From Scardovia inopinata JCM 12537 (lineage in GTDB: Bacteria; Actinomycetota; Actinomycetes; Actinomycetales; Bifidobacteriaceae), in the NCBI RefSeq assembly GCF_001042695.1, contig NZ_AP012334.1:992001-1056000 (forward strand): a stretch of DNA of 64,000 bases, written 5' to 3'. The position numbers were made by a program, and so were the translations under genes. The notes under the pieces are model-generated. The model saw only the letters and a list, made by a program, of their open reading frames with translations. It made no database searches and was not told the DNA's origin. How positions within the stretch are numbered: position 1 is the stretch's first letter; every line of letters begins with the position of its first letter. Of the stretch, positions 1-64,000 are shown in pieces.

Positions 1-1
1 C

Positions 2-1474
2 AAGAGCCAGTATGCTGATATCGATTACAACAGCACCAAGAAGGGGAAGATGACGATTGATGAAACCGTTACCCTGGTCCCTGGTAAGAATGTGCTGACT
101 GTGACCGTTTCTGATGCCGGCGGCAATAAGACAAGCAAGACTATCACGGTTGAGTACAGTCCCAAGACAACCCTGGCTAAGCCGAATGTAAATGCCCAGT
201 CTGCTGACAAGACCAAGGCTGTGACCCTGAAGGCTGCCCCAGCTGCTCAAGGCCAGACTGTTCTCTACAGCATTGATGGCGGGCAGACCTACGGACCTGT
301 TCCAGCTGAAGGACTTACTGTCACCGCCAATCGGACAGTGCAGTTTAAGTCTTCCGATGCCTATGGCAATGAATCTGCTCCCCTCGCTTACACAGTGGAC
401 ACCATTGTTACCAATGGAACTGCTGCTAATCCGGAGCAGAAGTCTGCCCTGACCTCATCCCTGGCCGCAGCCCAGAAGCTTCTGGCGAGCGGAAAGTACA
501 GCGATTCCAGCCAGGCTACCGTGAAGGCTGTTCTGGCTGCCGCCCAGCAGACCTTGAACCAGGCAGACCCTCAGGCCGCTGCTCTTGCAGAGACTGAGGT
601 CAAGCTGCAGACAGCTGTCAACCAGCTGCAGAACAAGATCAGCCAGGATGATCAGGATGATGTCATCAATCAGATCTCTTCCGCGAAGGATGTTCTTGGC
701 ACTGATGCAACCACTGCAGACGCCAGCACTGGCCGGACTTTCCAGTCTGAACTAAATGATCTGGCTTCCTTGGTCGCATCCGGGACCACAACAGCTCAGC
801 AGGCTCAAGCCCGTCTGAATGCCATCGCCACAGCAGCAGTAAATCAGGCTGCTGCCCGGGTGAAGGCAGCCTCCAACCAGGCACAGGCCCAGGCTACCCA
901 GACCAAGAATCCAGGGAAAGCCGCAGCACAGTCCGGCAGGGCTCTTGCGGATCGCCAGACCGCTCGGAAGGCTGAAGAAACTGCTAAGAAGGCCGCTGCT
1001 GCCCAAGCCGCTGCCAATGCAGCTACCGATCCGGCTGAAAAGCTGGCCGCAGTACAAAAGTTGAAGTACCTGAGCACACAGGCTGCAGCCACTGCAGCTG
1101 CTACAACTGCCCGTGCCCAAGTCGCTCAGACTCTGTCCGAGCGAAATAGCAAGGCAGCTTCAGCAAACGCTGATTCCATCCTGACTCAGGCTGTGAAGAA
1201 TGCACAGGCAGCCGCTGCTAAATCTCCCGCCGATGCCAAGGCCAAGTCGGCCACGCAGAAGGGCGACCAGAAGCAGGCAGGCCAGGCGGCTGATGGAAGC
1301 TCTGCAGCAGCTGGGCAAGCTGCTCAGACTGCTGCTGCCAATCAAGCAGGATCCGCCTCAGCAAGTACCGCCAGCCCGGCAGGTCAGGGAGTCTACGCCC
1401 TGGTCAGCATCATGGCTGCAGTTGCAGCAGTATCTGCCGCCATTGTTCTCTCCCGCAGGAAGGGAACCAGGTAA
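2..1474 (+). CDS. C-terminal part of a large cell-surface protein (Ig-like and FIVAR-type modules, membrane anchor); 5' end outside window
   Basis: The frame is open from the window edge, so only the C-terminal part of roughly 490 residues is seen. Counting from the first in-frame Met at 50, residues 1-40 resemble the end of an Ig-like surface module. Residues 60-115 look like a chitobiase-C/Ig-like fold (YSIDGGQTYG, then a DAYGNESAP stretch). Residues 125-195 look like a FIVAR helical module (LLASGKYSD, then a QQTLNQAD pattern). A long Ala/Gln/Lys-rich, probably helical stalk follows to about 445. The end is a hydrophobic helix (about 449-468) followed by RRKGTR, a typical stop-transfer tail. 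I see no LPxTG before it, so sortase anchoring is not supported. In this family such modules sit downstream of a glycosidase or protease catalytic domain, but that part is off the window and the enzyme type is unknown. Confidence 0.75.
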   Translation, partial: KSQYADIDYNSTKKGKMTIDETVTLVPGKNVLTVTVSDAGGNKTSKTITVEYSPKTTLAKPNVNAQSADKTKAVTLKAAPAAQGQTVLYSIDGGQTYGPVPAEGLTVTANRTVQFKSSDAYGNESAPLAYTVDTIVTNGTAANPEQKSALTSSLAAAQKLLASGKYSDSSQATVKAVLAAAQQTLNQADPQAAALAETEVKLQTAVNQLQNKISQDDQDDVINQISSAKDVLGTDATTADASTGRTFQSELNDLASLVASGTTTAQQAQARLNAIATAAVNQAAARVKAASNQAQAQATQTKNPGKAAAQSGRALADRQTARKAEETAKKAAAAQAAANAATDPAEKLAAVQKLKYLSTQAAATAAATTARAQVAQTLSERNSKAASANADSILTQAVKNAQAAAAKSPADAKAKSATQKGDQKQAGQAADGSSAAAGQAAQTAAANQAGSASASTASPAGQGVYALVSIMAAVAAVSAAIVLSRRKGTR

Positions 1475-1557
1475 GGTACGTATAATAATGACAGATTAAG
1501 GATTGCCAGGCAGGCTGACGGATAAGTATCTGCAGCCTGTCTGATCCTTGCAACAAG

Positions 1558-1597
1558 AAGGGACTTATACCAGTACAGTTTCTGGTGTAAGTCCCTT
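1558..1597 (+). terminator. hairpin terminator after the surface-protein gene
   Basis: A 16-bp stem (aagggacttataccag against ctggtgtaagtccctt, one mismatch) encloses an 8-nt loop about 85 bp after the stop codon. No clear T-run follows, so efficiency is uncertain. It may also serve the convergent gene at 1698-2432. Confidence 0.55.
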
Positions 1598-1697
1598 GTC
1601 ATATCTGCATAGGTACATATCGGCCGAGGAAGAAAAGACAGGAAAGGAACAGAAAGGAAAGTAGAGAAGAAGAGAGAAAGAGAAGAAATCAACGAGT

Positions 1698-2432
1698 TTA
1701 TACAAGTCCTTTAAGAAGGAAAAAAATTAGGGGAACGAGCAGGGAAGGCAGCATATTTACAGTCTTTAAATCCTTGATTTTGAGCAGGGAAAGGCCGGAA
1801 GAGGCAATCATAAAACCACCTACAATGGAGATCTCAGCAATTAAGGGAGCGGAGAAGAAGCTGGCAGACAGGAATTTTGCAACAAGCCAAATAGATCCCT
1901 GCCAACAAAAGAGAACAGGAGCTGCTGCCAGCATCCCCCAGCCGAAGGATGCGCCAAAGACCATGGCGGTCACAAAATCAAGGGTTGCGTTGGTAAAAAG
2001 CATAGTGTTGTCTCCCTTGACAGCGCTCATAACCGGGCCAACTATAGACAGGGCACCTATGCAGTAGAGAAGGCAGGCAGTTGACAGGCCTTTGGCCAAG
2101 CTCTTTTTTTCTTCACTATTGTCATCCGCAGGGCTTGCCGAAGTATCTGAATCGTCGACGCGTGTGTCAGAACCAATCAGACGCCTCAGCTTTCCGTCAA
2201 TATCCAGACCTGTCCCTACTAGTGATCCCAGAGCCAGGGCAATAATAAACATGACTGGGTAGTGACTTTTAGGCATATTGGTCACTACATTTTCCATCCC
2301 TATTCCTACCGCAGCCAGGCCCATGGTTGCGTAGAGCACGTTCTCATATTTCTGGCTGATTGCGCCCTTAACCCAGCAGCCTATATTGGTCCCCAAGCAG
2401 ACAGCAAGAACATTAACCACAGTCCCTATCAT
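1698..2432 (-). CDS. DUF554 family membrane protein (YdfK/YqgA type)
   Basis: This 244-residue integral membrane protein begins MIGTVVNVLAVCLGTNIGCW, the N-terminal glycine-rich first helix typical of DUF554. About six or seven hydrophobic segments follow, with a polar linker around residues 85-115 (GSDTRVDDSDTSASPADD). Length fits the family (about 220-240). The biochemical role of DUF554 proteins is not established; transport has been proposed. The linker is longer and more acidic than I would expect. The gene stands alone between a surface-protein gene (convergent) and a nitroreductase on the same strand, with a 119-bp gap upstream. The ribosome-binding site before the ATG is weak (AGGGAA, about 13 bp away). 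Confidence 0.85.
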   Translation of the reverse strand: MIGTVVNVLAVCLGTNIGCWVKGAISQKYENVLYATMGLAAVGIGMENVVTNMPKSHYPVMFIIALALGSLVGTGLDIDGKLRRLIGSDTRVDDSDTSASPADDNSEEKKSLAKGLSTACLLYCIGALSIVGPVMSAVKGDNTMLFTNATLDFVTAMVFGASFGWGMLAAAPVLFCWQGSIWLVAKFLSASFFSAPLIAEISIVGGFMIASSGLSLLKIKDLKTVNMLPSLLVPLIFFLLKGLV

Positions 2433-2551
2433 GATTCAGTTTGTTCCCTGTTTTCTTCGATGTACATTCCTGGCAGAAAAATAACTGCCTCAGTAATGAT
2501 AGAAACACCTCTGAAAAAATCAACCAGCCCAGGAACAAATATTTGATTTTC

Positions 2552-3238
2552 CTATGCCCATCTAAAATTATCTTTTCCTGCCCCCAGCTCAAAAAAGTAA
2601 CGCCCTATTCCTAGATTAATCCCGGAATAAATACCACCGCCGCTGGTAAGAGAAACGGTCTGCCCTTCTCCTGTGACAGTAAAAGGCTGCTTATTGAAGG
2701 CGGTTGGCGCCAGGAGCAGGGCTTCAACACCGCGGGTGAACCATTGCGGTGCCTGCCCCTGATAGGAACTGATCTCTTCGGCACTTTTCGATTTATGGTT
2801 GCTTCCATGAGTGAGTCCATAGCCAATGACAATAATTCCATTGCTTGTAAAATCAGGCCCTGTAATTCTTCTTGCTTCTTTTTTGCTGAAAAGCCCTCCG
2901 CACCACCAGGTGTCCAGGCCTAAAGATCGGGCATAGAGAATTAGGTCGGCACCGGCATATCCCAGACGGGAATCCAGCTCTGTAGCTCCGATTGCAGCCG
3001 GACCAGACAAGAGAAAAAAGTTAACCGCATTCTTAGCTGATCCCAGTCGAGCCAAGCTGGTGAGACCTCGAGGGTTATTAAGAACAAGACGGATTGACAG
3101 ACCGTATTTCTCGTTGTTTTCTTCCGCCCTGGCTTGCAGCTTTTCTACCAAGCTGGCGGGAATCTTCCGGTCGGTGAATTTTCTTACTCTATGCCGCTCT
3201 TTCATCGCTTCCTGCATAGACATGACAGAAGTACTCAT
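2552..3238 (-). CDS. nitroreductase-family protein
   Basis: This 228-residue protein starts with a helix containing MKERHRVRKFTDRKIP, the RxSxRxF-type FMN-phosphate signature found at the N-terminus of nitroreductases. The later segments GYAGADLILYARSLGLDTWW and GIIVIGYG match the central and C-terminal FMN-binding parts of the shorter TM1586-like nitroreductases. Such proteins use FMN and NAD(P)H to reduce nitro-compounds or flavins; the substrate cannot be inferred here. AAGGGA sits about 12 bp before the chosen ATG. Internal Met codons at residues 6 and 8 (MSMQEAM) are possible alternative starts. Confidence 0.85.
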   Translation of the reverse strand: MSTSVMSMQEAMKERHRVRKFTDRKIPASLVEKLQARAEENNEKYGLSIRLVLNNPRGLTSLARLGSAKNAVNFFLLSGPAAIGATELDSRLGYAGADLILYARSLGLDTWWCGGLFSKKEARRITGPDFTSNGIIVIGYGLTHGSNHKSKSAEEISSYQGQAPQWFTRGVEALLLAPTAFNKQPFTVTGEGQTVSLTSGGGIYSGINLGIGRYFFELGAGKDNFRWA

Positions 3239-3332
3239 CTGTTATTTATTCCCTTCTAGTGTCAATTTCTATTTTCAGTCTCAATTTCTGTTTCTACAGG
3301 CTTATAAGTCGGTGACTGGTAGAGCCCAAATT

Positions 3333-3533
3333 TCAGAGCCCATCTGCCAGATACTGGCTACGCTCCTCCAGCTGTTCCAGCATCCACCGATCTTTTCCCG
3401 CAATCCAAGTATTCATACGAATACCACTATCATTATAACCATTCTCCACGGTCTTTTTCTCCTGGAATGAACTAGTGCTGTACTGCGAGTTATAGGCAGT
3501 CACAGTCAGATTGGCACTCCAGTGCAGCCACAC
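3333..3533 (-). CDS. short ORF of unknown function (66 codons), doubtful
   Basis: This ORF lies in the 309-bp gap between the nitroreductase and the broken MFS gene. It encodes WLHWSANLTVTAYNSQY followed by a charged end (TWIAGKDRWMLEQLEERSQ). I do not recognise it. The frame stays open a few codons upstream of the Met into the end of the MFS gene, and no convincing ribosome-binding site precedes the ATG. It may be the tail of a decayed gene or noncoding. Confidence 0.25.
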   Translation of the reverse strand: MWLHWSANLTVTAYNSQYSTSSFQEKKTVENGYNDSGIRMNTWIAGKDRWMLEQLEERSQYLADGL

Positions 3534-3547
3534 CTCGGTTATATAAC

Positions 3548-4828
3548 TTAAGAATCTCTTCCACCTTGTTTGCCCAGATCCTCTTCAATATCTTTGTGAA
3601 AGGCATCCTGCTGCACCTTATTTTTCCGTCGTGACGCCAGGTAGAAGGGTATAGCAGCAAGCTGAGCAGCTATGGACACAGTAATCATAACAGGAATACT
3701 CCGATCATAAAGACTGCCCAGGAACCAGAAGATGCCGAATGAGCACTCAAAAATGCCATAGCCGGTTGCACGGCTTATTTTGGGAACCATACTAGATACA
3801 GCAGCTTTCAGAATGGACTCCTGCGCCCCCATCCCCACTCCCCAGAGGGCAATGCCAATCAGCAGAGCAGGAACAGTGTTGAAAGCGAAAATAAAAACAG
3901 GGAAAGGAGCAGAAATAATAGTTGATATCACCAGAACAGCTGTCCCATTCTTATCGAAAAGAAAACCAAAGACCAAGGCAGAAACTGCATCGATCAGCAT
4001 AGCCCCTGCATAAAGAAGAGGAATAGTTCCTGTAGTCACCAGGGACGAAGTCTCAGTCAAACTACCAGATATCCCTGTATATACCTTGGAAACATGCATA
4101 AGAATTAAAGAATAATCAATAAAACCAAAAGCGAAGAGACTGATACCGGTGATGTAAAGAATAAATTCTTTTTTCATCTTAAAAGGCACATACTCCTTGG
4201 GCTCAGGTTCGAACTTCTCCGGATTAGGGAATTTCCTCCTGGTGATCACCAGCAAGATCAGAGTAATAAGGCCAGGGATTGCCAATATGGCAAAACAGAA
4301 AGAATATCTTTCGAATGCTGTGCCTCTGGTCTTGAAAAGCATGGCCAAATACAGGAGAACGGGTCCTAAAAAGGCACCAATCTGGTCGAGTACTTCCTGT
4401 ATTCCAAAACTCTTGCCAACCCCTTCCTGAGTGGCAGCAAAAGACATTACCGTATCTTTCGCGGGTTTTTTGATGGCCTTCCCCACACGCTGAATAATGA
4501 GAAGCAGGCAGGCAGCAATCCATCCATGGCTACCAACAAGAGCGAGCAAGGGCACTGCCAGCACATCAATAACATATCCGGCTATCACCATAGGCCAGTA
4601 TTTTCTAGTCTTATCCGTTAATCTGCCGAATACATACCGGAGCGAATAACCGACCAGTTCCCCCAAACCCGAAATAAAACCTATGGCACCCGCGGATGCC
4701 CCAAGGAGGGTTAGGTAGGCTCCTCATATGCTGTCAGCGCCTTCGTGAGTCATATCCGAAAACAGGCTCACCAAGCCGAAGAGAAGGATAAACAGCATAG
4801 CTGCCGAGATTTTCTTTTTCTTGCTCAT
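3548..4828 (-). pseudogene. MFS transporter gene interrupted by an in-frame TGA at codon 35
   Basis: The natural start is the ATG at 4828, preceded by GGGAGGCGG about 8 bp away. It gives MSKKKKISAAMLFILLFG and then the MFS-typical SDMTHEGADSI. The next codon is TGA (4724-4726), after which the same frame continues GAYLTLLGASAGAIGFISGL for a further 391 codons. Without the stop the product would be 426 residues with about 12 helices, including GRLTDKTRKYW, the loop 2-3 motif. In homologues the stop position is an ordinary residue inside a conserved (A/G)RSIxGPYLxLLGAS-like segment. Internal restart at the Met at 4666 would lose the first helix and is unlikely to give a functional carrier. The substrate is unknown. 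Confidence 0.85.
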
Positions 4829-4927
4829 ATCCACACCGCCTCCCTGCTAGTATCTGTCTACCTATAGATTCAGCCTGCGGCGCAGTACATGAGTGCTTGC
4901 TCTTGTCTTCCTTGGTCTTCCTTGTCT

Positions 4928-5612
4928 TCAGCTTTCGTGGATGAACCGGGTCAAATCCGTGGCGAATTTTTGCGGATATTGAAATATCGATCCGTGCCCG
5001 GCATGAGGATAAATGATGAGCTGGCTGTTGTTAATTTTATCTCCAGAATATAAGAGTTTTTTGTCGGCACCATTCTATCATCGTCACCATTAACTATCAG
5101 AGTCGGCATGGTAATGCAGCTAAGATCGTCTTCTCTCTCCTGACTCCAGCGGTTTATCGCTTTCAGCTGGCGCAGAAATCTGGAAACTTTCATGGCTTTA
5201 TCAGCATAGTGCGGGGCCCTGCTGGACAGGCGCCGGAAAACTTTGTGAGCCACTTCCCTGCCTTGGGAGTCAGGGGTATAAAAAATGTAGCGCTTCATAT
5301 CTTCCCCATGAAGCAAAGAGTGCCCCATGTGTCGGAAGGTTACCCCTGTTACTTTATCTATACCGATGCCTGACCGTGGTCCTGTTCCTACCAGCACCAG
5401 TTTATTCACCACACTCTGATCTGTCCTGATTACTTCCTGAGCTATTATTCCACCCATAGACAGGTCCAGAAGATTAATCTTCTTATAGCCCAGTGTTTTC
5501 ACGGTAGAGATAACTTCCTGGACCATAGCTGAGATGGTGTTGGGAACCTTTCCTTCGCTAGCACCCACACCGGGCAGATCAAGCAGAATGACATGCTGTT
5601 TTTGGGCTATGA
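4928..5612 (-). pseudogene. alpha/beta-hydrolase remnant with C-terminal frameshift
   Basis: This is the hydrolase part of the fusion shown in its own right. Near 5035-5050 one base appears to be missing. Shifting frame there reads GDKINNSQLIIYPHAGHG and on to FIHES and a TGA at 4928-4930. This restores the expected C-terminal catalytic His (HAGHG), which the actual frame loses. With the N-terminal truncation and the altered elbow (DxSxG), the enzyme is almost certainly inactive. Confidence 0.75.
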
Positions 5613-6165
5613 GATCAATCAGCCTGGTCAGGTCTTCCTGAGATTTATGCATCTTAAGCTGGAGACGGAAGCCAATAAAGGCATTGGTCAGCCGTTCTGC
5701 TTCCGCAGCCGGGTCTGCCGATTCCGCAACCCATCCTTTTCCCTTATCTTCCACAAGGAATGACAGGAAACTTTCTTTGATTTCTTCGATCCAGCCGGTG
5801 GTCAATTTATAAATCTCCAGATCATTTTCATAGCTATCAGCGATAGTATTGATTATCATGCAACCCCGATGGGTTCCACCATCAGAGTTCAGGCTGGCTT
5901 CGAATACTTTTCGGATTTTTCCTCTACTGGTAGATTCTTCATTGACCTTGGAAAGCGTGACAGAGTATATCTCATCATGATAATTTTTCAATGCGTCAAT
6001 AAAAATCTCTTTCTTGCTTCCGAAAGTATCATAAAAACTCTTCTTATGAATGCCCATAACGTCCAACAAATCATTGAGGGAAGTCTTCTCACAACCCTTA
6101 TCCCAGAAGAGATTTCGGGCTTTGATTAAGGCCTCCTCCTGATCAAATTCTTTCTGCCGTCCCAT
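4951..6165 (-). CDS. TetR-family regulator fused in frame to a truncated alpha/beta-hydrolase
   Basis: Residues 1-48 form a TetR helix-turn-helix (GRQKEFDQEEALIKARNLFW, then TSLNDLLDVMGIHKKSFYDT). Residues 49-183 look like a complete TetR ligand-binding domain ending ERLTNAFIGFRLQLKMHKS. From about residue 186 (IAQKQHVILLDLPGVGASEG) the sequence becomes an alpha/beta-hydrolase that lacks its first strands and the HG oxyanion segment. The nucleophile elbow is LDLSMGG, with Asp234 where GxSxG normally has Gly, and Ser236 present. The last 30 residues are out of frame relative to the ancestral hydrolase. The simplest reading is a deletion that joined two neighbouring genes. The regulator half may still work, probably on the adjacent MDR gene or its own promoter. 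The 404-residue length is about twice that of a normal TetR protein. Confidence 0.75.
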   Translation of the reverse strand: MGRQKEFDQEEALIKARNLFWDKGCEKTSLNDLLDVMGIHKKSFYDTFGSKKEIFIDALKNYHDEIYSVTLSKVNEESTSRGKIRKVFEASLNSDGGTHRGCMIINTIADSYENDLEIYKLTTGWIEEIKESFLSFLVEDKGKGWVAESADPAAEAERLTNAFIGFRLQLKMHKSQEDLTRLIDLIAQKQHVILLDLPGVGASEGKVPNTISAMVQEVISTVKTLGYKKINLLDLSMGGIIAQEVIRTDQSVVNKLVLVGTGPRSGIGIDKVTGVTFRHMGHSLLHGEDMKRYIFYTPDSQGREVAHKVFRRLSSRAPHYADKAMKVSRFLRQLKAINRWSQEREDDLSCITMPTLIVNGDDDRMVPTKNSYILEIKLTTASSSFILMPGTDRYFNIRKNSPRI

Positions 6166-6195
6166 AAGTGTTAAGTGTTTCTCCCGGTCTGATAT

Positions 6196-6233
6196 TTATC
6201 AGATATTGTCAGATACTCCTAGAGATTGTCAGA
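6196..6233. promoter_or_regulatory. phased direct repeats upstream of the TetR gene (possible operator)
   Basis: Three near-identical octamers lie just upstream of the TetR start: TTATCAGA at 6196, TTGTCAGA at 6206 and TTGTCAGA at 6226. They are spaced 10 and 20 bp apart, on one face of the helix. They overlap the 3' end of the oxidoreductase gene. A regulator site is inferred from phasing and position only. Confidence 0.3.
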
Positions 6234-7238
6234 CACTTTAAGAACAGTTTTTCCCTTGGAATGACCGCTGGCAACCTTATCCAGAGCATCGTTTACCTGG
6301 TCAAGAGGGAAAACAGCATCAACCGCAGGGGTGATATGACGCTCTTCTAGTATCTGCGATATTTCTGCCAAAGCCTGGCCATTCGATCGCACAAAAAGAA
6401 AATCATAGCTTGCCCCATACTTGCGTGCAGCCCTGTCGAATGTGCTTCCTGCCAGGCTGAATAGGAATTTCTTGAATGCATCCATATTCATCCTCCTGGC
6501 AAAACGGCCATTCGGCATTGCCCGCAGGGAAACCAAGCGACCACCTTTCTTAAGCAAAGAGAACGATTTCAGGGTTTCTTTCTGCCCCAGGGTATCAATG
6601 ACCATGTCAACATCTGTGACAACCATACTGTAATCTTCTTTCCTGTAATCAATAAAACGTTCGACTCCTAAATCAAGCATTCGCTGTTCGTTTGATCCGC
6701 TGCCATTGGTAATGACATGAATTCCCCTGCTGACAGCCAGAGGAATGGCCATCTGCCCAAATCCGCCTGTTCCCCCGGAGATGAACAGGGTCTGGCCAGA
6801 TTTTGCCTCAAGAACTGACAGTGCTTCAGCAGCTGTCAACGCCGTTAGCGGAACTGCTGCAGCCTGCTCATCGGTCAGATAATCCGGAACCCGAGCCAGG
6901 GCATCTTCCTGCACTGCGGCATATTCAGCAAACGATCCGGGTTTAGCCAAGGGCATCCGGCCGTAAACCCTGTCGCCGGGCTTGAACCTGGTGACGCCTT
7001 TCCCTGTTTTTTCTACTCTGCCAACAATCTCATTACCGGCGATCATGGGAAAATGATAGTTTTGAATCATCCTCACTTCACCCCGCGTAATCATGTTGTC
7101 CAGGGGATTCACCCCGGATGTCAGGACCTTCAGCAGCACATCGCCCTCCTGAAGGTCAGGGAGAGGATAGTCCTCCAAGGTCAGGTGAAGAGAGGATTTA
7201 TTATAGCCTTTAAGTAGTGCAGCTTTCATCATGGTCAT
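6219..7238 (-). CDS. zinc-independent MDR-family NAD(P)H-dependent oxidoreductase (quinone reductase-like)
   Basis: This 339-residue medium-chain reductase has an N-terminal GroES-like part (residues 1-125, including TSGVNPLDNMITRG and MIAGNEIVGRVEKTG) and a Rossmann part with LFISGGTGGFGQMAIPLA at about residues 150-167. There is no cluster of zinc-binding cysteines, so it belongs with quinone reductase/enoyl-reductase-like MDR enzymes rather than zinc alcohol dehydrogenases. Start choice is ambiguous: ATG at 7238 is only about 4 bp from AAGAGAA, while the ATG-ATG at 7232/7229 has better spacing. It precedes the TetR fusion gene by 53 bp on the same strand, a common arrangement for a stress-responsive reductase and its regulator. 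Confidence 0.88.
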   Translation of the reverse strand: MTMMKAALLKGYNKSSLHLTLEDYPLPDLQEGDVLLKVLTSGVNPLDNMITRGEVRMIQNYHFPMIAGNEIVGRVEKTGKGVTRFKPGDRVYGRMPLAKPGSFAEYAAVQEDALARVPDYLTDEQAAAVPLTALTAAEALSVLEAKSGQTLFISGGTGGFGQMAIPLAVSRGIHVITNGSGSNEQRMLDLGVERFIDYRKEDYSMVVTDVDMVIDTLGQKETLKSFSLLKKGGRLVSLRAMPNGRFARRMNMDAFKKFLFSLAGSTFDRAARKYGASYDFLFVRSNGQALAEISQILEERHITPAVDAVFPLDQVNDALDKVASGHSKGKTVLKVSDNL

Positions 7239-7351
7239 TTCTCTTAGTCACTGTAATTAGTTGTATAAATTATCATATTTGGTAAGTGTCGAGCTGCTTT
7301 ATTCTGCAAGTTCAGATATGTCCTTTATAACTATTTCAGTTACAGATTCAG

Positions 7352-8605
7352 CTATATATTGCATTCTTTTCTATGCATCATATGTATACCTATATGCCCG
7401 ATTCCCAGAATGACGGAAGCAAAGATCAGAATAATATTTTCCGCATAGATTCCCAGAAGAAGAGCAGCTAGGACAGGAAGCGTGGCTCCAGCAATGGGGA
7501 ATCCTGCAAATGAAGCATACAAATCCTTCAGCCTTCTTTTGCTTCTGAAATATCGGATCCAATAGCACTCATAAAGAAACATCAGGCCACAAGCTATCAG
7601 CCAAAAAATAAGCTTCGCATCCAGGAACACGCCTCCAGATAGTTTCCGTATGTGGGGGTTAGTAGCGGGAAAAATAACAAGAGAGACCGATACCGCTATC
7701 TGACCAATCCGCTCGAGCAGAACCAGTATCGGGTTCTCTCCCCTTGCCAAGTCCTTATACCCTGCAGGTTTTCCTATCTTCGCCCAGAGAATATTCGGTA
7801 TGAATAACAGAAGCAAGAATATTATACCGGTTATGCTGAGGCCAAGCTGATATGGTTTATTCTGTCCAAAAGCCAGCGTGCTTAACTTAACACTGCTTAT
7901 AACATCGCCATAGTGTTCTCTTAGTCTGCCTGCCATGAGTTTGGACTTATCAAGGTTTGTATGATTACTTCCATAAATCCCCATAATCTTGCTCTGACCG
8001 CATCTTGTATAGGCATCGATGAAATTGGATACCATATAGGACTCTCGAATTGGCGATACTCCATTGCCTTCAGTATCATGCGCATAAAATTCCTTCCCCT
8101 GCCTAATGCATTCTCTCGCCAGTTTATAGTTTTCCGAATCAGCCAACCCGTTCTTCTTTAGGTATCTAAGATAACGTGTACCCGTCGTATCGAACTGATG
8201 CCCTACATCTGTCCCATAAAATACTGTGTCCGGGCATTTTTCTTTTATCTTGTGAAAGAATTCAAGATAATATTTATTTCCAGATGGAGTACCTTGCATC
8301 TCTTTATACAGCTGATTGATACTGTTATCAGTATCTTCTTTCATCCACAGATTAAGAAATTCAGCATTGTAATAGGGCAATTCCAGAAAAAGACTCCTAA
8401 AACCCTGATCATAATATCCCTTCCACAGGGTGAACTCAATGTCGTAATATTCCTTATTTCCGTGTGCTTCACCGTAAAGGTAGATTTTTGTATCATCGCC
8501 CGGATATACATCGGTACTTTTATCCAAACCGGTTAAAACAAATCCGGCGAGTATCAGAAAAGAAAGAATGGTAAATGCTATACCAGCCTTTATTTTTTCT
8601 TTCAT
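7352..8605 (-). CDS. membrane protein with an extracytoplasmic Tiki/EreA-like domain
   Basis: I start the 418-residue protein at the ATG at 8605, which has AAGGGGG about 10 bp upstream. An upstream in-frame ATG at 8680 has no such signal. Residues 7-27 form a signal-anchor helix. Residues 40-250 carry IYLYGEAHGN at 41-50 (GEAHG 45-49), then SLFLELPYYNAEFLNLWM and later IMGIYGSNHTN. These are the GExH and terminal His elements seen in the Tiki/TraB/erythromycin-esterase-like superfamily of hydrolases. From about residue 260 to the end there are five to six membrane helices. I do not know a characterised protein with this exact architecture. Peptide or ester hydrolysis outside the membrane is an inference from the motif. 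Confidence 0.6.
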   Translation of the reverse strand: MKEKIKAGIAFTILSFLILAGFVLTGLDKSTDVYPGDDTKIYLYGEAHGNKEYYDIEFTLWKGYYDQGFRSLFLELPYYNAEFLNLWMKEDTDNSINQLYKEMQGTPSGNKYYLEFFHKIKEKCPDTVFYGTDVGHQFDTTGTRYLRYLKKNGLADSENYKLARECIRQGKEFYAHDTEGNGVSPIRESYMVSNFIDAYTRCGQSKIMGIYGSNHTNLDKSKLMAGRLREHYGDVISSVKLSTLAFGQNKPYQLGLSITGIIFLLLLFIPNILWAKIGKPAGYKDLARGENPILVLLERIGQIAVSVSLVIFPATNPHIRKLSGGVFLDAKLIFWLIACGLMFLYECYWIRYFRSKRRLKDLYASFAGFPIAGATLPVLAALLLGIYAENIILIFASVILGIGHIGIHMMHRKECNI

Positions 8606-8851
8606 GGGGCTCGTCCCCCTTTCTGATTTCTGGAAATTCTTCATCAATAATTGAACCATTTTACATGTGGGTAGTATCACTACCCAGTTCCTTGTCTTCT
8701 TTTCTTAACTTAGCCTTCAGGTATTTTCAGTAATTTCTCGTCGTTTTATTTTCTGTAATCCCCCTTCGACGGACGACTAGACTGGGCTCTTGACGACAGC
8801 TGATATTGATACATATCCCCCTTAGATAGTATACAGATACGCGAAAGCTTT

Positions 8852-9682
8852 TTAGGATTGACTTAGCTTAAGTACCCGAGACCGGCGAATCAGCAAGCAG
8901 GCAATAATTATTACCACCGCATAGCAGGCAATGGAAATAATGGAACTTTCCACTCCAAAATCTCCGCCGCTAAGGATTGCCGATTTTGTTGTAATTATGA
9001 GGGTGAACAACGATTTTTTATCTGCAGTGAACCCAACATGGCAAATCCCCATTGTCGACATATTCCAAACAGCGTGGACAAGAGCATTGTTCCAAAAATT
9101 CCCACTTTGATACTCAATGAGCGAGAACATAATTCCCACAAAAGTTCCGGCAACAACCAGCTGAATTATGCTGACAAAGTCAAGTTGATTTCCAATAATA
9201 TGAACGAATCCGAACAGCAGCAGTAAGATTATACTCCCTCTCCATGGTTCCCATAATAAGGCCGCGGAAAACCATCTCTTCCACTATTCCTGCTGCTAAA
9301 CTGTAGAACAATACACCATAAAGGACCAGTACAACCCTATCGTAGGCCGATGCCTTATCACAGTCCAGGAACCATTCAGTAAAACAAATGACATTACTAC
9401 CGCAACAGGCAGCGCTAGAGCGGTAAGTGCCCAGTACCATTTTACCTGAGGTTTATCAATCCGGTAACTTTTCAGCGAAAAGCCGTTCTTTTTGCCTGCG
9501 ATGAGCTTCAGGCCAAAAAATGACAACACCGGATATATCACGGCTTCAAGAACAGGCGTTACTGCCTTGGGCATTCCTATTCTGATTGTCGCTTGCCCAG
9601 CAAGAACAGCAAGTGTTTGTGCTGCTACTAAAACAAGAATCGCAAGAACACAGATCACCAGTGTTTTTAATACCTTCTTCAT
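8852..9682 (-). pseudogene. CPBP-family (Abi) intramembrane metalloprotease, broken by two frame shifts
   Basis: The gene starts at 9682 with AGAGG upstream and reads MKKVLKTLVICVLAILVLVA in a first frame to about 9350. It then needs a shift to reach AAGIVEEMVFRGLIMG (9240-9300), the EExxxR first motif of CPBP proteases. A second shift near 9215-9230 is needed to reach LFGFVHIIGNQLDF, which contains the second motif (FxxxH), and the last helices ending at 8852 (ALVHAVWN is the third motif). At the second break some residues between the first motif and the FxxxH helix also seem missing, suggesting a small deletion at a GCTGCT run. The intact protein would be about 275 residues. Products in individual frames cannot form the active site. 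Confidence 0.85.
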
Positions 9683-9788
9683 ATAATGTGCCTCTTCTAT
9701 GCAGATTATAAATTAAATTATGCGGCCGGTTTTCAATGCCGATCACTCTGGATGTTTTGCATCAGTATAACTATACATGAAATACTCA

Positions 9789-10070
9789 TCATTTGTCAAA
9801 TAATTCCGAATGCGATCCAAGACGATACAACATCAGAACAAGTATATCATCCATAATCTCATAAATTAAAAGCCAATCTGGTTCTATATGGCATTCCCGG
9901 GTACCTTTATAATTTCCAGACAAATCATGGTCAGAATATCTTGCCTCCAGCGTTCTGCCTTCGGCAAGGATATTCACTGCGTCAAAAAGTTTATCCAGGT
10001 TCTTGTCCTGCTTCTTCGCAAGCTTCAGGTCTTTTTTGAATTGGTTTGTATATTTTATTTCGTACTTCAT
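9789..10070 (-). CDS. yafQ: YafQ-family mRNA interferase toxin
   Basis: This 93-residue basic RelE-superfamily protein keeps the residues used by YafQ for ribosome-dependent mRNA cleavage: His48 (SDHDL), His61 and Asp65 (CHIEPDW), and His87 in RLGSHSELF at the C-terminus. Length and the start MKYEIKYTNQFKKDLK are typical. It overlaps the upstream antitoxin gene by 4 bp (ATGA), implying coupled translation in the usual antitoxin-first order. The active site looks intact, so the toxin is likely functional when the antitoxin is degraded. Neighbouring genes on both sides are broken, as often seen where such modules sit in accessory DNA. Confidence 0.92.
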   Translation of the reverse strand: MKYEIKYTNQFKKDLKLAKKQDKNLDKLFDAVNILAEGRTLEARYSDHDLSGNYKGTRECHIEPDWLLIYEIMDDILVLMLYRLGSHSELFDK

Positions 10071-10339
10071 ACGTCAAGAGATGCTTTCAGATCATCCATG
10101 CTGACATACCCCTTGATATTTCGGTCCGAAGCAATACGTTTGCCTTCTTCGATTGCCGCAGTAGTCGTCTCATTCGGAATATCGAGTTTCAATGAAAAGG
10201 GAATGCCATTCTCACGAATCGTGGTCCTGAAAAAAATATTGACAGCGGTTGTCATATTCAAGCCTAGTTCAGAAAAAATCTGTTCTGCCTCGTCTTTTAT
10301 TTCCTTATCCATGCGTATGTTAATATTTGTTGTTGTCAT
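10067..10339 (-). CDS. dinJ: RelB/DinJ-family antitoxin
   Basis: This 90-residue protein begins MTTTNINIRMDKEIKDEAEQ, the ribbon-helix-helix DNA-binding arm of DinJ/RelB antitoxins, with the helix continuing LGLNMTTAVNIF. The C-terminal half (about 50-90) is the acidic toxin-wrapping part. It is translated from an ATG with GGAGG 10 bp upstream. It should neutralise the YafQ toxin encoded directly downstream and repress the common promoter through the palindrome over the -10 element. Confidence 0.92.
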   Translation of the reverse strand: MTTTNINIRMDKEIKDEAEQIFSELGLNMTTAVNIFFRTTIRENGIPFSLKLDIPNETTTAAIEEGKRIASDRNIKGYVSMDDLKASLDV

Positions 10340-10363
10340 AAGCGCTGCACCTCCGTAGACACA

Positions 10364-10395
10364 TACATTATATGTAATGATTCGTCTATTGTCAA
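10364..10395 (-). promoter_or_regulatory. dinJ-yafQ promoter with overlapping palindromic operator
   Basis: On the minus strand a TTGACA (10390-10395) is separated by exactly 17 bp from TATAAT (10367-10372), a perfect sigma-70-type promoter. The palindrome TACAT-TAT-ATGTA (10364-10376) covers the -10 box, a logical site for the ribbon-helix-helix antitoxin. Confidence 0.85.
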
Positions 10396-10454
10396 TACAT
10401 TGTCATTACAAAAACTTGTAAATATATAAAGACATAGAGAACACAGCACAAAGC

Positions 10455-10979
10455 TCAATCAGACACCTCTCTGCGCACATTGAAAAATCCCATCTTCGCG
10501 GCCACGCCCCAGTTGTGTTTACGACACGATGGCTCCGAATTAATGTCAGCGATAGGAAACGATACTTTCCTTTTCATCACATCAGAACGTCCAAAGATCA
10601 TCTGACCGGAAAAAGCCTCTCGCAACTTCAATATATGGCTTACCATCTTTGGCTGAAAATATTTTTCAATGTCCGGTTTTGAAACACGAATATCCGGTTT
10701 TGAGTTTTCAATGTCCGGTTCTTTTATCTCTTTGAACGCTCCACTAACATGCAATGTACGGTTATGCAGAGGATGATTTTCATTCAGCAGAAGATTTCGG
10801 AGAAATATCTCAAGATATTCCGTCGTTTCATAGATACCGTTTTTCACATCAGTATAATTTGCCCTGACCAGTGAATTACGGAAATACCATGCGTTTTCTG
10901 CAAAAATATCGTTTGTTGCATCAAAGCCCAATGTGCGCAGATACTGTATCAAATATTCTGATGTTTTGAGTCCATCCAC
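10455..10979 (-). pseudogene. truncated Fic-family protein (C-terminal part only)
   Basis: The 174-residue reading frame starts within what in Fic proteins is the helix after the catalytic HxFx(D/E)GN motif. It reads YLIQYLRTLGFDATNDIFAE, then WYFRNSLVRANY and EYLEIFLRNLLLNENHPL, as in Fic proteins of the FREGNTRT type. The catalytic loop itself is absent and I do not find it upstream. The last 45 residues (from about KRKVSFP) no longer resemble the winged-helix end expected after IFGRSDVM, so the 3' end also looks rearranged. AMPylation activity is therefore not expected. It lies 115 bp upstream of the DinJ-YafQ pair. Confidence 0.65.
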
Positions 10980-11039
10980 TGCCTGTAAACCTATGGCTGT
11001 ATGCCAGACATAGCCCTTATCCTGCTTAGCCGGCTCAGA

Positions 11040-11073
11040 CTCCTTGATATAACTCCTTGATATAACTCCTTAA
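11040..11073. repeat. 13-bp tandem repeat
   Basis: The unit ctccttgatataa occurs twice in direct succession (11040-11052, 11053-11065) with a partial third copy. It lies in the 364-bp gap between the Fic remnant and the methyltransferase. Confidence 0.8.
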
Positions 11074-11179
11074 ACGGGTCTTGGTCCACTCTGCGTCACC
11101 TCACTGTTATTCTCTTGCAACAATTACAATGGCGAATCTTGTTAATGTCCAATGTCCTATATTATAATCCTTTTTCTGC

Positions 11180-11335
11180 TTATTCCTTTGCAAGCCGTGA
11201 CAGTGAAACAAGGGTCTCCACATGCCGTGAGACAATGCCTTTGATGTCATAGATTTTCGATTTTTTTGAGTTTAGAAACAGTCCACGAAAACCGCTTTGA
11301 GGGAAGTTGTCCATTGGTGTCCTACAGTCCGATAA
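11180..11335 (-). pseudogene. possible C-terminal remnant of a TrmA/RlmD-like methyltransferase
   Basis: The gap 10980-11343 has no intact gene. One minus-strand frame reads PMDNFPQSGFRGLFLNS and then SRHVETLVSLSR before a TAA at 11180-11182. The last part resembles the HVETVxLLSR end of TrmA-type RNA methyltransferases. The match is short and I could be wrong. The rest of the gap shows only the 13-bp tandem repeat. Confidence 0.25.
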
Positions 11336-11343
11336 ACTGAAGT

Positions 11344-11940
11344 TTATCTGTTAAATCCTTCAAATAAATATCTATAAAAAAGTCCTTGTCTAATCTTTGA
11401 ATTTGGAAATAAATTAAAAAGCAGTTTTCTAACCTCACTCATCTTCATGAGGTTATAGGACACTGGGATGTTTTCATCCTCGCTTGAATGCATCTTTTTT
11501 ATTTTTGAGATAACTGATGAGGGTAGGACCCTTAATATTTCTATAATGTAATCGGTCATAGTTGATGGTCTAGCCAAACCTACGATTAATAGTTTTCCAT
11601 TTTGAGACAAAAGAGACTTAGCTTTTTTCAACGCCATGCCCATCTCCATGTGATGGATTGAAGCAACAAAGATGATAGAGTCATATCTTTTTATAGACTC
11701 AAATGATTCAAAATCCTCCCGTATGAACTGTACTTTTTTACTTGTATTCAAAATATTGGCCTTATTTATACAAGATTGGTCGGGATCAATTCCTGTGATA
11801 TTTTTCGAATTATCATCTAAAAATGCAACAAGCGAACCGTCTCCACATCCAACATCAAGAATTTCTTTAGAATTTTTTACCTGTTCCTTTAACCATTTAT
11901 AATACGCAGTATTATGATTCCAATAATTGGGTTTTTGCAT
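11344..11940 (-). CDS. class I SAM-dependent methyltransferase
   Basis: This 198-residue protein shows the SAM-binding motif I ILDVGCGDGSLVAFL at about 28-42, the acidic end of strand 2 (ITGIDPDQ), motif II/III around YDSIIFVASIHHME and a post-motif GKLLIVGLARP. The C-terminal part (KIKKMHSSEDENIPVSYN) resembles small-molecule methyltransferases of the UbiE/Methyltransf_11 type. The substrate is not evident. Local base composition is more AT-rich than the core genes. It is followed by decayed DNA and preceded by a small hydrolase 27 bp upstream on the same strand, so the two may be co-transcribed with the glycosyltransferase further upstream. Confidence 0.85.
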   Translation of the reverse strand: MQKPNYWNHNTAYYKWLKEQVKNSKEILDVGCGDGSLVAFLDDNSKNITGIDPDQSCINKANILNTSKKVQFIREDFESFESIKRYDSIIFVASIHHMEMGMALKKAKSLLSQNGKLLIVGLARPSTMTDYIIEILRVLPSSVISKIKKMHSSEDENIPVSYNLMKMSEVRKLLFNLFPNSKIRQGLFYRYLFEGFNR

Positions 11941-11967
11941 GAATTACCCCCTACAAATTCAAATTTG

Positions 11968-12567
11968 TTACTTGATGTCCATGATCCACCGGCCAAGAAA
12001 ATTCATCTGCTCTTCTGTATGAAACCAATGCTCTCCGTTTTTCATCACGGTGAGTGTTGCGCCAATTTTCTCCGCAAATTTAGAAACGTCCTTGAGAGAT
12101 GTAAAGTTATCTTTTTCGCCGTATAGGATGTGGGTAGATATCTTCCAGTTGATTTCCTGTTCCCTTGCATAGGAAAGATACTTCCAAGATAAGGTCTGCC
12201 CAAAATAAGTTTCAACCGTACCTGCTTCACGCAGGTCATCCTCACTCACATTTGCGAGCCGCATCATATTCTCAATGAGCTTTGGCATATTCACGACAGG
12301 AGAGATGAAAAAGGCTTCTTCAATATTTTTCTCTGCCAGAGCACTCATAGCAAAATAAGCGCCAAGGCTGCTTGCGATAAGCTTCACCGATTCATATTGT
12401 CCGCAAGCAGCATCAAAGAGCTTCGGAAACTCAGCCTCTGCTTCCCATGGAGTTGTTGCTTGATAGTCCAGCCCAACAACATCGCAGTTTGTAAAAAGCG
12501 ACGCGTAATGCTCGGCTTCTTCTGCGATTCCTCCCTGTCCGTGAAGGTATAGAATAACGGAATTCAT
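11968..12567 (-). CDS. small alpha/beta-hydrolase (esterase-like)
   Basis: I use the ATG at 12567 (GGAG 9 bp upstream; protein MNSVILYLHGQGG, 199 residues) rather than the one six codons earlier. The oxyanion strand is LYLHGQGG, the nucleophile elbow LIASSLGAYFA, where Ala replaces the usual first Gly of GxSxG, the acid is in LYGEKDNFT and the base in NGEHWFH. The triad therefore appears intact. The size and the closing HWFHTEEQM resemble YqiA/YcfP-type esterases. The substrate is unknown. It sits between a glycosyltransferase and a methyltransferase gene on the same strand. Confidence 0.82.
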   Translation of the reverse strand: MNSVILYLHGQGGIAEEAEHYASLFTNCDVVGLDYQATTPWEAEAEFPKLFDAACGQYESVKLIASSLGAYFAMSALAEKNIEEAFFISPVVNMPKLIENMMRLANVSEDDLREAGTVETYFGQTLSWKYLSYAREQEINWKISTHILYGEKDNFTSLKDVSKFAEKIGATLTVMKNGEHWFHTEEQMNFLGRWIMDIK

Positions 12568-12612
12568 AACATTTTTCTCCAGCAACTCAATTTTCTGCAG
12601 ATTCTCCTGTAT

Positions 12613-13767
12613 TTAGGCTAATACATCGCTTATTGTGCGAATTATCGTGTCTGTACCGCCAAGATTAATCATTTCAGCTCTCAGACTGCGTGCTTTGTCT
12701 CGGTAAGTCTCGTCTGATTCAACTGCAGTCAGTGCTTCACGCAGGGAGTCGGCACTAATCCCAGCAGTGCTCAAATTAATTCCTACACCAGCTTGTTCGA
12801 TACTTCGGGCGTTAAATTTTCTTTCAAATGCTTTGCCGGGGAATACGATTGGCGGAACGCAGTAACTAATAGCGTCCATAATAGAATTCTGACCGCCATG
12901 GTTGATGAATACCTTCGCCTTGGGAAGCAGCTTGGAAAAGTCTGCTCTTTTCACAAAAGTTATGTTGTCAACCTGCTTTTCGACATTCGCACCAGCGACT
13001 ATTATCTTATAACCAGAATCTGCAAAAGCTTCTATCAGCATTTTTTCAAATTTATGCGGGCTCACAGAACCGCTGCCCATATATGCCAGTATAAGATCCT
13101 TCTCTTGCTCATCAAATTGCGCTGGTTTTTTGAGGAATCCGCAGTATACAACTTTCGTATCATCTATCGGTTCAAGAGACGGGGAACTTGGTATGAACTT
13201 TTGCTCCAACCAATTAAACAACTCCAGCGATGAATCTATCTGAGGCAGTGAAAACTCGCGCACAAAGCGCCTGACTCCAGATGCATACTGTGGTGCACTC
13301 GCATATTCGGCACGTGTCGTATATGAAGACGATCCGAATGCAGGTACTCCTTCGAGTTTAGCGGCGAGTATCGCAGAAATATTGACCTCAGAATAGACTG
13401 CATCCGGAGAAAATGCTCGGATTGCTTCTCTAATAGACCTAACGCTGCGGCAAATGTACTGATAATCAAGAGCACCGCTAAAACGCAGCACATTCTCGAA
13501 ACTTTTTACTTGTATTTTTCCAAGGAGTCCCAGTTTATTTACAGCCGGAAGGATACGCGTCGATACGAAATCCGGAAGACCCATTGGAGAGGGGTCCGGT
13601 ATGTGAAACGTATTCATTCCTTCAGGTGGATGACAGTTTCCATCTGGAGCAACCCCCATAAGAACCTCATGACCAGATTCTTGAAATGCACTGCCAATAG
13701 CAAGTGCTCGTGACCATGGTCCGCTTGTGGCTGCCCGGGCGAACATAGGAACTATGAGTATTTTCAT
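12613..13767 (-). CDS. GT1-type glycosyltransferase (UDP-glycosyltransferase/MGT-like)
   Basis: This 384-residue protein has the GT-B layout. The N-terminal domain is KILIVPMFARAATSGPWSRA with LAIGSAFQESGHEVLMGVAP, the acceptor-side fold of GT1 enzymes. The C-terminal nucleotide-sugar domain has LILAYMGSGSV at about 225-235, then LPKAKVFINHGGQNSIMDAI and CVPPIVFPGKAFERKFNARS, equivalent to the HGG...G...P...EQ...NA signature. GT1 enzymes transfer sugars to small hydrophobic acceptors such as macrolides, flavonoids or lipids. No biosynthetic partners are in view, so detoxification or lipid glycosylation are both possible. It likely forms a transcription unit with the hydrolase 45 bp downstream. 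Confidence 0.85.
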   Translation of the reverse strand: MKILIVPMFARAATSGPWSRALAIGSAFQESGHEVLMGVAPDGNCHPPEGMNTFHIPDPSPMGLPDFVSTRILPAVNKLGLLGKIQVKSFENVLRFSGALDYQYICRSVRSIREAIRAFSPDAVYSEVNISAILAAKLEGVPAFGSSSYTTRAEYASAPQYASGVRRFVREFSLPQIDSSLELFNWLEQKFIPSSPSLEPIDDTKVVYCGFLKKPAQFDEQEKDLILAYMGSGSVSPHKFEKMLIEAFADSGYKIIVAGANVEKQVDNITFVKRADFSKLLPKAKVFINHGGQNSIMDAISYCVPPIVFPGKAFERKFNARSIEQAGVGINLSTAGISADSLREALTAVESDETYRDKARSLRAEMINLGGTDTIIRTISDVLA

Positions 13768-14142
13768 AGAGAGCCTTCTTCCCGCCGTTTGACCTATTGT
13801 GTCTGCAACGGCTTAGAGCTGATTACTACTCATGGCAATACAAGAGATTTCAGACCTTTATCCAGTTGTGCGAGTCCTTCTTTAACCTCTTGATATTTGC
13901 TTTCTTCTCCGAGATACATATCATGCACCTCTTGTGCAAAGTGTACTATAAAATCTAGTAAAAGTCTACTTACACAGTCCCCTTTCTATCCTCGCAGTAG
14001 CCAACAATCCTGTCCGCTCTGCCTAGCCTCCTGGTGCAGTTCGCGCAGAGCCTTTTCGAGCGATAAAAACACAAGTCATATCGGCAAGCGGGGCTGTTTG
14101 GAATCAACCACAGCTCACGGATAACCCTTGTTTACTGGCTTT
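13768..14142. other. 375-bp gap with small coding remnants only
   Basis: No intact gene is visible. On the minus strand a stop-bounded frame gives FAQEVHDMYLGEESKYQEVK and ends at a TGA at 13830-13832. Its internal ATG at 13919 has AAGAGG upstream, so a 29-codon peptide could be made. The same frame upstream of a TAG reads LEKALRELHQEARQSGQDC. Both pieces look protein-like and may be parts of one decayed regulator, but I cannot name it. Confidence 0.4.
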
Positions 14143-15489
14143 TCAGACTTCTGGTGTGTTATGTCTTGACATCAAGCAGATGGTCTCCACGTGATGAGTT
14201 AAGGGATAAATATCATACGCATGAATGGAGGTCAACTCATATCCTCCCTGCCTGAGATAAGAAATATCCCGGGCAAGACTGGCAGGATTGCAGGAGATAT
14301 AAATAATGGTTTCCGCCTGGGATGAGGACAGAAGATTGCAGACTTTACGGCCAGCACCTGAGCGGGGAGGATCAAGAAGAATAATCTGGGGGTGAGCCAA
14401 TGTAGTGTCGCTGAGATTCTTCAGAGTTTTATAGACATCGCCTTCCTGGGAAGTGATCGTGTCCAACCCTGCGGCGGCACTGTTTTCTCTGGCATTTTTT
14501 ACAGCCACAGGAGCACCTTCTACGCTGAGAATACGAGCCTGAGGAAAAGCCGTCGCAGCAGCAAGAGTAAAGAGGCCAGAGCCGGAATAGAGATCCCAGA
14601 TCAGGGAAGAGTCCTTCCCACCGGCTGAGAACATGCGCTGAACAGCTTCGGATACCAGTATCTGAGGAGCCATTCTATGGACCTGCCAAAAGCCCTCGGC
14701 ATCAACCGTATAGGAGAGATCCAGCGGAGAATTCTGTATGAAAGGAAGAGTAACAACCACTTTCTCAGTCAGATTCCTTCTGCCGGAGACAACTTTTCCA
14801 TTAACCAAAAAACCAAAATTCCCAGTTTGACTGGCAGACTGCTGTACGCCAGCTTCCTGACCGGGAGTCTGCCCCACACTGGATTCTTGCCCCGGTCTGG
14901 GCTCAGGTACGCTGATTCTGATATGATCTCCGAGCTGGAAAGTCTGTGACCACCATCCCTGTTCCTGAGCAAGATTCAGCAGCCGCCGGGAAGCCAGCGG
15001 CATGGTGTCAAGAGGGAGAAGATCATGCGATCCCCTTTTACGCATAGCCAGATGTCCATTATTGCCGGCAACCAGGTCTAGACGGGTCCTCCAGTGCAGA
15101 CCATCTTCCGGCTCATCCTCCGGTACCTGGGTCAGGGGCACTGTTAGATCTAAACCCGCCAGATGCTTCATCTGCTCTTCAACAACGGTCTGCTTCCACT
15201 GGGTCTGTCCCTGACGGGAAACATGAACCAGATCAGCTCCGCCCAAACCGCCTGCCCAAGCCACAGGACCGGCCAGAGGCCAGACTGGTTCTACCCTATC
15301 CGGGCTGGCCTCCAGGACCTCTGTTACTTCCCCAGTCCATAAACGATCTTTCTTCCTACGGGGTTCGTCCAAGAGAATTTTTACCCTCTCCCCCGGCAAA
15401 GCAAAACGAACAAAAACTACCCGACCATCAATGTGAGCTATACACCTGCCCTGATCAGCATAGCGTTCAATGGTAACTTCAGCTTCCAT
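14143..15489 (-). CDS. TRAM-domain RNA m5U methyltransferase (TrmA/RlmD superfamily)
   Basis: The start at 15489 (MEAEVTIERYADQGRCIAHI) has GGGAG 5 bp upstream and begins exactly at the TRAM domain (residues 1-60); longer frames run into the upstream gene. A central domain follows, then the Rossmann methyltransferase domain with LIWDLYSGSGLFTLAAA and ILLDPPRSGAGRKV. The catalytic Cys is in IYISCNPASLARDI, and the family C-terminal motif is TBP-like: YPLTHHVETICLMSR. The four Fe-S cysteines of E. coli RlmD are not present, as in many Gram-positive members, so the modified uridine (23S 747 or 1939, or tRNA 54) cannot be assigned. A Gln/Pro-rich insert lies at about residues 200-225. It is 16 bp downstream of the DUF3159 gene, likely the same operon. 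Confidence 0.9.
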   Translation of the reverse strand: MEAEVTIERYADQGRCIAHIDGRVVFVRFALPGERVKILLDEPRRKKDRLWTGEVTEVLEASPDRVEPVWPLAGPVAWAGGLGGADLVHVSRQGQTQWKQTVVEEQMKHLAGLDLTVPLTQVPEDEPEDGLHWRTRLDLVAGNNGHLAMRKRGSHDLLPLDTMPLASRRLLNLAQEQGWWSQTFQLGDHIRISVPEPRPGQESSVGQTPGQEAGVQQSASQTGNFGFLVNGKVVSGRRNLTEKVVVTLPFIQNSPLDLSYTVDAEGFWQVHRMAPQILVSEAVQRMFSAGGKDSSLIWDLYSGSGLFTLAAATAFPQARILSVEGAPVAVKNARENSAAAGLDTITSQEGDVYKTLKNLSDTTLAHPQIILLDPPRSGAGRKVCNLLSSSQAETIIYISCNPASLARDISYLRQGGYELTSIHAYDIYPLTHHVETICLMSRHNTPEV

Positions 15490-15505
15490 CAGATCTCCCA
15501 GGCCT

Positions 15506-16246
15506 TCATTTGCTGTCATTCTCATCTGGAATACCAGCTGCCTGCGCTTCCTCAAAAGCCTGCTGACGCTGCAGCTTGGTTCTATGCAGATCATCCGCAA
15601 GGACCAGCCAGGTAATCCACAATGCCAGAGCAAAAAATGGAATGCCTAATACCAGGCGGGCAGCTCCCAGCGCCCCCAGTGCTGACAGAAAATAAAGGGG
15701 AACTTCCGTCAACAGCCGAATCAGGAAAAGGCCTGTCCAAACAAGTGTTGCTCGAACATATGCCTTATGAAGCCCCCTGTCGTTGTTCCAGGAATCAAGC
15801 CAGACAGAAAAAGCCGGAAGCCCCTTTTCTTTTTTCACCTGCCCCCGTCCCAGCTCAATCAGAAATCCTAGAGCAGGAACCTTAACCGCCAGCGATACCA
15901 GCAAAATAAGCAGACATACGGCGTTGATCACAAACCCGGGAAAATAGAAATTGCGGGCATCTTTACTCAGCCAGGCAGACAGCAGACAGACAGCCACCAC
16001 AATCAAACCCGACAGAGCACCCAGGGCAGACTGTTTTTGGATCAGGCGAACAAGAAGCTCTGCAAGAGCCAGGATGGCTGAGAGCAGAACAGTCCAGCCC
16101 AGTGACCGGGTAGCAATAAAGAGAACAATAAACGCCAGGGCGGGCAGAATCGATTCAATAATTCCCCTCACTCCACCTATGGCGTTCATGACGGAAAAGT
16201 TATCGCCAAAATTATCCCTGGAAAAAGGCTGCAGTGGCCCTGTCAT
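15506..16246 (-). CDS. DUF3159 membrane protein
   Basis: This 246-residue protein begins with a short polar region including DNFSVMNAIGGVRGIIESIL, the conserved opening of actinobacterial DUF3159 proteins. Six or so hydrophobic helices follow, with LGWTVLLSAILALAELLVRL and a closing cytoplasmic tail (KLQRQQAFEEAQAAG). The function is unknown. In actinobacteria the gene is regularly found beside DUF3710 and an RNA methyltransferase, as here. Its start overlaps the stop of the DUF3710 gene by 4 bp, indicating translational coupling. Confidence 0.9.
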   Translation of the reverse strand: MTGPLQPFSRDNFGDNFSVMNAIGGVRGIIESILPALAFIVLFIATRSLGWTVLLSAILALAELLVRLIQKQSALGALSGLIVVAVCLLSAWLSKDARNFYFPGFVINAVCLLILLVSLAVKVPALGFLIELGRGQVKKEKGLPAFSVWLDSWNNDRGLHKAYVRATLVWTGLFLIRLLTEVPLYFLSALGALGAARLVLGIPFFALALWITWLVLADDLHRTKLQRQQAFEEAQAAGIPDENDSK

Positions 16247-17043
16247 CGCATTTCCGAGAAAAGAGGACCTCGGGTCAGTGTTGTCTGAACCGTCGTCTGA
16301 ACATCATAACCATTGGGTTTTACCGGCCGCTTAACCTTGTCTGCCAGATCATCGGCATCATCGTCATCCTCATGAATTTCTTCAGGCATAGTCATGGGAA
16401 TCAGGTCGCGGGGAGCCAAGGGCTCATTACCGCGGTTGACCACTATCTGTGCAAAGAAATCATCAAAATCTTTACGAGGGTCGGTATCTTCCTGAGCAGC
16501 AGGACCGGTAAAAATACCCCTGAGCATCCAGCGAGGCCCATCAACGCCCACAATCCTGGACATAAAGGTTTTATCCTTGACCTTTACAGGAAGCAGGACT
16601 TCAGTTCCAAAATCCCCTTCCTCTTCTTTGGCTTGAGAATTGGATTGAATCAGTTCCTGGCGAATGTCATCCCACAGACTCATAGTCTTAGGGGCAGCGA
16701 AAGCTTCCAATTCCAGGCTGGAATCATTGACGGTGATGGTAGCTCCCACAATTGTCTGTTCCCCCTCCTGATTCCTTTTTGCTTTCAGCCTCAGCTCAGC
16801 GTTCTCCATCAAAGGCAGATACATGGAACCGATATCAATCATTCCGTCAAAATCCGGCGCATCCTCGTCATGAACATCCCAGGGACCCAGAGGAAGATCA
16901 TCAGCAATATCCTGATCATCGGCTTCCAGATCAGCGTCAAGCTGATCAGTATCAGCCTGATCCTGCTTGTCACCTGTATTTTCAGCTTCTTTTTTCTGCT
17001 CGGAAGCCTGTGCTTTCTTTGATTTCTTGCCAAAACCAAACAT
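16243..17043 (-). CDS. DUF3710 protein
   Basis: This 266-residue soluble protein has a basic start MFGFGKKSKKAQASEQKKE and an acidic, low-complexity stretch at about 25-55 (QADTDQLDADLEADDQDIAD). A globular DUF3710 domain follows (GPWDVHDEDAPDFDGMIDIG, then VEAFAAP-like and PRWMLRGIFTG segments). The C-terminal tail is basic and Pro/Arg-rich. DUF3710 is an actinobacterial family of unknown function. It heads the DUF3710-DUF3159-methyltransferase operon. Confidence 0.9.
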   Translation of the reverse strand: MFGFGKKSKKAQASEQKKEAENTGDKQDQADTDQLDADLEADDQDIADDLPLGPWDVHDEDAPDFDGMIDIGSMYLPLMENAELRLKAKRNQEGEQTIVGATITVNDSSLELEAFAAPKTMSLWDDIRQELIQSNSQAKEEEGDFGTEVLLPVKVKDKTFMSRIVGVDGPRWMLRGIFTGPAAQEDTDPRKDFDDFFAQIVVNRGNEPLAPRDLIPMTMPEEIHEDDDDADDLADKVKRPVKPNGYDVQTTVQTTLTRGPLFSEMR

Positions 17044-17260
17044 CTTTTTTCCCTATCAATTTGAGGTGCGAGCGCAGCGGTGATCATATGAAGAACCAAC
17101 CTGTCTGTGGAGACTGCTCACTCTTGTTGTCCAAACGCCTTGATTATGCCAAGGCAACCTGTAGGTTAGCTGAATTATATCAGTATCCTGTCCTTTAACA
17201 TACCTTTGGCATAAGGCTTTGCATAACCATTGGTATTGTAGCCTCTACCCTACCGAAATC

Positions 17261-19009
17261 TTATGAACTCTGGGGAATCCGCCGAATTTGTGTATAGAGG
17301 GGCAGCCCGTTCCAGTTCAGAGAAAATCCCCGCACTGTCAGTGAGCTGACCCCAAAGGAATTCTTGTAAAAGAGGGGGATTGCCGGCAGTTCTTGGAGAA
17401 GCAGCTCCTCAGAACTGCGGTAGAGGTTGGAAGCAGAGCTGCCCGTTGTTGCTGTGATGGCTTTAGACAGTATTACATTGAATTCCTGGTTATTATAGCC
17501 GCTAATATTAATAGCCGGCGAGTCCAGGGTTTGAGTGGAAAAAACCGGCATGAGAAAGTCCCAAGCAAGGAGAAGGTTTGGCCGCCAGGTATAGGCGGCA
17601 AAACCGTTGACAGTCTGCTTTTTTAGACTCTGAATCATGGCAGTTGTGGTTGTCCAGCCGTGAAGGATTACAGTGACTCCCAAAACCTTGGTCAGCTGCC
17701 TGCTGATGGCTTGATAAAGTTGCGGATTGTCTGCCTGAGCATCGTAGGAAATGGTGATAACATCCTTACTGGACCAAGCCTTGATTTTGTTGGCTTTCTG
17801 CCATAAGTTCCGGGCCTGAACAGAACTGTAGGTCAAAACCTGGCCGCCAGACAGGCTATCAGTGTAAGCCATGACTTTGGGACTGAGGAAATCAGTAGCC
17901 GGAAGCGCCAGATTAGGCATTGCCTGGGAGATCATGGCGGTTCTGCGCAAAGCTCGGGAGATAGCCTGGCGACGCAGGGCTCCTTCATCATCCAGTCCAA
18001 AATGTTTCTGTTTCCTGCCCACAACCAGCATGGTCACTTGAGAACCAGAAGCATTGGTATTCTTTACCAGGGGGTCAGACATAAAGCTGGTATAAGCCTG
18101 GGAAGGAACAGTTTCCAAAAGATCCAGCTTGCCTTCCTGAACATCCTGATAGGCTTTGATGCTGCTGGTGTAGAAGATAAAAATAATCCCATCATTCTTC
18201 GCCTTCCTCACATCCTTGTAATTGAGGTGAGTAACCAGGGTGATGGAAGAAGCTGTTCGCTCCCAGAATTGGTAGGGACCGTTGCCAACAGGATGTTTGG
18301 CGAAGGCTTGCGGATTGGAATAGAAAGAGTCGGGAAGAGGGTAAAAAGCTCGGTGACTGAGCAGGGAGATAAAGTTCAGACACGGTTTACTCAATTCAAT
18401 CACGAATGTCTGATCATCAAGAATAGTCAGGCCAGAAAGTTGTTTCGTTTCAGAAACACCTTTTTTTCGTAGATCAGCATAGCCTTGTATAAGGGACAGA
18501 TAGCCGGCATTGGGCTGTTTATTGGCAATGTTGGCTTCATAGCTCCAAGCCCGGGTAAAGGAGCTGGACGTGACTTCAGTCCCGTTGCTGAAGCCTAGGT
18601 CAGACTTCAGGGTTACCGTGAATGCGGTGTAATCCTCGTTGGGTTCAATGTCTTTGGCTGCGTCATAAGTCCATTTTCCGGTGCCGTCGGTTGTGACCAG
18701 TCCGGAGAAAATCAGATCCACAATCCGGGTGCTCGAACTATCCTCTGCCTGGCCGGGAGTAAGGGGGTCAGTAGGTTTGGTGTCATAAGCTCGAATCATG
18801 TTTGTCACTTCCTGATTACTTCTTTCAGAAGAAGAGGATGAGGAAGGGGATGAGGAAGACGGAGATGAAGGCTGTCCCTCTTTTTCGGCGACAGATGAAC
18901 CAAAGCCGCAGGCGGTCAGGGCCAGACAGCAGGCCAAGGCAGAAACCGCAGCAGTCAGGGCCCGGCCTGCCCTGCCCAGCCGTATTTTTTCAAACCTATG
19001 CGTCCGCAT
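17261..19009 (-). CDS. peptide ABC transporter substrate-binding lipoprotein (orphan, SBP_bac_5 family)
   Basis: This 582-residue protein has a long signal peptide ending in the lipobox ALTAC (Cys34), then a Ser-rich linker (SSPSSSSPSSSSSSERS). The mature domain is an OppA/DppA-type fold: NMIRAYDTKPTDPLTPG, SDLGFSNGTEVTSSSFTRAW and FAKHPVGNGPYQFWER. It is clearly a paralogue of the binding protein at 23657-25303, sharing the same motif order. It has no permease or ATPase next to it, so it probably delivers a different peptide class to the dipeptide permease encoded 3 kb away. It is followed downstream by the DUF3710 operon and preceded by xerC, 55 bp away on the same strand. Confidence 0.88.
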   Translation of the reverse strand: MRTHRFEKIRLGRAGRALTAAVSALACCLALTACGFGSSVAEKEGQPSSPSSSSPSSSSSSERSNQEVTNMIRAYDTKPTDPLTPGQAEDSSSTRIVDLIFSGLVTTDGTGKWTYDAAKDIEPNEDYTAFTVTLKSDLGFSNGTEVTSSSFTRAWSYEANIANKQPNAGYLSLIQGYADLRKKGVSETKQLSGLTILDDQTFVIELSKPCLNFISLLSHRAFYPLPDSFYSNPQAFAKHPVGNGPYQFWERTASSITLVTHLNYKDVRKAKNDGIIFIFYTSSIKAYQDVQEGKLDLLETVPSQAYTSFMSDPLVKNTNASGSQVTMLVVGRKQKHFGLDDEGALRRQAISRALRRTAMISQAMPNLALPATDFLSPKVMAYTDSLSGGQVLTYSSVQARNLWQKANKIKAWSSKDVITISYDAQADNPQLYQAISRQLTKVLGVTVILHGWTTTTAMIQSLKKQTVNGFAAYTWRPNLLLAWDFLMPVFSTQTLDSPAINISGYNNQEFNVILSKAITATTGSSASNLYRSSEELLLQELPAIPLFYKNSFGVSSLTVRGFSLNWNGLPLYTQIRRIPQSS

Positions 19010-19064
19010 ATACTTTACCTACCTGTAATCCTGACTCATACCTGCACAGACTCCTGCTATTCTA

Positions 19065-20033
19065 CTATGCACGGGGAAAGGCCTGCTGATATTTCCGGGT
19101 CAGCTGTTCCATGGATACATGAGTATACCTTTGTGTGGTTGCCAGGGAAGAATGTCCCAGCATTTCCTGCACCTCCCGCAGATCAGCTCCACCGTCAAGC
19201 AGGTGGGTAGCAGCTGAATGCCGCAAAGAATGGGGACTGATATCGGGAACGCCTGCTTCAGCTGCAAGTCTGTGCACCACTTGCCTGACCTGACGCTGAT
19301 TGATTCTTCCTCCCCTGCTTCCTACAAACACTGCCTCAGAATCCTGCCGGTCCTCATTTTTCTTACTGCCAGCACTACTCCCGTCGGCACTGTTTTTCCT
19401 GACCAGGGAAGGCCTTCCTCGATTCAACCATTCCTGCAGAGCATGGGAAGCAGGTGCACCAAAGGGGACAACTCTCTGTTTGTTTCCCTTACCTGTTACC
19501 TTTACTGTTCTGCTGGAAAAATCTATATCACCGGTGTTTAATCCGACCAGCTCGGCCACTCGTATGCCTGTAGCGTACAGAAGTTCAACTATGGCATCAT
19601 TGCGCAGGTCGATGGCTGTCCGCCCGGATTGCTCTTTCCGATCAGTCTGGTACACTTCTTCTGCTTTATCCATCAAGGCAGAGGCCTGTTTTTTAGTTAG
19701 AACAGAAGGCAGAGTCTGAGGAAGCCGAGGGGTCCCCAGATCGGCAGCTGGGTCCGAATGACTAAGCCCATGGACATAGGTGTAGGCAAAAAACCCACGA
19801 ACAGCAACAATCTTCCTGGCAAGCGAAGATTTTGCCAGCCGACGGGATTCATACGCCATCCACATACGAAGAAGATCCGTATTCACTTTTTCTATGGAAT
19901 CTACCCCACGCAGGCTCAAAAAATGGAGGCATTGATCTACATCACCCCTATAGGCTGTCCTTGTATGCTGGCTCAAACCCTGATTTTCGGCTAGAAAGTC
20001 CTCATATGCTTTCAGCTTTTCCTCATACCACAT
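19065..20033 (-). CDS. xerC: tyrosine recombinase XerC
   Basis: This 322-residue protein has an N-terminal SAM-like core-binding domain (residues 1-95) and a catalytic domain with Arg158 (ATGIRVAELV), Lys182 (GKGNKQR), His268 and Arg271 (SPHSLRHSAATHLL), His294 (MLGHSSLATT) and the nucleophile Tyr303 (TQRYTH). With XerD it resolves chromosome dimers at dif. The region around 205-235 carries a Ser/Lys/Asp-rich insert (KNSADGSSAGSKKNEDRQD) longer than in most XerC proteins. It is called XerC rather than a phage integrase because of its length and the pairing with the XerD-like gene at 42807. No prophage genes are adjacent. Confidence 0.9.
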   Translation of the reverse strand: MWYEEKLKAYEDFLAENQGLSQHTRTAYRGDVDQCLHFLSLRGVDSIEKVNTDLLRMWMAYESRRLAKSSLARKIVAVRGFFAYTYVHGLSHSDPAADLGTPRLPQTLPSVLTKKQASALMDKAEEVYQTDRKEQSGRTAIDLRNDAIVELLYATGIRVAELVGLNTGDIDFSSRTVKVTGKGNKQRVVPFGAPASHALQEWLNRGRPSLVRKNSADGSSAGSKKNEDRQDSEAVFVGSRGGRINQRQVRQVVHRLAAEAGVPDISPHSLRHSAATHLLDGGADLREVQEMLGHSSLATTQRYTHVSMEQLTRKYQQAFPRA

Positions 20034-20100
20034 ACTCTTACTCTAGCTCAAACTCATCAAAGCTCAAACTCAGACGTCAATGCAGACAACCAATCAAATC

Positions 20101-21846
20101 TCAGTGAGAGTCTGACTGTATAAGGGAGCGTCCGGGAATGGCATCTAACAGATCCTGTGTGTATCGGGTTTGAGGGTGAGAAAAGATATCCTCAGTTGCT
20201 CCTTTTTCCTGGACTCGTCCTGCCTGCATGACTATTAGCTCATCAGCTATCTGCCTGACCACAGCCAAATCGTGTGTAATAAAAATATAGGCGAGACCCC
20301 TCTCTTCCTGCACATCTGCCAGCAAATGGAGGATCTGATCCTGAACCAGCACATCCAGAGCCGAAACAGCCTCATCAGCTACCACTACAGTAGGGTCCAG
20401 AGCAAAAGCCCGGGCTATAACCACCCGCTGTCTCTGTCCCCCTGACAGCTCATGAGGATATTTATTCATTGTTTCCTGGGGAAGAGCCACCAGGTCCAGA
20501 AGCTGAGTAATTCTCTGGTGTCGTTGCCGTCGATTTCCATAATGATGAATCCGGAGAGGCTCTTCCAAAACCCTGTAAATAGAATACATCGGATCCAAGG
20601 AAGCAAAAGGATTCTGAAAAACCGGCTGAACCTGGCGGCGAAAATCCAGCAGCTGAGCGCGGGTCAGCTTGTCTGTCGGCTGCCCCATAAAGAGGACCTG
20701 ACCTGATGTCGGCTTGGTTAAATGCAGTATCATTCGGGCCAGGGTTGATTTTCCTGATCCGGACTCTCCCACTATGGCAATCGTCCGACCTGGATACAGA
20801 TCAAAGGAAACAGAGTCCACAGCCTGAAAACTGCCGGCAGACCCGGGCAGGGGGAATTTTTTGCTCAGTCCTCTGACCTGCAAGAGGGGGATGTCCCGTT
20901 CGTTTGGCGGCCTCTGTGGCTTCCCGGATCTTATTCGCTGGGAAGAAAGAGAAGGAGCCGCATGTATCAGTTTTTGCGTATAAGGATGCTGAGGATGATG
21001 CACAACGTCAGGACCAGGGCCAAATTCAACGATCTCTCCCTGGTGCATAACGGCAATTTGATCTGCCCTTTGGGCTGCCAGGCCCAGATCATGGGTGATG
21101 AAAAGAACAGAAGTTCCTAAAGATCTGGTCAGGGACTGCAAATTATCGAGAATTTTCTTTTGAACAGTAACATCGAGAGCAGAAGTGGGCTCGTCAGCAA
21201 TCAGCAGAGCCGGTCTCTGAGCCAGAGCCATTGCAATGAGAACCCGCTGTCGCATTCCGCCTGAAAATTGATGGGGATATTGGCCTGCCCTCTCTGCTGC
21301 ATCCTTCAGACCGGCTTCCTGAAGTAAGGCAATTACCCTGTCGTCGGTTTCTTTTGCTGCTTCGACTCTTTTTCGTGGGTCAAGTCTATCCAGCAAGGTC
21401 TGCCTCCCACTGGCGTTTAGCTTCACGGCATTAGCCCGCAGAGCTTCAGCAACCTGAGTTTTCACCGTCCAGACCGGATTGAGGTTAGTCATAGGATCCT
21501 GAGGAACCAGCCCAATAGACTGTCCCCTGATTTTTTCAAAATCTTTATTGCTGTAGCCGCTTATTTCTTTTCCTTGAAAACTGATGGAGCCAGAAGTTAT
21601 ATGGCCGCTGTCAGGTAAAAGACCTAAAACAGACATTGCCGTCGTTGATTTTCCTGAACCTGATTCCCCCACCAGGGCGACCCATTGACCTGGCCTGACG
21701 GTCAGGGAGACCTTTTTCACTGCGGTAAATGACTGGGGATGTCTGCTTCTGGATTGGGAAAATTCCACGGTCAGGTCGGATATTCTCAGCAGAGGGTCAG
21801 AAGCAGAAGCGGCATTCGCTCTTAGTTTCGTCTTACTCATATGCAC
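20101..21846 (-). CDS. dipeptide/oligopeptide ABC transporter, fused double ATPase (DppD-DppF type)
   Basis: This 581-residue protein contains two ABC modules. The first has Walker A GESGSGKST at 60-68, signature FSGGMRQRV and Walker [13 protein letters not shown]. The second has a Walker A of the same type at about 370, signature LSGGQRQRVVIARA and VVADEAVSALDVLVQDQ, in which Ala replaces the usual Pro of the D-E-P. Each module is followed by the short oligopeptide-transporter extension (HPYTQKL, and TRYTQDLLDAIPG). It energises import through the two permeases encoded just upstream; the stop/start junction to the permease gene is adjacent with no gap. It is the last gene of the operon binding protein-permease-permease-ATPase. 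Confidence 0.93.
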   Translation of the reverse strand: MHMSKTKLRANAASASDPLLRISDLTVEFSQSRSRHPQSFTAVKKVSLTVRPGQWVALVGESGSGKSTTAMSVLGLLPDSGHITSGSISFQGKEISGYSNKDFEKIRGQSIGLVPQDPMTNLNPVWTVKTQVAEALRANAVKLNASGRQTLLDRLDPRKRVEAAKETDDRVIALLQEAGLKDAAERAGQYPHQFSGGMRQRVLIAMALAQRPALLIADEPTSALDVTVQKKILDNLQSLTRSLGTSVLFITHDLGLAAQRADQIAVMHQGEIVEFGPGPDVVHHPQHPYTQKLIHAAPSLSSQRIRSGKPQRPPNERDIPLLQVRGLSKKFPLPGSAGSFQAVDSVSFDLYPGRTIAIVGESGSGKSTLARMILHLTKPTSGQVLFMGQPTDKLTRAQLLDFRRQVQPVFQNPFASLDPMYSIYRVLEEPLRIHHYGNRRQRHQRITQLLDLVALPQETMNKYPHELSGGQRQRVVIARAFALDPTVVVADEAVSALDVLVQDQILHLLADVQEERGLAYIFITHDLAVVRQIADELIVMQAGRVQEKGATEDIFSHPQTRYTQDLLDAIPGRSLIQSDSH

Positions 21847-22701
21847 CTATTTCTGATGGGGATCGAGAGCATCTCTGACAGCATCCCCCATCATGATAAA
21901 AGCCAGAACAGTTAGGGCCAGGGCGGCGGATGGATAGAAGAGAACTGAAGCAGAAGTGGTCCTCAGCAGATCTTTTCCGCTGGAAATATCAGCTCCCCAG
22001 CTGATACTGCTGGAGGGCAGTCCCAGCCCCAGAAAACTGAGGGTCGCCTCCAAAACGATGTAGGTACCCAATGACGTTGTGGCAGTAACTATAATCGGGG
22101 CCAGAGAATTGGGAATAATATGATGAGTCAGGTTTCTTACGGCAGATGAGCCCAAAGCTGCGGAAGCCATATTATATTCCTGATTTTTGGTTTCTATAAC
22201 TGCTCCTCTGGCTATCCGTGCTTCTGATACCCAGCCGAAGAGGGACATGACCAAAATAATCTTCCACGCGGCGCCCTGGTTTTTAAACATTTGCAGTATT
22301 ACTATGGCTCCCAGGAGGAGGGGAAGGGCAAAGAAAATATCGGTAATTCTCGACAGAAGAGAATCAACCCATCCTCCAAAAAAGCCTGCAATCGTGCCGA
22401 TAATTCCTCCAATCAGGGCAGTCACCAGGCTTGTCATAAGCCCAATAAAAACAGAAGTCCGGGTCCCATATATGACTCGCGCGTATATATCACACCCTTG
22501 CATGTCAAAACCGAAGGGATGCCCTGGCCTGGCAGGATCCAAGGAGTTATCCAGAGTGCAGTAGAAAGGATCGGTCCTGGTAAAAAGTTTGGGAAAAAGG
22601 GCTGCCAGGGCAATAAGAACGATCAGGCAGGAAGCAATAATAAAAAGAGGATTTCTTCTGAGGCTTCGCCAAGCATCAGCCAGAAAATGCGACGATTTCA
22701 T
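21847..22701 (-). CDS. peptide ABC transporter permease (DppC/OppC type)
   Basis: This 284-residue membrane protein has an N-terminal helix (NPLFIIASCLIVLIALAALF), the OppC-type segment DPARPGHPFGFDMQGCDIYA, and the binding-protein-dependent transport signature with EAA motif AALGSSAVRNLTHHIIPNSL. About six helices are predicted. The DPARPGHPFG loop and the start are typical of DppC. It forms the membrane channel with the permease encoded 6 bp upstream. Confidence 0.93.
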   Translation of the reverse strand: MKSSHFLADAWRSLRRNPLFIIASCLIVLIALAALFPKLFTRTDPFYCTLDNSLDPARPGHPFGFDMQGCDIYARVIYGTRTSVFIGLMTSLVTALIGGIIGTIAGFFGGWVDSLLSRITDIFFALPLLLGAIVILQMFKNQGAAWKIILVMSLFGWVSEARIARGAVIETKNQEYNMASAALGSSAVRNLTHHIIPNSLAPIIVTATTSLGTYIVLEATLSFLGLGLPSSSISWGADISSGKDLLRTTSASVLFYPSAALALTVLAFIMMGDAVRDALDPHQK

Positions 22702-22707
22702 TCCCGA

Positions 22708-23646
22708 TCAGTCTCCTTTCATAGCAGAGCGAATTCTGGGATCCAAAGCTGCATACAAGAGGTCAACTGCAAGATTACAGACAATGAAAATGAGGACTAA
22801 AAGAGTAACCACAGAAACAACCAGGGTGGTTTTTCCCCGAACAATCCCATCGTACAGGGTATAGCCAATTCCATGAATATTAAAAATTTCTTCTGTCACC
22901 AGGGCTCCTGCCATCAGAGCTCCCAGATCGCTGCCCAAAAAAGTTATCACTGGAATCAAGGAATTTCTCACAATATGACGAAGGACAACCTGACGGCTGG
23001 ATAAACCTTTTGCCATAGCTGTCCGTACATAATCCGCTCTTTTGTTGTATGCTACCTGTGTCCTGGTCAAACGGATAACGTAAGCCATCGATTCAGTCCC
23101 CACCACCATGGCGGGCATGAGCAAATCCAGAAAGCCAGTGTCAGATCCGGTCGTGACCGGCAGAATCCTCCACTTAACTCCAAGGAAATATTGAAAAAGA
23201 TAGGCGGTTACAAAAGTTGGCACAGAAATGAGCAGTAAAGATATGACCAGGATGACCGAATCGTACCACCGTCCCTTATTCAATCCTGAAATGATGCCAA
23301 AAACAACGCCGAAAAGGGCTTCAAAAATGAAAGCCATCACAGCCAGTTTTGCCGTGACCGGAAAGGCCTGAGAAATCACAGAACTAACCGATTCTCCCGA
23401 GAAGGTATTGCCAAAGTGAAAGGTAAGAGCATTCTTCAGGAAAAGGAAGTACTGGACCAGGAAGGGTTTGTCAAGATTATATTCCGCCCGGATTTGCGAT
23501 ACCACAGCCATGTTGACGGTTTTACCGCCGAACATAGCTACTATAGGATCTCCCGGCAGGGCAAAAACAAGAGAGTAAATAAGCAGGGTCGCTCCCACAA
23601 TGACAGGGATCATCTGAAGCAGCCGGCGCAGAAAGTACTTCCTCAT
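22708..23646 (-). CDS. peptide ABC transporter permease (DppB/OppB type)
   Basis: This 312-residue protein begins MRKYFLRRLLQMIPVIVGAT, the conserved DppB/OppB start, and has the GDPIVAMFGG element of the first periplasmic loop. Its EAA loop reads MAKGLSSRQVVLRHIVRNSL. Six helices are predicted. It pairs with the DppC-type permease. It lies 10 bp downstream of the binding-protein gene, in the same operon. Confidence 0.93.
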   Translation of the reverse strand: MRKYFLRRLLQMIPVIVGATLLIYSLVFALPGDPIVAMFGGKTVNMAVVSQIRAEYNLDKPFLVQYFLFLKNALTFHFGNTFSGESVSSVISQAFPVTAKLAVMAFIFEALFGVVFGIISGLNKGRWYDSVILVISLLLISVPTFVTAYLFQYFLGVKWRILPVTTGSDTGFLDLLMPAMVVGTESMAYVIRLTRTQVAYNKRADYVRTAMAKGLSSRQVVLRHIVRNSLIPVITFLGSDLGALMAGALVTEEIFNIHGIGYTLYDGIVRGKTTLVVSVVTLLVLIFIVCNLAVDLLYAALDPRIRSAMKGD

Positions 23647-23656
23647 ACGATCTGCC

Positions 23657-25303
23657 TCACTTAGTTAGCTGATAATAAGGAGGAATGGCGTCCCACTCTA
23701 TAACGAATCCGCCTATTCCAGCCGTGCAGACCCCATAATTATTCACATAATAGAGAGGAACGACCGGCAGCTGATGCAGCAGAATTTTTTCCGCCTGTTG
23801 GTAGAACTCAATGGATTTACTGGTTGTTTTCGCCAAGGCAGCCTGATCAATCAGGCGGTCGAAGTGAGGGTTCTGGTAATCGGAATAATTAGATCCATTC
23901 CCGTGAGCAGCTGAAGTCGAATATAAAGGCTTCAAATAATTCTCAGCAGCTGGATAATCAGGAATCCAGCCAGCCTTGTAAATCGTCTTCAAGGTCCGTT
24001 TATCAATCTGGTCGCTGAATTGGCTGGATGTAGCAATAGGATCTGTTTGCACCGATACTGACAGAACGTTCTTTAGCTGATTTGCCAGGGCATCAAAGAC
24101 TTCCTTGTTTCCGCTGTCGCTGTTATAGGAAAGGATGATAGTATCGCTGGGAGACCAGGGACTGATGGCATTAGCCTGTGCCCAGAGCTTTCTGGCTTTG
24201 ACCGGATTGTAGGATAGGATCTTATCCCTGTCTATGGAAGAGGAATGTCCGGGGATTCCAGGAGCAATAAAGTCAGTTGCTGCGGTTGCTGCACCAGCCA
24301 GGATCTTCGTAGTTAGTTTTTCCCGGTTAATTGCCAGGGAAACAGCCTTCCGGCGCAGGATGCCCTCTGTTGTAGCGCCAAAGTGCTTGAGTCCTGCAGC
24401 AAAACGGAGGCCGAAAGTCGTAGCCCCGGCTTTATTGTATGCCTTGATGGTGGTGTCAGTCTGAAAAGTTCTCAAGGCTGATACCGGAACAGTATCCATG
24501 ACATCCAGATTTCCTGCTTCCACATCGGAATAGGCTGAACTGGGATCAGTGTAGATCTTAAAGGTAATACCGCCATTTTTGACTGTAAAATTACCTTTAT
24601 AATATGGATTTTTTATAATTTCTATTTGTTTATTATGGGTCCATGATTTAAATTTATAAGGACCATTACCGACGGGATGTTCCCCGAATTCCCTGGGGTT
24701 GGCAAAAAAAGATTGAGGCAGGAGCGAAAAAGCTGTATACCCCACCATGACAGGAAAAGCCTGGGAAGGTTGGGTTAAATCTACCGTAAACGTGGTCTTG
24801 TCGACCACCTTCAGACCCGACAGCTGGGCGTGGGCTGAAATCCCTTTTTTCTGAAGATCACCATAACCTTTAATGATGGAAAAGAAGCTGGAAGTCAACT
24901 GGCCGTTGGCAGAATTGGCCGTATAACTCCAGGACCGGGTAAAAGAAGACGCTGTCACCGGGGTTCCATCACTGAATTTCCAACCCTTTTTCAGCTTGAT
25001 CGTATAACGCCTATTGTTTTTTTCTGTTCGGATGCTCTGTGCCACTTCATTGTGGGCTTTTCCCTGTGGATCAAAGGAGACCAATCTGGAATAGAGCATA
25101 GTCAGTACCCTGTATCCCCCGTTTTCATTGGTTGTTCCTGGTGTCAGCCTGGTTTGAGGTTCAGTTGTATAAGCAGTAATAATGGAATTGGCAGAAGAAA
25201 TTCCTGGCTGCTGCCCTCCTCCTGATGCTGAGCAGGCTGACACACCAGCAGCAAGGGCTGGCATAGCCATGAGCGAAATCACGATTTTATAAGGACGCTT
25301 CAT
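23657..25303 (-). CDS. peptide ABC transporter substrate-binding lipoprotein
   Basis: This 548-residue protein has a signal peptide with a lipobox at VSACS (Cys24) and a family 5 solute-binding fold: SIITAYTTEPQTRLTPGTTN, KLKKGWKFSDGTPVTASSFT and FGEHPVGNGPYKF. It is the first gene of the dipeptide operon, the usual position for the most strongly expressed subunit. The ATG at 25303 has an AAGGAG ribosome-binding site. A -10 TATAAT on the minus strand lies inside a perfect palindrome upstream (25342-25358), suggesting repressor control. Confidence 0.92.
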   Translation of the reverse strand: MKRPYKIVISLMAMPALAAGVSACSASGGGQQPGISSANSIITAYTTEPQTRLTPGTTNENGGYRVLTMLYSRLVSFDPQGKAHNEVAQSIRTEKNNRRYTIKLKKGWKFSDGTPVTASSFTRSWSYTANSANGQLTSSFFSIIKGYGDLQKKGISAHAQLSGLKVVDKTTFTVDLTQPSQAFPVMVGYTAFSLLPQSFFANPREFGEHPVGNGPYKFKSWTHNKQIEIIKNPYYKGNFTVKNGGITFKIYTDPSSAYSDVEAGNLDVMDTVPVSALRTFQTDTTIKAYNKAGATTFGLRFAAGLKHFGATTEGILRRKAVSLAINREKLTTKILAGAATAATDFIAPGIPGHSSSIDRDKILSYNPVKARKLWAQANAISPWSPSDTIILSYNSDSGNKEVFDALANQLKNVLSVSVQTDPIATSSQFSDQIDKRTLKTIYKAGWIPDYPAAENYLKPLYSTSAAHGNGSNYSDYQNPHFDRLIDQAALAKTTSKSIEFYQQAEKILLHQLPVVPLYYVNNYGVCTAGIGGFVIEWDAIPPYYQLTK

Positions 25304-25341
25304 CCTATCTCCTTAGAATGAATTGTAATAATTCTTTAATT

Positions 25342-25358
25342 TTCGCATTATATGCGAA
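25342..25358 (-). promoter_or_regulatory. palindromic operator over the -10 box of the dipeptide operon
   Basis: TTCGCAT-TAT-ATGCGAA is a perfect 7-bp inverted repeat with a 3-bp centre, 39 bp before the binding-protein start. The minus-strand TATAAT (25347-25352) lies within it. A regulator bound here would block RNA polymerase. Confidence 0.55.
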
Positions 25359-25441
25359 TTAAAATATATTTATACACTCCCCTCTCGATTTTATGGAGTC
25401 AGAGAACAATCTCTGGTTTATCTCTGGTTTAGACTGGACCT

Positions 25442-25732
25442 ATGATTTCTTCCATGCAGCTACCATCCCAGATTCCACCAGGCATCCGCTTAGTTGTCCG
25501 TGTGCGGGATGGGAAAGATGAATACAGCGGTCACCAACTCTACAGAGATTATCTGGGGCATGTTCAATCCTGGGACGGCAAAATCCTAATCCTCCTGCGG
25601 GATGCAGCTGCTCATGGAAAACGCCCGGAAGAAGAAGTCAGCATTAACGCAGCAGATATCGTTCGCCTGAAGCCTATTCCTGAAAGACGGCCCACCCATA
25701 AGCTGAAAACAGGTGACGAAGATTACAGGTGA
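25442..25732 (+). CDS. small conserved protein with an Rv0428c-like SH3 fold (possibly DUF6725)
   Basis: This 96-residue protein reads IPPGIRLVVRVRDGKDEYSG, then DYLGHVQSWDGKILILLRDA and ADIVRLKPIPERR. The pattern (permission of a rule or modification, a VSWD-like turn, final AxxIVRLKPVP) resembles the SH3-like domain found at the N-terminus of actinobacterial Rv0428c-type acetyltransferases, here as a stand-alone protein. The function is unknown. The ribosome-binding site is not obvious. It is divergent from the dipeptide operon, and its 3' end overlaps the convergent tyrA gene by 10 bp. Confidence 0.65.
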   Translation: MISSMQLPSQIPPGIRLVVRVRDGKDEYSGHQLYRDYLGHVQSWDGKILILLRDAAAHGKRPEEEVSINAADIVRLKPIPERRPTHKLKTGDEDYR

Positions 25733-26793
25733 GGATACTGTTTTATTTCCATCTGACTGGGGCTGAGAATGCTCACTACTGACTGAGCATTCCGGGAAAC
25801 GGACCCTAGCTGATTCTTCCAGTCAGACTGGTCAATAGTTAAAGTCCTGTGTTCCGGTTCGGTACGTTGGCCGAACTGGTTCATGAGCCGCCTTTGTTCC
25901 CACTGTGACTGACGGTAAGGATTTCCAAAAGCAAAGAACTGATCCAAGTAGCGGTTGTCCTTCTGATCCAAAGCTCGGGACAAGTCTCTGAGGGAATCTG
26001 CCATGGTTTTGAGCAAAGAGGAAACTTCCTGGGGATTTTCCTCAATCATAGCCTTGGTTCGCTCAGGACTTGTCAGAGCCACCCGGGTCATGTCTCTCCA
26101 TGATCCTGCAGACAGCGAGTAGGCAACATTGGCGACAGGAGATTCTACCATCCGATTAATCAAAGCAGTGGATACAGCATGAGGCATATGCGAAATCAAG
26201 GCTGCTGCCTGATCATGGATGGCAGCATCCACAGTAATAAATTCATTGGAAGCATAAGCAGTAATCATCTGTCCGACCTGCAAAAAACGCCTATAATCGG
26301 TGGAATCTGCGACCGTAATGGCCCAGAGGGCATTATCCATCAGATCACTGCTGGATGCATAAAAACCCTCCTGCTCATTCCCTGCCATGGGATGGGCTCC
26401 CACATAGGAATCAGCCAGACCGGCTTTTTCCACAGAGTGCAGCACCTGCTGCTTAACACTGCCTACATCGGTCAGTGTGGTTTGAGGGTTCATCTCTTTC
26501 TTTATCCGAGGCAAAAGATCATCAATTGCCTTCAGGGGGGTGGCAATGACCAGCAGATCAGGATCAGCCCTGACCATATCTTCCAAAGAAGGCATACAGC
26601 GAATTCCGGAACTAACCGCCTGCGGGTAAAAATCCTGAGACAGATCCCAGCCATAGACGGTCATTCCCCGGCAAGCCAGACGCTGGGCAAGAGAACCGCC
26701 AATCAGGCCCAGACCGGCAACAGCGACAGAAGTCAGCTGAGGAAGCTGCTCTGAGCAGGAATCCCCGCCCTCTATTGTCTTATCCCCGGTCAT
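25723..26793 (-). CDS. tyrA: prephenate dehydrogenase
   Basis: This 356-residue protein has an N-terminal Rossmann motif SVAVAGLGLIGGSLAQRLA (about 26-44), DVGSVKQQVLHSVEKAG and VGAHPMAGNEQEGF, all hallmarks of TyrA. The helical dimerisation domain contains AALISHMPHAVSTALIN. It oxidatively decarboxylates prephenate to 4-hydroxyphenylpyruvate for tyrosine synthesis. There is no chorismate mutase domain. An ACT domain is not evident in the short C-terminal tail (after about 300), so feedback control may be absent. Its start overlaps the upstream membrane-protein gene by 14 bp. Confidence 0.92.
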   Translation of the reverse strand: MTGDKTIEGGDSCSEQLPQLTSVAVAGLGLIGGSLAQRLACRGMTVYGWDLSQDFYPQAVSSGIRCMPSLEDMVRADPDLLVIATPLKAIDDLLPRIKKEMNPQTTLTDVGSVKQQVLHSVEKAGLADSYVGAHPMAGNEQEGFYASSSDLMDNALWAITVADSTDYRRFLQVGQMITAYASNEFITVDAAIHDQAAALISHMPHAVSTALINRMVESPVANVAYSLSAGSWRDMTRVALTSPERTKAMIEENPQEVSSLLKTMADSLRDLSRALDQKDNRYLDQFFAFGNPYRQSQWEQRRLMNQFGQRTEPEHRTLTIDQSDWKNQLGSVSRNAQSVVSILSPSQMEIKQYPHL

Positions 26794-27223
26794 GCTTCAC
26801 CTTGGCAGAGCTGAACCATGAGGCCGGAAAGAATGCCACTACAACCTGAATTACAATAATTCCGTACAGCCACCACTGCCATACATGAGTGGAAAAGTAA
26901 GTATGGAATGCCACAGATCCGGTGGCCACCAATGCTGATGAAGCCTTGGAAGTCAGGGCCAGACCCCAGGCAGTAGCAGTAGAACTTACAAAATGAAGGA
27001 CCAGGTCTGCATAACCGCTGCGAGCTCGGGCAGACCAGGCAGAACCAAGCACAATCAGAAGGGAAAGAACCATACCATAAGGAATGTTGTAGGCTGCACC
27101 CATCCTGTGGGAGACAGTACCAATCAGACCAACAGCGCAACCCGCAAGCAGACTTAGGGTTAACCTGACCCATCCAGGCCAGGAATAGGAGACAGGTGCC
27201 TGTTGATCTTCCCGATTACTCAT
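26780..27223 (-). CDS. small four-helix membrane protein (possibly DUF6113-like)
   Basis: This 147-residue protein has four hydrophobic segments: WVRLTLSLLAGCAVGLIGTV, NIPYGMVLSLLIVLGSAW, one around 70-95, and a last one IVIQVVVAFFPASW. The arrangement (HRMGAAYNIPYGMVLSLL after helix 1) is reminiscent of the actinobacterial DUF6113 family, but I am not certain. It is co-directional with typA 10 bp upstream and tyrA downstream, so it probably belongs to the same transcript. The function is unknown. Confidence 0.6.
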   Translation of the reverse strand: MSNREDQQAPVSYSWPGWVRLTLSLLAGCAVGLIGTVSHRMGAAYNIPYGMVLSLLIVLGSAWSARARSGYADLVLHFVSSTATAWGLALTSKASSALVATGSVAFHTYFSTHVWQWWLYGIIVIQVVVAFFPASWFSSAKVKHDRG

Positions 27224-27232
27224 GTTGTCACC

Positions 27233-29155
27233 TTACTTGTTCTTTGCCTGCCGCCTTTGCTGGGCATTCCACTTATACCACTGTTCCCTGTCCAGAATAA
27301 TTTTACGTACCCGAACAGATTCAGGGGTGACTTCCACGCACTCATCATCATTGGCAAAGTCCAGGGATTCTTCCAGGCTCATCTGAATGGGTGGGGTCAG
27401 CGTTTCTAACACATCAGCAGTAGAAGACCTCATGTTGGTCATATGCTTTTCCAGGGTAACGTTAATATCCATATCACCTGGCTTGGCGCATACGCCCACA
27501 ACTTGTCCCTCGTATACAGGACTCTGCGGCTCAACGAAGAAATTACCCCGTGCCTGGAGCTTCTGCATGGCGTAGGGGCTGGCCTTACCTTGACGATCCG
27601 AGACCATGGATCCATTCTGTCTCAGGCTGATTTCCCCCGCCCAGGGCTGATAACCAGCAGAGATGGAAGAAGAAATACCCGTTCCCCTCGTGCTGGACAA
27701 GAGCTGAGTCCTGAATCCAATCAGACCGCGGGAGGGAACAATGAACTGCATGCGAACCCAGCCGGACCCGTGATTGCTCATGGACTCCATTCTTCCCTTC
27801 CGAGAAGCCATCAGCTGGGTAACAGCACCCATATATTCTTCTGGCACATCGATAGTTGTATTTTCGAAAGGTTCCTGTACTTTACCATCAATTGTTTTGG
27901 TAACTACCTGAGGGCGGCCAACAGTCAGTTCATATCCTTCACGTCTCATTTCTTCAGCCAGCACAGCCAGGGCCAGTTCTCCCCTGCCTCTGACTTCCCA
28001 AGCATCGGGACGCTCAGTAGGAAGAACCTGGATAGAAACATTGCCCACCAGTTCCCTGTCCAGTCGATCCTTAATCATACGGGCCGTCAGCTTATGGTCC
28101 TTGCCCTCGGTACCGGCCAGAGGGGAATCGTTTGTACCAAAAGTCATGGAAATAGCCGGATCATCTACATGAATCAGGGGCATGGGCTGGGGATTGTCGG
28201 GATCGACAATAGTTTCCCCAATCATGATGTCACTCACGCCTGCAACTGCAACAATATCTCCGGGTCCCGCCTCCTGGGCCGGCTCCCTGTCCAGACCGTG
28301 AGTCTTCAAAATTTCAGTCAGACGGAAGTTCTCTACAGATCCGTCCACTCGGGAAAGACCATAATTCTTTCCCTTGACCAGAGTTCCGTTGTATATGCGA
28401 ACCAGGCCCAAACGGCCCAAATAATCGGAAGAATCAATGTTGGTCACATGGGCTTGCAGGGGGGCACCTTCTGTATATTCAGGTGCAGGAATATTGGTAA
28501 TAATAGATTCAAACAAGGGCTCCAGGTCGTTTCCTTCAGGAACGCTGCCGTCAGCTGGCTGGCTGCTGGAAGCGATTCCCGCCTTGGCTGCGCAGTAAAG
28601 TATAGGTAAGTCCAGGAGGGAATCAATATCCAGATCAATACCTTCTTCTACCACATCCTGAGCCAGTCCCAAAAGGAGATCGGTTGTCTCGCTGACAACC
28701 TCAGAAATTCGAGAATCAGGACGATCAGTCTTATTAATCACCAGAATAACAGGAAGTTTGGCTTCCAGAGCCTTGCGGAGCACAAAGCGGGTCTGTGGAA
28801 GAGGACCCTCTGAGGCATCAACCAGCAGAAGAACCCCATCAACCATGGAGATACCCCGCTCAACCTCCCCGCCAAAATCAGCATGACCAGGGGTATCAAC
28901 CACATTAATGGTAATGCCCGCAGGCTGACCCATTTTTTCGGCCAGGGGACCAGTGTATTTGATAGCCGTGTTCTTGGCCAGAATGGTGATTCCCTTTTCC
29001 CGCTCAATATCACCAGAATCCATAACCCGATCAGGGACCTCTTCCCTCTCGGAAAAAACGTGAGCCTGCTGGAGCATAGCATTCACCAGGGTCGTCTTGC
29101 CGTGATCAACATGAGCGACGATTGCTACGTTACGAATATCTGAGCGAGTTGCCAT
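27233..29155 (-). CDS. typA: ribosome-associated GTPase TypA/BipA
   Basis: This 640-residue translational GTPase has P-loop AHVDHGKT (14-21), the G3 box [11 protein letters not shown], the G4 box [12 protein letters not shown], domain II, and the EF-G-like domains III and V. The BipA-specific C-terminal domain ends [14 protein letters not shown]. It binds the 70S ribosome and aids 50S assembly and stress or cold adaptation. The length is normal for actinobacteria. There is a 77-bp gap to the end of ScpB-side DNA plus leader upstream; it heads typA-membrane protein-tyrA. Confidence 0.96.
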
Positions 29156-29281
29156 AGTCTTTATATTTCCTCTATATTACTTATTTCTGTTGATTTTTCT
29201 AGCATTGACCGCCATAGGGCAGATTATTATCTTGTTTTAGTCATAAAGCCAAAGAAAACAATACAGTTGACACCTGACACC

Positions 29282-29905
29282 TTATATTCTTTCTGATAAT
29301 TCTGATTCCAGGGAGGAATCATGAAAAGAATCAGGCAGGAAGGGAGCCAGGGAGGGAAGCTCAGACAGGGAATTGATCCCCATCTTATCCAGGAAAAGAC
29401 CCGATGTTCCTAAAAGGGCAGCATGTGATTCCTGATCCTCTCCCTCCTGACGGATAAGGCCCCTCATTGTCAGAGACCGAATAACCCCGTCTGAATTTAC
29501 CCCTCGGATGGCAGTAATCTGAGCCCTGGTAACAGGCTGCTTGTAGGCAATAATAGCCAGGGTTTCCAAGGCAGCCTGAGACAGGCGGGCAGTCTGACCA
29601 TCGGTGACAAAGGCTGACACGACAGTTTCATACTCAGGCCGGTTAGCCAACTGCCAGCCTCCTGAAGTTTCCCTCAGTTCAAACCCTCTCCCCTCCTGGC
29701 TGTAGGAAAGGGAAAGAGCAGCCAGTGTATCCTGGGCCTGCTGAGGGGTTATATTGACAGCATGAGCCACCTGATCAGCAGTAACCGGCTGATCAGCAAC
29801 AATCAGAATGGCTTCCAGACAGGCAGTCACATTGTCAGACACCGGGGTATCTGCTACCGGTTCTTTGGCGTCCTTATTTTCTTCATTTTCTTTGTCGTCA
29901 CTCAT
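29282..29905 (-). CDS. scpB: segregation and condensation protein B
   Basis: This 207-residue protein has a short acidic N-terminus followed by two winged-helix domains: VTACLEAILIVADQPVTADQ and ALETLAIIAYKQPVTRAQIT, the latter the most conserved ScpB segment, and GVNSDGVIRSLTMRGLIRQE. ScpB dimers bind the kleisin ScpA in the SMC condensin complex. Its ATG overlaps the scpA stop by 4 bp. Confidence 0.95.
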   Translation of the reverse strand: MSDDKENEENKDAKEPVADTPVSDNVTACLEAILIVADQPVTADQVAHAVNITPQQAQDTLAALSLSYSQEGRGFELRETSGGWQLANRPEYETVVSAFVTDGQTARLSQAALETLAIIAYKQPVTRAQITAIRGVNSDGVIRSLTMRGLIRQEGEDQESHAALLGTSGLFLDKMGINSLSELPSLAPFLPDSFHDSSLESELSERI

Positions 29906-30741
29906 GCGAAATCCTCCTGACTTATGGGACTGGCCTCTGCCCGATCATCATTTTCCTGATCAGTACCCACCCAGCGCACATGGAGACTTTGGAAGGGTCC
30001 TTCCTGCTTAAATTGGACAGTTCCCTGTTTGAAAAATGCCAGCAGAGCTAAAAACCTGGCCACGATTTCAATGGTTTCGCTGGTATCAGCAATCAGGGAA
30101 TCAAAAGTCACATCCGTTTTCCGCCCAGCAGACCGAAGTTTGCTGCGGACAATATCAGCCTGCACCTGCAGATCGACCATGGGCACATGGAGTTGATCAA
30201 TCCTCACTTCTTTCAGGGGAGCATTGGCCAAGGCAGCAGCAGCTATCTGAGCCAGCTGAATTGGGCTGACCGACCAGGCCAACTCAGGCAGCATAAGGGA
30301 AATAGTCTGATCCATATAGCCTGGATGAGCAAATCGGCCTGAATTCGCCGCCAAAGCCTGCCTAAAATTCTCTCCTGCCTCCCTGAAAGCTCGGTACTGG
30401 AGCAGCCGGTCAAAAAGCAAATCCCTCTGTCTCAATGCTTCCATGCTCTGATCCAGCTGGTCATCTCCCTGACTGCGGGGAAGAAGGCTGGCACTCTTGG
30501 CCTCAATGAGGATGGAGGCAACATCTATGAAAGAACTGACTCGGTCAGCGTCTTTGACCATATCCAAGCCAGAAACATAATGCAAAAAATCATCGGTAAT
30601 CTCGGCCAGAGAAATCTGACTTAATTCCAGCTTCCTGTCTGCCAGCAAGGCCAGGAGGGCATCAAATGGCCCCTGATAAACCCTCAGATCAACAGTGAAC
30701 TCAGGTGGCTTTTGTGCTTCTTCAACCGACGGCTCTGCCAC
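29902..30741 (-). CDS. scpA: segregation and condensation protein A (kleisin)
   Basis: This 279-residue protein has the N-terminal SMC-binding region FTVDLRVYQGPFDALLALLA, the DKLELSQISLAEITDDFL-type element (here RKLELSQISLAEI), and a C-terminal winged helix (ETIEIVARFLALLAFFKQGT). The start codon is GTG at 30741, directly after the parA TAA, with a GAAGGA site inside the end of parA. It bridges the SMC heads with ScpB. Confidence 0.94.
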   Translation of the reverse strand: MAEPSVEEAQKPPEFTVDLRVYQGPFDALLALLADRKLELSQISLAEITDDFLHYVSGLDMVKDADRVSSFIDVASILIEAKSASLLPRSQGDDQLDQSMEALRQRDLLFDRLLQYRAFREAGENFRQALAANSGRFAHPGYMDQTISLMLPELAWSVSPIQLAQIAAAALANAPLKEVRIDQLHVPMVDLQVQADIVRSKLRSAGRKTDVTFDSLIADTSETIEIVARFLALLAFFKQGTVQFKQEGPFQSLHVRWVGTDQENDDRAEASPISQEDFA

Positions 30742-31581
30742 TTATGCAACAATTCCTTCGGCAATAATCTCCCTGGCTACCTCCCTATATTCTTTGGCAG
30801 TCCTGTGCTCAGGAGAAAACATGGTGATGGGGGCAGCAGCAACTGTGGCATCGGGAAGCTTGATTGAGCGGGAAATGATGGAATGGAAGACCTTTTTATC
30901 AAAAGCCTCATAAATACGCTGAAGCACTTCCTGAGAATGAATGGTATTGGTATACATAGTTACCAGGACCCCATAAACCTGCAAATCGGGGTTGATTCGG
31001 GTTCTTACCTTCTCAATGGACTGCATAAGAAGGGCTACCCCCCTTAAAGCAAAAAATTCAGCAGCAACAGGAATAATGACCCCGTCGGCTGCGGTCAAAG
31101 CATTGATGGTCAGCAAACCCAGGGAAGGCTGGCAGTCAATGATAATGGCATCATACTCGTCCTTCAGCCGGCGCAGGGTAGAAGCCAGAACTTGTTCACG
31201 CCCTACCTCGGTTACCAGCTGGACTTCGGCAGCAGACAAATCTATATTGGCCGGAATGATATCAAGATTGGGAAAGCGGGTGTGCACCACTACCTCGTGG
31301 ACATCTATACTGGGATTAAATAAAGCTGTATAAATGGTATTCTCCACCTGATTCGCGTTAATTCCCAAAGCTACCGTGGCTGCTCCCTGAGGATCAAAGT
31401 CCACAATCAGAACTTTTCGGCCGTACTGGCTTAAAGCACCGGCAATATTAACCGAGCTGGTGGTTTTACCCACTCCCCCCTTCTGGTTGCACATGGCAAT
31501 GACCCTGGCAGGGCCGTGCTGTTTCAGGCTTTGTGGAGCAGGAAATGTCTTGTATTCACGTCCAAGCATATCGATAGGCAT
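30742..31581 (-). CDS. ParA/Soj-family chromosome partitioning ATPase
   Basis: This 279-residue deviant Walker-type ATPase reads IAMCNQKGGVGKTTSSVNIA, with KGGVGKTT at 34-41, then KVLIVDFDPQGAATVALGI and IIDCQPSLGLLTINAL. This second ParA-type gene next to scpAB is typical of bifidobacteria and other actinobacteria. No parB follows, so it is probably not the origin-proximal parAB pair. It heads parA-scpA-scpB with overlapping or abutting coding regions, suggesting one transcript for chromosome organisation. An array of GTGAAC/GTTCAC half-sites lies 140-165 bp upstream. Confidence 0.93.
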   Translation of the reverse strand: MPIDMLGREYKTFPAPQSLKQHGPARVIAMCNQKGGVGKTTSSVNIAGALSQYGRKVLIVDFDPQGAATVALGINANQVENTIYTALFNPSIDVHEVVVHTRFPNLDIIPANIDLSAAEVQLVTEVGREQVLASTLRRLKDEYDAIIIDCQPSLGLLTINALTAADGVIIPVAAEFFALRGVALLMQSIEKVRTRINPDLQVYGVLVTMYTNTIHSQEVLQRIYEAFDKKVFHSIISRSIKLPDATVAAAPITMFSPEHRTAKEYREVAREIIAEGIVA

Positions 31582-31642
31582 GGTTTCACTGTATCAACAG
31601 CACTTGTCTTTCATTTTCACAGAATGTTCATATGGATTCAGA

Positions 31643-31678
31643 TTTATATCCGTCTGTATCTTTATATCCGTCTGTATC
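31643..31678. repeat. 18-bp perfect tandem duplication upstream of parA
   Basis: tttatatccgtctgtatc is present twice head-to-tail (31643-31660 and 31661-31678) in the divergent region between parA and the second peptide operon. Confidence 0.85.
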
Positions 31679-31720
31679 CTCCCTATTCACTCTCCTGCTT
31701 TGTCTTTTACAAGTTTACAC

Positions 31721-31746
31721 TGTGAACACAGGTTCACGTTGTGAAC
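31721..31746. promoter_or_regulatory. alternating inverted half-sites (GTGAAC / GTTCAC / GTGAAC) between parA and the peptide operon
   Basis: GTGAAC (31722-31727), GTTCAC (31732-31737) and GTGAAC (31741-31746) form two overlapping inverted repeats with 4- and 3-bp centres. The rest of the 414-bp gap (31582-31995) is AT-rich, with the 18-bp tandem repeat and no gene. The site could control either divergent transcript. It resembles parS but does not match that consensus. Confidence 0.5.
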
Positions 31747-31995
31747 AGAAACATCCCCAGCTATAAACGACCGATAACTTTTTATACATCAAATTAGCGT
31801 ATTTTCAAGGTTTTTAACCAGATACTACCTGATTAATCACTTATGTATGCATATTTTCAGGATTCTTAGACCGGCGGTCATTGTATTATGAACGTACTTC
31901 TGACAACAAGGAAAGATGAAGGACCCCGGCAGTCGAAACTGGATACAGATCGAATGCAGGGGAAGCCCTACACTCTGGAATTTTGAGGACCAACA

Positions 31996-32979
31996 ATGTT
32001 CAAGTTTATCATTAAGAGGCTGGGGAGATACATCGTCCTGCTCTTCGTGGCAATTTCGATGACTTTCTTCCTATCCAGCTGGTTTATGCACCCCCGTTCG
32101 AATTATGAACAAAGGACGCCCCGACCCCCACAAGCCTCTATTGAGAGAGCTCTGGATAATGCCAATCTTAATGACCATACCAACGTCTTCGTTCGCTACT
32201 GGCGCTGGCTGACCGGAGTCGTTACCCGTTGGGACTGGGGCCAGACCCCCAGCGGACAAAAAATCAATAACATCATGGCCCCCCGTATTATCGCTTCTAC
32301 AGAGCTGGTAACCTTGGCTACTGTTTTAGGAATCCTCTTGGGAGTTTCTCTGGGCGTCTATACAGCCATGCGGCAGTACAAGTGGCAGGACACTTTCTGG
32401 ACCGGACTGGCTTCCATCCTTATGTGCGTACCTACTCCGGTCATCGCTCTCCTGCTTATTTTCTTCTTTATTAACATCAACACCTGGTCGGGTACCACTA
32501 TTTTCTACGTGACCGGCCTTTCCTCTTATACAGGAAGCAATCCTTTTGCCTGGTTTGGTGATTTTGTTAGGCATATCTTTATCCCCACCCTGGTACTGAC
32601 CATTATTGGAGCGGTAGGTTATCATATTTCCCAGCGCACCTACCTGCTGGATGAAATTCGCGCTGATTATGTGCGCACGGCACGCATGAAGGGATTAACC
32701 CGCCGCCAGGCTATTCGTAAGCATGCATTGCGCGCTTCTTTTATCCCTACAGCCGTTTCTATTGCCTTCTCCATTGCAGGCGTTTTCTCGGGAGCTACCC
32801 TGACAGAGAGCATGTTTGGTATTGAAGGCATGGGTAAGTATTTCATTAATGCACTGAACAACAACGATATCTACGGTACCGTAGCTTATATGGCTTTCGG
32901 CGGTGTCTGCACCCTGGTCGGTGCTCTCTTGGCTGATATCGCAGCTGCTATTCTCGATCCTCGTATTCGGATGAGCTAG
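31996..32979 (+). CDS. oligopeptide ABC transporter permease (OppB type)
   Basis: This 327-residue protein starts MFKFIIKRLGRYIVLLFVAI as in OppB-type permeases and has an EAA loop RMKGLTRRQAIRKHALRASF. Six helices are predicted, and the first extracytoplasmic loop is longer than in the 22708-23646 paralogue (PRSNYEQRTPRPPQASIERA). GAGGA lies 8 bp before the ATG. It opens the operon permease-permease-double ATPase, which is read away from parA. Confidence 0.93.
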   Translation: MFKFIIKRLGRYIVLLFVAISMTFFLSSWFMHPRSNYEQRTPRPPQASIERALDNANLNDHTNVFVRYWRWLTGVVTRWDWGQTPSGQKINNIMAPRIIASTELVTLATVLGILLGVSLGVYTAMRQYKWQDTFWTGLASILMCVPTPVIALLLIFFFININTWSGTTIFYVTGLSSYTGSNPFAWFGDFVRHIFIPTLVLTIIGAVGYHISQRTYLLDEIRADYVRTARMKGLTRRQAIRKHALRASFIPTAVSIAFSIAGVFSGATLTESMFGIEGMGKYFINALNNNDIYGTVAYMAFGGVCTLVGALLADIAAAILDPRIRMS

Positions 32980-32997
32980 ATTAGAGGTGTATGGAAG

Positions 32998-34062
32998 ATG
33001 ACAGACATGAACAACACAAACGAAATGCAAACCGATAGAAACGACCTGCCAGATGCAGATGCAGCTGCGACAGCAGAAGCCAGCAAGACCGCACCAGCCG
33101 CAGCTGAAGTTGGAAAATCCACTGTGGTCAATGCCCTGGAGGAAATTAAAGCAGAAAAGGCTATTGAAAAAGAGAGCGGCAAAGGAGAAGTCAAGCATAT
33201 TGGCTACTGGCACCTTATTGCCCGTCGTTTCTTCCGCCAGCCTAGGGCCATTATCGGGGTCACTGTTTTTGTAATCCTTATCCTTATCGCCCTCTTCGGC
33301 GGCCGCTTTGCAAAGTTTTCCTATGAAGACCCTGACTTCACTGCCCTGAGCGCTGCTCCCAGTGCAGATCACTGGTTGGGCACGGATTCGTCTGGTATTG
33401 ACATGTATGCGGCTCTGTGCCACGGCCTGGGCCGGTCCTTAACCATCGGTGTTCTTTCCTCTGTTATTACCACGGTGATAGCAGCTATCTATGGAACTGC
33501 CATCGCTTATTTCCGGGGGATAGTAGAGAAAATAGGCATGTGGCTGCTCGATATGCTCATGGTCATCCCTGCCTTCCTCCTCATAGCCCTTATGGTCCGT
33601 GCTGCCAACGCTTCTGCTGGCTGGCTTTGGCTGGTCTTCGGCATGTCCATCTTTGGCTGGATCGGGCCTGCCCGAACACTAAGAACCATGGCCTTGTCCC
33701 TGCGAGAACGCGATTATGTGAAAGCTTCCAAATACATGGGAGTAAATTCTTTCACCATTATTATCCGGCATCTAGTTCCTAACCTGGCTTCTATCATTAT
33801 TCTTAATCTTATTCTTGGCGTCATCTCCTCAGTGGGATCGGAAACAGCCCTGAGCTTCCTGGGGCTGGGTATCAAGGTTCCTGACACTTCATTGGGAACC
33901 CTCCTTGCCGGTGGCCAGACTACTCTTCAGACCGCGCCATGGGTAATTGGTGTCCCCTCTGTCGCTCTGATTGTTCTCTGCGTCTGCTTAATGATGATTT
34001 CAGACGCCCTGCGCGATGCCGTAGACCCCCGGTCCGGTGCTACCGGTCAGGTTTCTGCCTGA
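32998..34062 (+). CDS. oligopeptide ABC transporter permease (OppC type)
   Basis: This 354-residue protein has an unusually long hydrophilic N-terminus (about 75 residues, Ala/Asp/Glu-rich, DLPDADAAATAEASKTAPAA) before the first helix. It then has the OppC segment APSADHWLGTDSSGIDMYAA and the EAA loop YMGVNSFTIIIRHLVPNLAS. It partners with the OppB-type permease 18 bp upstream. The cytoplasmic N-terminal extension has no recognised function. Confidence 0.93.
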   Translation: MTDMNNTNEMQTDRNDLPDADAAATAEASKTAPAAAEVGKSTVVNALEEIKAEKAIEKESGKGEVKHIGYWHLIARRFFRQPRAIIGVTVFVILILIALFGGRFAKFSYEDPDFTALSAAPSADHWLGTDSSGIDMYAALCHGLGRSLTIGVLSSVITTVIAAIYGTAIAYFRGIVEKIGMWLLDMLMVIPAFLLIALMVRAANASAGWLWLVFGMSIFGWIGPARTLRTMALSLRERDYVKASKYMGVNSFTIIIRHLVPNLASIIILNLILGVISSVGSETALSFLGLGIKVPDTSLGTLLAGGQTTLQTAPWVIGVPSVALIVLCVCLMMISDALRDAVDPRSGATGQVSA

Positions 34063-34139
34063 CAGATAAACAACTAGGAAAAGTAGTCGTCATCAAGCAT
34101 AATAGAACAATACAAACAATCTCAAATTCGTGGTGAAAA

Positions 34140-36254
34140 ATGGCAAATACAACAGTTGATGACCAGAAGGATCAAGACCTGACGCGCGAGCAGGAGCAGG
34201 AAAACGAATCCCAGGATTCTGAAGGCTTCCGCAAGGTTGACCTGGTACGAGATCAGACGCTGGCTTATGAATTTCTGGAGGGAGATGGCCCCAAGGGTGC
34301 ACCCCAGGGGGATCCCATCATGCAGATACGTGATCTGAACGTCTCTTTTGCCTCTGAGGCGGGAGCGGTCAGGGCCGTGCGAGGTCTCAATTTTGATCTT
34401 TGGCGGGGACGGACTCTGGGTATCGTAGGCGAATCCGGTTCCGGAAAGTCAGTCACTGCCCTGTCTCTAATCGGCCTCCTGGATGACAATGCTTCCATCA
34501 AGGGTTCCATTACTCTGGATGGGGAAGAGCTGGTTGGCAAGACTGATGAGGAAATGGCTCAAATTCGAGGTGAGCGAATTTCCATGATCTTTCAGGATCC
34601 TTTAAGTGCCCTCAGCCCCATGTTCTCCATTGGAGATCAGCTGGCAGAAGCCCTCCTGATTCATCACCCCGATATGTCTGAAACTGAAGTTCATGATCGG
34701 TGTGTGGAACTCCTGTCGCTGGTAGGTATTGATGACCAGGAAAAGAGGCTGGTTGCCTTCCCCCACGAATTCTCTGGTGGTATGCGGCAGCGTGTCATGA
34801 TTGCCATTGCCATTGCCAACAATCCTGACGTTATTATTGCCGATGAGCCCACGACTGCACTCGATGTTACTATTCAGGCCCAGGTGCTAGATCTTCTGGC
34901 CGTAGCTCAAAGAGAAACGAATGCGGCAGTTGTTTTGATTACCCATGATTTGGGTGTGGTTGCCGGTACTGCTGATGACATTCTGGTTATGTACGCGGGT
35001 AAAGCCGTAGAGAGAGCCAGTATTGACCGCCTTTTTGCCAAACCAACGATGCCTTATACCATGGGTTTGCTGGGAGCTGTTCCCAAGCCTCATATGCCGG
35101 CCAGCCAAAGGCTGTCGCCTATCAACGGAAACCCTCCTTCTCTAGTGGCTATTCCGGCAGGGTGCCCCTTCTCTCCCCGGTGCCCCTTAGCAACAGAAAA
35201 GTGCCATCAGATTGAACCTGAGCTTGAACTGGCAGAAGAGGGAACAGGCCATCTGGTTTCATGCATTCACCTTGATGATATTCTTAAGAAGAACCTAACC
35301 TATAAGGAAGTTTTCCCGGCTCCAGAAGATCTCCCAGCCAAGTGGGCCGATGTTCCCCGTGACCAAAGGCCGATTGTTCTTTCTGTCGATAACTTGACTA
35401 AGACCTTCCCTATCACCAAGGGAGGTTCCTTCGGCCGTGTCATTGGAAAGCTGGCCGCTGTTGATCATGCCAGCTTCGATATTCATGAGGGAGAAACTGT
35501 TGCCCTGGTGGGCGAATCTGGTTCCGGTAAATCGACTACTTTGACTCAGATTGTGGAACTGAAAAAACCCGAAGAGGGAACCATCACCATCATGGGCCAG
35601 AATATTGCGAATCTGAAGCGAAAGGAACGCAAAGCTCTCCGCAAGGACGTCCAAATCATTTTCCAGGATCCCCTAAGCTCCCTGGATGCTCGAATGACAG
35701 TTTATGACGTTTTGTCTGAGCCTCTGCAGGCTCAACACTGGAAGAAACATGATATCAGCAACCGAATTGGGGAGCTGATGACCATGGTGGGCATTAACCC
35801 CGACTATGTCGACCGCTTCCCTACCCAGTTTTCCGGAGGCCAGCGCCAGCGTATCGCCATTGCCCGAGCTTTGGCCACCAATCCTAAGCTCCTTCTCCTG
35901 GATGAGCCTATTGCCTCTCTGGATGTATCTATTCAGGCAGGTGTTATTAACCTCCTAGAAGATTTGCAGGCCCAGCTTAAGATTGCCTACCTCTTTGTCG
36001 CTCATGATCTGGCTGTAATCCGTCATATTTCTGACCGGGTAGCCGTTATGTATCATGGTGTCATTGTGGAACAGGGAGAGACTGAGGAGATCTTTACTAA
36101 CCCTCAGCATCCCTACACCAAGGCGCTCTTGTCTGCTATTCCTATTCCTGACCCCGTTATTGAGCGCACTCGTAAGCGTTACGTTTTTGAAGACGGTAGG
36201 CTGCGTAAGGTTGATTCCTACAGCACTCACATGGGAATTGCAAACCAGCAGTAA
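34140..36254 (+). CDS. oligopeptide ABC transporter, fused double ATPase (OppD-OppF type)
   Basis: This 704-residue protein has a charged N-terminal extension (1-60), first Walker A GESGSGKS (97-104), signature FSGGMRQRVMIAIA and DEPTTALD. The OppD C-terminal segment with CPFSPRCPLATEKC (the cysteine pattern that can hold an Fe-S cluster) follows, then a second Walker A GESGSGKST near 458, signature FSGGQRQRIAIARA and LLLDEPIASLDVS. Both halves look catalytically complete. It powers the two permeases upstream; the three binding proteins downstream probably feed the same channel. A terminator follows at 36314. Confidence 0.94.
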   Translation: MANTTVDDQKDQDLTREQEQENESQDSEGFRKVDLVRDQTLAYEFLEGDGPKGAPQGDPIMQIRDLNVSFASEAGAVRAVRGLNFDLWRGRTLGIVGESGSGKSVTALSLIGLLDDNASIKGSITLDGEELVGKTDEEMAQIRGERISMIFQDPLSALSPMFSIGDQLAEALLIHHPDMSETEVHDRCVELLSLVGIDDQEKRLVAFPHEFSGGMRQRVMIAIAIANNPDVIIADEPTTALDVTIQAQVLDLLAVAQRETNAAVVLITHDLGVVAGTADDILVMYAGKAVERASIDRLFAKPTMPYTMGLLGAVPKPHMPASQRLSPINGNPPSLVAIPAGCPFSPRCPLATEKCHQIEPELELAEEGTGHLVSCIHLDDILKKNLTYKEVFPAPEDLPAKWADVPRDQRPIVLSVDNLTKTFPITKGGSFGRVIGKLAAVDHASFDIHEGETVALVGESGSGKSTTLTQIVELKKPEEGTITIMGQNIANLKRKERKALRKDVQIIFQDPLSSLDARMTVYDVLSEPLQAQHWKKHDISNRIGELMTMVGINPDYVDRFPTQFSGGQRQRIAIARALATNPKLLLLDEPIASLDVSIQAGVINLLEDLQAQLKIAYLFVAHDLAVIRHISDRVAVMYHGVIVEQGETEEIFTNPQHPYTKALLSAIPIPDPVIERTRKRYVFEDGRLRKVDSYSTHMGIANQQ

Positions 36255-36313
36255 AGCACTAATCTATTTGCTGTTTTCATTCTAAAAGGAAATCATTTTA
36301 AAAATCATGTTAA

Positions 36314-36370
36314 AAGGGAATCGCCTCCTATCCTTCTTGGTGGGAATCGATTCCCTTATCTTTTTATCTT
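36314..36370 (+). terminator. intrinsic terminator after the double ATPase gene
   Basis: aagggaatcg (36314-36323) pairs with cgattccctt (36348-36357) around a long loop, followed by a T-rich tail. The remaining 36371-36600 is AT-rich leader for the first binding protein, with no gene. Confidence 0.75.
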
Positions 36371-36600
36371 CTTTTTTATTCACTGTTTTTCCATCCCCTC
36401 TTTTTCATCCACTGCTTTTGATGAATAGCAATCACGTATAAAAGCTGCCGATATCTCACAATGTGAAATTTTTTTGCATAATTTCCTATCCACCTTTCCC
36501 TCTATTATCAGGGTATCTCTCTTTTTGTATATATATATAAGGTTTTTATACATACTGAGGGAGGGATTATTCACCTCTTAATTTTAGGAAGGATTGAGTA

Positions 36601-38325
36601 ATGAGGAATTCATCTAAGTTTGCCAAACTTGGTGCCTTGGTTGTGTCCGCTGCTACCATCTTTGCCTTAGCAGCATGCGGCAGCACAAACAGCGGTCAGA
36701 ACGCAATCAAATCTGAGCCAGCTGTCGGCACTCCGGCAAATTACAAGGAAACCCTGCCTATGCCTACTCTGACAGGCATATACAACAACCCTAAATCCCG
36801 CGATCAATTGAAGGATAACGGTTCCATTACTTATGGAACTACTGAAGTCACCTCCGACTGGAACAACTTCAGCGTCAACGGCAATACAACCTATATGAAC
36901 ACTTACTGGTCGTATTATATGCCAGTCCTCTTTATCTCCAGTGCTGACGGTGGCACCATGACACCGAATAAAAACTATATTTCTGCCTACAAAGAGACAA
37001 AGGTCAACGGTAAGCAGACCCTCTATATCACCTTTAGCCCCAAGGCTAAGTGGAATGATGGCCGTGCCATCGACTGGACGGCTGTCAAAGCAGCATGGAC
37101 CGTACAGAGCGGCAAAAATAAGAACTATACACCAGCTGCCACCAATGGATGGGATCAGGTAGAAAGCGTCAAGCAGGGATCTTCTGCCAAGCAGGCCGTT
37201 GTGACCATGTCCAAGCCTTATTATCCAGCAACGTCTTTCATAAACGTGTATCCTCCCCAGGCACAAAGTGTTAAAGCCTATACCTCTGGCTGGGTAGACA
37301 ATCCTCATAGTGAGTGGGGAGCCGGTCCGTATATCATTAAGACTCATTCTGATTCCAGAGTTGTTTTCACCCCCAACCCCAAGTGGTGGGGAAACAAGCC
37401 CAAGATGACCACCGTCACCTACAGGGTCTTGGATTCTCAGGCAGAAATCAACGCCTTCAAGAACGGCGAAATTGATGTTGCGACAATCTCTAACCAGGAT
37501 GATCGCAAATCAGTCAGCACCATGAAAAATGCCCAGATCCGCCGCGGTTACTCTCCGACCATTGCTGATCTGGTTCTCAATGCCAAGGTTGCTCCTTTAA
37601 ACGATATTCAGGTTCGTAAAGCCTTCATCCAGGCAGTAGACCGTACCCAGCTGGCTAAAATTCAGTTCGCTGGCCTGGACTGGACCGAAAAGGTTCCCGG
37701 CTCTCTGCTGATGACCCAGACCATTGCTGGTTATGAAGACAACATGCCAAAGGAAGCTGCCTTCAACACAGCCAATGCTAAGAAAACTTTGGAAGCAGAC
37801 GGCTATAAGCTGGGCAGCGACGGATACTACGCCAAGAAGGGCAAAACCCTGACCCTGTCTTACACTACCTTCGGAGACAGCTCCACCACCAAGGCTCGTG
37901 GTCTGGCTATTCAAAAGATGCTGAAAGCAGCTGGAGTTAAGGTAGAAATAGACAATCATCCTGCGTCTGAATTCTCCTCTGTTGTAACCAGCGGTAAGTG
38001 GACCATTATGGGCGGTCTGGGCTGGTCTGGTAACCAGTTCTCCTATATGAATGGCGTTCAGCTCTACGGAAGTGAATCGGGAAGCAACTACTCCTTTGTT
38101 GGCAAGAAGTCCATTGATCAGGGGTTTGCCAAAGTCGCGACTCTGCCTAAGCGTGAAGACCAGGTAAAACAGGCAAATAAGACAGAAAAGGAAGCTCTTA
38201 AACTTTACGCTCAGCTTCCTTACTTCTGTGGACCTCAATCCTATGTGGTAAAGAAGGGCTTGGCTAATGTTGGTCCTTCCCGCTTCAAGACGGTCCTGGT
38301 TGAAGATATCGGTTGGGTTAAGTAA
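36601..38325 (+). CDS. peptide-binding lipoprotein 1 of a tandem triplet (SBP_bac_5 family)
   Basis: This 574-residue protein has a signal peptide with lipobox FALAAC (Cys26). The mature domain begins with a Ser/Thr/Pro-rich linker and has PKAKWNDGRAIDWTAVKAAW, AQSVKAYTSGWVDNPHSEWG and GAGPYIIKTHSDSRVVFTPN, all shared with the two next genes. Its ribosome-binding site (GGAAGGATTGAG) is also common to all three. It is separated from the ATPase gene by a terminator and has its own terminator, so it may be expressed at a higher or different level than the permease. Confidence 0.93.
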   Translation: MRNSSKFAKLGALVVSAATIFALAACGSTNSGQNAIKSEPAVGTPANYKETLPMPTLTGIYNNPKSRDQLKDNGSITYGTTEVTSDWNNFSVNGNTTYMNTYWSYYMPVLFISSADGGTMTPNKNYISAYKETKVNGKQTLYITFSPKAKWNDGRAIDWTAVKAAWTVQSGKNKNYTPAATNGWDQVESVKQGSSAKQAVVTMSKPYYPATSFINVYPPQAQSVKAYTSGWVDNPHSEWGAGPYIIKTHSDSRVVFTPNPKWWGNKPKMTTVTYRVLDSQAEINAFKNGEIDVATISNQDDRKSVSTMKNAQIRRGYSPTIADLVLNAKVAPLNDIQVRKAFIQAVDRTQLAKIQFAGLDWTEKVPGSLLMTQTIAGYEDNMPKEAAFNTANAKKTLEADGYKLGSDGYYAKKGKTLTLSYTTFGDSSTTKARGLAIQKMLKAAGVKVEIDNHPASEFSSVVTSGKWTIMGGLGWSGNQFSYMNGVQLYGSESGSNYSFVGKKSIDQGFAKVATLPKREDQVKQANKTEKEALKLYAQLPYFCGPQSYVVKKGLANVGPSRFKTVLVEDIGWVK

Positions 38326-38355
38326 CAAAACAGCTGATATATTCCAATATATTCC

Positions 38356-38383
38356 AAGCCGGGCTCCTGAGCCCGGCTTTTTT
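38356..38383 (+). terminator. intrinsic terminator after binding protein 1
   Basis: A GC-rich 11-bp stem (aagccgggctc / gagcccggctt) with a minimal loop is followed by six or seven T. This is the strongest terminator in the cluster. Confidence 0.92.
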
Positions 38384-38580
38384 ATATACATAATGTATAT
38401 TATTGCTTCATTCATCATTTTATGCATCGTGCTATACACAAATATCGTCGTCCTTGTTTAGACTATCAGACACTGGTTCAGCTCTATAATTCATTGTTGA
38501 TCATTACCAACTTCGAAATAGAGAAACGATTCAGTATAAATAATATTCGGTTTAGCCCTTGTGCAGGAAAGGATTGAGCG

Positions 38581-40314
38581 ATGACAAGGAAGAGAATTAT
38601 ATCAAAACTGCCAGCTCTGGCAGCATCAGCCATAACCGTAATAGCTCTGAGCGCCTGCGGAAATGCCACAACAGGCACCAGCAAAACAGCGATGACCGAA
38701 GACCCCTCAGGGACTCCGGTCACCTACACCGGTACCTTACCCATGCCAAAAGCTTCTGGAGACTACAGCAATCCTAAATCTCGCGATCAGTTAAAGGATA
38801 AGGGAACAGTTACCTACTCCATATCAGAGATTGGTCCTAATTGGAATGCTTTCAGCGTCAACGGCAACACTGTCTACATGAGCACCCTCTGGAACTATTA
38901 CATGCCCAGCCTCTGGATGTCCAGCCTGGATGGATCTACAATTAAGCCGAACCCTAACTACCTGACCTCCTATAAGATTTCCACAGTCAAGGGCAAGCAA
39001 ACCATTGTCCTGAATTTCAACCCGAAGGCCAAGTGGAACGACGGGAGGGCTATTGACTGGACAGCAGTTAAAGCAGCCTGGACCGTGACCAGCGGAAAAA
39101 ACACCAATTATACTGCTGCTTCTACTACAGGTTGGGAACAAGTTTCCACCGTTACCAAGGGTACAACGGCTAAACAAGCTATTATCACCATGAAGACGCC
39201 ATACTACCCTGCCACCTCTTTCATTAGCATCTACCCGCCTCAGGCAGTAGATGTCAAGACCTATACCTCTGGCTGGACCGACAACCCTCACGACAAGGAA
39301 TGGGGAGCCGGCCCCTACGTCATCAAAACCAGGACCGATTCCCAGGTCACCTTCACCCCTAACCCCAAGTGGTGGGGAAACAAGCCCAAGATGACCACCG
39401 TCACATACAAACTCCTTGATTCTCAGGCAGCAATCAATGCCTTCAAGAACAAGGAAATCAATGCGGTTTCCCTGTCCACTGCTGATGACATCAAGAACAT
39501 CCGTTCTGTTACAGGGGCAACAATACGACGCGGTTACACATCAGATGTGTCTATTTTTGAGTTCAATGCCAAGAAAAGCTTCCTCAAGGATATCAATGTT
39601 CGTAAGGCGATCGTCCAAGGCATCAACCGGGAGCAGATGTCCAAACTAGCCTTTGCGGGTCTGGATTGGAGTGCCCCTGTTCCTGGCAGCGAACTCGTCT
39701 ACCCCACCCAGAAAGGGTATAAGGATAATATGCCTAAGGAGGCCGCCTTCAACACAGCCAATGCTAAGAAAACTCTGGAAGCAGACGGCTACAAGCTGGG
39801 CAGCGACGGATACTACGCCAAGAAGGGCACAACCCTGACCCTGTCTTACACCACTTTCGGAGACAGCTCTAAGGTTAAAGCCCGCGGCCTGGCCGTACAA
39901 AAGATGATGAAGAACATCGGCATCAAACTCACCATTGACAATCGTCCTTCATCAGACTTCTCAAAGACCCTTAGCGATGGTGATTGGCAAATTCTAGGCA
40001 TGGGCTGGTCATTTAGCGGCACCCCTGACAGTTATAACTACGGCAAGCAGCTCTATGGCATGAAGTCAGAATCCAATTATTCGGGTATAGGCAGTAAGAA
40101 AATCGATGCCATGTTCGCCAAAGTGAACACCCTCAACACGGTTTCCGCTCAAATTGCCCAGACGAACAAGGCTGAAAGCGCGGCCTTTAAACTCTATGGA
40201 CAGCTGCCTTATGCCAATAGTCCTATTATGGGAGCATATTCCAAAGGACTCGCAAACGTTGGCCCTGCAGGCTATAAAACTATTCTCGTCGAAGATGTCG
40301 GCTGGGAAAAGTAA
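38581..40314 (+). CDS. peptide-binding lipoprotein 2 of a tandem triplet
   Basis: This 577-residue protein has lipobox ALSAC (Cys26) and the same fold and landmarks as its neighbours (NPKAKWNDGRAIDWTAVKAA; SGWTDNPHDKEWGAGPYVIK). It is closer to copy 3 than to copy 1. Two blocks are identical at the DNA level to copy 3 (39722-39824 and 39875-39941) although flanking codons differ, indicating recent gene conversion. Divergent regions such as residues 290-330 and 470-560 probably define ligand choice. Confidence 0.93.
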   Translation: MTRKRIISKLPALAASAITVIALSACGNATTGTSKTAMTEDPSGTPVTYTGTLPMPKASGDYSNPKSRDQLKDKGTVTYSISEIGPNWNAFSVNGNTVYMSTLWNYYMPSLWMSSLDGSTIKPNPNYLTSYKISTVKGKQTIVLNFNPKAKWNDGRAIDWTAVKAAWTVTSGKNTNYTAASTTGWEQVSTVTKGTTAKQAIITMKTPYYPATSFISIYPPQAVDVKTYTSGWTDNPHDKEWGAGPYVIKTRTDSQVTFTPNPKWWGNKPKMTTVTYKLLDSQAAINAFKNKEINAVSLSTADDIKNIRSVTGATIRRGYTSDVSIFEFNAKKSFLKDINVRKAIVQGINREQMSKLAFAGLDWSAPVPGSELVYPTQKGYKDNMPKEAAFNTANAKKTLEADGYKLGSDGYYAKKGTTLTLSYTTFGDSSKVKARGLAVQKMMKNIGIKLTIDNRPSSDFSKTLSDGDWQILGMGWSFSGTPDSYNYGKQLYGMKSESNYSGIGSKKIDAMFAKVNTLNTVSAQIAQTNKAESAAFKLYGQLPYANSPIMGAYSKGLANVGPAGYKTILVEDVGWEK

Positions 40315-40354
40315 GGCAAAGATATAAGCCAGCATAGGCCAAGCCTGAATAAGT

Positions 40355-40414
40355 AAGCAGGCACTGCATTGGATGAATTAATGAATTCCTCATTCATCCA
40401 AGCAGTGTCTGCTT
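40355..40414 (+). terminator. long-stem terminator after binding protein 2
   Basis: aagcaggcactgc and ttggatgaat pair with attcatccaa and gcagtgtctgctt, with one bulge and one mismatch, followed by a T-rich run. The 435 bp beyond it to 40849 hold no gene; ttttcttatatcg is repeated at 40424 and 40447, and the rest is AT-rich leader. Confidence 0.85.
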
Positions 40415-40849
40415 TTCTTTACTTTTTCTTATATCGATTTATACCATTTTCTTATATCGTTTATGAACTGTCTCATTCTTTAAGATAATAAAAATTAACT
40501 ATTTTAGAATATTTTTTGAATTTTATGCATTATTTTTTGGAGGTTTTATACTGTATTCATTTTCTATCATCGTAAATTCTCTTCCGAATCCTCGATTTTA
40601 AGCCAAAAAATAGCACACTTTTATTTACATCCCTTCTATGGTTCCCCTGTCTTTTCATACAAACTCACCAGCAGGCACTGAATAATACAAGATATATAGA
40701 GGGTCACATAAGCCTCAGAACCAACTGATAAGCAGAAAATTGTTCCCAGGTAATCGTATAGTCATGAAACATGCAAGGAGGAAAGGCATATAGTTTATAC
40801 CATCCTTATTTTCCTGGCATGCAACATCATACATAGGAAGGATAGAGCA

Positions 40850-42586
40850 ATGAAGAATTCTTCACCACTCTTCAGACTGGGAGCTCTGATTGCATCTGCT
40901 GCAACTGTCTTTGCTCTTGCAGCATGCGGAACAGCAAATTCAGGAACTGCCAAGAAGGTGAATACTGAATCAGCTAGTGGCACTCCTGTTACCTACACAG
41001 GAACCCTGCCCATGCCGTCAACAACCGGCGTTTATAACAATCCCCAGCCAAGGAGCAATCTGAAGGATAATGGAACGCTGACCCTGTCAATCAACGAGAT
41101 TGGCCCTGATTGGAATGCTTTCAGCGTCAACGGCAACACCAAGTATATGAACACCCTGTGGAGCTATTATATGCCTACTCTCTGGCTGTATAACGCTGAT
41201 GGTTCCACTGTTAAACCCAACAAGAATTACGTCACCTCCTACAAGGTTGCTAAGGCCAATGGCAAGCAAACCATTACCCTGAATTTCAACCCGAAGGCCA
41301 AGTGGAACGACGGAACAGCCATTGACTGGACAGCAGTCAAAGCAGCCTGGACTGTGCAAAACGGCAAGGATAAGAACTACACTCCTGCCAGCACTACAGG
41401 CTGGGAGCAGGTTGAAGATGTCAAGCAGGGAGATAATGCCAAGCAGGCAGTTATCACCATGAAGACACCGTACTACCCTGCCACCTCTTTCATTAGCATC
41501 TACCCGCCTCAGGCTGTGAATGCTAAGACCTATACCTCTGGCTGGACTGACAATCCTCACGACAAGGAATGGGGAGCCGGCCCCTACGTTGTCAAGAACA
41601 AGACAACGTCCCAGGTCACCTTCACTCCTAACCCCAAGTGGTGGGGAAACAAGCCCAAGATGACCACCGTCACCTTCAAGGCCCTGGAGGATCAGGCAGC
41701 CCTCAACGCTTTCAAGAACGGCGAAATAGCTGCTACTGGTCTTTCTACTGCTGATGACATCAAGACCGTTAAGTCAGTCAAGGGTGCAACCATCCGCCGT
41801 GGATATGATTCCAGCGTCAGCGTATTTGAGTTCAATGCCAAGAAAGGCGTTCTCAAGGATATCAATGTTCGTAAGGCAATCGTCCAAGGCATCGATCGTA
41901 ATCAGATGACAAAGATTGCTTTTGCTGGTCTTGACTGGAATACGCCAGTTCCTGGCAGCGAGCTCCTCTACCCCACCCAGAAGGGATATGAGGATAATAT
42001 GCCTAAGGAGGCCGCCTTCAACACAGCCAATGCTAAGAAAACTCTGGAAGCAGACGGCTACAAGCTGGGCAGCGACGGATACTACGCCAAGAATGGCAAG
42101 ACCCTGGCCGTGTCTTACACCACTTTCGGTGATGGATCTAAGATTAAAGCCCGCGGCCTGGCCGTACAAAAGATGATGAAGAACATCGGCATCAAACTCA
42201 CCATTGACAACAAGGGCAGCTCCGAGTTCTCCAACACCATCACTTCCGGAAATTACGACATCGTAGGTATGGGCTGGTCCGGCGCTAATCCCACTGATGG
42301 TTTCACCTCCGGATATCAGCTCTACGGTTCTGATTCCGACTCTAACTATGCCTTTGTTGGTTCCAAGGCCGCCGATAAGCTTCTGAAGAAGGTTACCACC
42401 ATTGCTGATTCCCAGAAGCAGATTGACACCCTGAACCAGGGCGAGAAGCTGGCTCTTAAGTGCTACGGCACTCTCCCCTATGCAAACCCACCGGTCATGG
42501 GTGTCTACGCCAAGGGACTTGCCAACTACGGACCTTCTTCCTGGAAGACAGTTCTCGTTGAAGACATTGGCTGGCAGAAGAACTAG
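40850..42586 (+). CDS. peptide-binding lipoprotein 3 of a tandem triplet
   Basis: This 578-residue protein has lipobox FALAAC (Cys26), with the N-terminus resembling copy 1 and the middle resembling copy 2. This mosaic relationship supports recombination between copies. Family landmarks are FNPKAKWNDGTAIDWTAVKA and SGWTDNPHDKEWGAGPYVVK. The longest leader of the three (535 bp) suggests separate regulation. Ligand specificity cannot be read from sequence. Confidence 0.93.
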   Translation: MKNSSPLFRLGALIASAATVFALAACGTANSGTAKKVNTESASGTPVTYTGTLPMPSTTGVYNNPQPRSNLKDNGTLTLSINEIGPDWNAFSVNGNTKYMNTLWSYYMPTLWLYNADGSTVKPNKNYVTSYKVAKANGKQTITLNFNPKAKWNDGTAIDWTAVKAAWTVQNGKDKNYTPASTTGWEQVEDVKQGDNAKQAVITMKTPYYPATSFISIYPPQAVNAKTYTSGWTDNPHDKEWGAGPYVVKNKTTSQVTFTPNPKWWGNKPKMTTVTFKALEDQAALNAFKNGEIAATGLSTADDIKTVKSVKGATIRRGYDSSVSVFEFNAKKGVLKDINVRKAIVQGIDRNQMTKIAFAGLDWNTPVPGSELLYPTQKGYEDNMPKEAAFNTANAKKTLEADGYKLGSDGYYAKNGKTLAVSYTTFGDGSKIKARGLAVQKMMKNIGIKLTIDNKGSSEFSNTITSGNYDIVGMGWSGANPTDGFTSGYQLYGSDSDSNYAFVGSKAADKLLKKVTTIADSQKQIDTLNQGEKLALKCYGTLPYANPPVMGVYAKGLANYGPSSWKTVLVEDIGWQKN

Positions 42587-42668
42587 TTAGTCTAGGTTAG
42601 CCTAGCTCGTCACCTTAACGAGGAAACCTAACTAGACAAGACAATAAAACAGAATAAAATTCACAGTG

Positions 42669-42701
42669 AGGGCGGATTCCGCAGGGAACCCGCCCTTTTT
42701 G
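42669..42701 (+). terminator. intrinsic terminator after binding protein 3
   Basis: agggcgg pairs with ccgccct with an extended imperfect stem (ttcc/ggaa) and is followed by a T-run. It also insulates the convergent xerD gene. Confidence 0.85.
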
Positions 42702-42806
42702 TATATTTTGTTTTGTATACCTTATTATCATTGTCCTTCGAATTATCCATTCGTGGATTTATCACCAGTCACTTGAAGAATTGAAGATCACAATATTATT
42801 GGAAAC

Positions 42807-43775
42807 TCATCGAGCCCGGGGGTGGGCCGTAATATACGTCTCAATCAGAGTCTGCGGAGAAATATGAGTGTACAGCTGAGTTGTAGTCACTGATGCATGA
42901 CCTAAAAGTTCTTGAACAGTACGGACGTCTGCCCCACCTCGAATCAAGTGAGTGGCACAAGAGTGGCGCAAGGTATGGGGATGGACTTCCTTGCTGATAT
43001 GCGCTCGATTTGCCGCAGCCTGAACGATTTCCCAGACCGACTGTCGGGACAGGCGTTTGCCCCGCTTATTAAGAAAAACAGCTCTCAACTCTGGCCCTGA
43101 TCTAGCTTTATCCTGCAGATACTGGCGGGGACCATGCAAATAGCGATTCAGGGCTGAACAGGCATATGATCCCAGGGGGACCAGGCGCTGCTTTGATCCC
43201 TTTCCCATAAGACGGGCACAGCGGGAATCTAGATCCAGATCAGTCATATTAAGCCCTACCGCCTCTGATACCCTGGCACCGGTTGCGTAAAGAAATTCCA
43301 ATAATGCCCTGTCCCTGAGGATCACGGGATCTGTATCCCTCTCAGTGCTGGTCATTTCCATCATTCTGGAGACCTCATCTATGGTCAATACATCCGGCAA
43401 ATGGGCAGCAGCTTTAGGGGGTTTTACCGTCTGAGAAACATCTGTCTGAATCTGGCCACGGGAAGAAAGATAACGATGATACTCGTGGATAGATGCCAGA
43501 CGTCTGGCAATAGACTTCTGAGACTCCCCAGCCAGCGATAAGGATGCTACGAAATCTTCCACATTTTGCTGGCTGATCTGACCCGGATCTGTAACCTTCT
43601 TGTGAGTCAGCCAGCTGACATACTTGATCAGATCAGATTCATACGCCTTAACAGTTGCTGCAGCCAACCCGCGCTCAACAGAAATATATCCGAGAAAAAG
43701 AGAAAGGCTGGTGGAATATGCCTCAGGAAGACCATTACTGTCATTTTTTTTGATTTCTGTCATAACAATATCCAC
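42807..43775 (-). CDS. xerD: tyrosine recombinase XerD
   Basis: This 322-residue recombinase has the catalytic set Arg168 (ATGARVSEAVG), Lys192 (GKGSKQRLVP), His267 and Arg270 (HPHTLRHSCATHLI), His293 (LGHASVTTT) and Tyr302 (TQLYTH). HPHTLRHSCATHLI and the downstream LGHASVTTTQLYTH are typical of XerD. The start is probably GTG at 43775 (AGGA 5 bp upstream) or the ATG four codons later. With XerC it acts at dif. In related genomes xerD lies between rplT and parA; here transporters separate it from both. Confidence 0.92.
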   Translation of the reverse strand: MDIVMTEIKKNDSNGLPEAYSTSLSLFLGYISVERGLAAATVKAYESDLIKYVSWLTHKKVTDPGQISQQNVEDFVASLSLAGESQKSIARRLASIHEYHRYLSSRGQIQTDVSQTVKPPKAAAHLPDVLTIDEVSRMMEMTSTERDTDPVILRDRALLEFLYATGARVSEAVGLNMTDLDLDSRCARLMGKGSKQRLVPLGSYACSALNRYLHGPRQYLQDKARSGPELRAVFLNKRGKRLSRQSVWEIVQAAANRAHISKEVHPHTLRHSCATHLIRGGADVRTVQELLGHASVTTTQLYTHISPQTLIETYITAHPRAR

Positions 43776-43930
43776 AATATTCCTAGCACAGACCTACTTA
43801 CACGTCCCATGTCCGCCAAATGTACCATCATTACTGGTTAGACTAATCAGACTGGTCAGCTCATTATCCTCAGCACAAAAATAAGAAAATGAAATAAGAA
43901 AAATAAATAAAAAAATAAAACCACTAAAAT

Positions 43931-43957
43931 GCAGCCCATCTATAGGAGATGGGCTGC
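43931..43957 (-). terminator. terminator of the kinase-permease operon
   Basis: gcagcccatct (43931-43941) pairs with agatgggctgc (43947-43957). On the minus strand the hairpin is followed by ATTTTAG and then T-rich DNA. It lies 88 bp after the permease stop. Confidence 0.7.
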
Positions 43958-44044
43958 TGTAGTGAACCATTAATTCATCTGCGGGAAATCAGGAGAGATT
44001 AGTCATCCTCCCTTCTTTCCGCTGTTTTATTTCTCACCCAGGTT

Positions 44045-45259
44045 TTATTTCTCACCCAGAAGGTGGGGATGCAGAGACAGGAAAATCAGGTAGCAGGCAG
44101 GGATGACCAGCACCAGGGCTGCTCCCAGCTGACTTCCTGCTGCACCTGAGGCAGCTCCCATAATAGGAGGAAGGATTGCACCGCCAATAAGACCCATAAT
44201 CATAAGCCCTGAAATCTCATTCTGGCGTTCAGGCATATGCAGACCAGCAATCGAGAACATGAGCGAGAACACATTGGAGTTGCCAAAACCAACCAAAGCT
44301 AGAGCAATATACAATACCCAGTTATTAGGAGCGACTGTAGTAAAAAGAATGAAGCATATTACAGCCAGTCCTACGCAGGAGGAGCACAATGCCACCATAG
44401 CCTTGTTGGAGAATTTGAGCAACGCCCACATCCCCACAGCGAACCCCAGGGTACGGAATGCAAAGTAAATAGACGTCGTATATGCCGCTGCTGAGGCTGC
44501 CATGCCAGGGTGAGCACCCATCAAAAACTGAGGAGCATAGGTGTTTACACCAGCATCAATCCCCACATGGCACATAATACCAATAAAGCAGAGGAGAATA
44601 ACGCCGTCTCCCAGCAGACCCAGGACCTTTCCAAAGGACATATTGGGGGCATTCTGCTTCTCTTCATGGATCTTATCCATTGCCAGCCAGATAAAGGCAA
44701 TGATGGAAATGATAAGGAAGATGATGTACATAATCCACCATTTGCCGAATGCCTTGCCTAGCCAGGCAGCAACCAAAGGCGCAGAGAAGGATGAAATTGC
44801 CTTAACAAACTGCCCCGCAGAGATCGTACTGGAATATCTTTCACCCGAAACCAAGTTAGCAATCAAAGGATTGAGAGAAACCTGCATAAAGGTGTTGCCA
44901 ATTCCAAGAAGAATGAAGGATATGACCATCAAGGTCAGCTTGCCGCCCTTAGGAACGTTCGGAATCCCATAAGCAAATATGGGGAAAACGCAGGCAGCCA
45001 GTGTAATGGCAACAGATATGAGCACAGTGACACGACGGCCATACTTATTCATGCAATAGCTGGTAGGAACTGCAAAAATAAAGAACCAGAAAAAGACCAT
45101 AGTCGTGAACAGACTTGCCTGCCAAGATGGGAGTGCCAGATCCTCCTTAATAAAGTTGGTCGCAGTTCCCACGAAATCGACGAATCCCATGGTGAAGAAA
45201 GTCACCAGGATGGGGATCATCATGGAAGCAGAAACCTTTTTATCGTTATTATCAGTCAT
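44045..45259 (-). CDS. MFS sugar permease (FHS/FucP-like)
   Basis: This 404-residue, 12-helix protein has MNKYGRRVTVLISVAI as the loop 2-3 motif and GIGNTFMQVSLNPLIANLVS, a segment characteristic of fucose/glucose permeases of the FHS family. NVFSLMFSIAGLHMPERQNE corresponds to helices 10-11. It imports a monosaccharide by proton symport. Because the gene follows a fructokinase-like kinase by 20 bp in one operon, fructose or another hexose is the likely substrate. Confidence 0.85.
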   Translation of the reverse strand: MTDNNDKKVSASMMIPILVTFFTMGFVDFVGTATNFIKEDLALPSWQASLFTTMVFFWFFIFAVPTSYCMNKYGRRVTVLISVAITLAACVFPIFAYGIPNVPKGGKLTLMVISFILLGIGNTFMQVSLNPLIANLVSGERYSSTISAGQFVKAISSFSAPLVAAWLGKAFGKWWIMYIIFLIISIIAFIWLAMDKIHEEKQNAPNMSFGKVLGLLGDGVILLCFIGIMCHVGIDAGVNTYAPQFLMGAHPGMAASAAAYTTSIYFAFRTLGFAVGMWALLKFSNKAMVALCSSCVGLAVICFILFTTVAPNNWVLYIALALVGFGNSNVFSLMFSIAGLHMPERQNEISGLMIMGLIGGAILPPIMGAASGAAGSQLGAALVLVIPACYLIFLSLHPHLLGEK

Positions 45260-45279
45260 GAAACCCTCTCTTTATAAAT

Positions 45280-46197
45280 TTATTCAAGCCCCTGCTCGGC
45301 AACATAATCGGGAATCTTCTCGCTGTATTCCGGCCAGGCACCGGCCTTAGTGCACACATATGCAGCCACATTTACTGCCTTCTTATGGGCAAGATGAAGA
45401 GGAGTATCCTTAAGAATTTCAATGCAGAATACACCAGAGAAGGAGTCCCCGGCGCCAACAGTATCAGCGACTTCAACCTTGGGGGTCCTGACCTTAGATA
45501 CAGCACCGTCCTTGGCAAATACTTGTGAATATTCGCTTCCGGCAGTCAGAATAACGTAATCGAGATCGTATTCCTTGAGGAACCAACGGGATACTTCTTC
45601 GGGGGTTCCGGGAACGCTGAACATGGTCTGCAGCTGAGTGATCTCCTCATCGTTAATTTTGAAAACCGTTGCTGACTGAAGCTGTTCCTCAATCAGAATC
45701 TTCGAGTAAAAATCACCACGAAGATTAATATCAAAATACTTCATGGTACCTGGCTTAACCCGGTCGAGCAAACGCATAATAGTATCATGAGATTCCTGGC
45801 TGCGGCAGGCAAGGGTTCCATAGCAAACCGCATCTGCTGTGCTGACGAGGTCAACCATATCCTTTGTGTAAGGAATATGATCCCATGCTACATCCTTGAC
45901 AATGTCATAGGTAGGAATTCCTTCATGAAGATGGACTTCCACAGTTCCGGTTGGATATGCATTCTTCTTAATCAGATGCTTAATACCGGCTTTATTAACC
46001 TCGTTCTCCAGTTCATCGCCTAAATCATCTTCGCCCAAGGCACTGATAGCATACCCATCTGCCCCATTTTTCATAGCATGATAGCAGAAATTCGCAGGAG
46101 CGCCGCCTGCCCTTTTTCCTGCGGGAAGCATATCCCATAAAAGTTCACCAAGCGCGACAACAACATGCTTGCCACTGGACTGTGCTGAGTCACTCAT
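45280..46197 (-). CDS. PfkB-family carbohydrate kinase (fructokinase-like)
   Basis: This 305-residue protein has the PfkB N-terminal elements VVALGELLWDMLPAGKRAGG and APANFCYHAMKNGADGYAIS, and the C-terminal ATP/catalytic signature VADTVGAGDSFSGVF with the catalytic Asp. The (K/R)AGGAPANFC start is typical of fructokinases. It would phosphorylate the sugar brought in by the adjacent permease for entry into the bifid shunt. A perfect palindrome 320 bp upstream could be the operator of a LacI-type regulator encoded elsewhere. Confidence 0.88.
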   Translation of the reverse strand: MSDSAQSSGKHVVVALGELLWDMLPAGKRAGGAPANFCYHAMKNGADGYAISALGEDDLGDELENEVNKAGIKHLIKKNAYPTGTVEVHLHEGIPTYDIVKDVAWDHIPYTKDMVDLVSTADAVCYGTLACRSQESHDTIMRLLDRVKPGTMKYFDINLRGDFYSKILIEEQLQSATVFKINDEEITQLQTMFSVPGTPEEVSRWFLKEYDLDYVILTAGSEYSQVFAKDGAVSKVRTPKVEVADTVGAGDSFSGVFCIEILKDTPLHLAHKKAVNVAAYVCTKAGAWPEYSEKIPDYVAEQGLE

Positions 46198-46372
46198 CTG
46201 AATTCCTTTCCATGAATGCTTGCATCCACGCTTGCCCTAGATGCAGTCACTCTTCCTTGAATGAGTTATTACCTATACAGAACAAAACCGACTGCGTCAC
46301 ATCCTGCATGCTTTTATTCTACCACTCTAAGGAACAGGCACGCTGTTGTTAATAGAGATACAGGTGCTCAAA

Positions 46373-46394
46373 CTAGTCTCCGGCTAGTCTCCGG
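46373..46394. repeat. 11-bp tandem duplication
   Basis: ctagtctccgg occurs twice in direct succession in the leader of the kinase-permease operon. The whole 510-bp gap 46198-46707 has no gene; it holds this repeat, a palindromic operator and the rplT terminator. Confidence 0.8.
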
Positions 46395-46516
46395 CAATTC
46401 ATCTATGTTGTTTATCCCTGGTAATCGCCTAAATTTCAAGCTTTTCTATGTCAGGACGATAATATTTACGCACGAAAGCAAGTCGAGTAAATGTGGAATT
46501 TTCCCACCATTCGGCG

Positions 46517-46532
46517 TGTCAAACGTTTGACA
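46517..46532. promoter_or_regulatory. 16-bp perfect palindrome, probable LacI-type operator
   Basis: TGTCAAACGTTTGACA is fully self-complementary with the central CG typical of LacI/GalR-family operators. It lies upstream of the fructokinase-like gene and downstream of the rplT terminator, so the sugar operon is the only likely target. Confidence 0.6.
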
Positions 46533-46654
46533 TTTCCTTGAGAGACCACAACACACTGGCCACGAGGTATAAGCCCATACCATAAGCCCATACCTCGGCG
46601 TGAGCGAAACCTAAAATCAGCAAGTGTCAGCAAGTGCAATAAAACAAAAGCAAT

Positions 46655-46679
46655 AAAAAAGGACGGCATGAAGCCGTCC
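46655..46679 (-). terminator. intrinsic terminator of the infC-rpmI-rplT operon
   Basis: On the minus strand ggacggc-ttcat-gccgtcc is followed by six T. It lies 28 bp after the rplT stop. Confidence 0.92.
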
Positions 46680-46707
46680 CACTATGTTTTTTGCTGCTGT
46701 CGCTTAT

Positions 46708-47091
46708 TTATTTTTCGACCGGAGCATTAACATCATCAGGAAGAACCTTCTTAGCCTCGTTGACAATGGCCACGAACGTGTCGTGATCATTAACAGCGAG
46801 CTCAGCCAAAGACCGGCGATCCAGCTCGATTCCAGCCAGGTGCAGGCCCTGGATGAAACGATTATAGGTCATGCCCTCTGCGCGCACTGCCACGTTGATG
46901 CGTGAGATCCACAGTTTGCGGAAGTCACCTTTGCGGGCCTTGCGGTCACGGAAGTTGTAGTTAAAGGAGTGCAGAAGCTGTTCCTTAGCCTTGCGGTAAA
47001 GGCGGGACCGCTGCCCCCGGTAGCCGGATGCCCGTTCCAGTACTGTACGACGCTTCTTATGTGCATTTACTGCGCGCTTCACACGTGCCAT
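46708..47091 (-). CDS. rplT: 50S ribosomal protein L20
   Basis: This 127-residue basic protein reads [20 protein letters not shown] and [20 protein letters not shown], with [20 protein letters not shown] following; these are the invariant parts of L20. It binds 23S rRNA early in 50S assembly. It is the last gene of infC-rpmI-rplT. A short acidic tail (DDVNAPVEK) extends the usual end. Confidence 0.98.
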
Positions 47092-47141
47092 ATTATTTCC
47101 TCATCTTTCTTGACGTCTTAAAACTTATGTTCTGACTAAAA

Positions 47142-47336
47142 CTACTGGTTCAGCATTCCCTTGAGATTCTTAGTTTGAGTCTTGGCAAGTACCTTGTTGT
47201 CAGACATACGGCGACGCCTATGAGCAGACTTATTCTCCAGATTATGCCGCATAGCGCTTCCGTTATGGATGAGCTTGCCCTTGCTGGTGGTGCGCACACG
47301 CTTGGAAGCGGCTGAATTACTTTTCATCTTTGGCAT
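47142..47336 (-). CDS. rpmI: 50S ribosomal protein L35
   Basis: This 64-residue protein reads MPKMKSNSAASKRVRTTSKG and ends in a basic region with NKSAHRRRRM, the L35 signature. The start at 47336 lies inside the last codons of infC (20-bp overlap), with GGAGGG in that overlap as ribosome-binding site. Translation is therefore probably coupled to that of IF3. The longer in-frame extension upstream is antisense-like shadow of infC and is rejected. Confidence 0.97.
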   Translation of the reverse strand: MPKMKSNSAASKRVRTTSKGKLIHNGSAMRHNLENKSAHRRRRMSDNKVLAKTQTKNLKGMLNQ

Positions 47337-48138
47337 TATTGCCCTCCTTAGGTGATGCCTTCTTCGCTCGAGGGTGGGAAGAAGTCTTCTTTGCGGAAGT
47401 CTTGGTAGCAGACGATGACTGCGATTTCGAACCGGATCGGCCATTCTTGGACGGGGCTGAACTTGTCGGGACAGCTGTATCGATTCCCAGAGACTTAAGA
47501 GTCTCCTCTGCCTGTGCAGCAGCAGCTTTCTGAGCTTTTTTCTTGGCACTCAGTCGGGCTTGCTGGCGGGCCTGGCGTTCTTCACGGGACCCAGCACCGC
47601 GCCGGCGCTGCTCGGATTGTTTATGCACCTTCTTGCCTTTAGGGGCCAGGACCATAATAATATTACGTCCATCACGGCGGGGAGCAGACTCAACAGAACC
47701 GAACTCCTCAACCTCATCAGCAAGACGCTGCAGAAGCTCAATACCGCCGACAGGACGGGACTGTTCACGTCCGCGCAGCATAATACTGACCTTAACCTTG
47801 TCTCCCCCTTCCAGGAAGCGGGAAACCTGGTTTTTCTTTACTTCGAAATCATGATCATCGATTTTCAGGCGGAAACGTGTTTCCTTAACCTCTGCGGTGC
47901 TTTGATTGCGACGAGCCTGACGAGCCTTTATTTTCTCGTTGTACTTATACTTACCATAATCAATGAGCTTTGCCACAGGTGGCTTGGCATGAGCAGAAAC
48001 CTCAACCAGATCAAGGTTTGCTTCGCGCGCAAGATTCAGGGCAATTGTCGTTTTGACAATACCAACCTGTTCACCTTGCGGCCCAATAAGACGCACCTCT
48101 GAGGCGCGAATCTCATCATTTATACGTTGCTCGCTGAT
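47317..48138 (-). CDS. infC: translation initiation factor IF-3, probable ATC start
   Basis: Homology to IF3 begins at ISEQRINDEIRASEVRLIGP, in line with other actinobacterial IF3 proteins. No ATG, GTG or TTG is suitably placed. Two ATC codons (48141 and 48138) lie 3 and 6 bp after GGAG, so an ATC start is likely, as IF3 genes use AUU/AUC/AUA starts for autoregulation. The N-domain (1-75), linker and C-domain with RFLEGGDKVKVSIMLRGREQ are complete. A tail of about 100 residues follows, Ala/Lys/Arg/Ser-rich (ARLSAKKKAQKAAAAQAEET), much longer than in E. coli. The 336-codon open frame extends further upstream but that part has no family similarity. Confidence 0.93.
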   Translation of the reverse strand: MSEQRINDEIRASEVRLIGPQGEQVGIVKTTIALNLAREANLDLVEVSAHAKPPVAKLIDYGKYKYNEKIKARQARRNQSTAEVKETRFRLKIDDHDFEVKKNQVSRFLEGGDKVKVSIMLRGREQSRPVGGIELLQRLADEVEEFGSVESAPRRDGRNIIMVLAPKGKKVHKQSEQRRRGAGSREERQARQQARLSAKKKAQKAAAAQAEETLKSLGIDTAVPTSSAPSKNGRSGSKSQSSSATKTSAKKTSSHPRAKKASPKEGNNAKDEK

Positions 48139-48494
48139 GATGACTCCATTTCTTTTTCGTTCCTTGGGGTCTTCCCCACCGATACCAGAAGAGCACGGTC
48201 GGCTCCACTCACGGCAGGCTCCATTCCCAGCGAACAGTCTGCCAAACCGCAGACAGCCCTCATTCGATGAATTCCTGGTTGACCTATTCAAAACGCACAG
48301 ATTCCTGGCGTCATAGTCACCCAGCATTCATGACAGGATTGGCATAAGCCTAACCCGAAGCCATAAAAGGCTCCCAGGTGGGGAGATCCACTTTCTTGAT
48401 TTCTCAAGCTTCTATGATGATACCATAGGGCTTGACAAGCTCCGGGCAGGGATCAGCCTATCCTATGCACCTTCGCTTCTGCAACTATTTTCCG
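48139..48494 (-). promoter_or_regulatory. leader of the infC operon
   Basis: The 356-bp space before infC has no convincing gene. On the minus strand an extended -10 TGG-TATCAT (48417-48425) is a possible promoter giving a leader of about 270 nt. Leaders of this operon often carry an L20 or IF3 autoregulatory structure, but I could not recognise one with confidence. Confidence 0.3.
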
Positions 48495-49826
48495 TTACTT
48501 CCAGTCTTTGGTGCGGTCACTGGGTTGGGAAGTATTACTGGAAGTATTATTTTTATCAGACGGATCAGAATCCATACCAGTATGATCGGTGGACGACTTC
48601 TTCCCCCTGCCCCAGCGGAAGAGAGATGAGTGGAACTGGCGCTGAACCCGGGAGGAGACATGCTTCTTCTTGTCTTTCTTCCCTTTGCCGTTCTGAGGCC
48701 GTACCACCCTGATTTCCTGGGTGATCATATCGGCAAGTTTTCCTACCGAACTGGTCTGACCATAGTGGCCGCGTCCATGCAGATACTGCTCCTCCTCCCC
48801 ATGCAGATAACCGCGATAATCACCTTGCCAGCCATGTGGAGTTATACCGGAAGCGCCGTAGCTCTCAGGAAGAACAGGCTCAGCACCGCCAAAGGGGCGG
48901 GGAGTGCGGGCAACCTTAATACGGACGGTATTGGTCGGATCATTGATGGCAAGAGGAGCAGTCGGGTCCGGCGTGGTAGCACCGGAAGTACGGCTCGCCA
49001 ACCGACTGGGGAGCCATTCAGCAATTCTGGACACGATGAAGCACATGATGAAGTAGAGAACAGCGGCAACAGTCAGGGCCTGGAGAATATTAAAGTACAT
49101 GGACCCCAGACGTCTGGACTGCTGGAGGAGATCAGTATAGAGGATAATGGACCCCAGTGCTGTGTCCTTCAGAACAACTACTAGCTGAGTGATTGCAGCT
49201 GGCAGCATAGCATAGAGAGCCTGGGGGACCTCAATCAGCATCAGAGACCTGGTCCTGGTCAAGCCCAAGGCTAGGGCAGCTTCCCTCTGCCCGTCGGGCA
49301 GACTGCCAACACCAGAGCGGACCAACTCAGCTACCACAGAACCGTTGTAGAGGATCAAAGAGATCGTCACTGCCCAGTAGCTGGAAGAAGGAAGATTAAC
49401 TGACGAGAACCAGCGCCACATGAAGATCATCATAAGCAGAACCGGTACAGCCCGGCAGAACTCGACAATAATACCGGAGATAAAGCGAATCACCCTATTG
49501 GGCAGCAGACGGCCAATACCAAAAATCAGCCCGTAGAGCATGGACCCAATAATGGCCACGACGGAGGCAGCCAGGGTTTGAACTAAACCAGGCAGATAAA
49601 AATCTGTCCAGGCTTCAGAATTGAGAGCCGGCCGCCACAGGTCCCAGCTGAGCTGATTCTCTCCCTGAGGAGGATTGTGGAGTCTGAACAGGACGGCCAG
49701 AACAAGCCCAGCAATCAAAATAGAACCGATAATATTCGCAATACGGATTTTCTTCAATGCCTTAGGACCAGGTGCATCGAAGAGGAGCCTGGTAGTTGAA
49801 TCCTCAGAATTTTTCTTGTTATTCAT
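48495..49826 (-). CDS. glutamate-type ABC transporter permease with a long cytoplasmic tail (GluD-like)
   Basis: This 443-residue protein is a His/Glu/Gln permease: residues 80-270 hold the helices and the EAA loop EAALALGLTRTRSLMLIEVP. After helix 6 (about residue 268) a hydrophilic tail of about 168 residues follows, first Pro/Thr-rich, then Gly/Tyr/His-rich (YRGYLHGEEEQYLHGRGHYG), then basic (GKGKKDKKKHVSSRVQRQFH). Normal members are about 275 residues. Its start overlaps the other permease gene by 4 bp. The order ATPase-binding protein-permease-permease equals the corynebacterial gluABCD operon. Confidence 0.9.
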   Translation of the reverse strand: MNNKKNSEDSTTRLLFDAPGPKALKKIRIANIIGSILIAGLVLAVLFRLHNPPQGENQLSWDLWRPALNSEAWTDFYLPGLVQTLAASVVAIIGSMLYGLIFGIGRLLPNRVIRFISGIIVEFCRAVPVLLMMIFMWRWFSSVNLPSSSYWAVTISLILYNGSVVAELVRSGVGSLPDGQREAALALGLTRTRSLMLIEVPQALYAMLPAAITQLVVVLKDTALGSIILYTDLLQQSRRLGSMYFNILQALTVAAVLYFIMCFIVSRIAEWLPSRLASRTSGATTPDPTAPLAINDPTNTVRIKVARTPRPFGGAEPVLPESYGASGITPHGWQGDYRGYLHGEEEQYLHGRGHYGQTSSVGKLADMITQEIRVVRPQNGKGKKDKKKHVSSRVQRQFHSSLFRWGRGKKSSTDHTGMDSDPSDKNNTSSNTSQPSDRTKDWK

Positions 49827-50512
49827 CGACGCACCGCCAATCTGTTGGACAGGTAAGTAGTAAGGAGACCAATAGGAATAATCAAAATGATGTAACCAAT
49901 GGCAAAGACGAGGAAGATTTGAACAATTCGGCTGGGATGATACTCCAGCATCTCACTCATCAGGGAGGAGGTTTCTGTAGCCACAGAAGCTGCAGCAGCC
50001 ACCGTTGAATTCTTCAGGAGGGCAATGAGAGTATTCCCCAAAGGAGCCACCGATCCTCTCAGAGCCTGGGGCATAATGATAGACCGAGTGGACTGCATAA
50101 AAGTCAAGCCCAGTGCCCGAGCGGCTTCTGCCTGCCCTACAGGAATAGTGTTAATGCCGCTTCGCAGGGATTCCGATACGAAAGCTGCCGTGTAGAGACT
50201 AAGACCTGTAATAGCCAGCCAGAAAAAATTAATGGTGAAATTATCGGAGAATTTCAGCTTTAACTGTCCAAAAACGCCCAGAACCATAAAAACCATGATG
50301 ATGGTCAGGGGCATATTCTTGAAGAATTCGGTATAAGCCCGGGAAAATCCTCGCAGAGATGAAACCGGACTAATCCTCATCATGACCAGGATAGTCCCCA
50401 GGATCATGGAGATGAGGGCCGACCAGAGGGTAATCTGAATATTCACCCAGAAGGCTGCGGGGATATTGTACTCGCGAAAAAGTTCAGCGAAACCTGTAAA
50501 AAAGTTACCCAT
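49823..50512 (-). CDS. glutamate-type ABC transporter permease (GluC-like)
   Basis: This 229-residue permease reads NIPAAFWVNIQITLWSALIS, the conserved NxTL-type first helix, and has the EAA loop EAARALGLTFMQSTRSIIMP. Five helices are predicted. It forms the heterodimeric channel with the tailed permease. It starts 2 bp after the binding-protein gene ends. Confidence 0.92.
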   Translation of the reverse strand: MGNFFTGFAELFREYNIPAAFWVNIQITLWSALISMILGTILVMMRISPVSSLRGFSRAYTEFFKNMPLTIIMVFMVLGVFGQLKLKFSDNFTINFFWLAITGLSLYTAAFVSESLRSGINTIPVGQAEAARALGLTFMQSTRSIIMPQALRGSVAPLGNTLIALLKNSTVAAAASVATETSSLMSEMLEYHPSRIVQIFLVFAIGYIILIIPIGLLTTYLSNRLAVRR

Positions 50513-50514
50513 TT

Positions 50515-51390
50515 TTACTTCTCCCCCTCTGTTGGTTTGGGTGGATTGTATTTCGTATCGGGAGAAAACCCAGTGCCAGATGTGTTATTCCATATTGCCC
50601 GCTTCCAGGCTCCAGTTTTGATCATATCCTTGATGGCTGCATTAATTTTTTTAGCAAAAGCCTTGGTTTTTTTGTTCTTTTGAATACCAACTCCGTAATA
50701 TTCCTGAGTAAAGGGATGACCCACCAGCTTCAGCTTGCCCCGTGAATTAGAGGCCAGACCAGCCAGAATAATGTCATCCGTGGTCACGGCATCGACGATG
50801 CCGGAAAAAAGAGCTGTGGCACACTCAGCATAGCTGGGCTGTTCCATCAGCTGAACCTTGTTGGAGTATTTCTGTTTGACCACCGTCGCGGAAGTAGAGC
50901 CGGTAACTGAGCACAGACGTTTCCCATTCAGATCATCCGGTCCTTTTATGCTGGTATTGCTTTTGCGGATAAGAAGATCCTGCCCGGCTACCAGATAGGG
51001 ACCGGCGAAAGAAACAGTTTTCTTGCGGTCATCGGTAATGGAATACGAGGCAAGAATCATATCCACATCCCCGTTCTGCAACATGGTTTCCCTTTGCTTG
51101 GAAGGGGCCTCAGTCCATTCAATCTCATAATCCTTGTAGCCCAGCTTATGGGCGATGTAGCGGGCTACATCAACGTCAAAACCTGAGTAGGTTCCATTCT
51201 TCTTGTAGCCTACCCCGGGCTGATCAAATTTAATACCGATGCGAATAACATGGCCGCTTTGAGTGCTTCCGCAGGCGCTGACCGAGGCCACGCTGGCAAG
51301 AACAGCAATAACAGCCAGAATCTTAATGAGGACAGATCTTACAGCAGGTCTAAAAGCAGACCGGATCTGACCAGTTTTCTCATACCTCAT
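50515..51390 (-). CDS. glutamate-type ABC transporter binding lipoprotein (GluB-like)
   Basis: I start at 51390 (GGAGGGGAAG directly upstream), giving 291 residues with a signal peptide and lipobox SVSAC (Cys40). The longer open frame would lack a signal sequence at its start. The mature part is a family 3 solute-binding domain: IRIGIKFDQPGVGYKKNGTY, SGFDVDVARYIAHKLGYKDY and the strand NGDVDMILASYSITDDRKKT. It lies 10 bp after the ATPase gene. Confidence 0.92.
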   Translation of the reverse strand: MRYEKTGQIRSAFRPAVRSVLIKILAVIAVLASVASVSACGSTQSGHVIRIGIKFDQPGVGYKKNGTYSGFDVDVARYIAHKLGYKDYEIEWTEAPSKQRETMLQNGDVDMILASYSITDDRKKTVSFAGPYLVAGQDLLIRKSNTSIKGPDDLNGKRLCSVTGSTSATVVKQKYSNKVQLMEQPSYAECATALFSGIVDAVTTDDIILAGLASNSRGKLKLVGHPFTQEYYGVGIQKNKKTKAFAKKINAAIKDMIKTGAWKRAIWNNTSGTGFSPDTKYNPPKPTEGEK

Positions 51391-51400
51391 CTTCCCCTCC

Positions 51401-52201
51401 TTAATGCACCAAAATCTTGGAAAGGAAGTCTTTGGCCCGTTCAGTCTGAGGATGATCGAAGAATTCATCCGGGGTGCCGGATTCCAAAATCTTTCCGTCA
51501 GCCATAAAGATAATGCGGTCTGCTGCCTTGCGGGCAAAACCCATCTCATGAGTTACACAAATCATGGTCATGCCTTCCTTAGCCAGGCTGACCATAACAT
51601 CCAGTACCTCGTTGACCATTTCCGGATCCAGGGCAGATGTCGGCTCATCAAAAAGCATGACCTTAGGATGCATAGCAAGAGCCCGGGCAATGGCAACACG
51701 CTGTTGCTGGCCGCCCGACAGCTGGGAAGGCATTTTGGAGGCCTGGGAATCGACTCCAACCCGGGCAAGGAGTTCCATAGCCTCATCCTGAGCGTCCGTT
51801 TTCTTCATATGTCTGACCTTGATAGGAGCCAGAGTCACGTTATCCAGAATTGTCTTATTGGCAAAAAGGTTGAACTGCTGAAAGACCATACCCACTTCGG
51901 CCCTGAGATTGGCCAGTGCCTTGCCTTCTGCCGGAAGTGGTTGGCCATCAATCAAGATTTGACCGGAGTCAATGGTTTCCAGGCGGTTGATAGTTCGGCA
52001 CATGGTAGATTTTCCAGATCCTGAAGGACCCAGCACCACCAATACCTCCCCTTTCGATACCTCCAGGTTGATGTCCTTCAATACATGCAGGGATCCATAG
52101 TGCTTTTCTACATGTTTTAGTTCCACCAGAGTCGGAGTTTTTCTCTCTTCTGTCTGCTCATCCGGCACTGTGGTCTGCTCTGTCTCTGTCATAGTAATCA
52201 T
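51401..52201 (-). CDS. glutamate-type ABC transporter ATPase (GluA-like)
   Basis: This 266-residue ATPase reads [20 protein letters not shown], Walker [20 protein letters not shown], signature [20 protein letters not shown] and Walker [21 protein letters not shown]. This is the polar amino-acid uptake subfamily. GGAGG lies only 3 bp from the first ATG and 12 bp from the next one (52192), so the exact start is open. It heads the operon. Confidence 0.93.
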
Positions 52202-52370
52202 CCACCTCCTGGACTAATTTTTATACAAAAATATTTATACTTCTTATTCGAACTTATACCTGTTGTTTTCTCAAGCTATTGTAACTCTGCCATAGAAAAA
52301 CAGGCAGGGGGTTCTTCTTGTGTCATCTCATGTATAAACGATTATCATAGCAGACTACCCGAGACCTTAA

Positions 52371-53564
52371 TCAGACAGGCTGATTAACAAACTGCTCTAT
52401 CCGTTCTGCCGCCTGAGAAAGCTGTTCCATCCCGGCTGCATAGGAAAAGCGCACATACCCCCTGCCATCAGAGCCAAAACAAGAACCCGGGACAGAGCCG
52501 ACCAGGCCTTTCCGGGCCAAATCCAGAGCAAAAGTCTGATCATCAGTCCCGTAAGAAAGAGGAATCCGGGCAAAAAGATAGAAAGCACCAGAAGGGTTAA
52601 CTACCTGAAAACCGCAGGATTCCAGACTTTTACGGAAGTAGTCCCTCCGCTCTCGAAAACGGGAACAGAAGGCTGGAGGATCCTCCCTTCCCTGGTTTAA
52701 GGCTTCCACTGCTGCTGCTTGAGCTACATTGCTAGCAGAGGTCACCAGTAAACTGTGAATTTTTCCAATCCTTTCCATAACCTTGCCAGGACCGGCAACA
52801 AAACCAATCCTCCAACCGGTCATGGCATAAGACTTAGACAGACTAGTGACCACAATGGTAGCGCTGGGGGCACAGGATGCAAGAGAGCAGTATTCCTGAT
52901 TATAGGTAAGATCTGAATATACCTCATCGCTGATAACCAGAAGACCATAATGGGTCACGACCCGTGCCAGATCCTCCACCTCCTGTTTGCTGTAAGCAAC
53001 TCCTGTGGGATTGGTGGGATTATTGAAGAAGACAGCCCGAAGAGGTTTCCCCTGGCGGTGACAGGCAAGAACCTCTGCTTCCAGGGCCTGGGCAGTAAGT
53101 TTGAAATCGTGCGGTCTGGTAGAAACTTCACGAACGTCTGCACCAGCCAGATGAGCAATAGATCCATACAAGGGATAAGCCGGAGTGGGAATAAGCACCC
53201 TGACCCCCGGCCCCAGGAGGGCTAAAGCTGCGGCAGTCAGAGCCTCGGTGGCTCCTGTTGTGGCAATAATTTCCTGGTTAGGATTATAGACTAATCCTCT
53301 TGTTCTCTCCAGGTAACCGGCTACTGCCTGTCTGAAGGTAAGAGTGCCAAAGGCAGGTGAATAGTGACTCTCATTCTGTGAGATCGACTGGATTCCTGCC
53401 TCTTTTACATGCTGGGGAGTGTTAAAATCAGGCTCCCCCAAAGTCAGCAAAATAATCCCGGGAATGTCTTTAATTTTGTTGGTAAAAGAACGAATCAGAG
53501 CGGGTGCTGCACCGGATAGGGCAGGATTATACAAATCTTCCAGACGAGGATCCAGGCTAGTCAT
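52371..53564 (-). CDS. class I/II aminotransferase, probable N-acetyl-LL-DAP aminotransferase
   Basis: This 397-residue PLP enzyme has ILLTLGEPDFNTPQHVKEAG, the PLP-phosphate segment ATTGATEALTAAALAL, AVFFNNPTNPTGVAYSKQEV, and the PLP lysine in VVTSLSKSYAMTGWRIGFVA. It is in the PatA/AspC-like I-gamma group. It is the last gene of the lysine operon, 14 bp after dapB. The acetyl pathway needs exactly one aminotransferase between DapH and DapL, so this assignment rests on context. AraT/AspC activity is an alternative. Confidence 0.87.
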   Translation of the reverse strand: MTSLDPRLEDLYNPALSGAAPALIRSFTNKIKDIPGIILLTLGEPDFNTPQHVKEAGIQSISQNESHYSPAFGTLTFRQAVAGYLERTRGLVYNPNQEIIATTGATEALTAAALALLGPGVRVLIPTPAYPLYGSIAHLAGADVREVSTRPHDFKLTAQALEAEVLACHRQGKPLRAVFFNNPTNPTGVAYSKQEVEDLARVVTHYGLLVISDEVYSDLTYNQEYCSLASCAPSATIVVTSLSKSYAMTGWRIGFVAGPGKVMERIGKIHSLLVTSASNVAQAAAVEALNQGREDPPAFCSRFRERRDYFRKSLESCGFQVVNPSGAFYLFARIPLSYGTDDQTFALDLARKGLVGSVPGSCFGSDGRGYVRFSYAAGMEQLSQAAERIEQFVNQPV

Positions 53565-53578
53565 TCATTTCCTCCAGA

Positions 53579-54385
53579 TCAGAGAACATTTTCCAGACCG
53601 ATTACCAGTTGATTCAGATCCATGACTGCATTCAAAGCAACCTTGACTCCTCCCATGAAGGATGACCTGTCGAAAGAATCCTGCCTGATAGTCAAAGCCT
53701 CCCCCGGGCCACCAAATAAGACCTCTTCATGGGCCAGATAGCCAGGCAAACGAATAGAATGCACGTGAATCCCTTCAAAGTTGCCTCCCCGGGCCCCAGG
53801 CAAGGTCTCAGTCTGACCGCTGTACAGGCTGCGCTTCTCAGGATCAGAAGCCTGAGCTAAGAGACCTGCTGTTGCCAAAGCTGTCCCTGAAGGGGCATCC
53901 TTTTTGTCTCCATGATGCATCTCAATTACTTCTGCATCAGGAAAATAGGCGGCTGCTTGTCTGGCAAACTTCATAAGAAGAACGGCTGATAAACCAAAAT
54001 TAGGAGCGATAATACCTCCCAAGCCTGCGGCAGCAGCCTGCTGGGCCAGAATTCTCTCCTGCTGATCTGTCAGACCGCTTGTTCCTACCAGGGGCCTCAT
54101 TCCATGGTCAAGAGCATAGGAGACATTGGAATATACAGCCGAAGGGGTAGTAAAATCCAGCCAAATATCAGCAGCATGATCAGGGATTTCAGACAGGTCA
54201 TGGTAAACCCGGAACCCATCCGGGAGCACATCGGAAGAAAAACCGGGATCAGTCTCATCCCGGTCCGATTCGCGGGGGGTGAGGCCTACATCAAGTGTAA
54301 AACCAGGTAAAGAATCAATCAATTTTGTGCAGGATTGACCCATTTTTCCTTTATACCCGGCAAGCAATATGGAATATGTCATCAT
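53579..54385 (-). CDS. dapB: 4-hydroxy-tetrahydrodipicolinate reductase
   Basis: This 268-residue protein has the dinucleotide-binding LLAGYKGKMGQSCTKLI at its N-terminus, WLDFTTPSAVYSNVSYALDH, the catalytic motif EMHHGDKKDAPSGTALATA, and the RLPGYLAHEEVLFGGPGEAL C-terminal element. It reduces HTPA to tetrahydrodipicolinate with NAD(P)H. The gene is 84 bp downstream of dapA in the lysine operon. Confidence 0.96.
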   Translation of the reverse strand: MMTYSILLAGYKGKMGQSCTKLIDSLPGFTLDVGLTPRESDRDETDPGFSSDVLPDGFRVYHDLSEIPDHAADIWLDFTTPSAVYSNVSYALDHGMRPLVGTSGLTDQQERILAQQAAAAGLGGIIAPNFGLSAVLLMKFARQAAAYFPDAEVIEMHHGDKKDAPSGTALATAGLLAQASDPEKRSLYSGQTETLPGARGGNFEGIHVHSIRLPGYLAHEEVLFGGPGEALTIRQDSFDRSSFMGGVKVALNAVMDLNQLVIGLENVL

Positions 54386-54469
54386 GTCCTTCCGTCGATG
54401 AGTATCTCGTATATTTATATTGTCTCTACTGTCCCTACCGTTGTCCCTGCCTGTCTCCTACAGCAGGTC

Positions 54470-55390
54470 TTATTGCGGCCAATCAGAGCCTGCCAGGCTC
54501 AGCTGGGAACGTCCTGCAAGGCCCAAAGCATGAGCCAGATTGTCTTCTTCCTGATCGGTTAAGGACAGAATAGGCAAACGGCAGCCGCCCGCCTGGTAGC
54601 CCTGAGCATTGAGCACGGCCTTAACCGGAGACGGCGAAGGGTACCTGAACAGGGCAGCCATTCTGGGGATTAGCCAGCGCTGAAGTTTTCCTGCCGCCTG
54701 CCAGTCGCCCCGGTATAAATTATCATACATATCTCGCATCTGAGAAGCATAAATATGTGAAGCAACAGATACAACTCCTGCTGCCCCCAGGAGTCTGGCG
54801 GTCAGAGCCTGAGAATCTTCACCGGTAAAAACGGCAAAGTCCGGATCGGTTCCTTCAATAATTGTTTGAAGGTCTTCTAGACTTGAGCACTGCTTAATAC
54901 CCACAATTCCCGGGTGATGGGACAGACTTATCACCGTCTGTGGCTCCATCAGAACCCCGGTCCTGCCGGGAATATTGTATATGAGCAAAGGCAGATGGCA
55001 ATGGTCGGCCAGGTAAGTGAAATGGGCAATCATTCCTCTTTGATTAGGCTTATTGTAGGGAGGAACAACAACCAGGGCAGCATCAATCCCGGGGATTTCA
55101 GCGACTTCATTAGTCAGCCTCACTGTTTCTTCCGGATTGTTGCTGCCTGTTCCTGCAATAAGGGGAACCCGGCCGCCAATAATCGAACTGAAATTCCGGT
55201 ATAATTCCACTGTTTCATCATGAGTCAGTTCAGGATTTTCTCCTGTTGTCCCCCCTATAACAAAACCGTTCGATCCCTGCTCTATCACATGATTGCTTAA
55301 TTTTTCCAGGGCAGAATAATTAATCTTCTGGTCCTGACCAAAAGGAGTTATTAGGGCCGTATATAGATCTGCTTGCTTAATACGCATCAT
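54470..55390 (-). CDS. dapA: 4-hydroxy-tetrahydrodipicolinate synthase
   Basis: This 306-residue TIM-barrel aldolase reads [40 protein letters not shown], the catalytic Tyr in [12 protein letters not shown] and the Schiff-base Lys in [14 protein letters not shown]. It condenses pyruvate with aspartate semialdehyde, the first committed step. Its ATG overlaps the dapL stop (ATGA), giving coupled translation. Confidence 0.96.
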
Positions 55391-56556
55391 ACCTCATGCA
55401 TCCTCTCAGAAATAAAAGAACAGACGGCTTCGACTCCCTTCCCTATGGCACTCTCTTTAGGATTGAAAGTTGCCGTATGCAGACATGACTCATCATCAAC
55501 CCCCAGCCAGAACATTGTCCCAGGGAAACGGGCAAGAAGGTAACCAAAATCTTCTCCTGTCATGGCTGGTTCCACCGTGGAGTAATCCACACCAGGCAAG
55601 GCTTTCATAATATGGATCAGATTTTTGGTCAGGTGGGGATCGTTGACAACCGGCAGGTAGCCACCTTGATGAAGCCGGCAGGAAACAGTTACTGAATAAG
55701 CTTCTTCCAGCCCCCGGCACAGGGCCAGGAGCTGATCATCGATCCTCTGAATGGTGTTTTGGCTCAGCCCTCGTATGGTCCCCTCAATGTGGGCATGGCC
55801 GGCAATAATATTTCTTGCCCTGCCTGCCTGAATCTTCCCCAAAGTAAGAACCCCACCCTGAACTGGGTCAATTCCACGAGAAATTATGGTCTGAGCCTGC
55901 ATAATAAGGGCTGCTGCGGCCATAAGAGCGTCTTTAGAATCCTGGGGGAAGGCAGCATGCCCACCCACACCCTCTATGTCTATGGTTACTTCGGTAGTTC
56001 CTGCAAAGAGGGTTCCCATCCTGCAACCGATCTGTCCAGCTGGCAGATCGGGAGTGTCATGGAGGGCATAAAACTCATCTGGCTTCCACTCTCCGGTAAA
56101 AATTCCTGATTCATACGCTCTTTTAGCTCCGCTCTCAGCCTCTTCCGCGGGCTGAAAAAAGAAAATGAGATTATCCTCGGGCTGGTGCACAGAAAAATAG
56201 CTGAGCACCCCCAAAGCCACAGCCATGTGTATGTCATGCCCGCAGGCGTGCATATACCCAGGATTTGTCGAGCTAAAAGGCAGATCTGTTTTTTCCTCAA
56301 TCGGCAAAGCATCCATATCAGCTCGGTAAGCGATCGTTCTGCGAGGCCGAAATCCTGACACCAAAACGAGAACAGCTGTGGACAAATTTTCAGGAACTCG
56401 TACCTGCAAAAATTCCTGATTCATACCAGAAATAACTTTCAGCACGTACGCCTGGGTCTTCACTTCTTTCAAGGCTGGTTCCGGAATCTGATGAAGATTC
56501 CGGCGAATAGAAATGAGGTTTGCCTCGGTTAAAACGGGTGACATCTTTTCCATCAT
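55387..56556 (-). CDS. dapL: N-acetyldiaminopimelate deacetylase (M20D family)
   Basis: This 389-residue M20D metallohydrolase has the metal-site segments [17 protein letters not shown] and [20 protein letters not shown], and the C-terminal [29 protein letters not shown] at the start is characteristic of the YkuR/DapL and aminoacylase group. Its position directly after dapH (3-bp gap) and before dapA supports the N-acetyl-LL-DAP deacetylase role. Here dapL means the deacetylase, not the plant-type aminotransferase of the same name. Confidence 0.9.
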
Positions 56557-56559
56557 TTC

Positions 56560-57315
56560 TCAGATCCTTCGCAAATCTTCTTCAATAGCCGTTTTGGATT
56601 CAGTGTGAGCATCAACTGATTTGATAACCCTGGCCGGAACTCCTGCAACCACGGTATAGGGCTCCACATCCTGGGTAACCACCGCTCCTGCTGCCACCAC
56701 AGCATGATCCCCCACCTGAACACCTTCCAAAACAACGGCATTGGCCCCAATAAGCACCTGGTCCCCAATTCTTACCGGTTGAGCTGAGGCTGGCTCGATA
56801 ACCCCGGCCAGAACCGCCCCAGCCCCAATGTGACAATTCTTGCCTACAGCTGCCCTGCCACCCAGAACAGCCCCCATATCAATCAGGGATCCTTCCCCCA
56901 CATAAGCCCCAATATTGAGGATGGCACCCATCATGATGACAGCTCCGTCTTTTATGGTTACCCGATCTCTGATAAGGGCTCCCGGCTCTATTCGGGCATG
57001 TACCCTGGTCAGATCCAGGAGAGGGAGGGCAGAATTTCTCGCACCAGCCTCTACCCTCACCTGCTCAAATCTGCCTTCATACTTTTGGATGAAAGGCTGC
57101 AGAAGAGCCCAGTCGCCAAAAACAATAGCCAGCCTACCTTCTGCAAAAACCTGGGTCTGATCGGGATAAACCAGGCCAGCCATTTCTTCCGAACTGACTC
57201 CCCTTATGTAGACGGTAACCGGGGTTTTCTTATCGGACTGAGCTATATAAGAGATAATCTCCCTGGCAGAAAGACTGTTTTCCTGCCCTCCTGTTCCTGC
57301 TTCACCTGTGGTCAT
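56560..57315 (-). CDS. dapH: tetrahydrodipicolinate N-acetyltransferase
   Basis: This 251-residue protein has the DapH-specific N-terminal domain ([40 protein letters not shown]) followed by left-handed beta-helix hexapeptide repeats from about 105 to 225 ([20 protein letters not shown]). The [18 protein letters not shown] junction matches Bacillus-type DapH rather than the succinyltransferase DapD. It uses acetyl-CoA. The ribosome-binding site AAGGAGG is 6 bp from the ATG. Confidence 0.94.
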
Positions 57316-57357
57316 ATATCCTCCTTATATATTATGTATATTTATGCTCGTTAGAGT

Positions 57358-57453
57358 TTATGCTGTATACTGTCGTTTCTTGCTCTTGTGGCTGTGCTTG
57401 TCGTTGAGCTTGTCACTGTGCTTGTCGCTTTTCCTGTCCTTATGCCCGCTCAT
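57358..57453 (-). CDS. possible 31-residue Lys/His/Asp-rich small protein between lysA and dapH
   Basis: The ATG overlaps the lysA TGA (ATGA) and the frame runs MSGHKDRKSDKHSDKLNDKH and on to a TAA at 57358. It is built from 12-bp repeats that encode (D/S)K(H/L)(S/N) units. A charged His-rich peptide could bind metal, or the ORF could only keep ribosomes moving to dapH. It has no homologue that I can recall. Confidence 0.35.
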   Translation of the reverse strand: MSGHKDRKSDKHSDKLNDKHSHKSKKRQYTA

Positions 57454-58793
57454 CGGTGTGGACCAGAATCATAGGCCATATCCAGACGGATTAAATCTTC
57501 ATAGCTTTCCCGACGAATGACTAGCTGGGGGTGGCCATCTTCAACAAATACAACTGCTGGACGGGGATTGCGGTTATAATTTGATGCCATAGAATATCCA
57601 TATGCCCCTGTAGCCGGAATGGCCAAAATGTCTCCTGGTTGAGTTTGGGGCAGAGCCTGATCCCAGCAGAGTACATCTCCGGACTCACAGTATTTTCCAG
57701 CAATTCGCACAGTCTCAGCTGGCCGGCCTACGGGGTTTTTGGCAAGAAAAGCCTGGTAGCGGGCCCTGTACAAGGCAGGGCGGATGTTGTCCCCCATTCC
57801 TCCATCCACAAAAATATATGAATTATAACCAGGAATATCTTTTCTGGATCCCACCGTATACAAGGTACAGGCGGCTGACCCTACCAGCGACCTGCCGGGC
57901 TCAATCCACACTGTTGGCAAGGGGAAGGATAAGTCAGCTGCAGCCTGACGGATACTGCTGGACAAAGACTGAACAAAATCTTCCACATCATCCGGATCAT
58001 CTTCCTGATTATAGGCAATGCCAAAGCCTCCCCCCAGATTCACAGACTGTGCGCAGTAACCAAAATCCCTTCTCCACCGGGCAGCAAGATTGATCATAAT
58101 TCGAGCCAGGGCCTGAAAGGCATAAGGATCAAAAATTTGTGAACCAATATGGGCATGAATTCCTTCCATACAAAAACGAGAATCAGCAAGAACCTTCTGA
58201 AGAGCCCGGTCTGCCTGGCCGGAAGCCAAATCGAAGCCGAATTTGCTGTCAGTCTGACCGGTGCTGATGTAGTCATGGGTGTGGGCACTGACACCAGGAG
58301 TTATACGGAGCATAATATGAGCCGGCTCAACCTGATCACGATGAGCAGACCGAGGAGAAGGAAGCATATTTTGTAAAAGTTCTATCTCATGGAAATTATC
58401 AATAATGATAAGTCCCACTTTGCTCTTTAGGGCAAAAGTAAGCTCTTCCTGAGATTTATTGTTCCCATGAAAGCTGATCCTTTCAGGGGGAAAACCAGCA
58501 GCCAAGGCGGTTGCCAGTTCGCCTCCAGAAACCACATCAACATGCCCCCCCTCCTGGTCGATGAGATTATAAACAGCCTTGCAGGAAAAAGCCTTTGACG
58601 CATACGAGATGACAGATCTGATCTTGGCTTTCTCAAATGCCTGCCTGAAAGCCCGGTAATTACGACGGATTCGGCTGACATCATAAGCAATAACCGGGGT
58701 ACCATAAGTGGCAGCCAGGTCAAGACAGTCGCACCCGCCTACCATAAAATGACCGGATGCGCTGATCTGATCTCTCTGTATCATCTCTGTCAC
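57450..58793 (-). CDS. lysA: diaminopimelate decarboxylase
   Basis: This 447-residue fold-III PLP enzyme has the PLP lysine in VISYASKAFSCKAV, GGELATALAAGFPPERISFH, the Gly-rich VNLGGGFGIAY, WIEPGRSLVGSAAC, and the CESGDVL motif in AGKYCESGDVLCWDQ. It converts meso-DAP to lysine, the last step. It is the first gene after the lysine riboswitch and terminator. Confidence 0.96.
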   Translation of the reverse strand: MTEMIQRDQISASGHFMVGGCDCLDLAATYGTPVIAYDVSRIRRNYRAFRQAFEKAKIRSVISYASKAFSCKAVYNLIDQEGGHVDVVSGGELATALAAGFPPERISFHGNNKSQEELTFALKSKVGLIIIDNFHEIELLQNMLPSPRSAHRDQVEPAHIMLRITPGVSAHTHDYISTGQTDSKFGFDLASGQADRALQKVLADSRFCMEGIHAHIGSQIFDPYAFQALARIMINLAARWRRDFGYCAQSVNLGGGFGIAYNQEDDPDDVEDFVQSLSSSIRQAAADLSFPLPTVWIEPGRSLVGSAACTLYTVGSRKDIPGYNSYIFVDGGMGDNIRPALYRARYQAFLAKNPVGRPAETVRIAGKYCESGDVLCWDQALPQTQPGDILAIPATGAYGYSMASNYNRNPRPAVVFVEDGHPQLVIRRESYEDLIRLDMAYDSGPHR

Positions 58794-58909
58794 TGTTGCC
58801 TCCCCTATCTAATGTTTCTACTTATGTTTCGCTTATATATAGCGCTTATGTTTTTTTATATGTCGGTATGTCGTTTATATTTATATTTTTCTGTATTGTG
58901 ACAAGAGAA

Positions 58910-58938
58910 CAAAAAACGGACTGCGTCTGCGCAGTCCG
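58910..58938 (-). terminator. riboswitch-controlled intrinsic terminator before lysA
   Basis: On the minus strand cggactgcg-cagA-type loop-cgcagtccg (58938 to 58917) forms a perfect 9-bp stem with a 4-nt loop, followed by six T and GTT. It lies between the lysine aptamer and the lysA start, the position of the expression platform. Confidence 0.93.
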
Positions 58939-58977
58939 GAACTTACACAACGTGCACGAAGCAACGTTTTGAATTAT

Positions 58978-59156
58978 GGAGTTTCGACAGCGCTCCGCGA
59001 ATCTGATTTCGCGACAGTCTGAAACTTATTCAGCAGCAGACCAGCTCCCGGGCTTGTACCTGCCCGGGGCTTCGGCGGCTTCCCCTTTTACCATCAGTCA
59101 TAGCCTGGCCGGCTCATGATGGCTACTGATGTCAGTCGCACCTCTTCGATTACTAA
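58978..59156 (-). promoter_or_regulatory. lysine riboswitch (L-box) aptamer
   Basis: Reading the minus strand, the aptamer has the L-box hallmarks in order: TCGAAGAGGTGCGACT with an AGTAGCC after it, AAGGGGAAGCCGCCGAAG (59070-59087), a hairpin of cccgggc type, then GCTGGTCTGCTGCTGAATAA and CAGACTGTC near the 3' side, with a UCGA/UCGA closing P1. These match the conserved core of the Bacillus lysC leader. With the terminator at 58910 this predicts transcription termination when lysine binds. It controls lysA-dapH-dapL-dapA-dapB-aminotransferase, not the divergent dapF. Confidence 0.94.
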
Positions 59157-59158
59157 GT

Positions 59159-59187
59159 ACTATACACATTACCGTATACTTTGTCAA
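59159..59187 (-). promoter_or_regulatory. promoter of the lysine operon
   Basis: On the minus strand TTGACA (59187-59182) and TATAGT (59164-59159) are separated by exactly 17 bp, so transcription would start at or just before the riboswitch aptamer. Confidence 0.85.
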
Positions 59188-59261
59188 AGGGTGCATGTTA
59201 TTTTTTAGTGATTATTGCATACTTAACAGGCAGCGCAGAGATTTTTGGGAGGCAGAATTAC

Positions 59262-60290
59262 ATGATTACCTTAGAGAAAGTTCAAGGCAGTGGCAACAGT
59301 TTTTTTCTTCTGGACCAAGATCTGCTGCCTTCTGCCTTAAATGAGAATGAGTTGAGCAGACTCGCCCTTGCCCTCTGCCCCAGGAAGACCGGACTTACAG
59401 GGGGAGCCGATGGAATTTTAGCGGTGACCGCCAGTCCCACTCCTTCCATACACGTCATTAATGCTGATGGAAGTCAGGCATCCATGTGTGGGAATGGTCT
59501 GCGTACTGTAGCACGCTATTTACATGATCATTATGGATTTGGGCAAGAAGGTAAAAGAGATACGATAGATGGCTCTTTCCATGTATCTACTCTCAACGCT
59601 AACCTGCAGGTACGATCAGTAGGAAATTTTGCTCCTGGCCTGCCAGCCTATTCCGTGGAAATCTCACCCGTATCCTTTGACAGCCGCAGCCTCCCCTTCA
59701 CTAATTTGGGTCGAAATCGCCTGATTAATTGCAGCGTCCCTGAGCTTTTACCAGACCTGCGTTTTACTGCCCTGTCTGTTCCTAACCCTCATGTGGTTTC
59801 TTTTATGACTCAAGATCAGGTCCAGTCTGATCTTCTTTCATCTCTGGGGAACCGGCTCAATTCTCCCAACCCGTATTTCCCCAATGGTGTGAACGTTAAT
59901 TTTGCCCACATACTTGGCCGCAATACCCTCTATGTCCGTACTTTCGAGCGGGGAGTCGGACTGACGAACGCCTGCGGAACCGGGATGTCTGCAGCTAGTC
60001 TTTGTCTGGTCCTTACCCACCCTCAGATGGGAGAGGCGAACCAGGAAATCACTGTATACAATCCGGGAGGTATGGTAAAAACTCGTGTTCATTACCAGGA
60101 GGAGGAAGGAACCTATACGATTAACCTCATTGGCAATGCCACAGTGACCCATCTGATTGAACTCGACGAATCCTGCCTCTACCATCCTCCAGCCCAGGGG
60201 TCTGACCTCGAAAAAAAGAAAGCAAAAATCAAAGAAACCGCAGAGAATACAGCGTACCAAGATTTTGTGGCAAAACTCCCCTACCACTGA
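59262..60290 (+). CDS. dapF: diaminopimelate epimerase
   Basis: The ATG at 59262 (MITLEKVQGSGNSFFLLDQ) has GGGAGG 8 bp upstream; the 27 codons before it in frame have no family similarity. The 342-residue protein has both catalytic cysteines: Cys76 in NADGSQASMCGNGLRTVARY and Cys238 in RGVGLTNACGTGMSAAS. It interconverts LL- and meso-DAP. It is divergent from the lysine operon and so outside riboswitch control, which would keep meso-DAP conversion independent of lysine. A charged C-terminal tail of about 30 residues (EKKKAKIKETAENTA) is longer than usual. Confidence 0.95.
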   Translation: MITLEKVQGSGNSFFLLDQDLLPSALNENELSRLALALCPRKTGLTGGADGILAVTASPTPSIHVINADGSQASMCGNGLRTVARYLHDHYGFGQEGKRDTIDGSFHVSTLNANLQVRSVGNFAPGLPAYSVEISPVSFDSRSLPFTNLGRNRLINCSVPELLPDLRFTALSVPNPHVVSFMTQDQVQSDLLSSLGNRLNSPNPYFPNGVNVNFAHILGRNTLYVRTFERGVGLTNACGTGMSAASLCLVLTHPQMGEANQEITVYNPGGMVKTRVHYQEEEGTYTINLIGNATVTHLIELDESCLYHPPAQGSDLEKKKAKIKETAENTAYQDFVAKLPYH

Positions 60291-60331
60291 CGGCTGGGCT
60301 GGTTCTCAGTCTTGATTCACAGTCCTGGCTC

Positions 60332-62890
60332 TCAGTCTTGGTTCTCAGCCCCTGTCAATTCCAGGATCATAGCCAAAACCCTCCTGGCAGACTGCTGCAA
60401 CGTTGCCCTGGTCAGACTGTACTGATGCTCAGGATTGCTCAGAGCATCCATGATATCTTTCTTATCTGAAGGAATACCAGGCATTGTCAGATCATTACCA
60501 GCCTTCACACACCCAGCAGCAGAAGCCGCCGGCCATTGGTCACCCGAGGGTCCCATTCCTCCAGTTACCAGCCAATCAGTCATTACAAGACCATCAAAAC
60601 CCCACTCATCACGCAGAATTTCGGTCACCAAGTCATACCTGTTGCAGGCGTGTTCACCGTTAATGAGATTGTAGGAGGTCATCACTGTTCGGGGATGTGA
60701 CGTCTTCACGCAAATCTCGAATCCCTTCAGATAGATTTCCCGCAAAGCTCTCTCAGAAATGTTGTTATTCTGGAAGTAGCGGTTTGTCTCCTGATTATTG
60801 GCGGCAAAATGCTTGATCGTGGTGGCACATCCCTGATGCCGGCTAACACCCCGGGTGATGGCTGCTGCGATCCTACCGGCGAGGAGCGGATCTTCGGAAT
60901 AATATTCAAAATCTCTGCCACACAGGGGAGATCGCTGAATATTCATAGCCGGAGCAAGCCAGAGATTCGCCCCGAAGAGCTCCATCTCATCACCAACCAG
61001 ATCGCCGCACTGCTGAACCAGATCATCATCCCATGACTGGGCTAACTCAGTACCAATCGGGATAGCAGTGCAATACTGATAGTAAACCGTCCGAGCTCGG
61101 GCCGAATCAGTGGCTCGAGACTTCATAGCAGCCAGCTCCTCATCCGAATACATGGAGAGCATGTCTGCACCCATAGAAGTCTCCAAAGGCTGAGGTTTAC
61201 CACCATCTAGGGTATACCTTTGAGAAAGACGCAGGCCGGCAGGACCATCAGCCATGGTCAAAACAGGAAGATCCTGACCTTCAATTTGATGAGTGGTCTC
61301 ACCAGCAGCACCGGCCAGAGTGGTGGACGCGTCGCCTATGACCTCCATCAAATCATCAGAATCCTTGTATGCTCCCACACACAGGTAGGTCAGATCTTCA
61401 TCAGACAAAGTCCCTACAAACTCATCCAGACTTCGCTGACCGGAAGCAACGTCCTTCCAGGAGAAAGGCTCTGTTCTGGTGATTTCTGCGGGTTGATCAG
61501 AATAAGAAACTGCGGTCGTAGGAATACTGCCAGCATCAATTTCCACTACGGTGGCTGTCGCAATTTCATGTGCTTCCTCCGGGTAGCTATAGGCCGGGCC
61601 AGAGGGAACAAAATCCGTAAATCCACTCTCTCCACCGACCGCATGAAGTTGCTGAGTAACGACATCGTCACTCAAGCGAACAATTCCAGCAATATGCGTG
61701 GATCGGGAGCTGTCTCCTACCCGTAGGGCATAGTCTCCAGCTTCCAACAGATAGGCACTAGACTTCTGGTCATAAGAGGCAAGAGAAGACAAATTAAAGG
61801 TAAGGCTGACTACCTGAGATTGGCCTCCCTGCAATTCCTGAGTCTTGACAAAGCCAGCCAAAGCCTGGTAAGGCTTCGGTAAAGAACGGTCTGGCTGCGG
61901 GGCAGAATAGTAGACTTCGACTACATCCTTGCCGGCGGCAGAACCCGTATTGGTAACGGTAGCATTAACAGTTATCGTTTCCCCATCGACTTCTACAGTT
62001 CCGGGGCTGACCTTGAAAGTAGTGTATCCTAAACCAAATCCGAAAGGATAAATAGGAGTGGTATTGGTACTGTCAAAATACCGGTAACCGACGAAAATGC
62101 CTTCCCGATAATTAGTGTTATTGGGGTCGCCAAAACCTTCTGTTGAAGGATAGTCTTCAATCGGAGCCCAGGTCATAGTCAGTTTTCCTGAAGGATAGGC
62201 CTTTCCAGTCAAGACATCGGCGCAGGCATCTCCGGTAGCTGATCCCAGCTGGCCGAGGAGGAGAACGGTTTTGATCTCTTCCAAACCTGTTAAATCAATC
62301 AATCCGCCCACATTGAGAACCAAAGCAAAATGCTGATAAGTCTTATTCAGTTCGACAATATCCCTCAGTTCTGTTTCGGTCAGTTTAATGTCTCCCGGGA
62401 CTGGACGACGGTCCGACCCTTCCCCGGAGTTGCGGGCCAGAACGTACACAGCTGTGTCTGCATCGGTTCCCTTGTGGAGAGGAATTTGATAGTTGGGCTC
62501 CACCACCATCTTGCCCATTGTCGCCAGAATCGGATTTTGACCAGCTGCTTTAGCCTCTTGGCGCAGCTTTTGATAAAAGTCCTTTTTTGCAGCACTAATG
62601 ACCTGATCGTAGGCATCGAGCCAATCTTTAGTGGTGACAGTAACCCCGGCTTTCTCCAAGCCCTCTTCTACGGTTACAAAATGTCGAACATTAACATCAC
62701 CAGAACCAGTGCCACCCTTAATCGTCTGTCGGGCACCATTGCCGTAGAGGGCTACTGACTGCAGGTTTGTTAAGGGAAGTGTACCATCATTTCTCAGAAG
62801 AACCATGCATTCTGGTGCCAGACGGCGGACCAGATCTTCATGCTCCTGTTCGAAAGCTTGTTTATCCGGATCGTTGATACGAATAGTCAT
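60332..62890 (-). CDS. GH3 beta-glycosidase with permuted domain order
   Basis: This 852-residue protein has the GH3 parts in rearranged order. The alpha/beta-sandwich domain comes first (CMVLLRNDGTLPL at 28-40; SGEGSD 155-160, likely acid/base Glu157), then a fibronectin III-like domain (EVYYSAPQPDRSLPKPYQAL), then the TIM-barrel (MADGPAGLRLS; TIKHFAANNQETNRYF; nucleophile Asp772 in GLVMTDW). In the standard order the barrel is first. This order is known from some Butyrivibrio and Ruminococcus beta-glucosidases. No signal peptide is seen, so it acts on imported oligosaccharides. AAGGAG precedes the ATG. Confidence 0.92.
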   Translation of the reverse strand: MTIRINDPDKQAFEQEHEDLVRRLAPECMVLLRNDGTLPLTNLQSVALYGNGARQTIKGGTGSGDVNVRHFVTVEEGLEKAGVTVTTKDWLDAYDQVISAAKKDFYQKLRQEAKAAGQNPILATMGKMVVEPNYQIPLHKGTDADTAVYVLARNSGEGSDRRPVPGDIKLTETELRDIVELNKTYQHFALVLNVGGLIDLTGLEEIKTVLLLGQLGSATGDACADVLTGKAYPSGKLTMTWAPIEDYPSTEGFGDPNNTNYREGIFVGYRYFDSTNTTPIYPFGFGLGYTTFKVSPGTVEVDGETITVNATVTNTGSAAGKDVVEVYYSAPQPDRSLPKPYQALAGFVKTQELQGGQSQVVSLTFNLSSLASYDQKSSAYLLEAGDYALRVGDSSRSTHIAGIVRLSDDVVTQQLHAVGGESGFTDFVPSGPAYSYPEEAHEIATATVVEIDAGSIPTTAVSYSDQPAEITRTEPFSWKDVASGQRSLDEFVGTLSDEDLTYLCVGAYKDSDDLMEVIGDASTTLAGAAGETTHQIEGQDLPVLTMADGPAGLRLSQRYTLDGGKPQPLETSMGADMLSMYSDEELAAMKSRATDSARARTVYYQYCTAIPIGTELAQSWDDDLVQQCGDLVGDEMELFGANLWLAPAMNIQRSPLCGRDFEYYSEDPLLAGRIAAAITRGVSRHQGCATTIKHFAANNQETNRYFQNNNISERALREIYLKGFEICVKTSHPRTVMTSYNLINGEHACNRYDLVTEILRDEWGFDGLVMTDWLVTGGMGPSGDQWPAASAAGCVKAGNDLTMPGIPSDKKDIMDALSNPEHQYSLTRATLQQSARRVLAMILELTGAENQD

Positions 62891-62941
62891 AGCAAACTCC
62901 TTTTTGTTTTACTGTGCATTTTTACATTTTTTTATTACGTC

Positions 62942-62975
62942 TTCACACTATTCTAACATTTTCACACTATTCTAA
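62942..62975. repeat. 15-bp direct repeat upstream of the GH3 gene
   Basis: ttcacactattctaa occurs at 62942-62956 and 62961-62975, period 19 bp, in the region where the GH3 promoter should lie. A regulator site or slippage product. Confidence 0.75.
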
Positions 62976-63150
62976 TTTAAATTTATTGAATTTCTTCTTA
63001 CCATTCTTGATAACTTGATAAAGAGGATTCAGCATAAAACGGCCAATGAGGGCACGTAAAAGTCACGGAATCCCTTGGTAGGAGGACGAAGCTGATAGCC
63101 AATCTTAGCCCAGGAGAACTTCTCCGTATAGGCGCTGTGCTGTCCTGATA
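62967..63150 (-). pseudogene. decayed C-terminal coding remnant
   Basis: In the 544-bp gap 62891-63434 one minus-strand frame reads YTEKFSWAKIGYQLRPPTKG and FRDFYV; after a one-base shift it continues ALIGRFMLNPLYQVIKNGKK to a TAG at 62967-62969. The sequence looks like the end of a real protein, perhaps a membrane or glycosyl-transfer protein, but I cannot name it. Confidence 0.45.
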
Positions 63151-63207
63151 TTCAGTATACTCCTGGAAGAATATTGGTGTTTTACACTGAGGACCAAAGG
63201 GTTTGTG

Positions 63208-63249
63208 CAGGCAGTTTATACAGTAAGTTTATACAGGCAGTTTATGCAG
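63208..63249. repeat. imperfect tandem repeats (gcagtttatacag units)
   Basis: caggcagtttatacag (63208-63223) and caggcagtttatgcag (63234-63249) flank a related agtttatacag, giving three near copies of a 13-bp unit upstream of the last gene. Confidence 0.6.
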
Positions 63250-63434
63250 GAAGCATCTTTCCCTGCGGATTATTTATGCTGTCAGCAGCATCTGTGGAAT
63301 CGCTGATTCATTCCTGCCATGTCATTTAAAAAATTTGGGCACGTTCGTAAAGAGAATATGATAATCTCTGACTGTCACAAGAACAACAACGTTCTCTTTG
63401 ACTAATTAGATTTAGTGATTAAGAAAGGATCAAA

Positions 63435-64000
63435 ATGTCAAATCAAGGAATGCCCCCCCCCCGCTGATAATCAGATAAATCCCAATTTCCAGCCTTATCA
63501 ACAGAATCAGCCGCCATTTCCTCAGCAAATTCCTCAAAGGAAACCAACAAGTGCTCTCGCTGTTAGCTCACTAGTTTTGGGAATTATCTCGATCATTCTT
63601 TCCTTTATCCCGTTTATTAATAATTTTGCTTTTCTTCTTGCTCTGGTCGGGCTGGCCTTATCAATAGCCGGATTAGTTGCTACCGGAAAAACAAAAAATG
63701 AAGCAGGAAAAGGTCTTGCGGTAGCCGGTGTTATTTTATGCGTTCTTTCCATCATCATTACATTGGTTATGCAGCAAGCAACCTCAAAAGCTATAGATAC
63801 AGCGTTTTCAAACACTGCCTCGTCGTCACAAACCAGCACTGCAAAAAGCAAAGACCCTTCACCAAGCCAAAAATCTGATTCATCCAAGAATACTGAAGAC
63901 AAGACATCCGAGGGTAAAGGAAACGTCGATGGTGACAGGTACACAGTAGAACTTGTTTCTTTGGTAAAATCAATTCCTGATTCTGACGGAAAACCGACCG
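63435..64000 (+). CDS. DUF4190/DUF5067-like membrane protein, out of frame at a 10-C tract; 3' end outside window
   Basis: AGAAAGGATC lies before the ATG at 63435, which reads MSNQGMPPPR and then TGA. The stop is caused by ten consecutive C (63453-63462). With nine (or twelve) C the frame is ADNQINPNFQPYQQNQPPFP followed by an intact protein: a Gln/Pro-rich N-terminus, two to three helices (ALAVSSLVLGIISIILSFIP; VAGVILCVLSIIITLVM), a Ser/Lys-rich stretch, then DRYTVELVSLVKSIPDSDGK, the start of a DUF5067-like domain. The tract length sets ON or OFF, so this is either a phase-variable gene, a true mutation or a homopolymer error. The function of the families is not known; surface exposure is likely. 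Confidence 0.75.

Follow-up and report, generated by a model that had tools for sequence, protein, structure and literature searches.

The window studied here is a stretch of 64 kb from the genome of Scardovia inopinata JCM 12537, a tooth-decay bacterium, and it contains a block of lysine genes headed by a riboswitch. On the minus strand the block starts with lysA, encoding diaminopimelate decarboxylase from a GTG start (57450-58793; TIGR01048, 457.6 bits). It is followed by dapD of the acetylase type, a tetrahydrodipicolinate N-acetyltransferase (56560-57315; TIGR03532), and by dapL in the Bacillus subtilis sense, that is an M20 amidohydrolase acting as N-acetyldiaminopimelate deacetylase (55387-56556). 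For dapL the family model, TIGR01891, assigns the protein at the subfamily level only, and the best matches, at 63% identity, are annotated as N-acetyldiaminopimelate deacetylase. Further downstream are dapA (54470-55390; TIGR00674), dapB (53579-54385; TIGR00036), which is the only dapB found in the genome, and patA, a PLP-dependent aminotransferase (52371-53564) that is named from the gene order and from a match to NF005588 of 433.6 bits, under the cut-off of 576.

The remaining gene of the block, dapF (59262-60290; TIGR00652), is on the plus strand. It diverges from the lysA operon, so it is outside the control of the riboswitch although it belongs to the same pathway. The region shared by the two transcription units is short (59160-59262). 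The block is flanked by two resident genes, both on the minus strand: to the left the ATPase of an amino-acid ABC transporter, glnQ-like (51401-52201), with 90-91% identity to the genes of both relatives studied below, and to the right a GH3 glycosidase (60332-62890), 69% identical to the gene that adjoins glnQ in one of them (G186, locus L198).

A lysine riboswitch leader upstream of lysA

An initial annotation, made by reading the DNA alone, had described a promoter, a near-full set of L-box elements and a terminator in this order ahead of lysA. A scan of the whole window with Rfam returned a single match above any gathering score: RF00168, the lysine riboswitch, at 59154-58980 on the minus strand, with 99.4 bits and an E-value of 3.3e-25 (the gathering score is 30). 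The model is covered end to end, positions 1-182 of 182, so the aptamer is complete, and 45 of the 49 upper-case consensus positions are matched. The covariance-model search that the annotation had suggested thus gave a significant hit, and its set of elements and their order ahead of lysA were borne out. No other L-box was found when the genome was searched with RF00168.

The promoter that had been pointed out, TTGACA-17-TATAGT of sigma-70 type, is present at 59187-59159 on the minus strand: the -35 element is at 59187-59182, the spacer has 17 nucleotides and the -10 element is at 59164-59159. It matches the consensus at 11 of 12 positions. Taken alone it is not above chance, since the region 58780-59300 contains one promoter-like site and shuffles of the same region yield 1.0 on average. 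The perfect 9-bp terminator with its T-run is likewise there, at 58938-58911 on the minus strand. It reads CGGACTGCG-CAGA-CGCAGTCCG (58938-58917) followed by six T (58916-58911), has 9 pairs of which 7 are G-C, and the hairpin alone has a predicted energy of -15.8 kcal/mol. Shuffles of the region produce 0.5 terminators on average. As shuffles also make such sites, the weight of promoter and terminator comes from their position and from the homologues: in all seven Lactobacillaceae homologues examined a TTGAC-type promoter is found at an equal distance from the aptamer, and the order promoter, aptamer, terminator is kept.

Between the terminator and lysA lie about 117 AT-rich bases (58794-58910). 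In the seven homologues this gap looks shorter, roughly 30-60 bases when judged by eye.

The sequence between aptamer and terminator suggests how the switch might work. The 3' strand of P1 together with the next bases (58993-58980) forms the 5' half of a predicted antiterminator, whose 3' half is at 58943-58929, all on the minus strand. The 3' half overlaps the 5' arm of the terminator, so the two structures are predicted to be mutually exclusive. Folded by itself, the segment spanning 58995-58926, P1 3' strand through terminator loop, has the antiterminator as its best fold, with 12 of 12 pairs and -18.7 kcal/mol; GCGC, GUCG and AACU pair with AGUU, C, GAC and GCGC, leaving small inner hairpins. 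In the context of the full leader it does less well: with the RNA cut at the terminator loop, the most stable structure is 2.6 kcal/mol lower in energy than the antiterminator, and the difference rises to 6.4 kcal/mol once the terminator has been completed. If the 5' portion of the leader is omitted, the completed terminator still beats the antiterminator by 4.0 kcal/mol, and none of the seven leader prefixes that were folded has the antiterminator as its best fold. Antitermination would therefore need to be kinetic. We would expect the choice to be made while the RNA grows, and the modest difference in energy at the moment of decision fits a kinetic switch whose default is off.

The pairing of the P1 3' strand with the arm of the terminator was also compared with that of shuffled arms. 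These equal the pairing in 5% of cases for the window, in 9% for a homologous leader from a Lactobacillus amylolyticus plasmid and in 0.5% for one from a Limosilactobacillus fermentum plasmid. In the latter the terminator sequence is quite different, yet the same kind of pairing between its arm and the P1 3' strand recurs. In six other leaders (L032, L034, L036, L037, L040 and L048) the pairing is no better than in shuffles, by a measure that cut the loop short.

In the mechanism that we propose, the aptamer would bind lysine when it is plentiful and P1 would hold, which would let the terminator at 58938-58911 form and halt transcription ahead of lysA. With lysine in short supply, the P1 3' strand (58993-58980) would instead pair with the terminator 5' arm (58943-58929) during RNA synthesis; the terminator would then be too late to form, and lysA-dapD-dapL-dapA-dapB-patA would be transcribed, presumably as one unit.

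Origin of the operon and of its RNA

Among GTDB genome contigs, the nearest relatives of the lysA gene are from Limosilactobacillus, with at most 59% identity, in a scan that requires exact short query peptides and may therefore miss relatives; no close donor is seen. Judged by record titles, Bacillota account for 72 of the 80 lysA loci that were retained, and one locus is from an Actinomycetota metagenome bin (L107), at 40% identity. When 20 of the Bacillota loci were tested for gene order, ten had lysA-dapD-dapL-dapA-dapB-patA with dapF upstream on the opposite strand, at 45-68% identity, and all ten are from Limosilactobacillus or Lactobacillus. An L-box precedes lysA in 11 of 12 such lactobacilli loci, two of which are plasmid-borne; the exception is L038.

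In the lysA trees, the gene of the window joins the Lactobacillaceae group of L-box operons, with a support of 97/97 in the careful tree. The quick tree has 64 rows (42 of the 80 retained loci, 15 of the 29 native Bifidobacteriaceae genes, four members of the phylum, two plasmid loci and the window), and the careful tree has 42, after removal of 22 of these. The AU tests are mixed: forcing the window gene outside the Lactobacillaceae gave p-values of 0.020, 0.153 and 0.094 under three definitions of the constraint.

The aptamer was studied in a set of 95 rows, the window included, from which one locus that is cut off (L203) and eight loci repeating lysA-operon L-boxes already present had been left out. 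After 27 rows more than 93% alike were dropped, a tree of 68 was built. The window aptamer clusters with the lysA-leader group of lactobacilli (support 100/95) and is nested within it (100/89); a position as its sister is not rejected (AU p 0.378). Identity is at most 64%, with a median of 60%, to 12 Bacillota lysA leaders, eleven from lactobacilli and one from Pisciglobus. It is at most 55% (median 50%) to the leaders of 48 Bifidobacteriaceae lysP genes, at most 55% to six Limosilactobacillus lysP leaders and at most 56% to 19 L-boxes from other members of the phylum. RNA and genes appear to agree on the origin, and the evidence from the RNA is strong, short of formally rejecting a local source.

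Two other genomes of the genus, G186 and G187, were used to study the site. In G186 glnQ comes immediately after the GH3 gene, and in the window the same two are separated by 8.1 kb that include the lysine genes. In G187 other genes are found upstream of glnQ, so the empty site is seen in one of the two relatives. When both junctions were compared with the relatives by blastn, only the flanking genes matched. From this arrangement the lysine block looks like an insert. Its GC is 0.492, equal to that of the surroundings, and gives no sign of a foreign origin.

Searches found lysA, dapB and dapF in neither relative, leaving S. inopinata as the only one of the three genus genomes with them, and the absences suggest that G186 and G187 are lysine auxotrophs. 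The acetylase-type DapD (TIGR03532) is above the cut-off in one of 189 Bifidobacteriaceae genomes, which is S. inopinata; the weaker matches in 176 others we read as other hexapeptide transferases. The S. inopinata lysC and asd genes look resident: they are 71% (over 189 aligned residues) and 75% identical to their counterparts in G187, where they occur in the same order, and asd is only 37% identical to that of Limosilactobacillus mucosae. Neither gene was found in G186. As lysA, dapB and dapF were found only in S. inopinata while lysC and asd appear to be resident, the imported set corresponds to the part that was missing. Further, both relatives carry an L-box before lysP, and S. inopinata has no close copy of their lysP (40% identity at best).

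The lysine cluster with its L-box is also found on large plasmids of lactobacilli, which were detected by a search with the deacetylase protein. One is a 200-kb plasmid of Lactobacillus amylolyticus that is typed as non-mobilizable (L199, 1480-11439), the other a 252-kb plasmid of Limosilactobacillus fermentum that is typed as mobilizable (L200, 4094-11864); in the latter the cluster is only partly annotated and lysA was recovered as a piece of 347 residues. Such plasmids are a possible vehicle, with no evidence for a transfer into S. inopinata itself, and a plasmid search that used the leader DNA as query gave no match.

Taken together, we consider it very probable that this is a lysine riboswitch that shuts off the operon by termination, and that operon, dapF and riboswitch came jointly from the Lactobacillaceae and restored the lysine pathway. 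The operon, the divergent dapF and the riboswitch would have arrived together from a lineage of that family and been placed between GH3 and glnQ, where the imported genes, with the resident lysC and asd, would make up a pathway not seen in the two relatives. The direct basis consists of the aptamer match, the anatomy of the leader, the common gene order, the empty site in one relative and the gene absences found by search; the direction, from Lactobacillaceae to S. inopinata, we infer.

Part of this history could be different if only the genes were foreign and the L-box of the genus, recruited from lysP, had been placed before the imported lysA. The lysP L-boxes of both relatives, together with the single L-box and the lack of a close copy of that lysP in S. 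inopinata, would fit such a recruitment, and forcing the aptamer to group with the Bifidobacteriaceae lysP L-boxes is a borderline case in the AU test (p 0.063), not formally rejected. However, that constraint costs 26 log-likelihood units, the aptamer is closer to the L-boxes of the lactobacilli lysA operons than to those of Bifidobacteriaceae lysP genes and groups with the former in the tree, and operons of the donor type have an L-box at the same place. We regard a local riboswitch as very unlikely. Still less credible, and disfavoured by us, is vertical inheritance of the operon within the Bifidobacteriaceae followed by loss everywhere else. The unremarkable GC agrees with it, and an AU test in which lysA is forced to group with the native genes of the Bifidobacteriaceae does not reject that grouping (p 0.369), under a constraint that allows the long branch of the native genes to shift next to the gene of the window. 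The native lysA is, however, of another type, about 40% identical to that of the window, the acetylase-type DapD is above its cut-off in one genome of the family and the neighbouring genes stand side by side in G186 without the block.

It could also be that the riboswitch has become a passenger, decayed or weak in its response, and that lysine regulation is gone, which we find unlikely. The L2-L3 loop contact is important for lysine riboswitches. Here L2 (59106-59110) and L3 (59054-59061) are predicted to form three pairs, GCC with GGU, which is at chance level, as about 47% of mismatched loop pairs also reach at least three by the same crude measure; at least four are found by it in 8 of 11 aptamers of the lactobacilli lysA type. 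The short contact could mean a weaker switch or reflect the limit of the measure. Four of the 49 conserved positions differ, the full leader has a better fold than the antiterminator, and the long spacer before lysA points the same way. On the other side, 17 of the 48 Bifidobacteriaceae lysP L-boxes likewise have at most three loop pairs, the aptamer scores higher than 9 of 11 matched aptamers from lactobacilli lysA operons (which range from 85.8 to 109.4 bits) and the terminator is intact.

Lysine riboswitches in the family and the phylum

RF00168 is present in 49 of 189 Bifidobacteriaceae genomes, from 3 of 16 genera. In all 48 other cases a lysP-like sequence is found within 1.5 to 1.8 kb downstream, and lysA in none, so the L-box of S. 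inopinata is the only one of the 49 that precedes lysA. At one Bifidobacteriaceae locus (L174, 1501-1678) only the C-terminal part of lysP is found behind the L-box, from either a truncated gene or an assembly fault. Lysine riboswitches before lysP have been reported as horizontal transfers in Bifidobacterium asteroides and Gardnerella vaginalis (PMC5584792). The initial annotation had called L-box control unexpected in this family. With 49 genomes and the published lysP cases, that does not apply to the L-box itself; what is unusual is the gene that it controls, lysA as against a lysP-like gene in the other 48. The foreign look of the gene cluster had escaped that annotation.

In a sample taken evenly over the phylum, 19 of 396 genomes have RF00168 matches, S. 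inopinata included. Among the L-boxes from other families, 15 of 19 precede a lysA of another type; the families concerned are f20, f27 and f41, which we take to be Coriobacteriia. A published table lists an L-box before lysA in Atopobium parvulum (lysA-dapA-dapB) and in Slackia (PMC5584792). These cases resemble ours in phylum and in the L-box before lysA, but their lysA type is far off in the tree (four examples) and their aptamers belong to other branches. The lysP L-boxes of B. asteroides and Gardnerella are from the same family as S. inopinata and of the same aptamer class, and they too have been explained by transfer from Lactobacillales (PMC5584792). In contrast to the S. inopinata L-box, they control uptake and not synthesis, and their RNA groups apart from it.

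The closest known system is the lysA operon of Limosilactobacillus and Lactobacillus, for instance in L. mucosae DSM 13345 (L034); L-box control of lysA-dapD-dapA-dapB-asd has been tabulated for Lactobacillus (PMC5584792). The layout of aptamer, promoter and terminator is alike, as are the order lysA-dapD-dapL-dapA-dapB-patA and the divergent dapF. In L. mucosae, however, lysC is located between dapF and the riboswitch and the operon closes with asd, and both genes are absent from the S. inopinata block. The two systems also differ in the spacer between terminator and lysA, which is longer in S. inopinata, and in the host, which here is an actinobacterium.

Among the titles and opening lines of abstracts in the Scardovia literature we found no account of this operon. 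Passages of PMC6052428 contain nothing bearing on it, and the main text of PMC5584792 does not name Scardovia. That paper is, judged by title, the only relevant one that we found on lysine riboswitches in Bifidobacteriaceae or Actinobacteria. The riboswitch class is known, and the L-box before lysA is, as far as we have searched, new for the Bifidobacteriaceae. The probable joint transfer of a riboswitch and its biosynthetic operon would be a new case, with Lactobacillaceae as the most likely source.

As a riboswitch the S. inopinata L-box is otherwise ordinary. We lean towards a picture in which an acetylase-type DAP pathway, reduced to those steps that were missing in the recipient, passed from Firmicutes into an actinobacterium along with its riboswitch, and in which the imported RNA works as an off-switch. 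The other species of the genus would use a separately acquired L-box for lysine uptake, so that two imported modules would occur in one genus. Because the site is empty in a relative, the genes present are those that were not found in the relatives, and the RNA can be traced on its own tree, the joint movement of regulator and pathway between phyla is fairly clean in this case. It offers a way to test whether a riboswitch shaped alongside one RNA polymerase still functions in a distant host.
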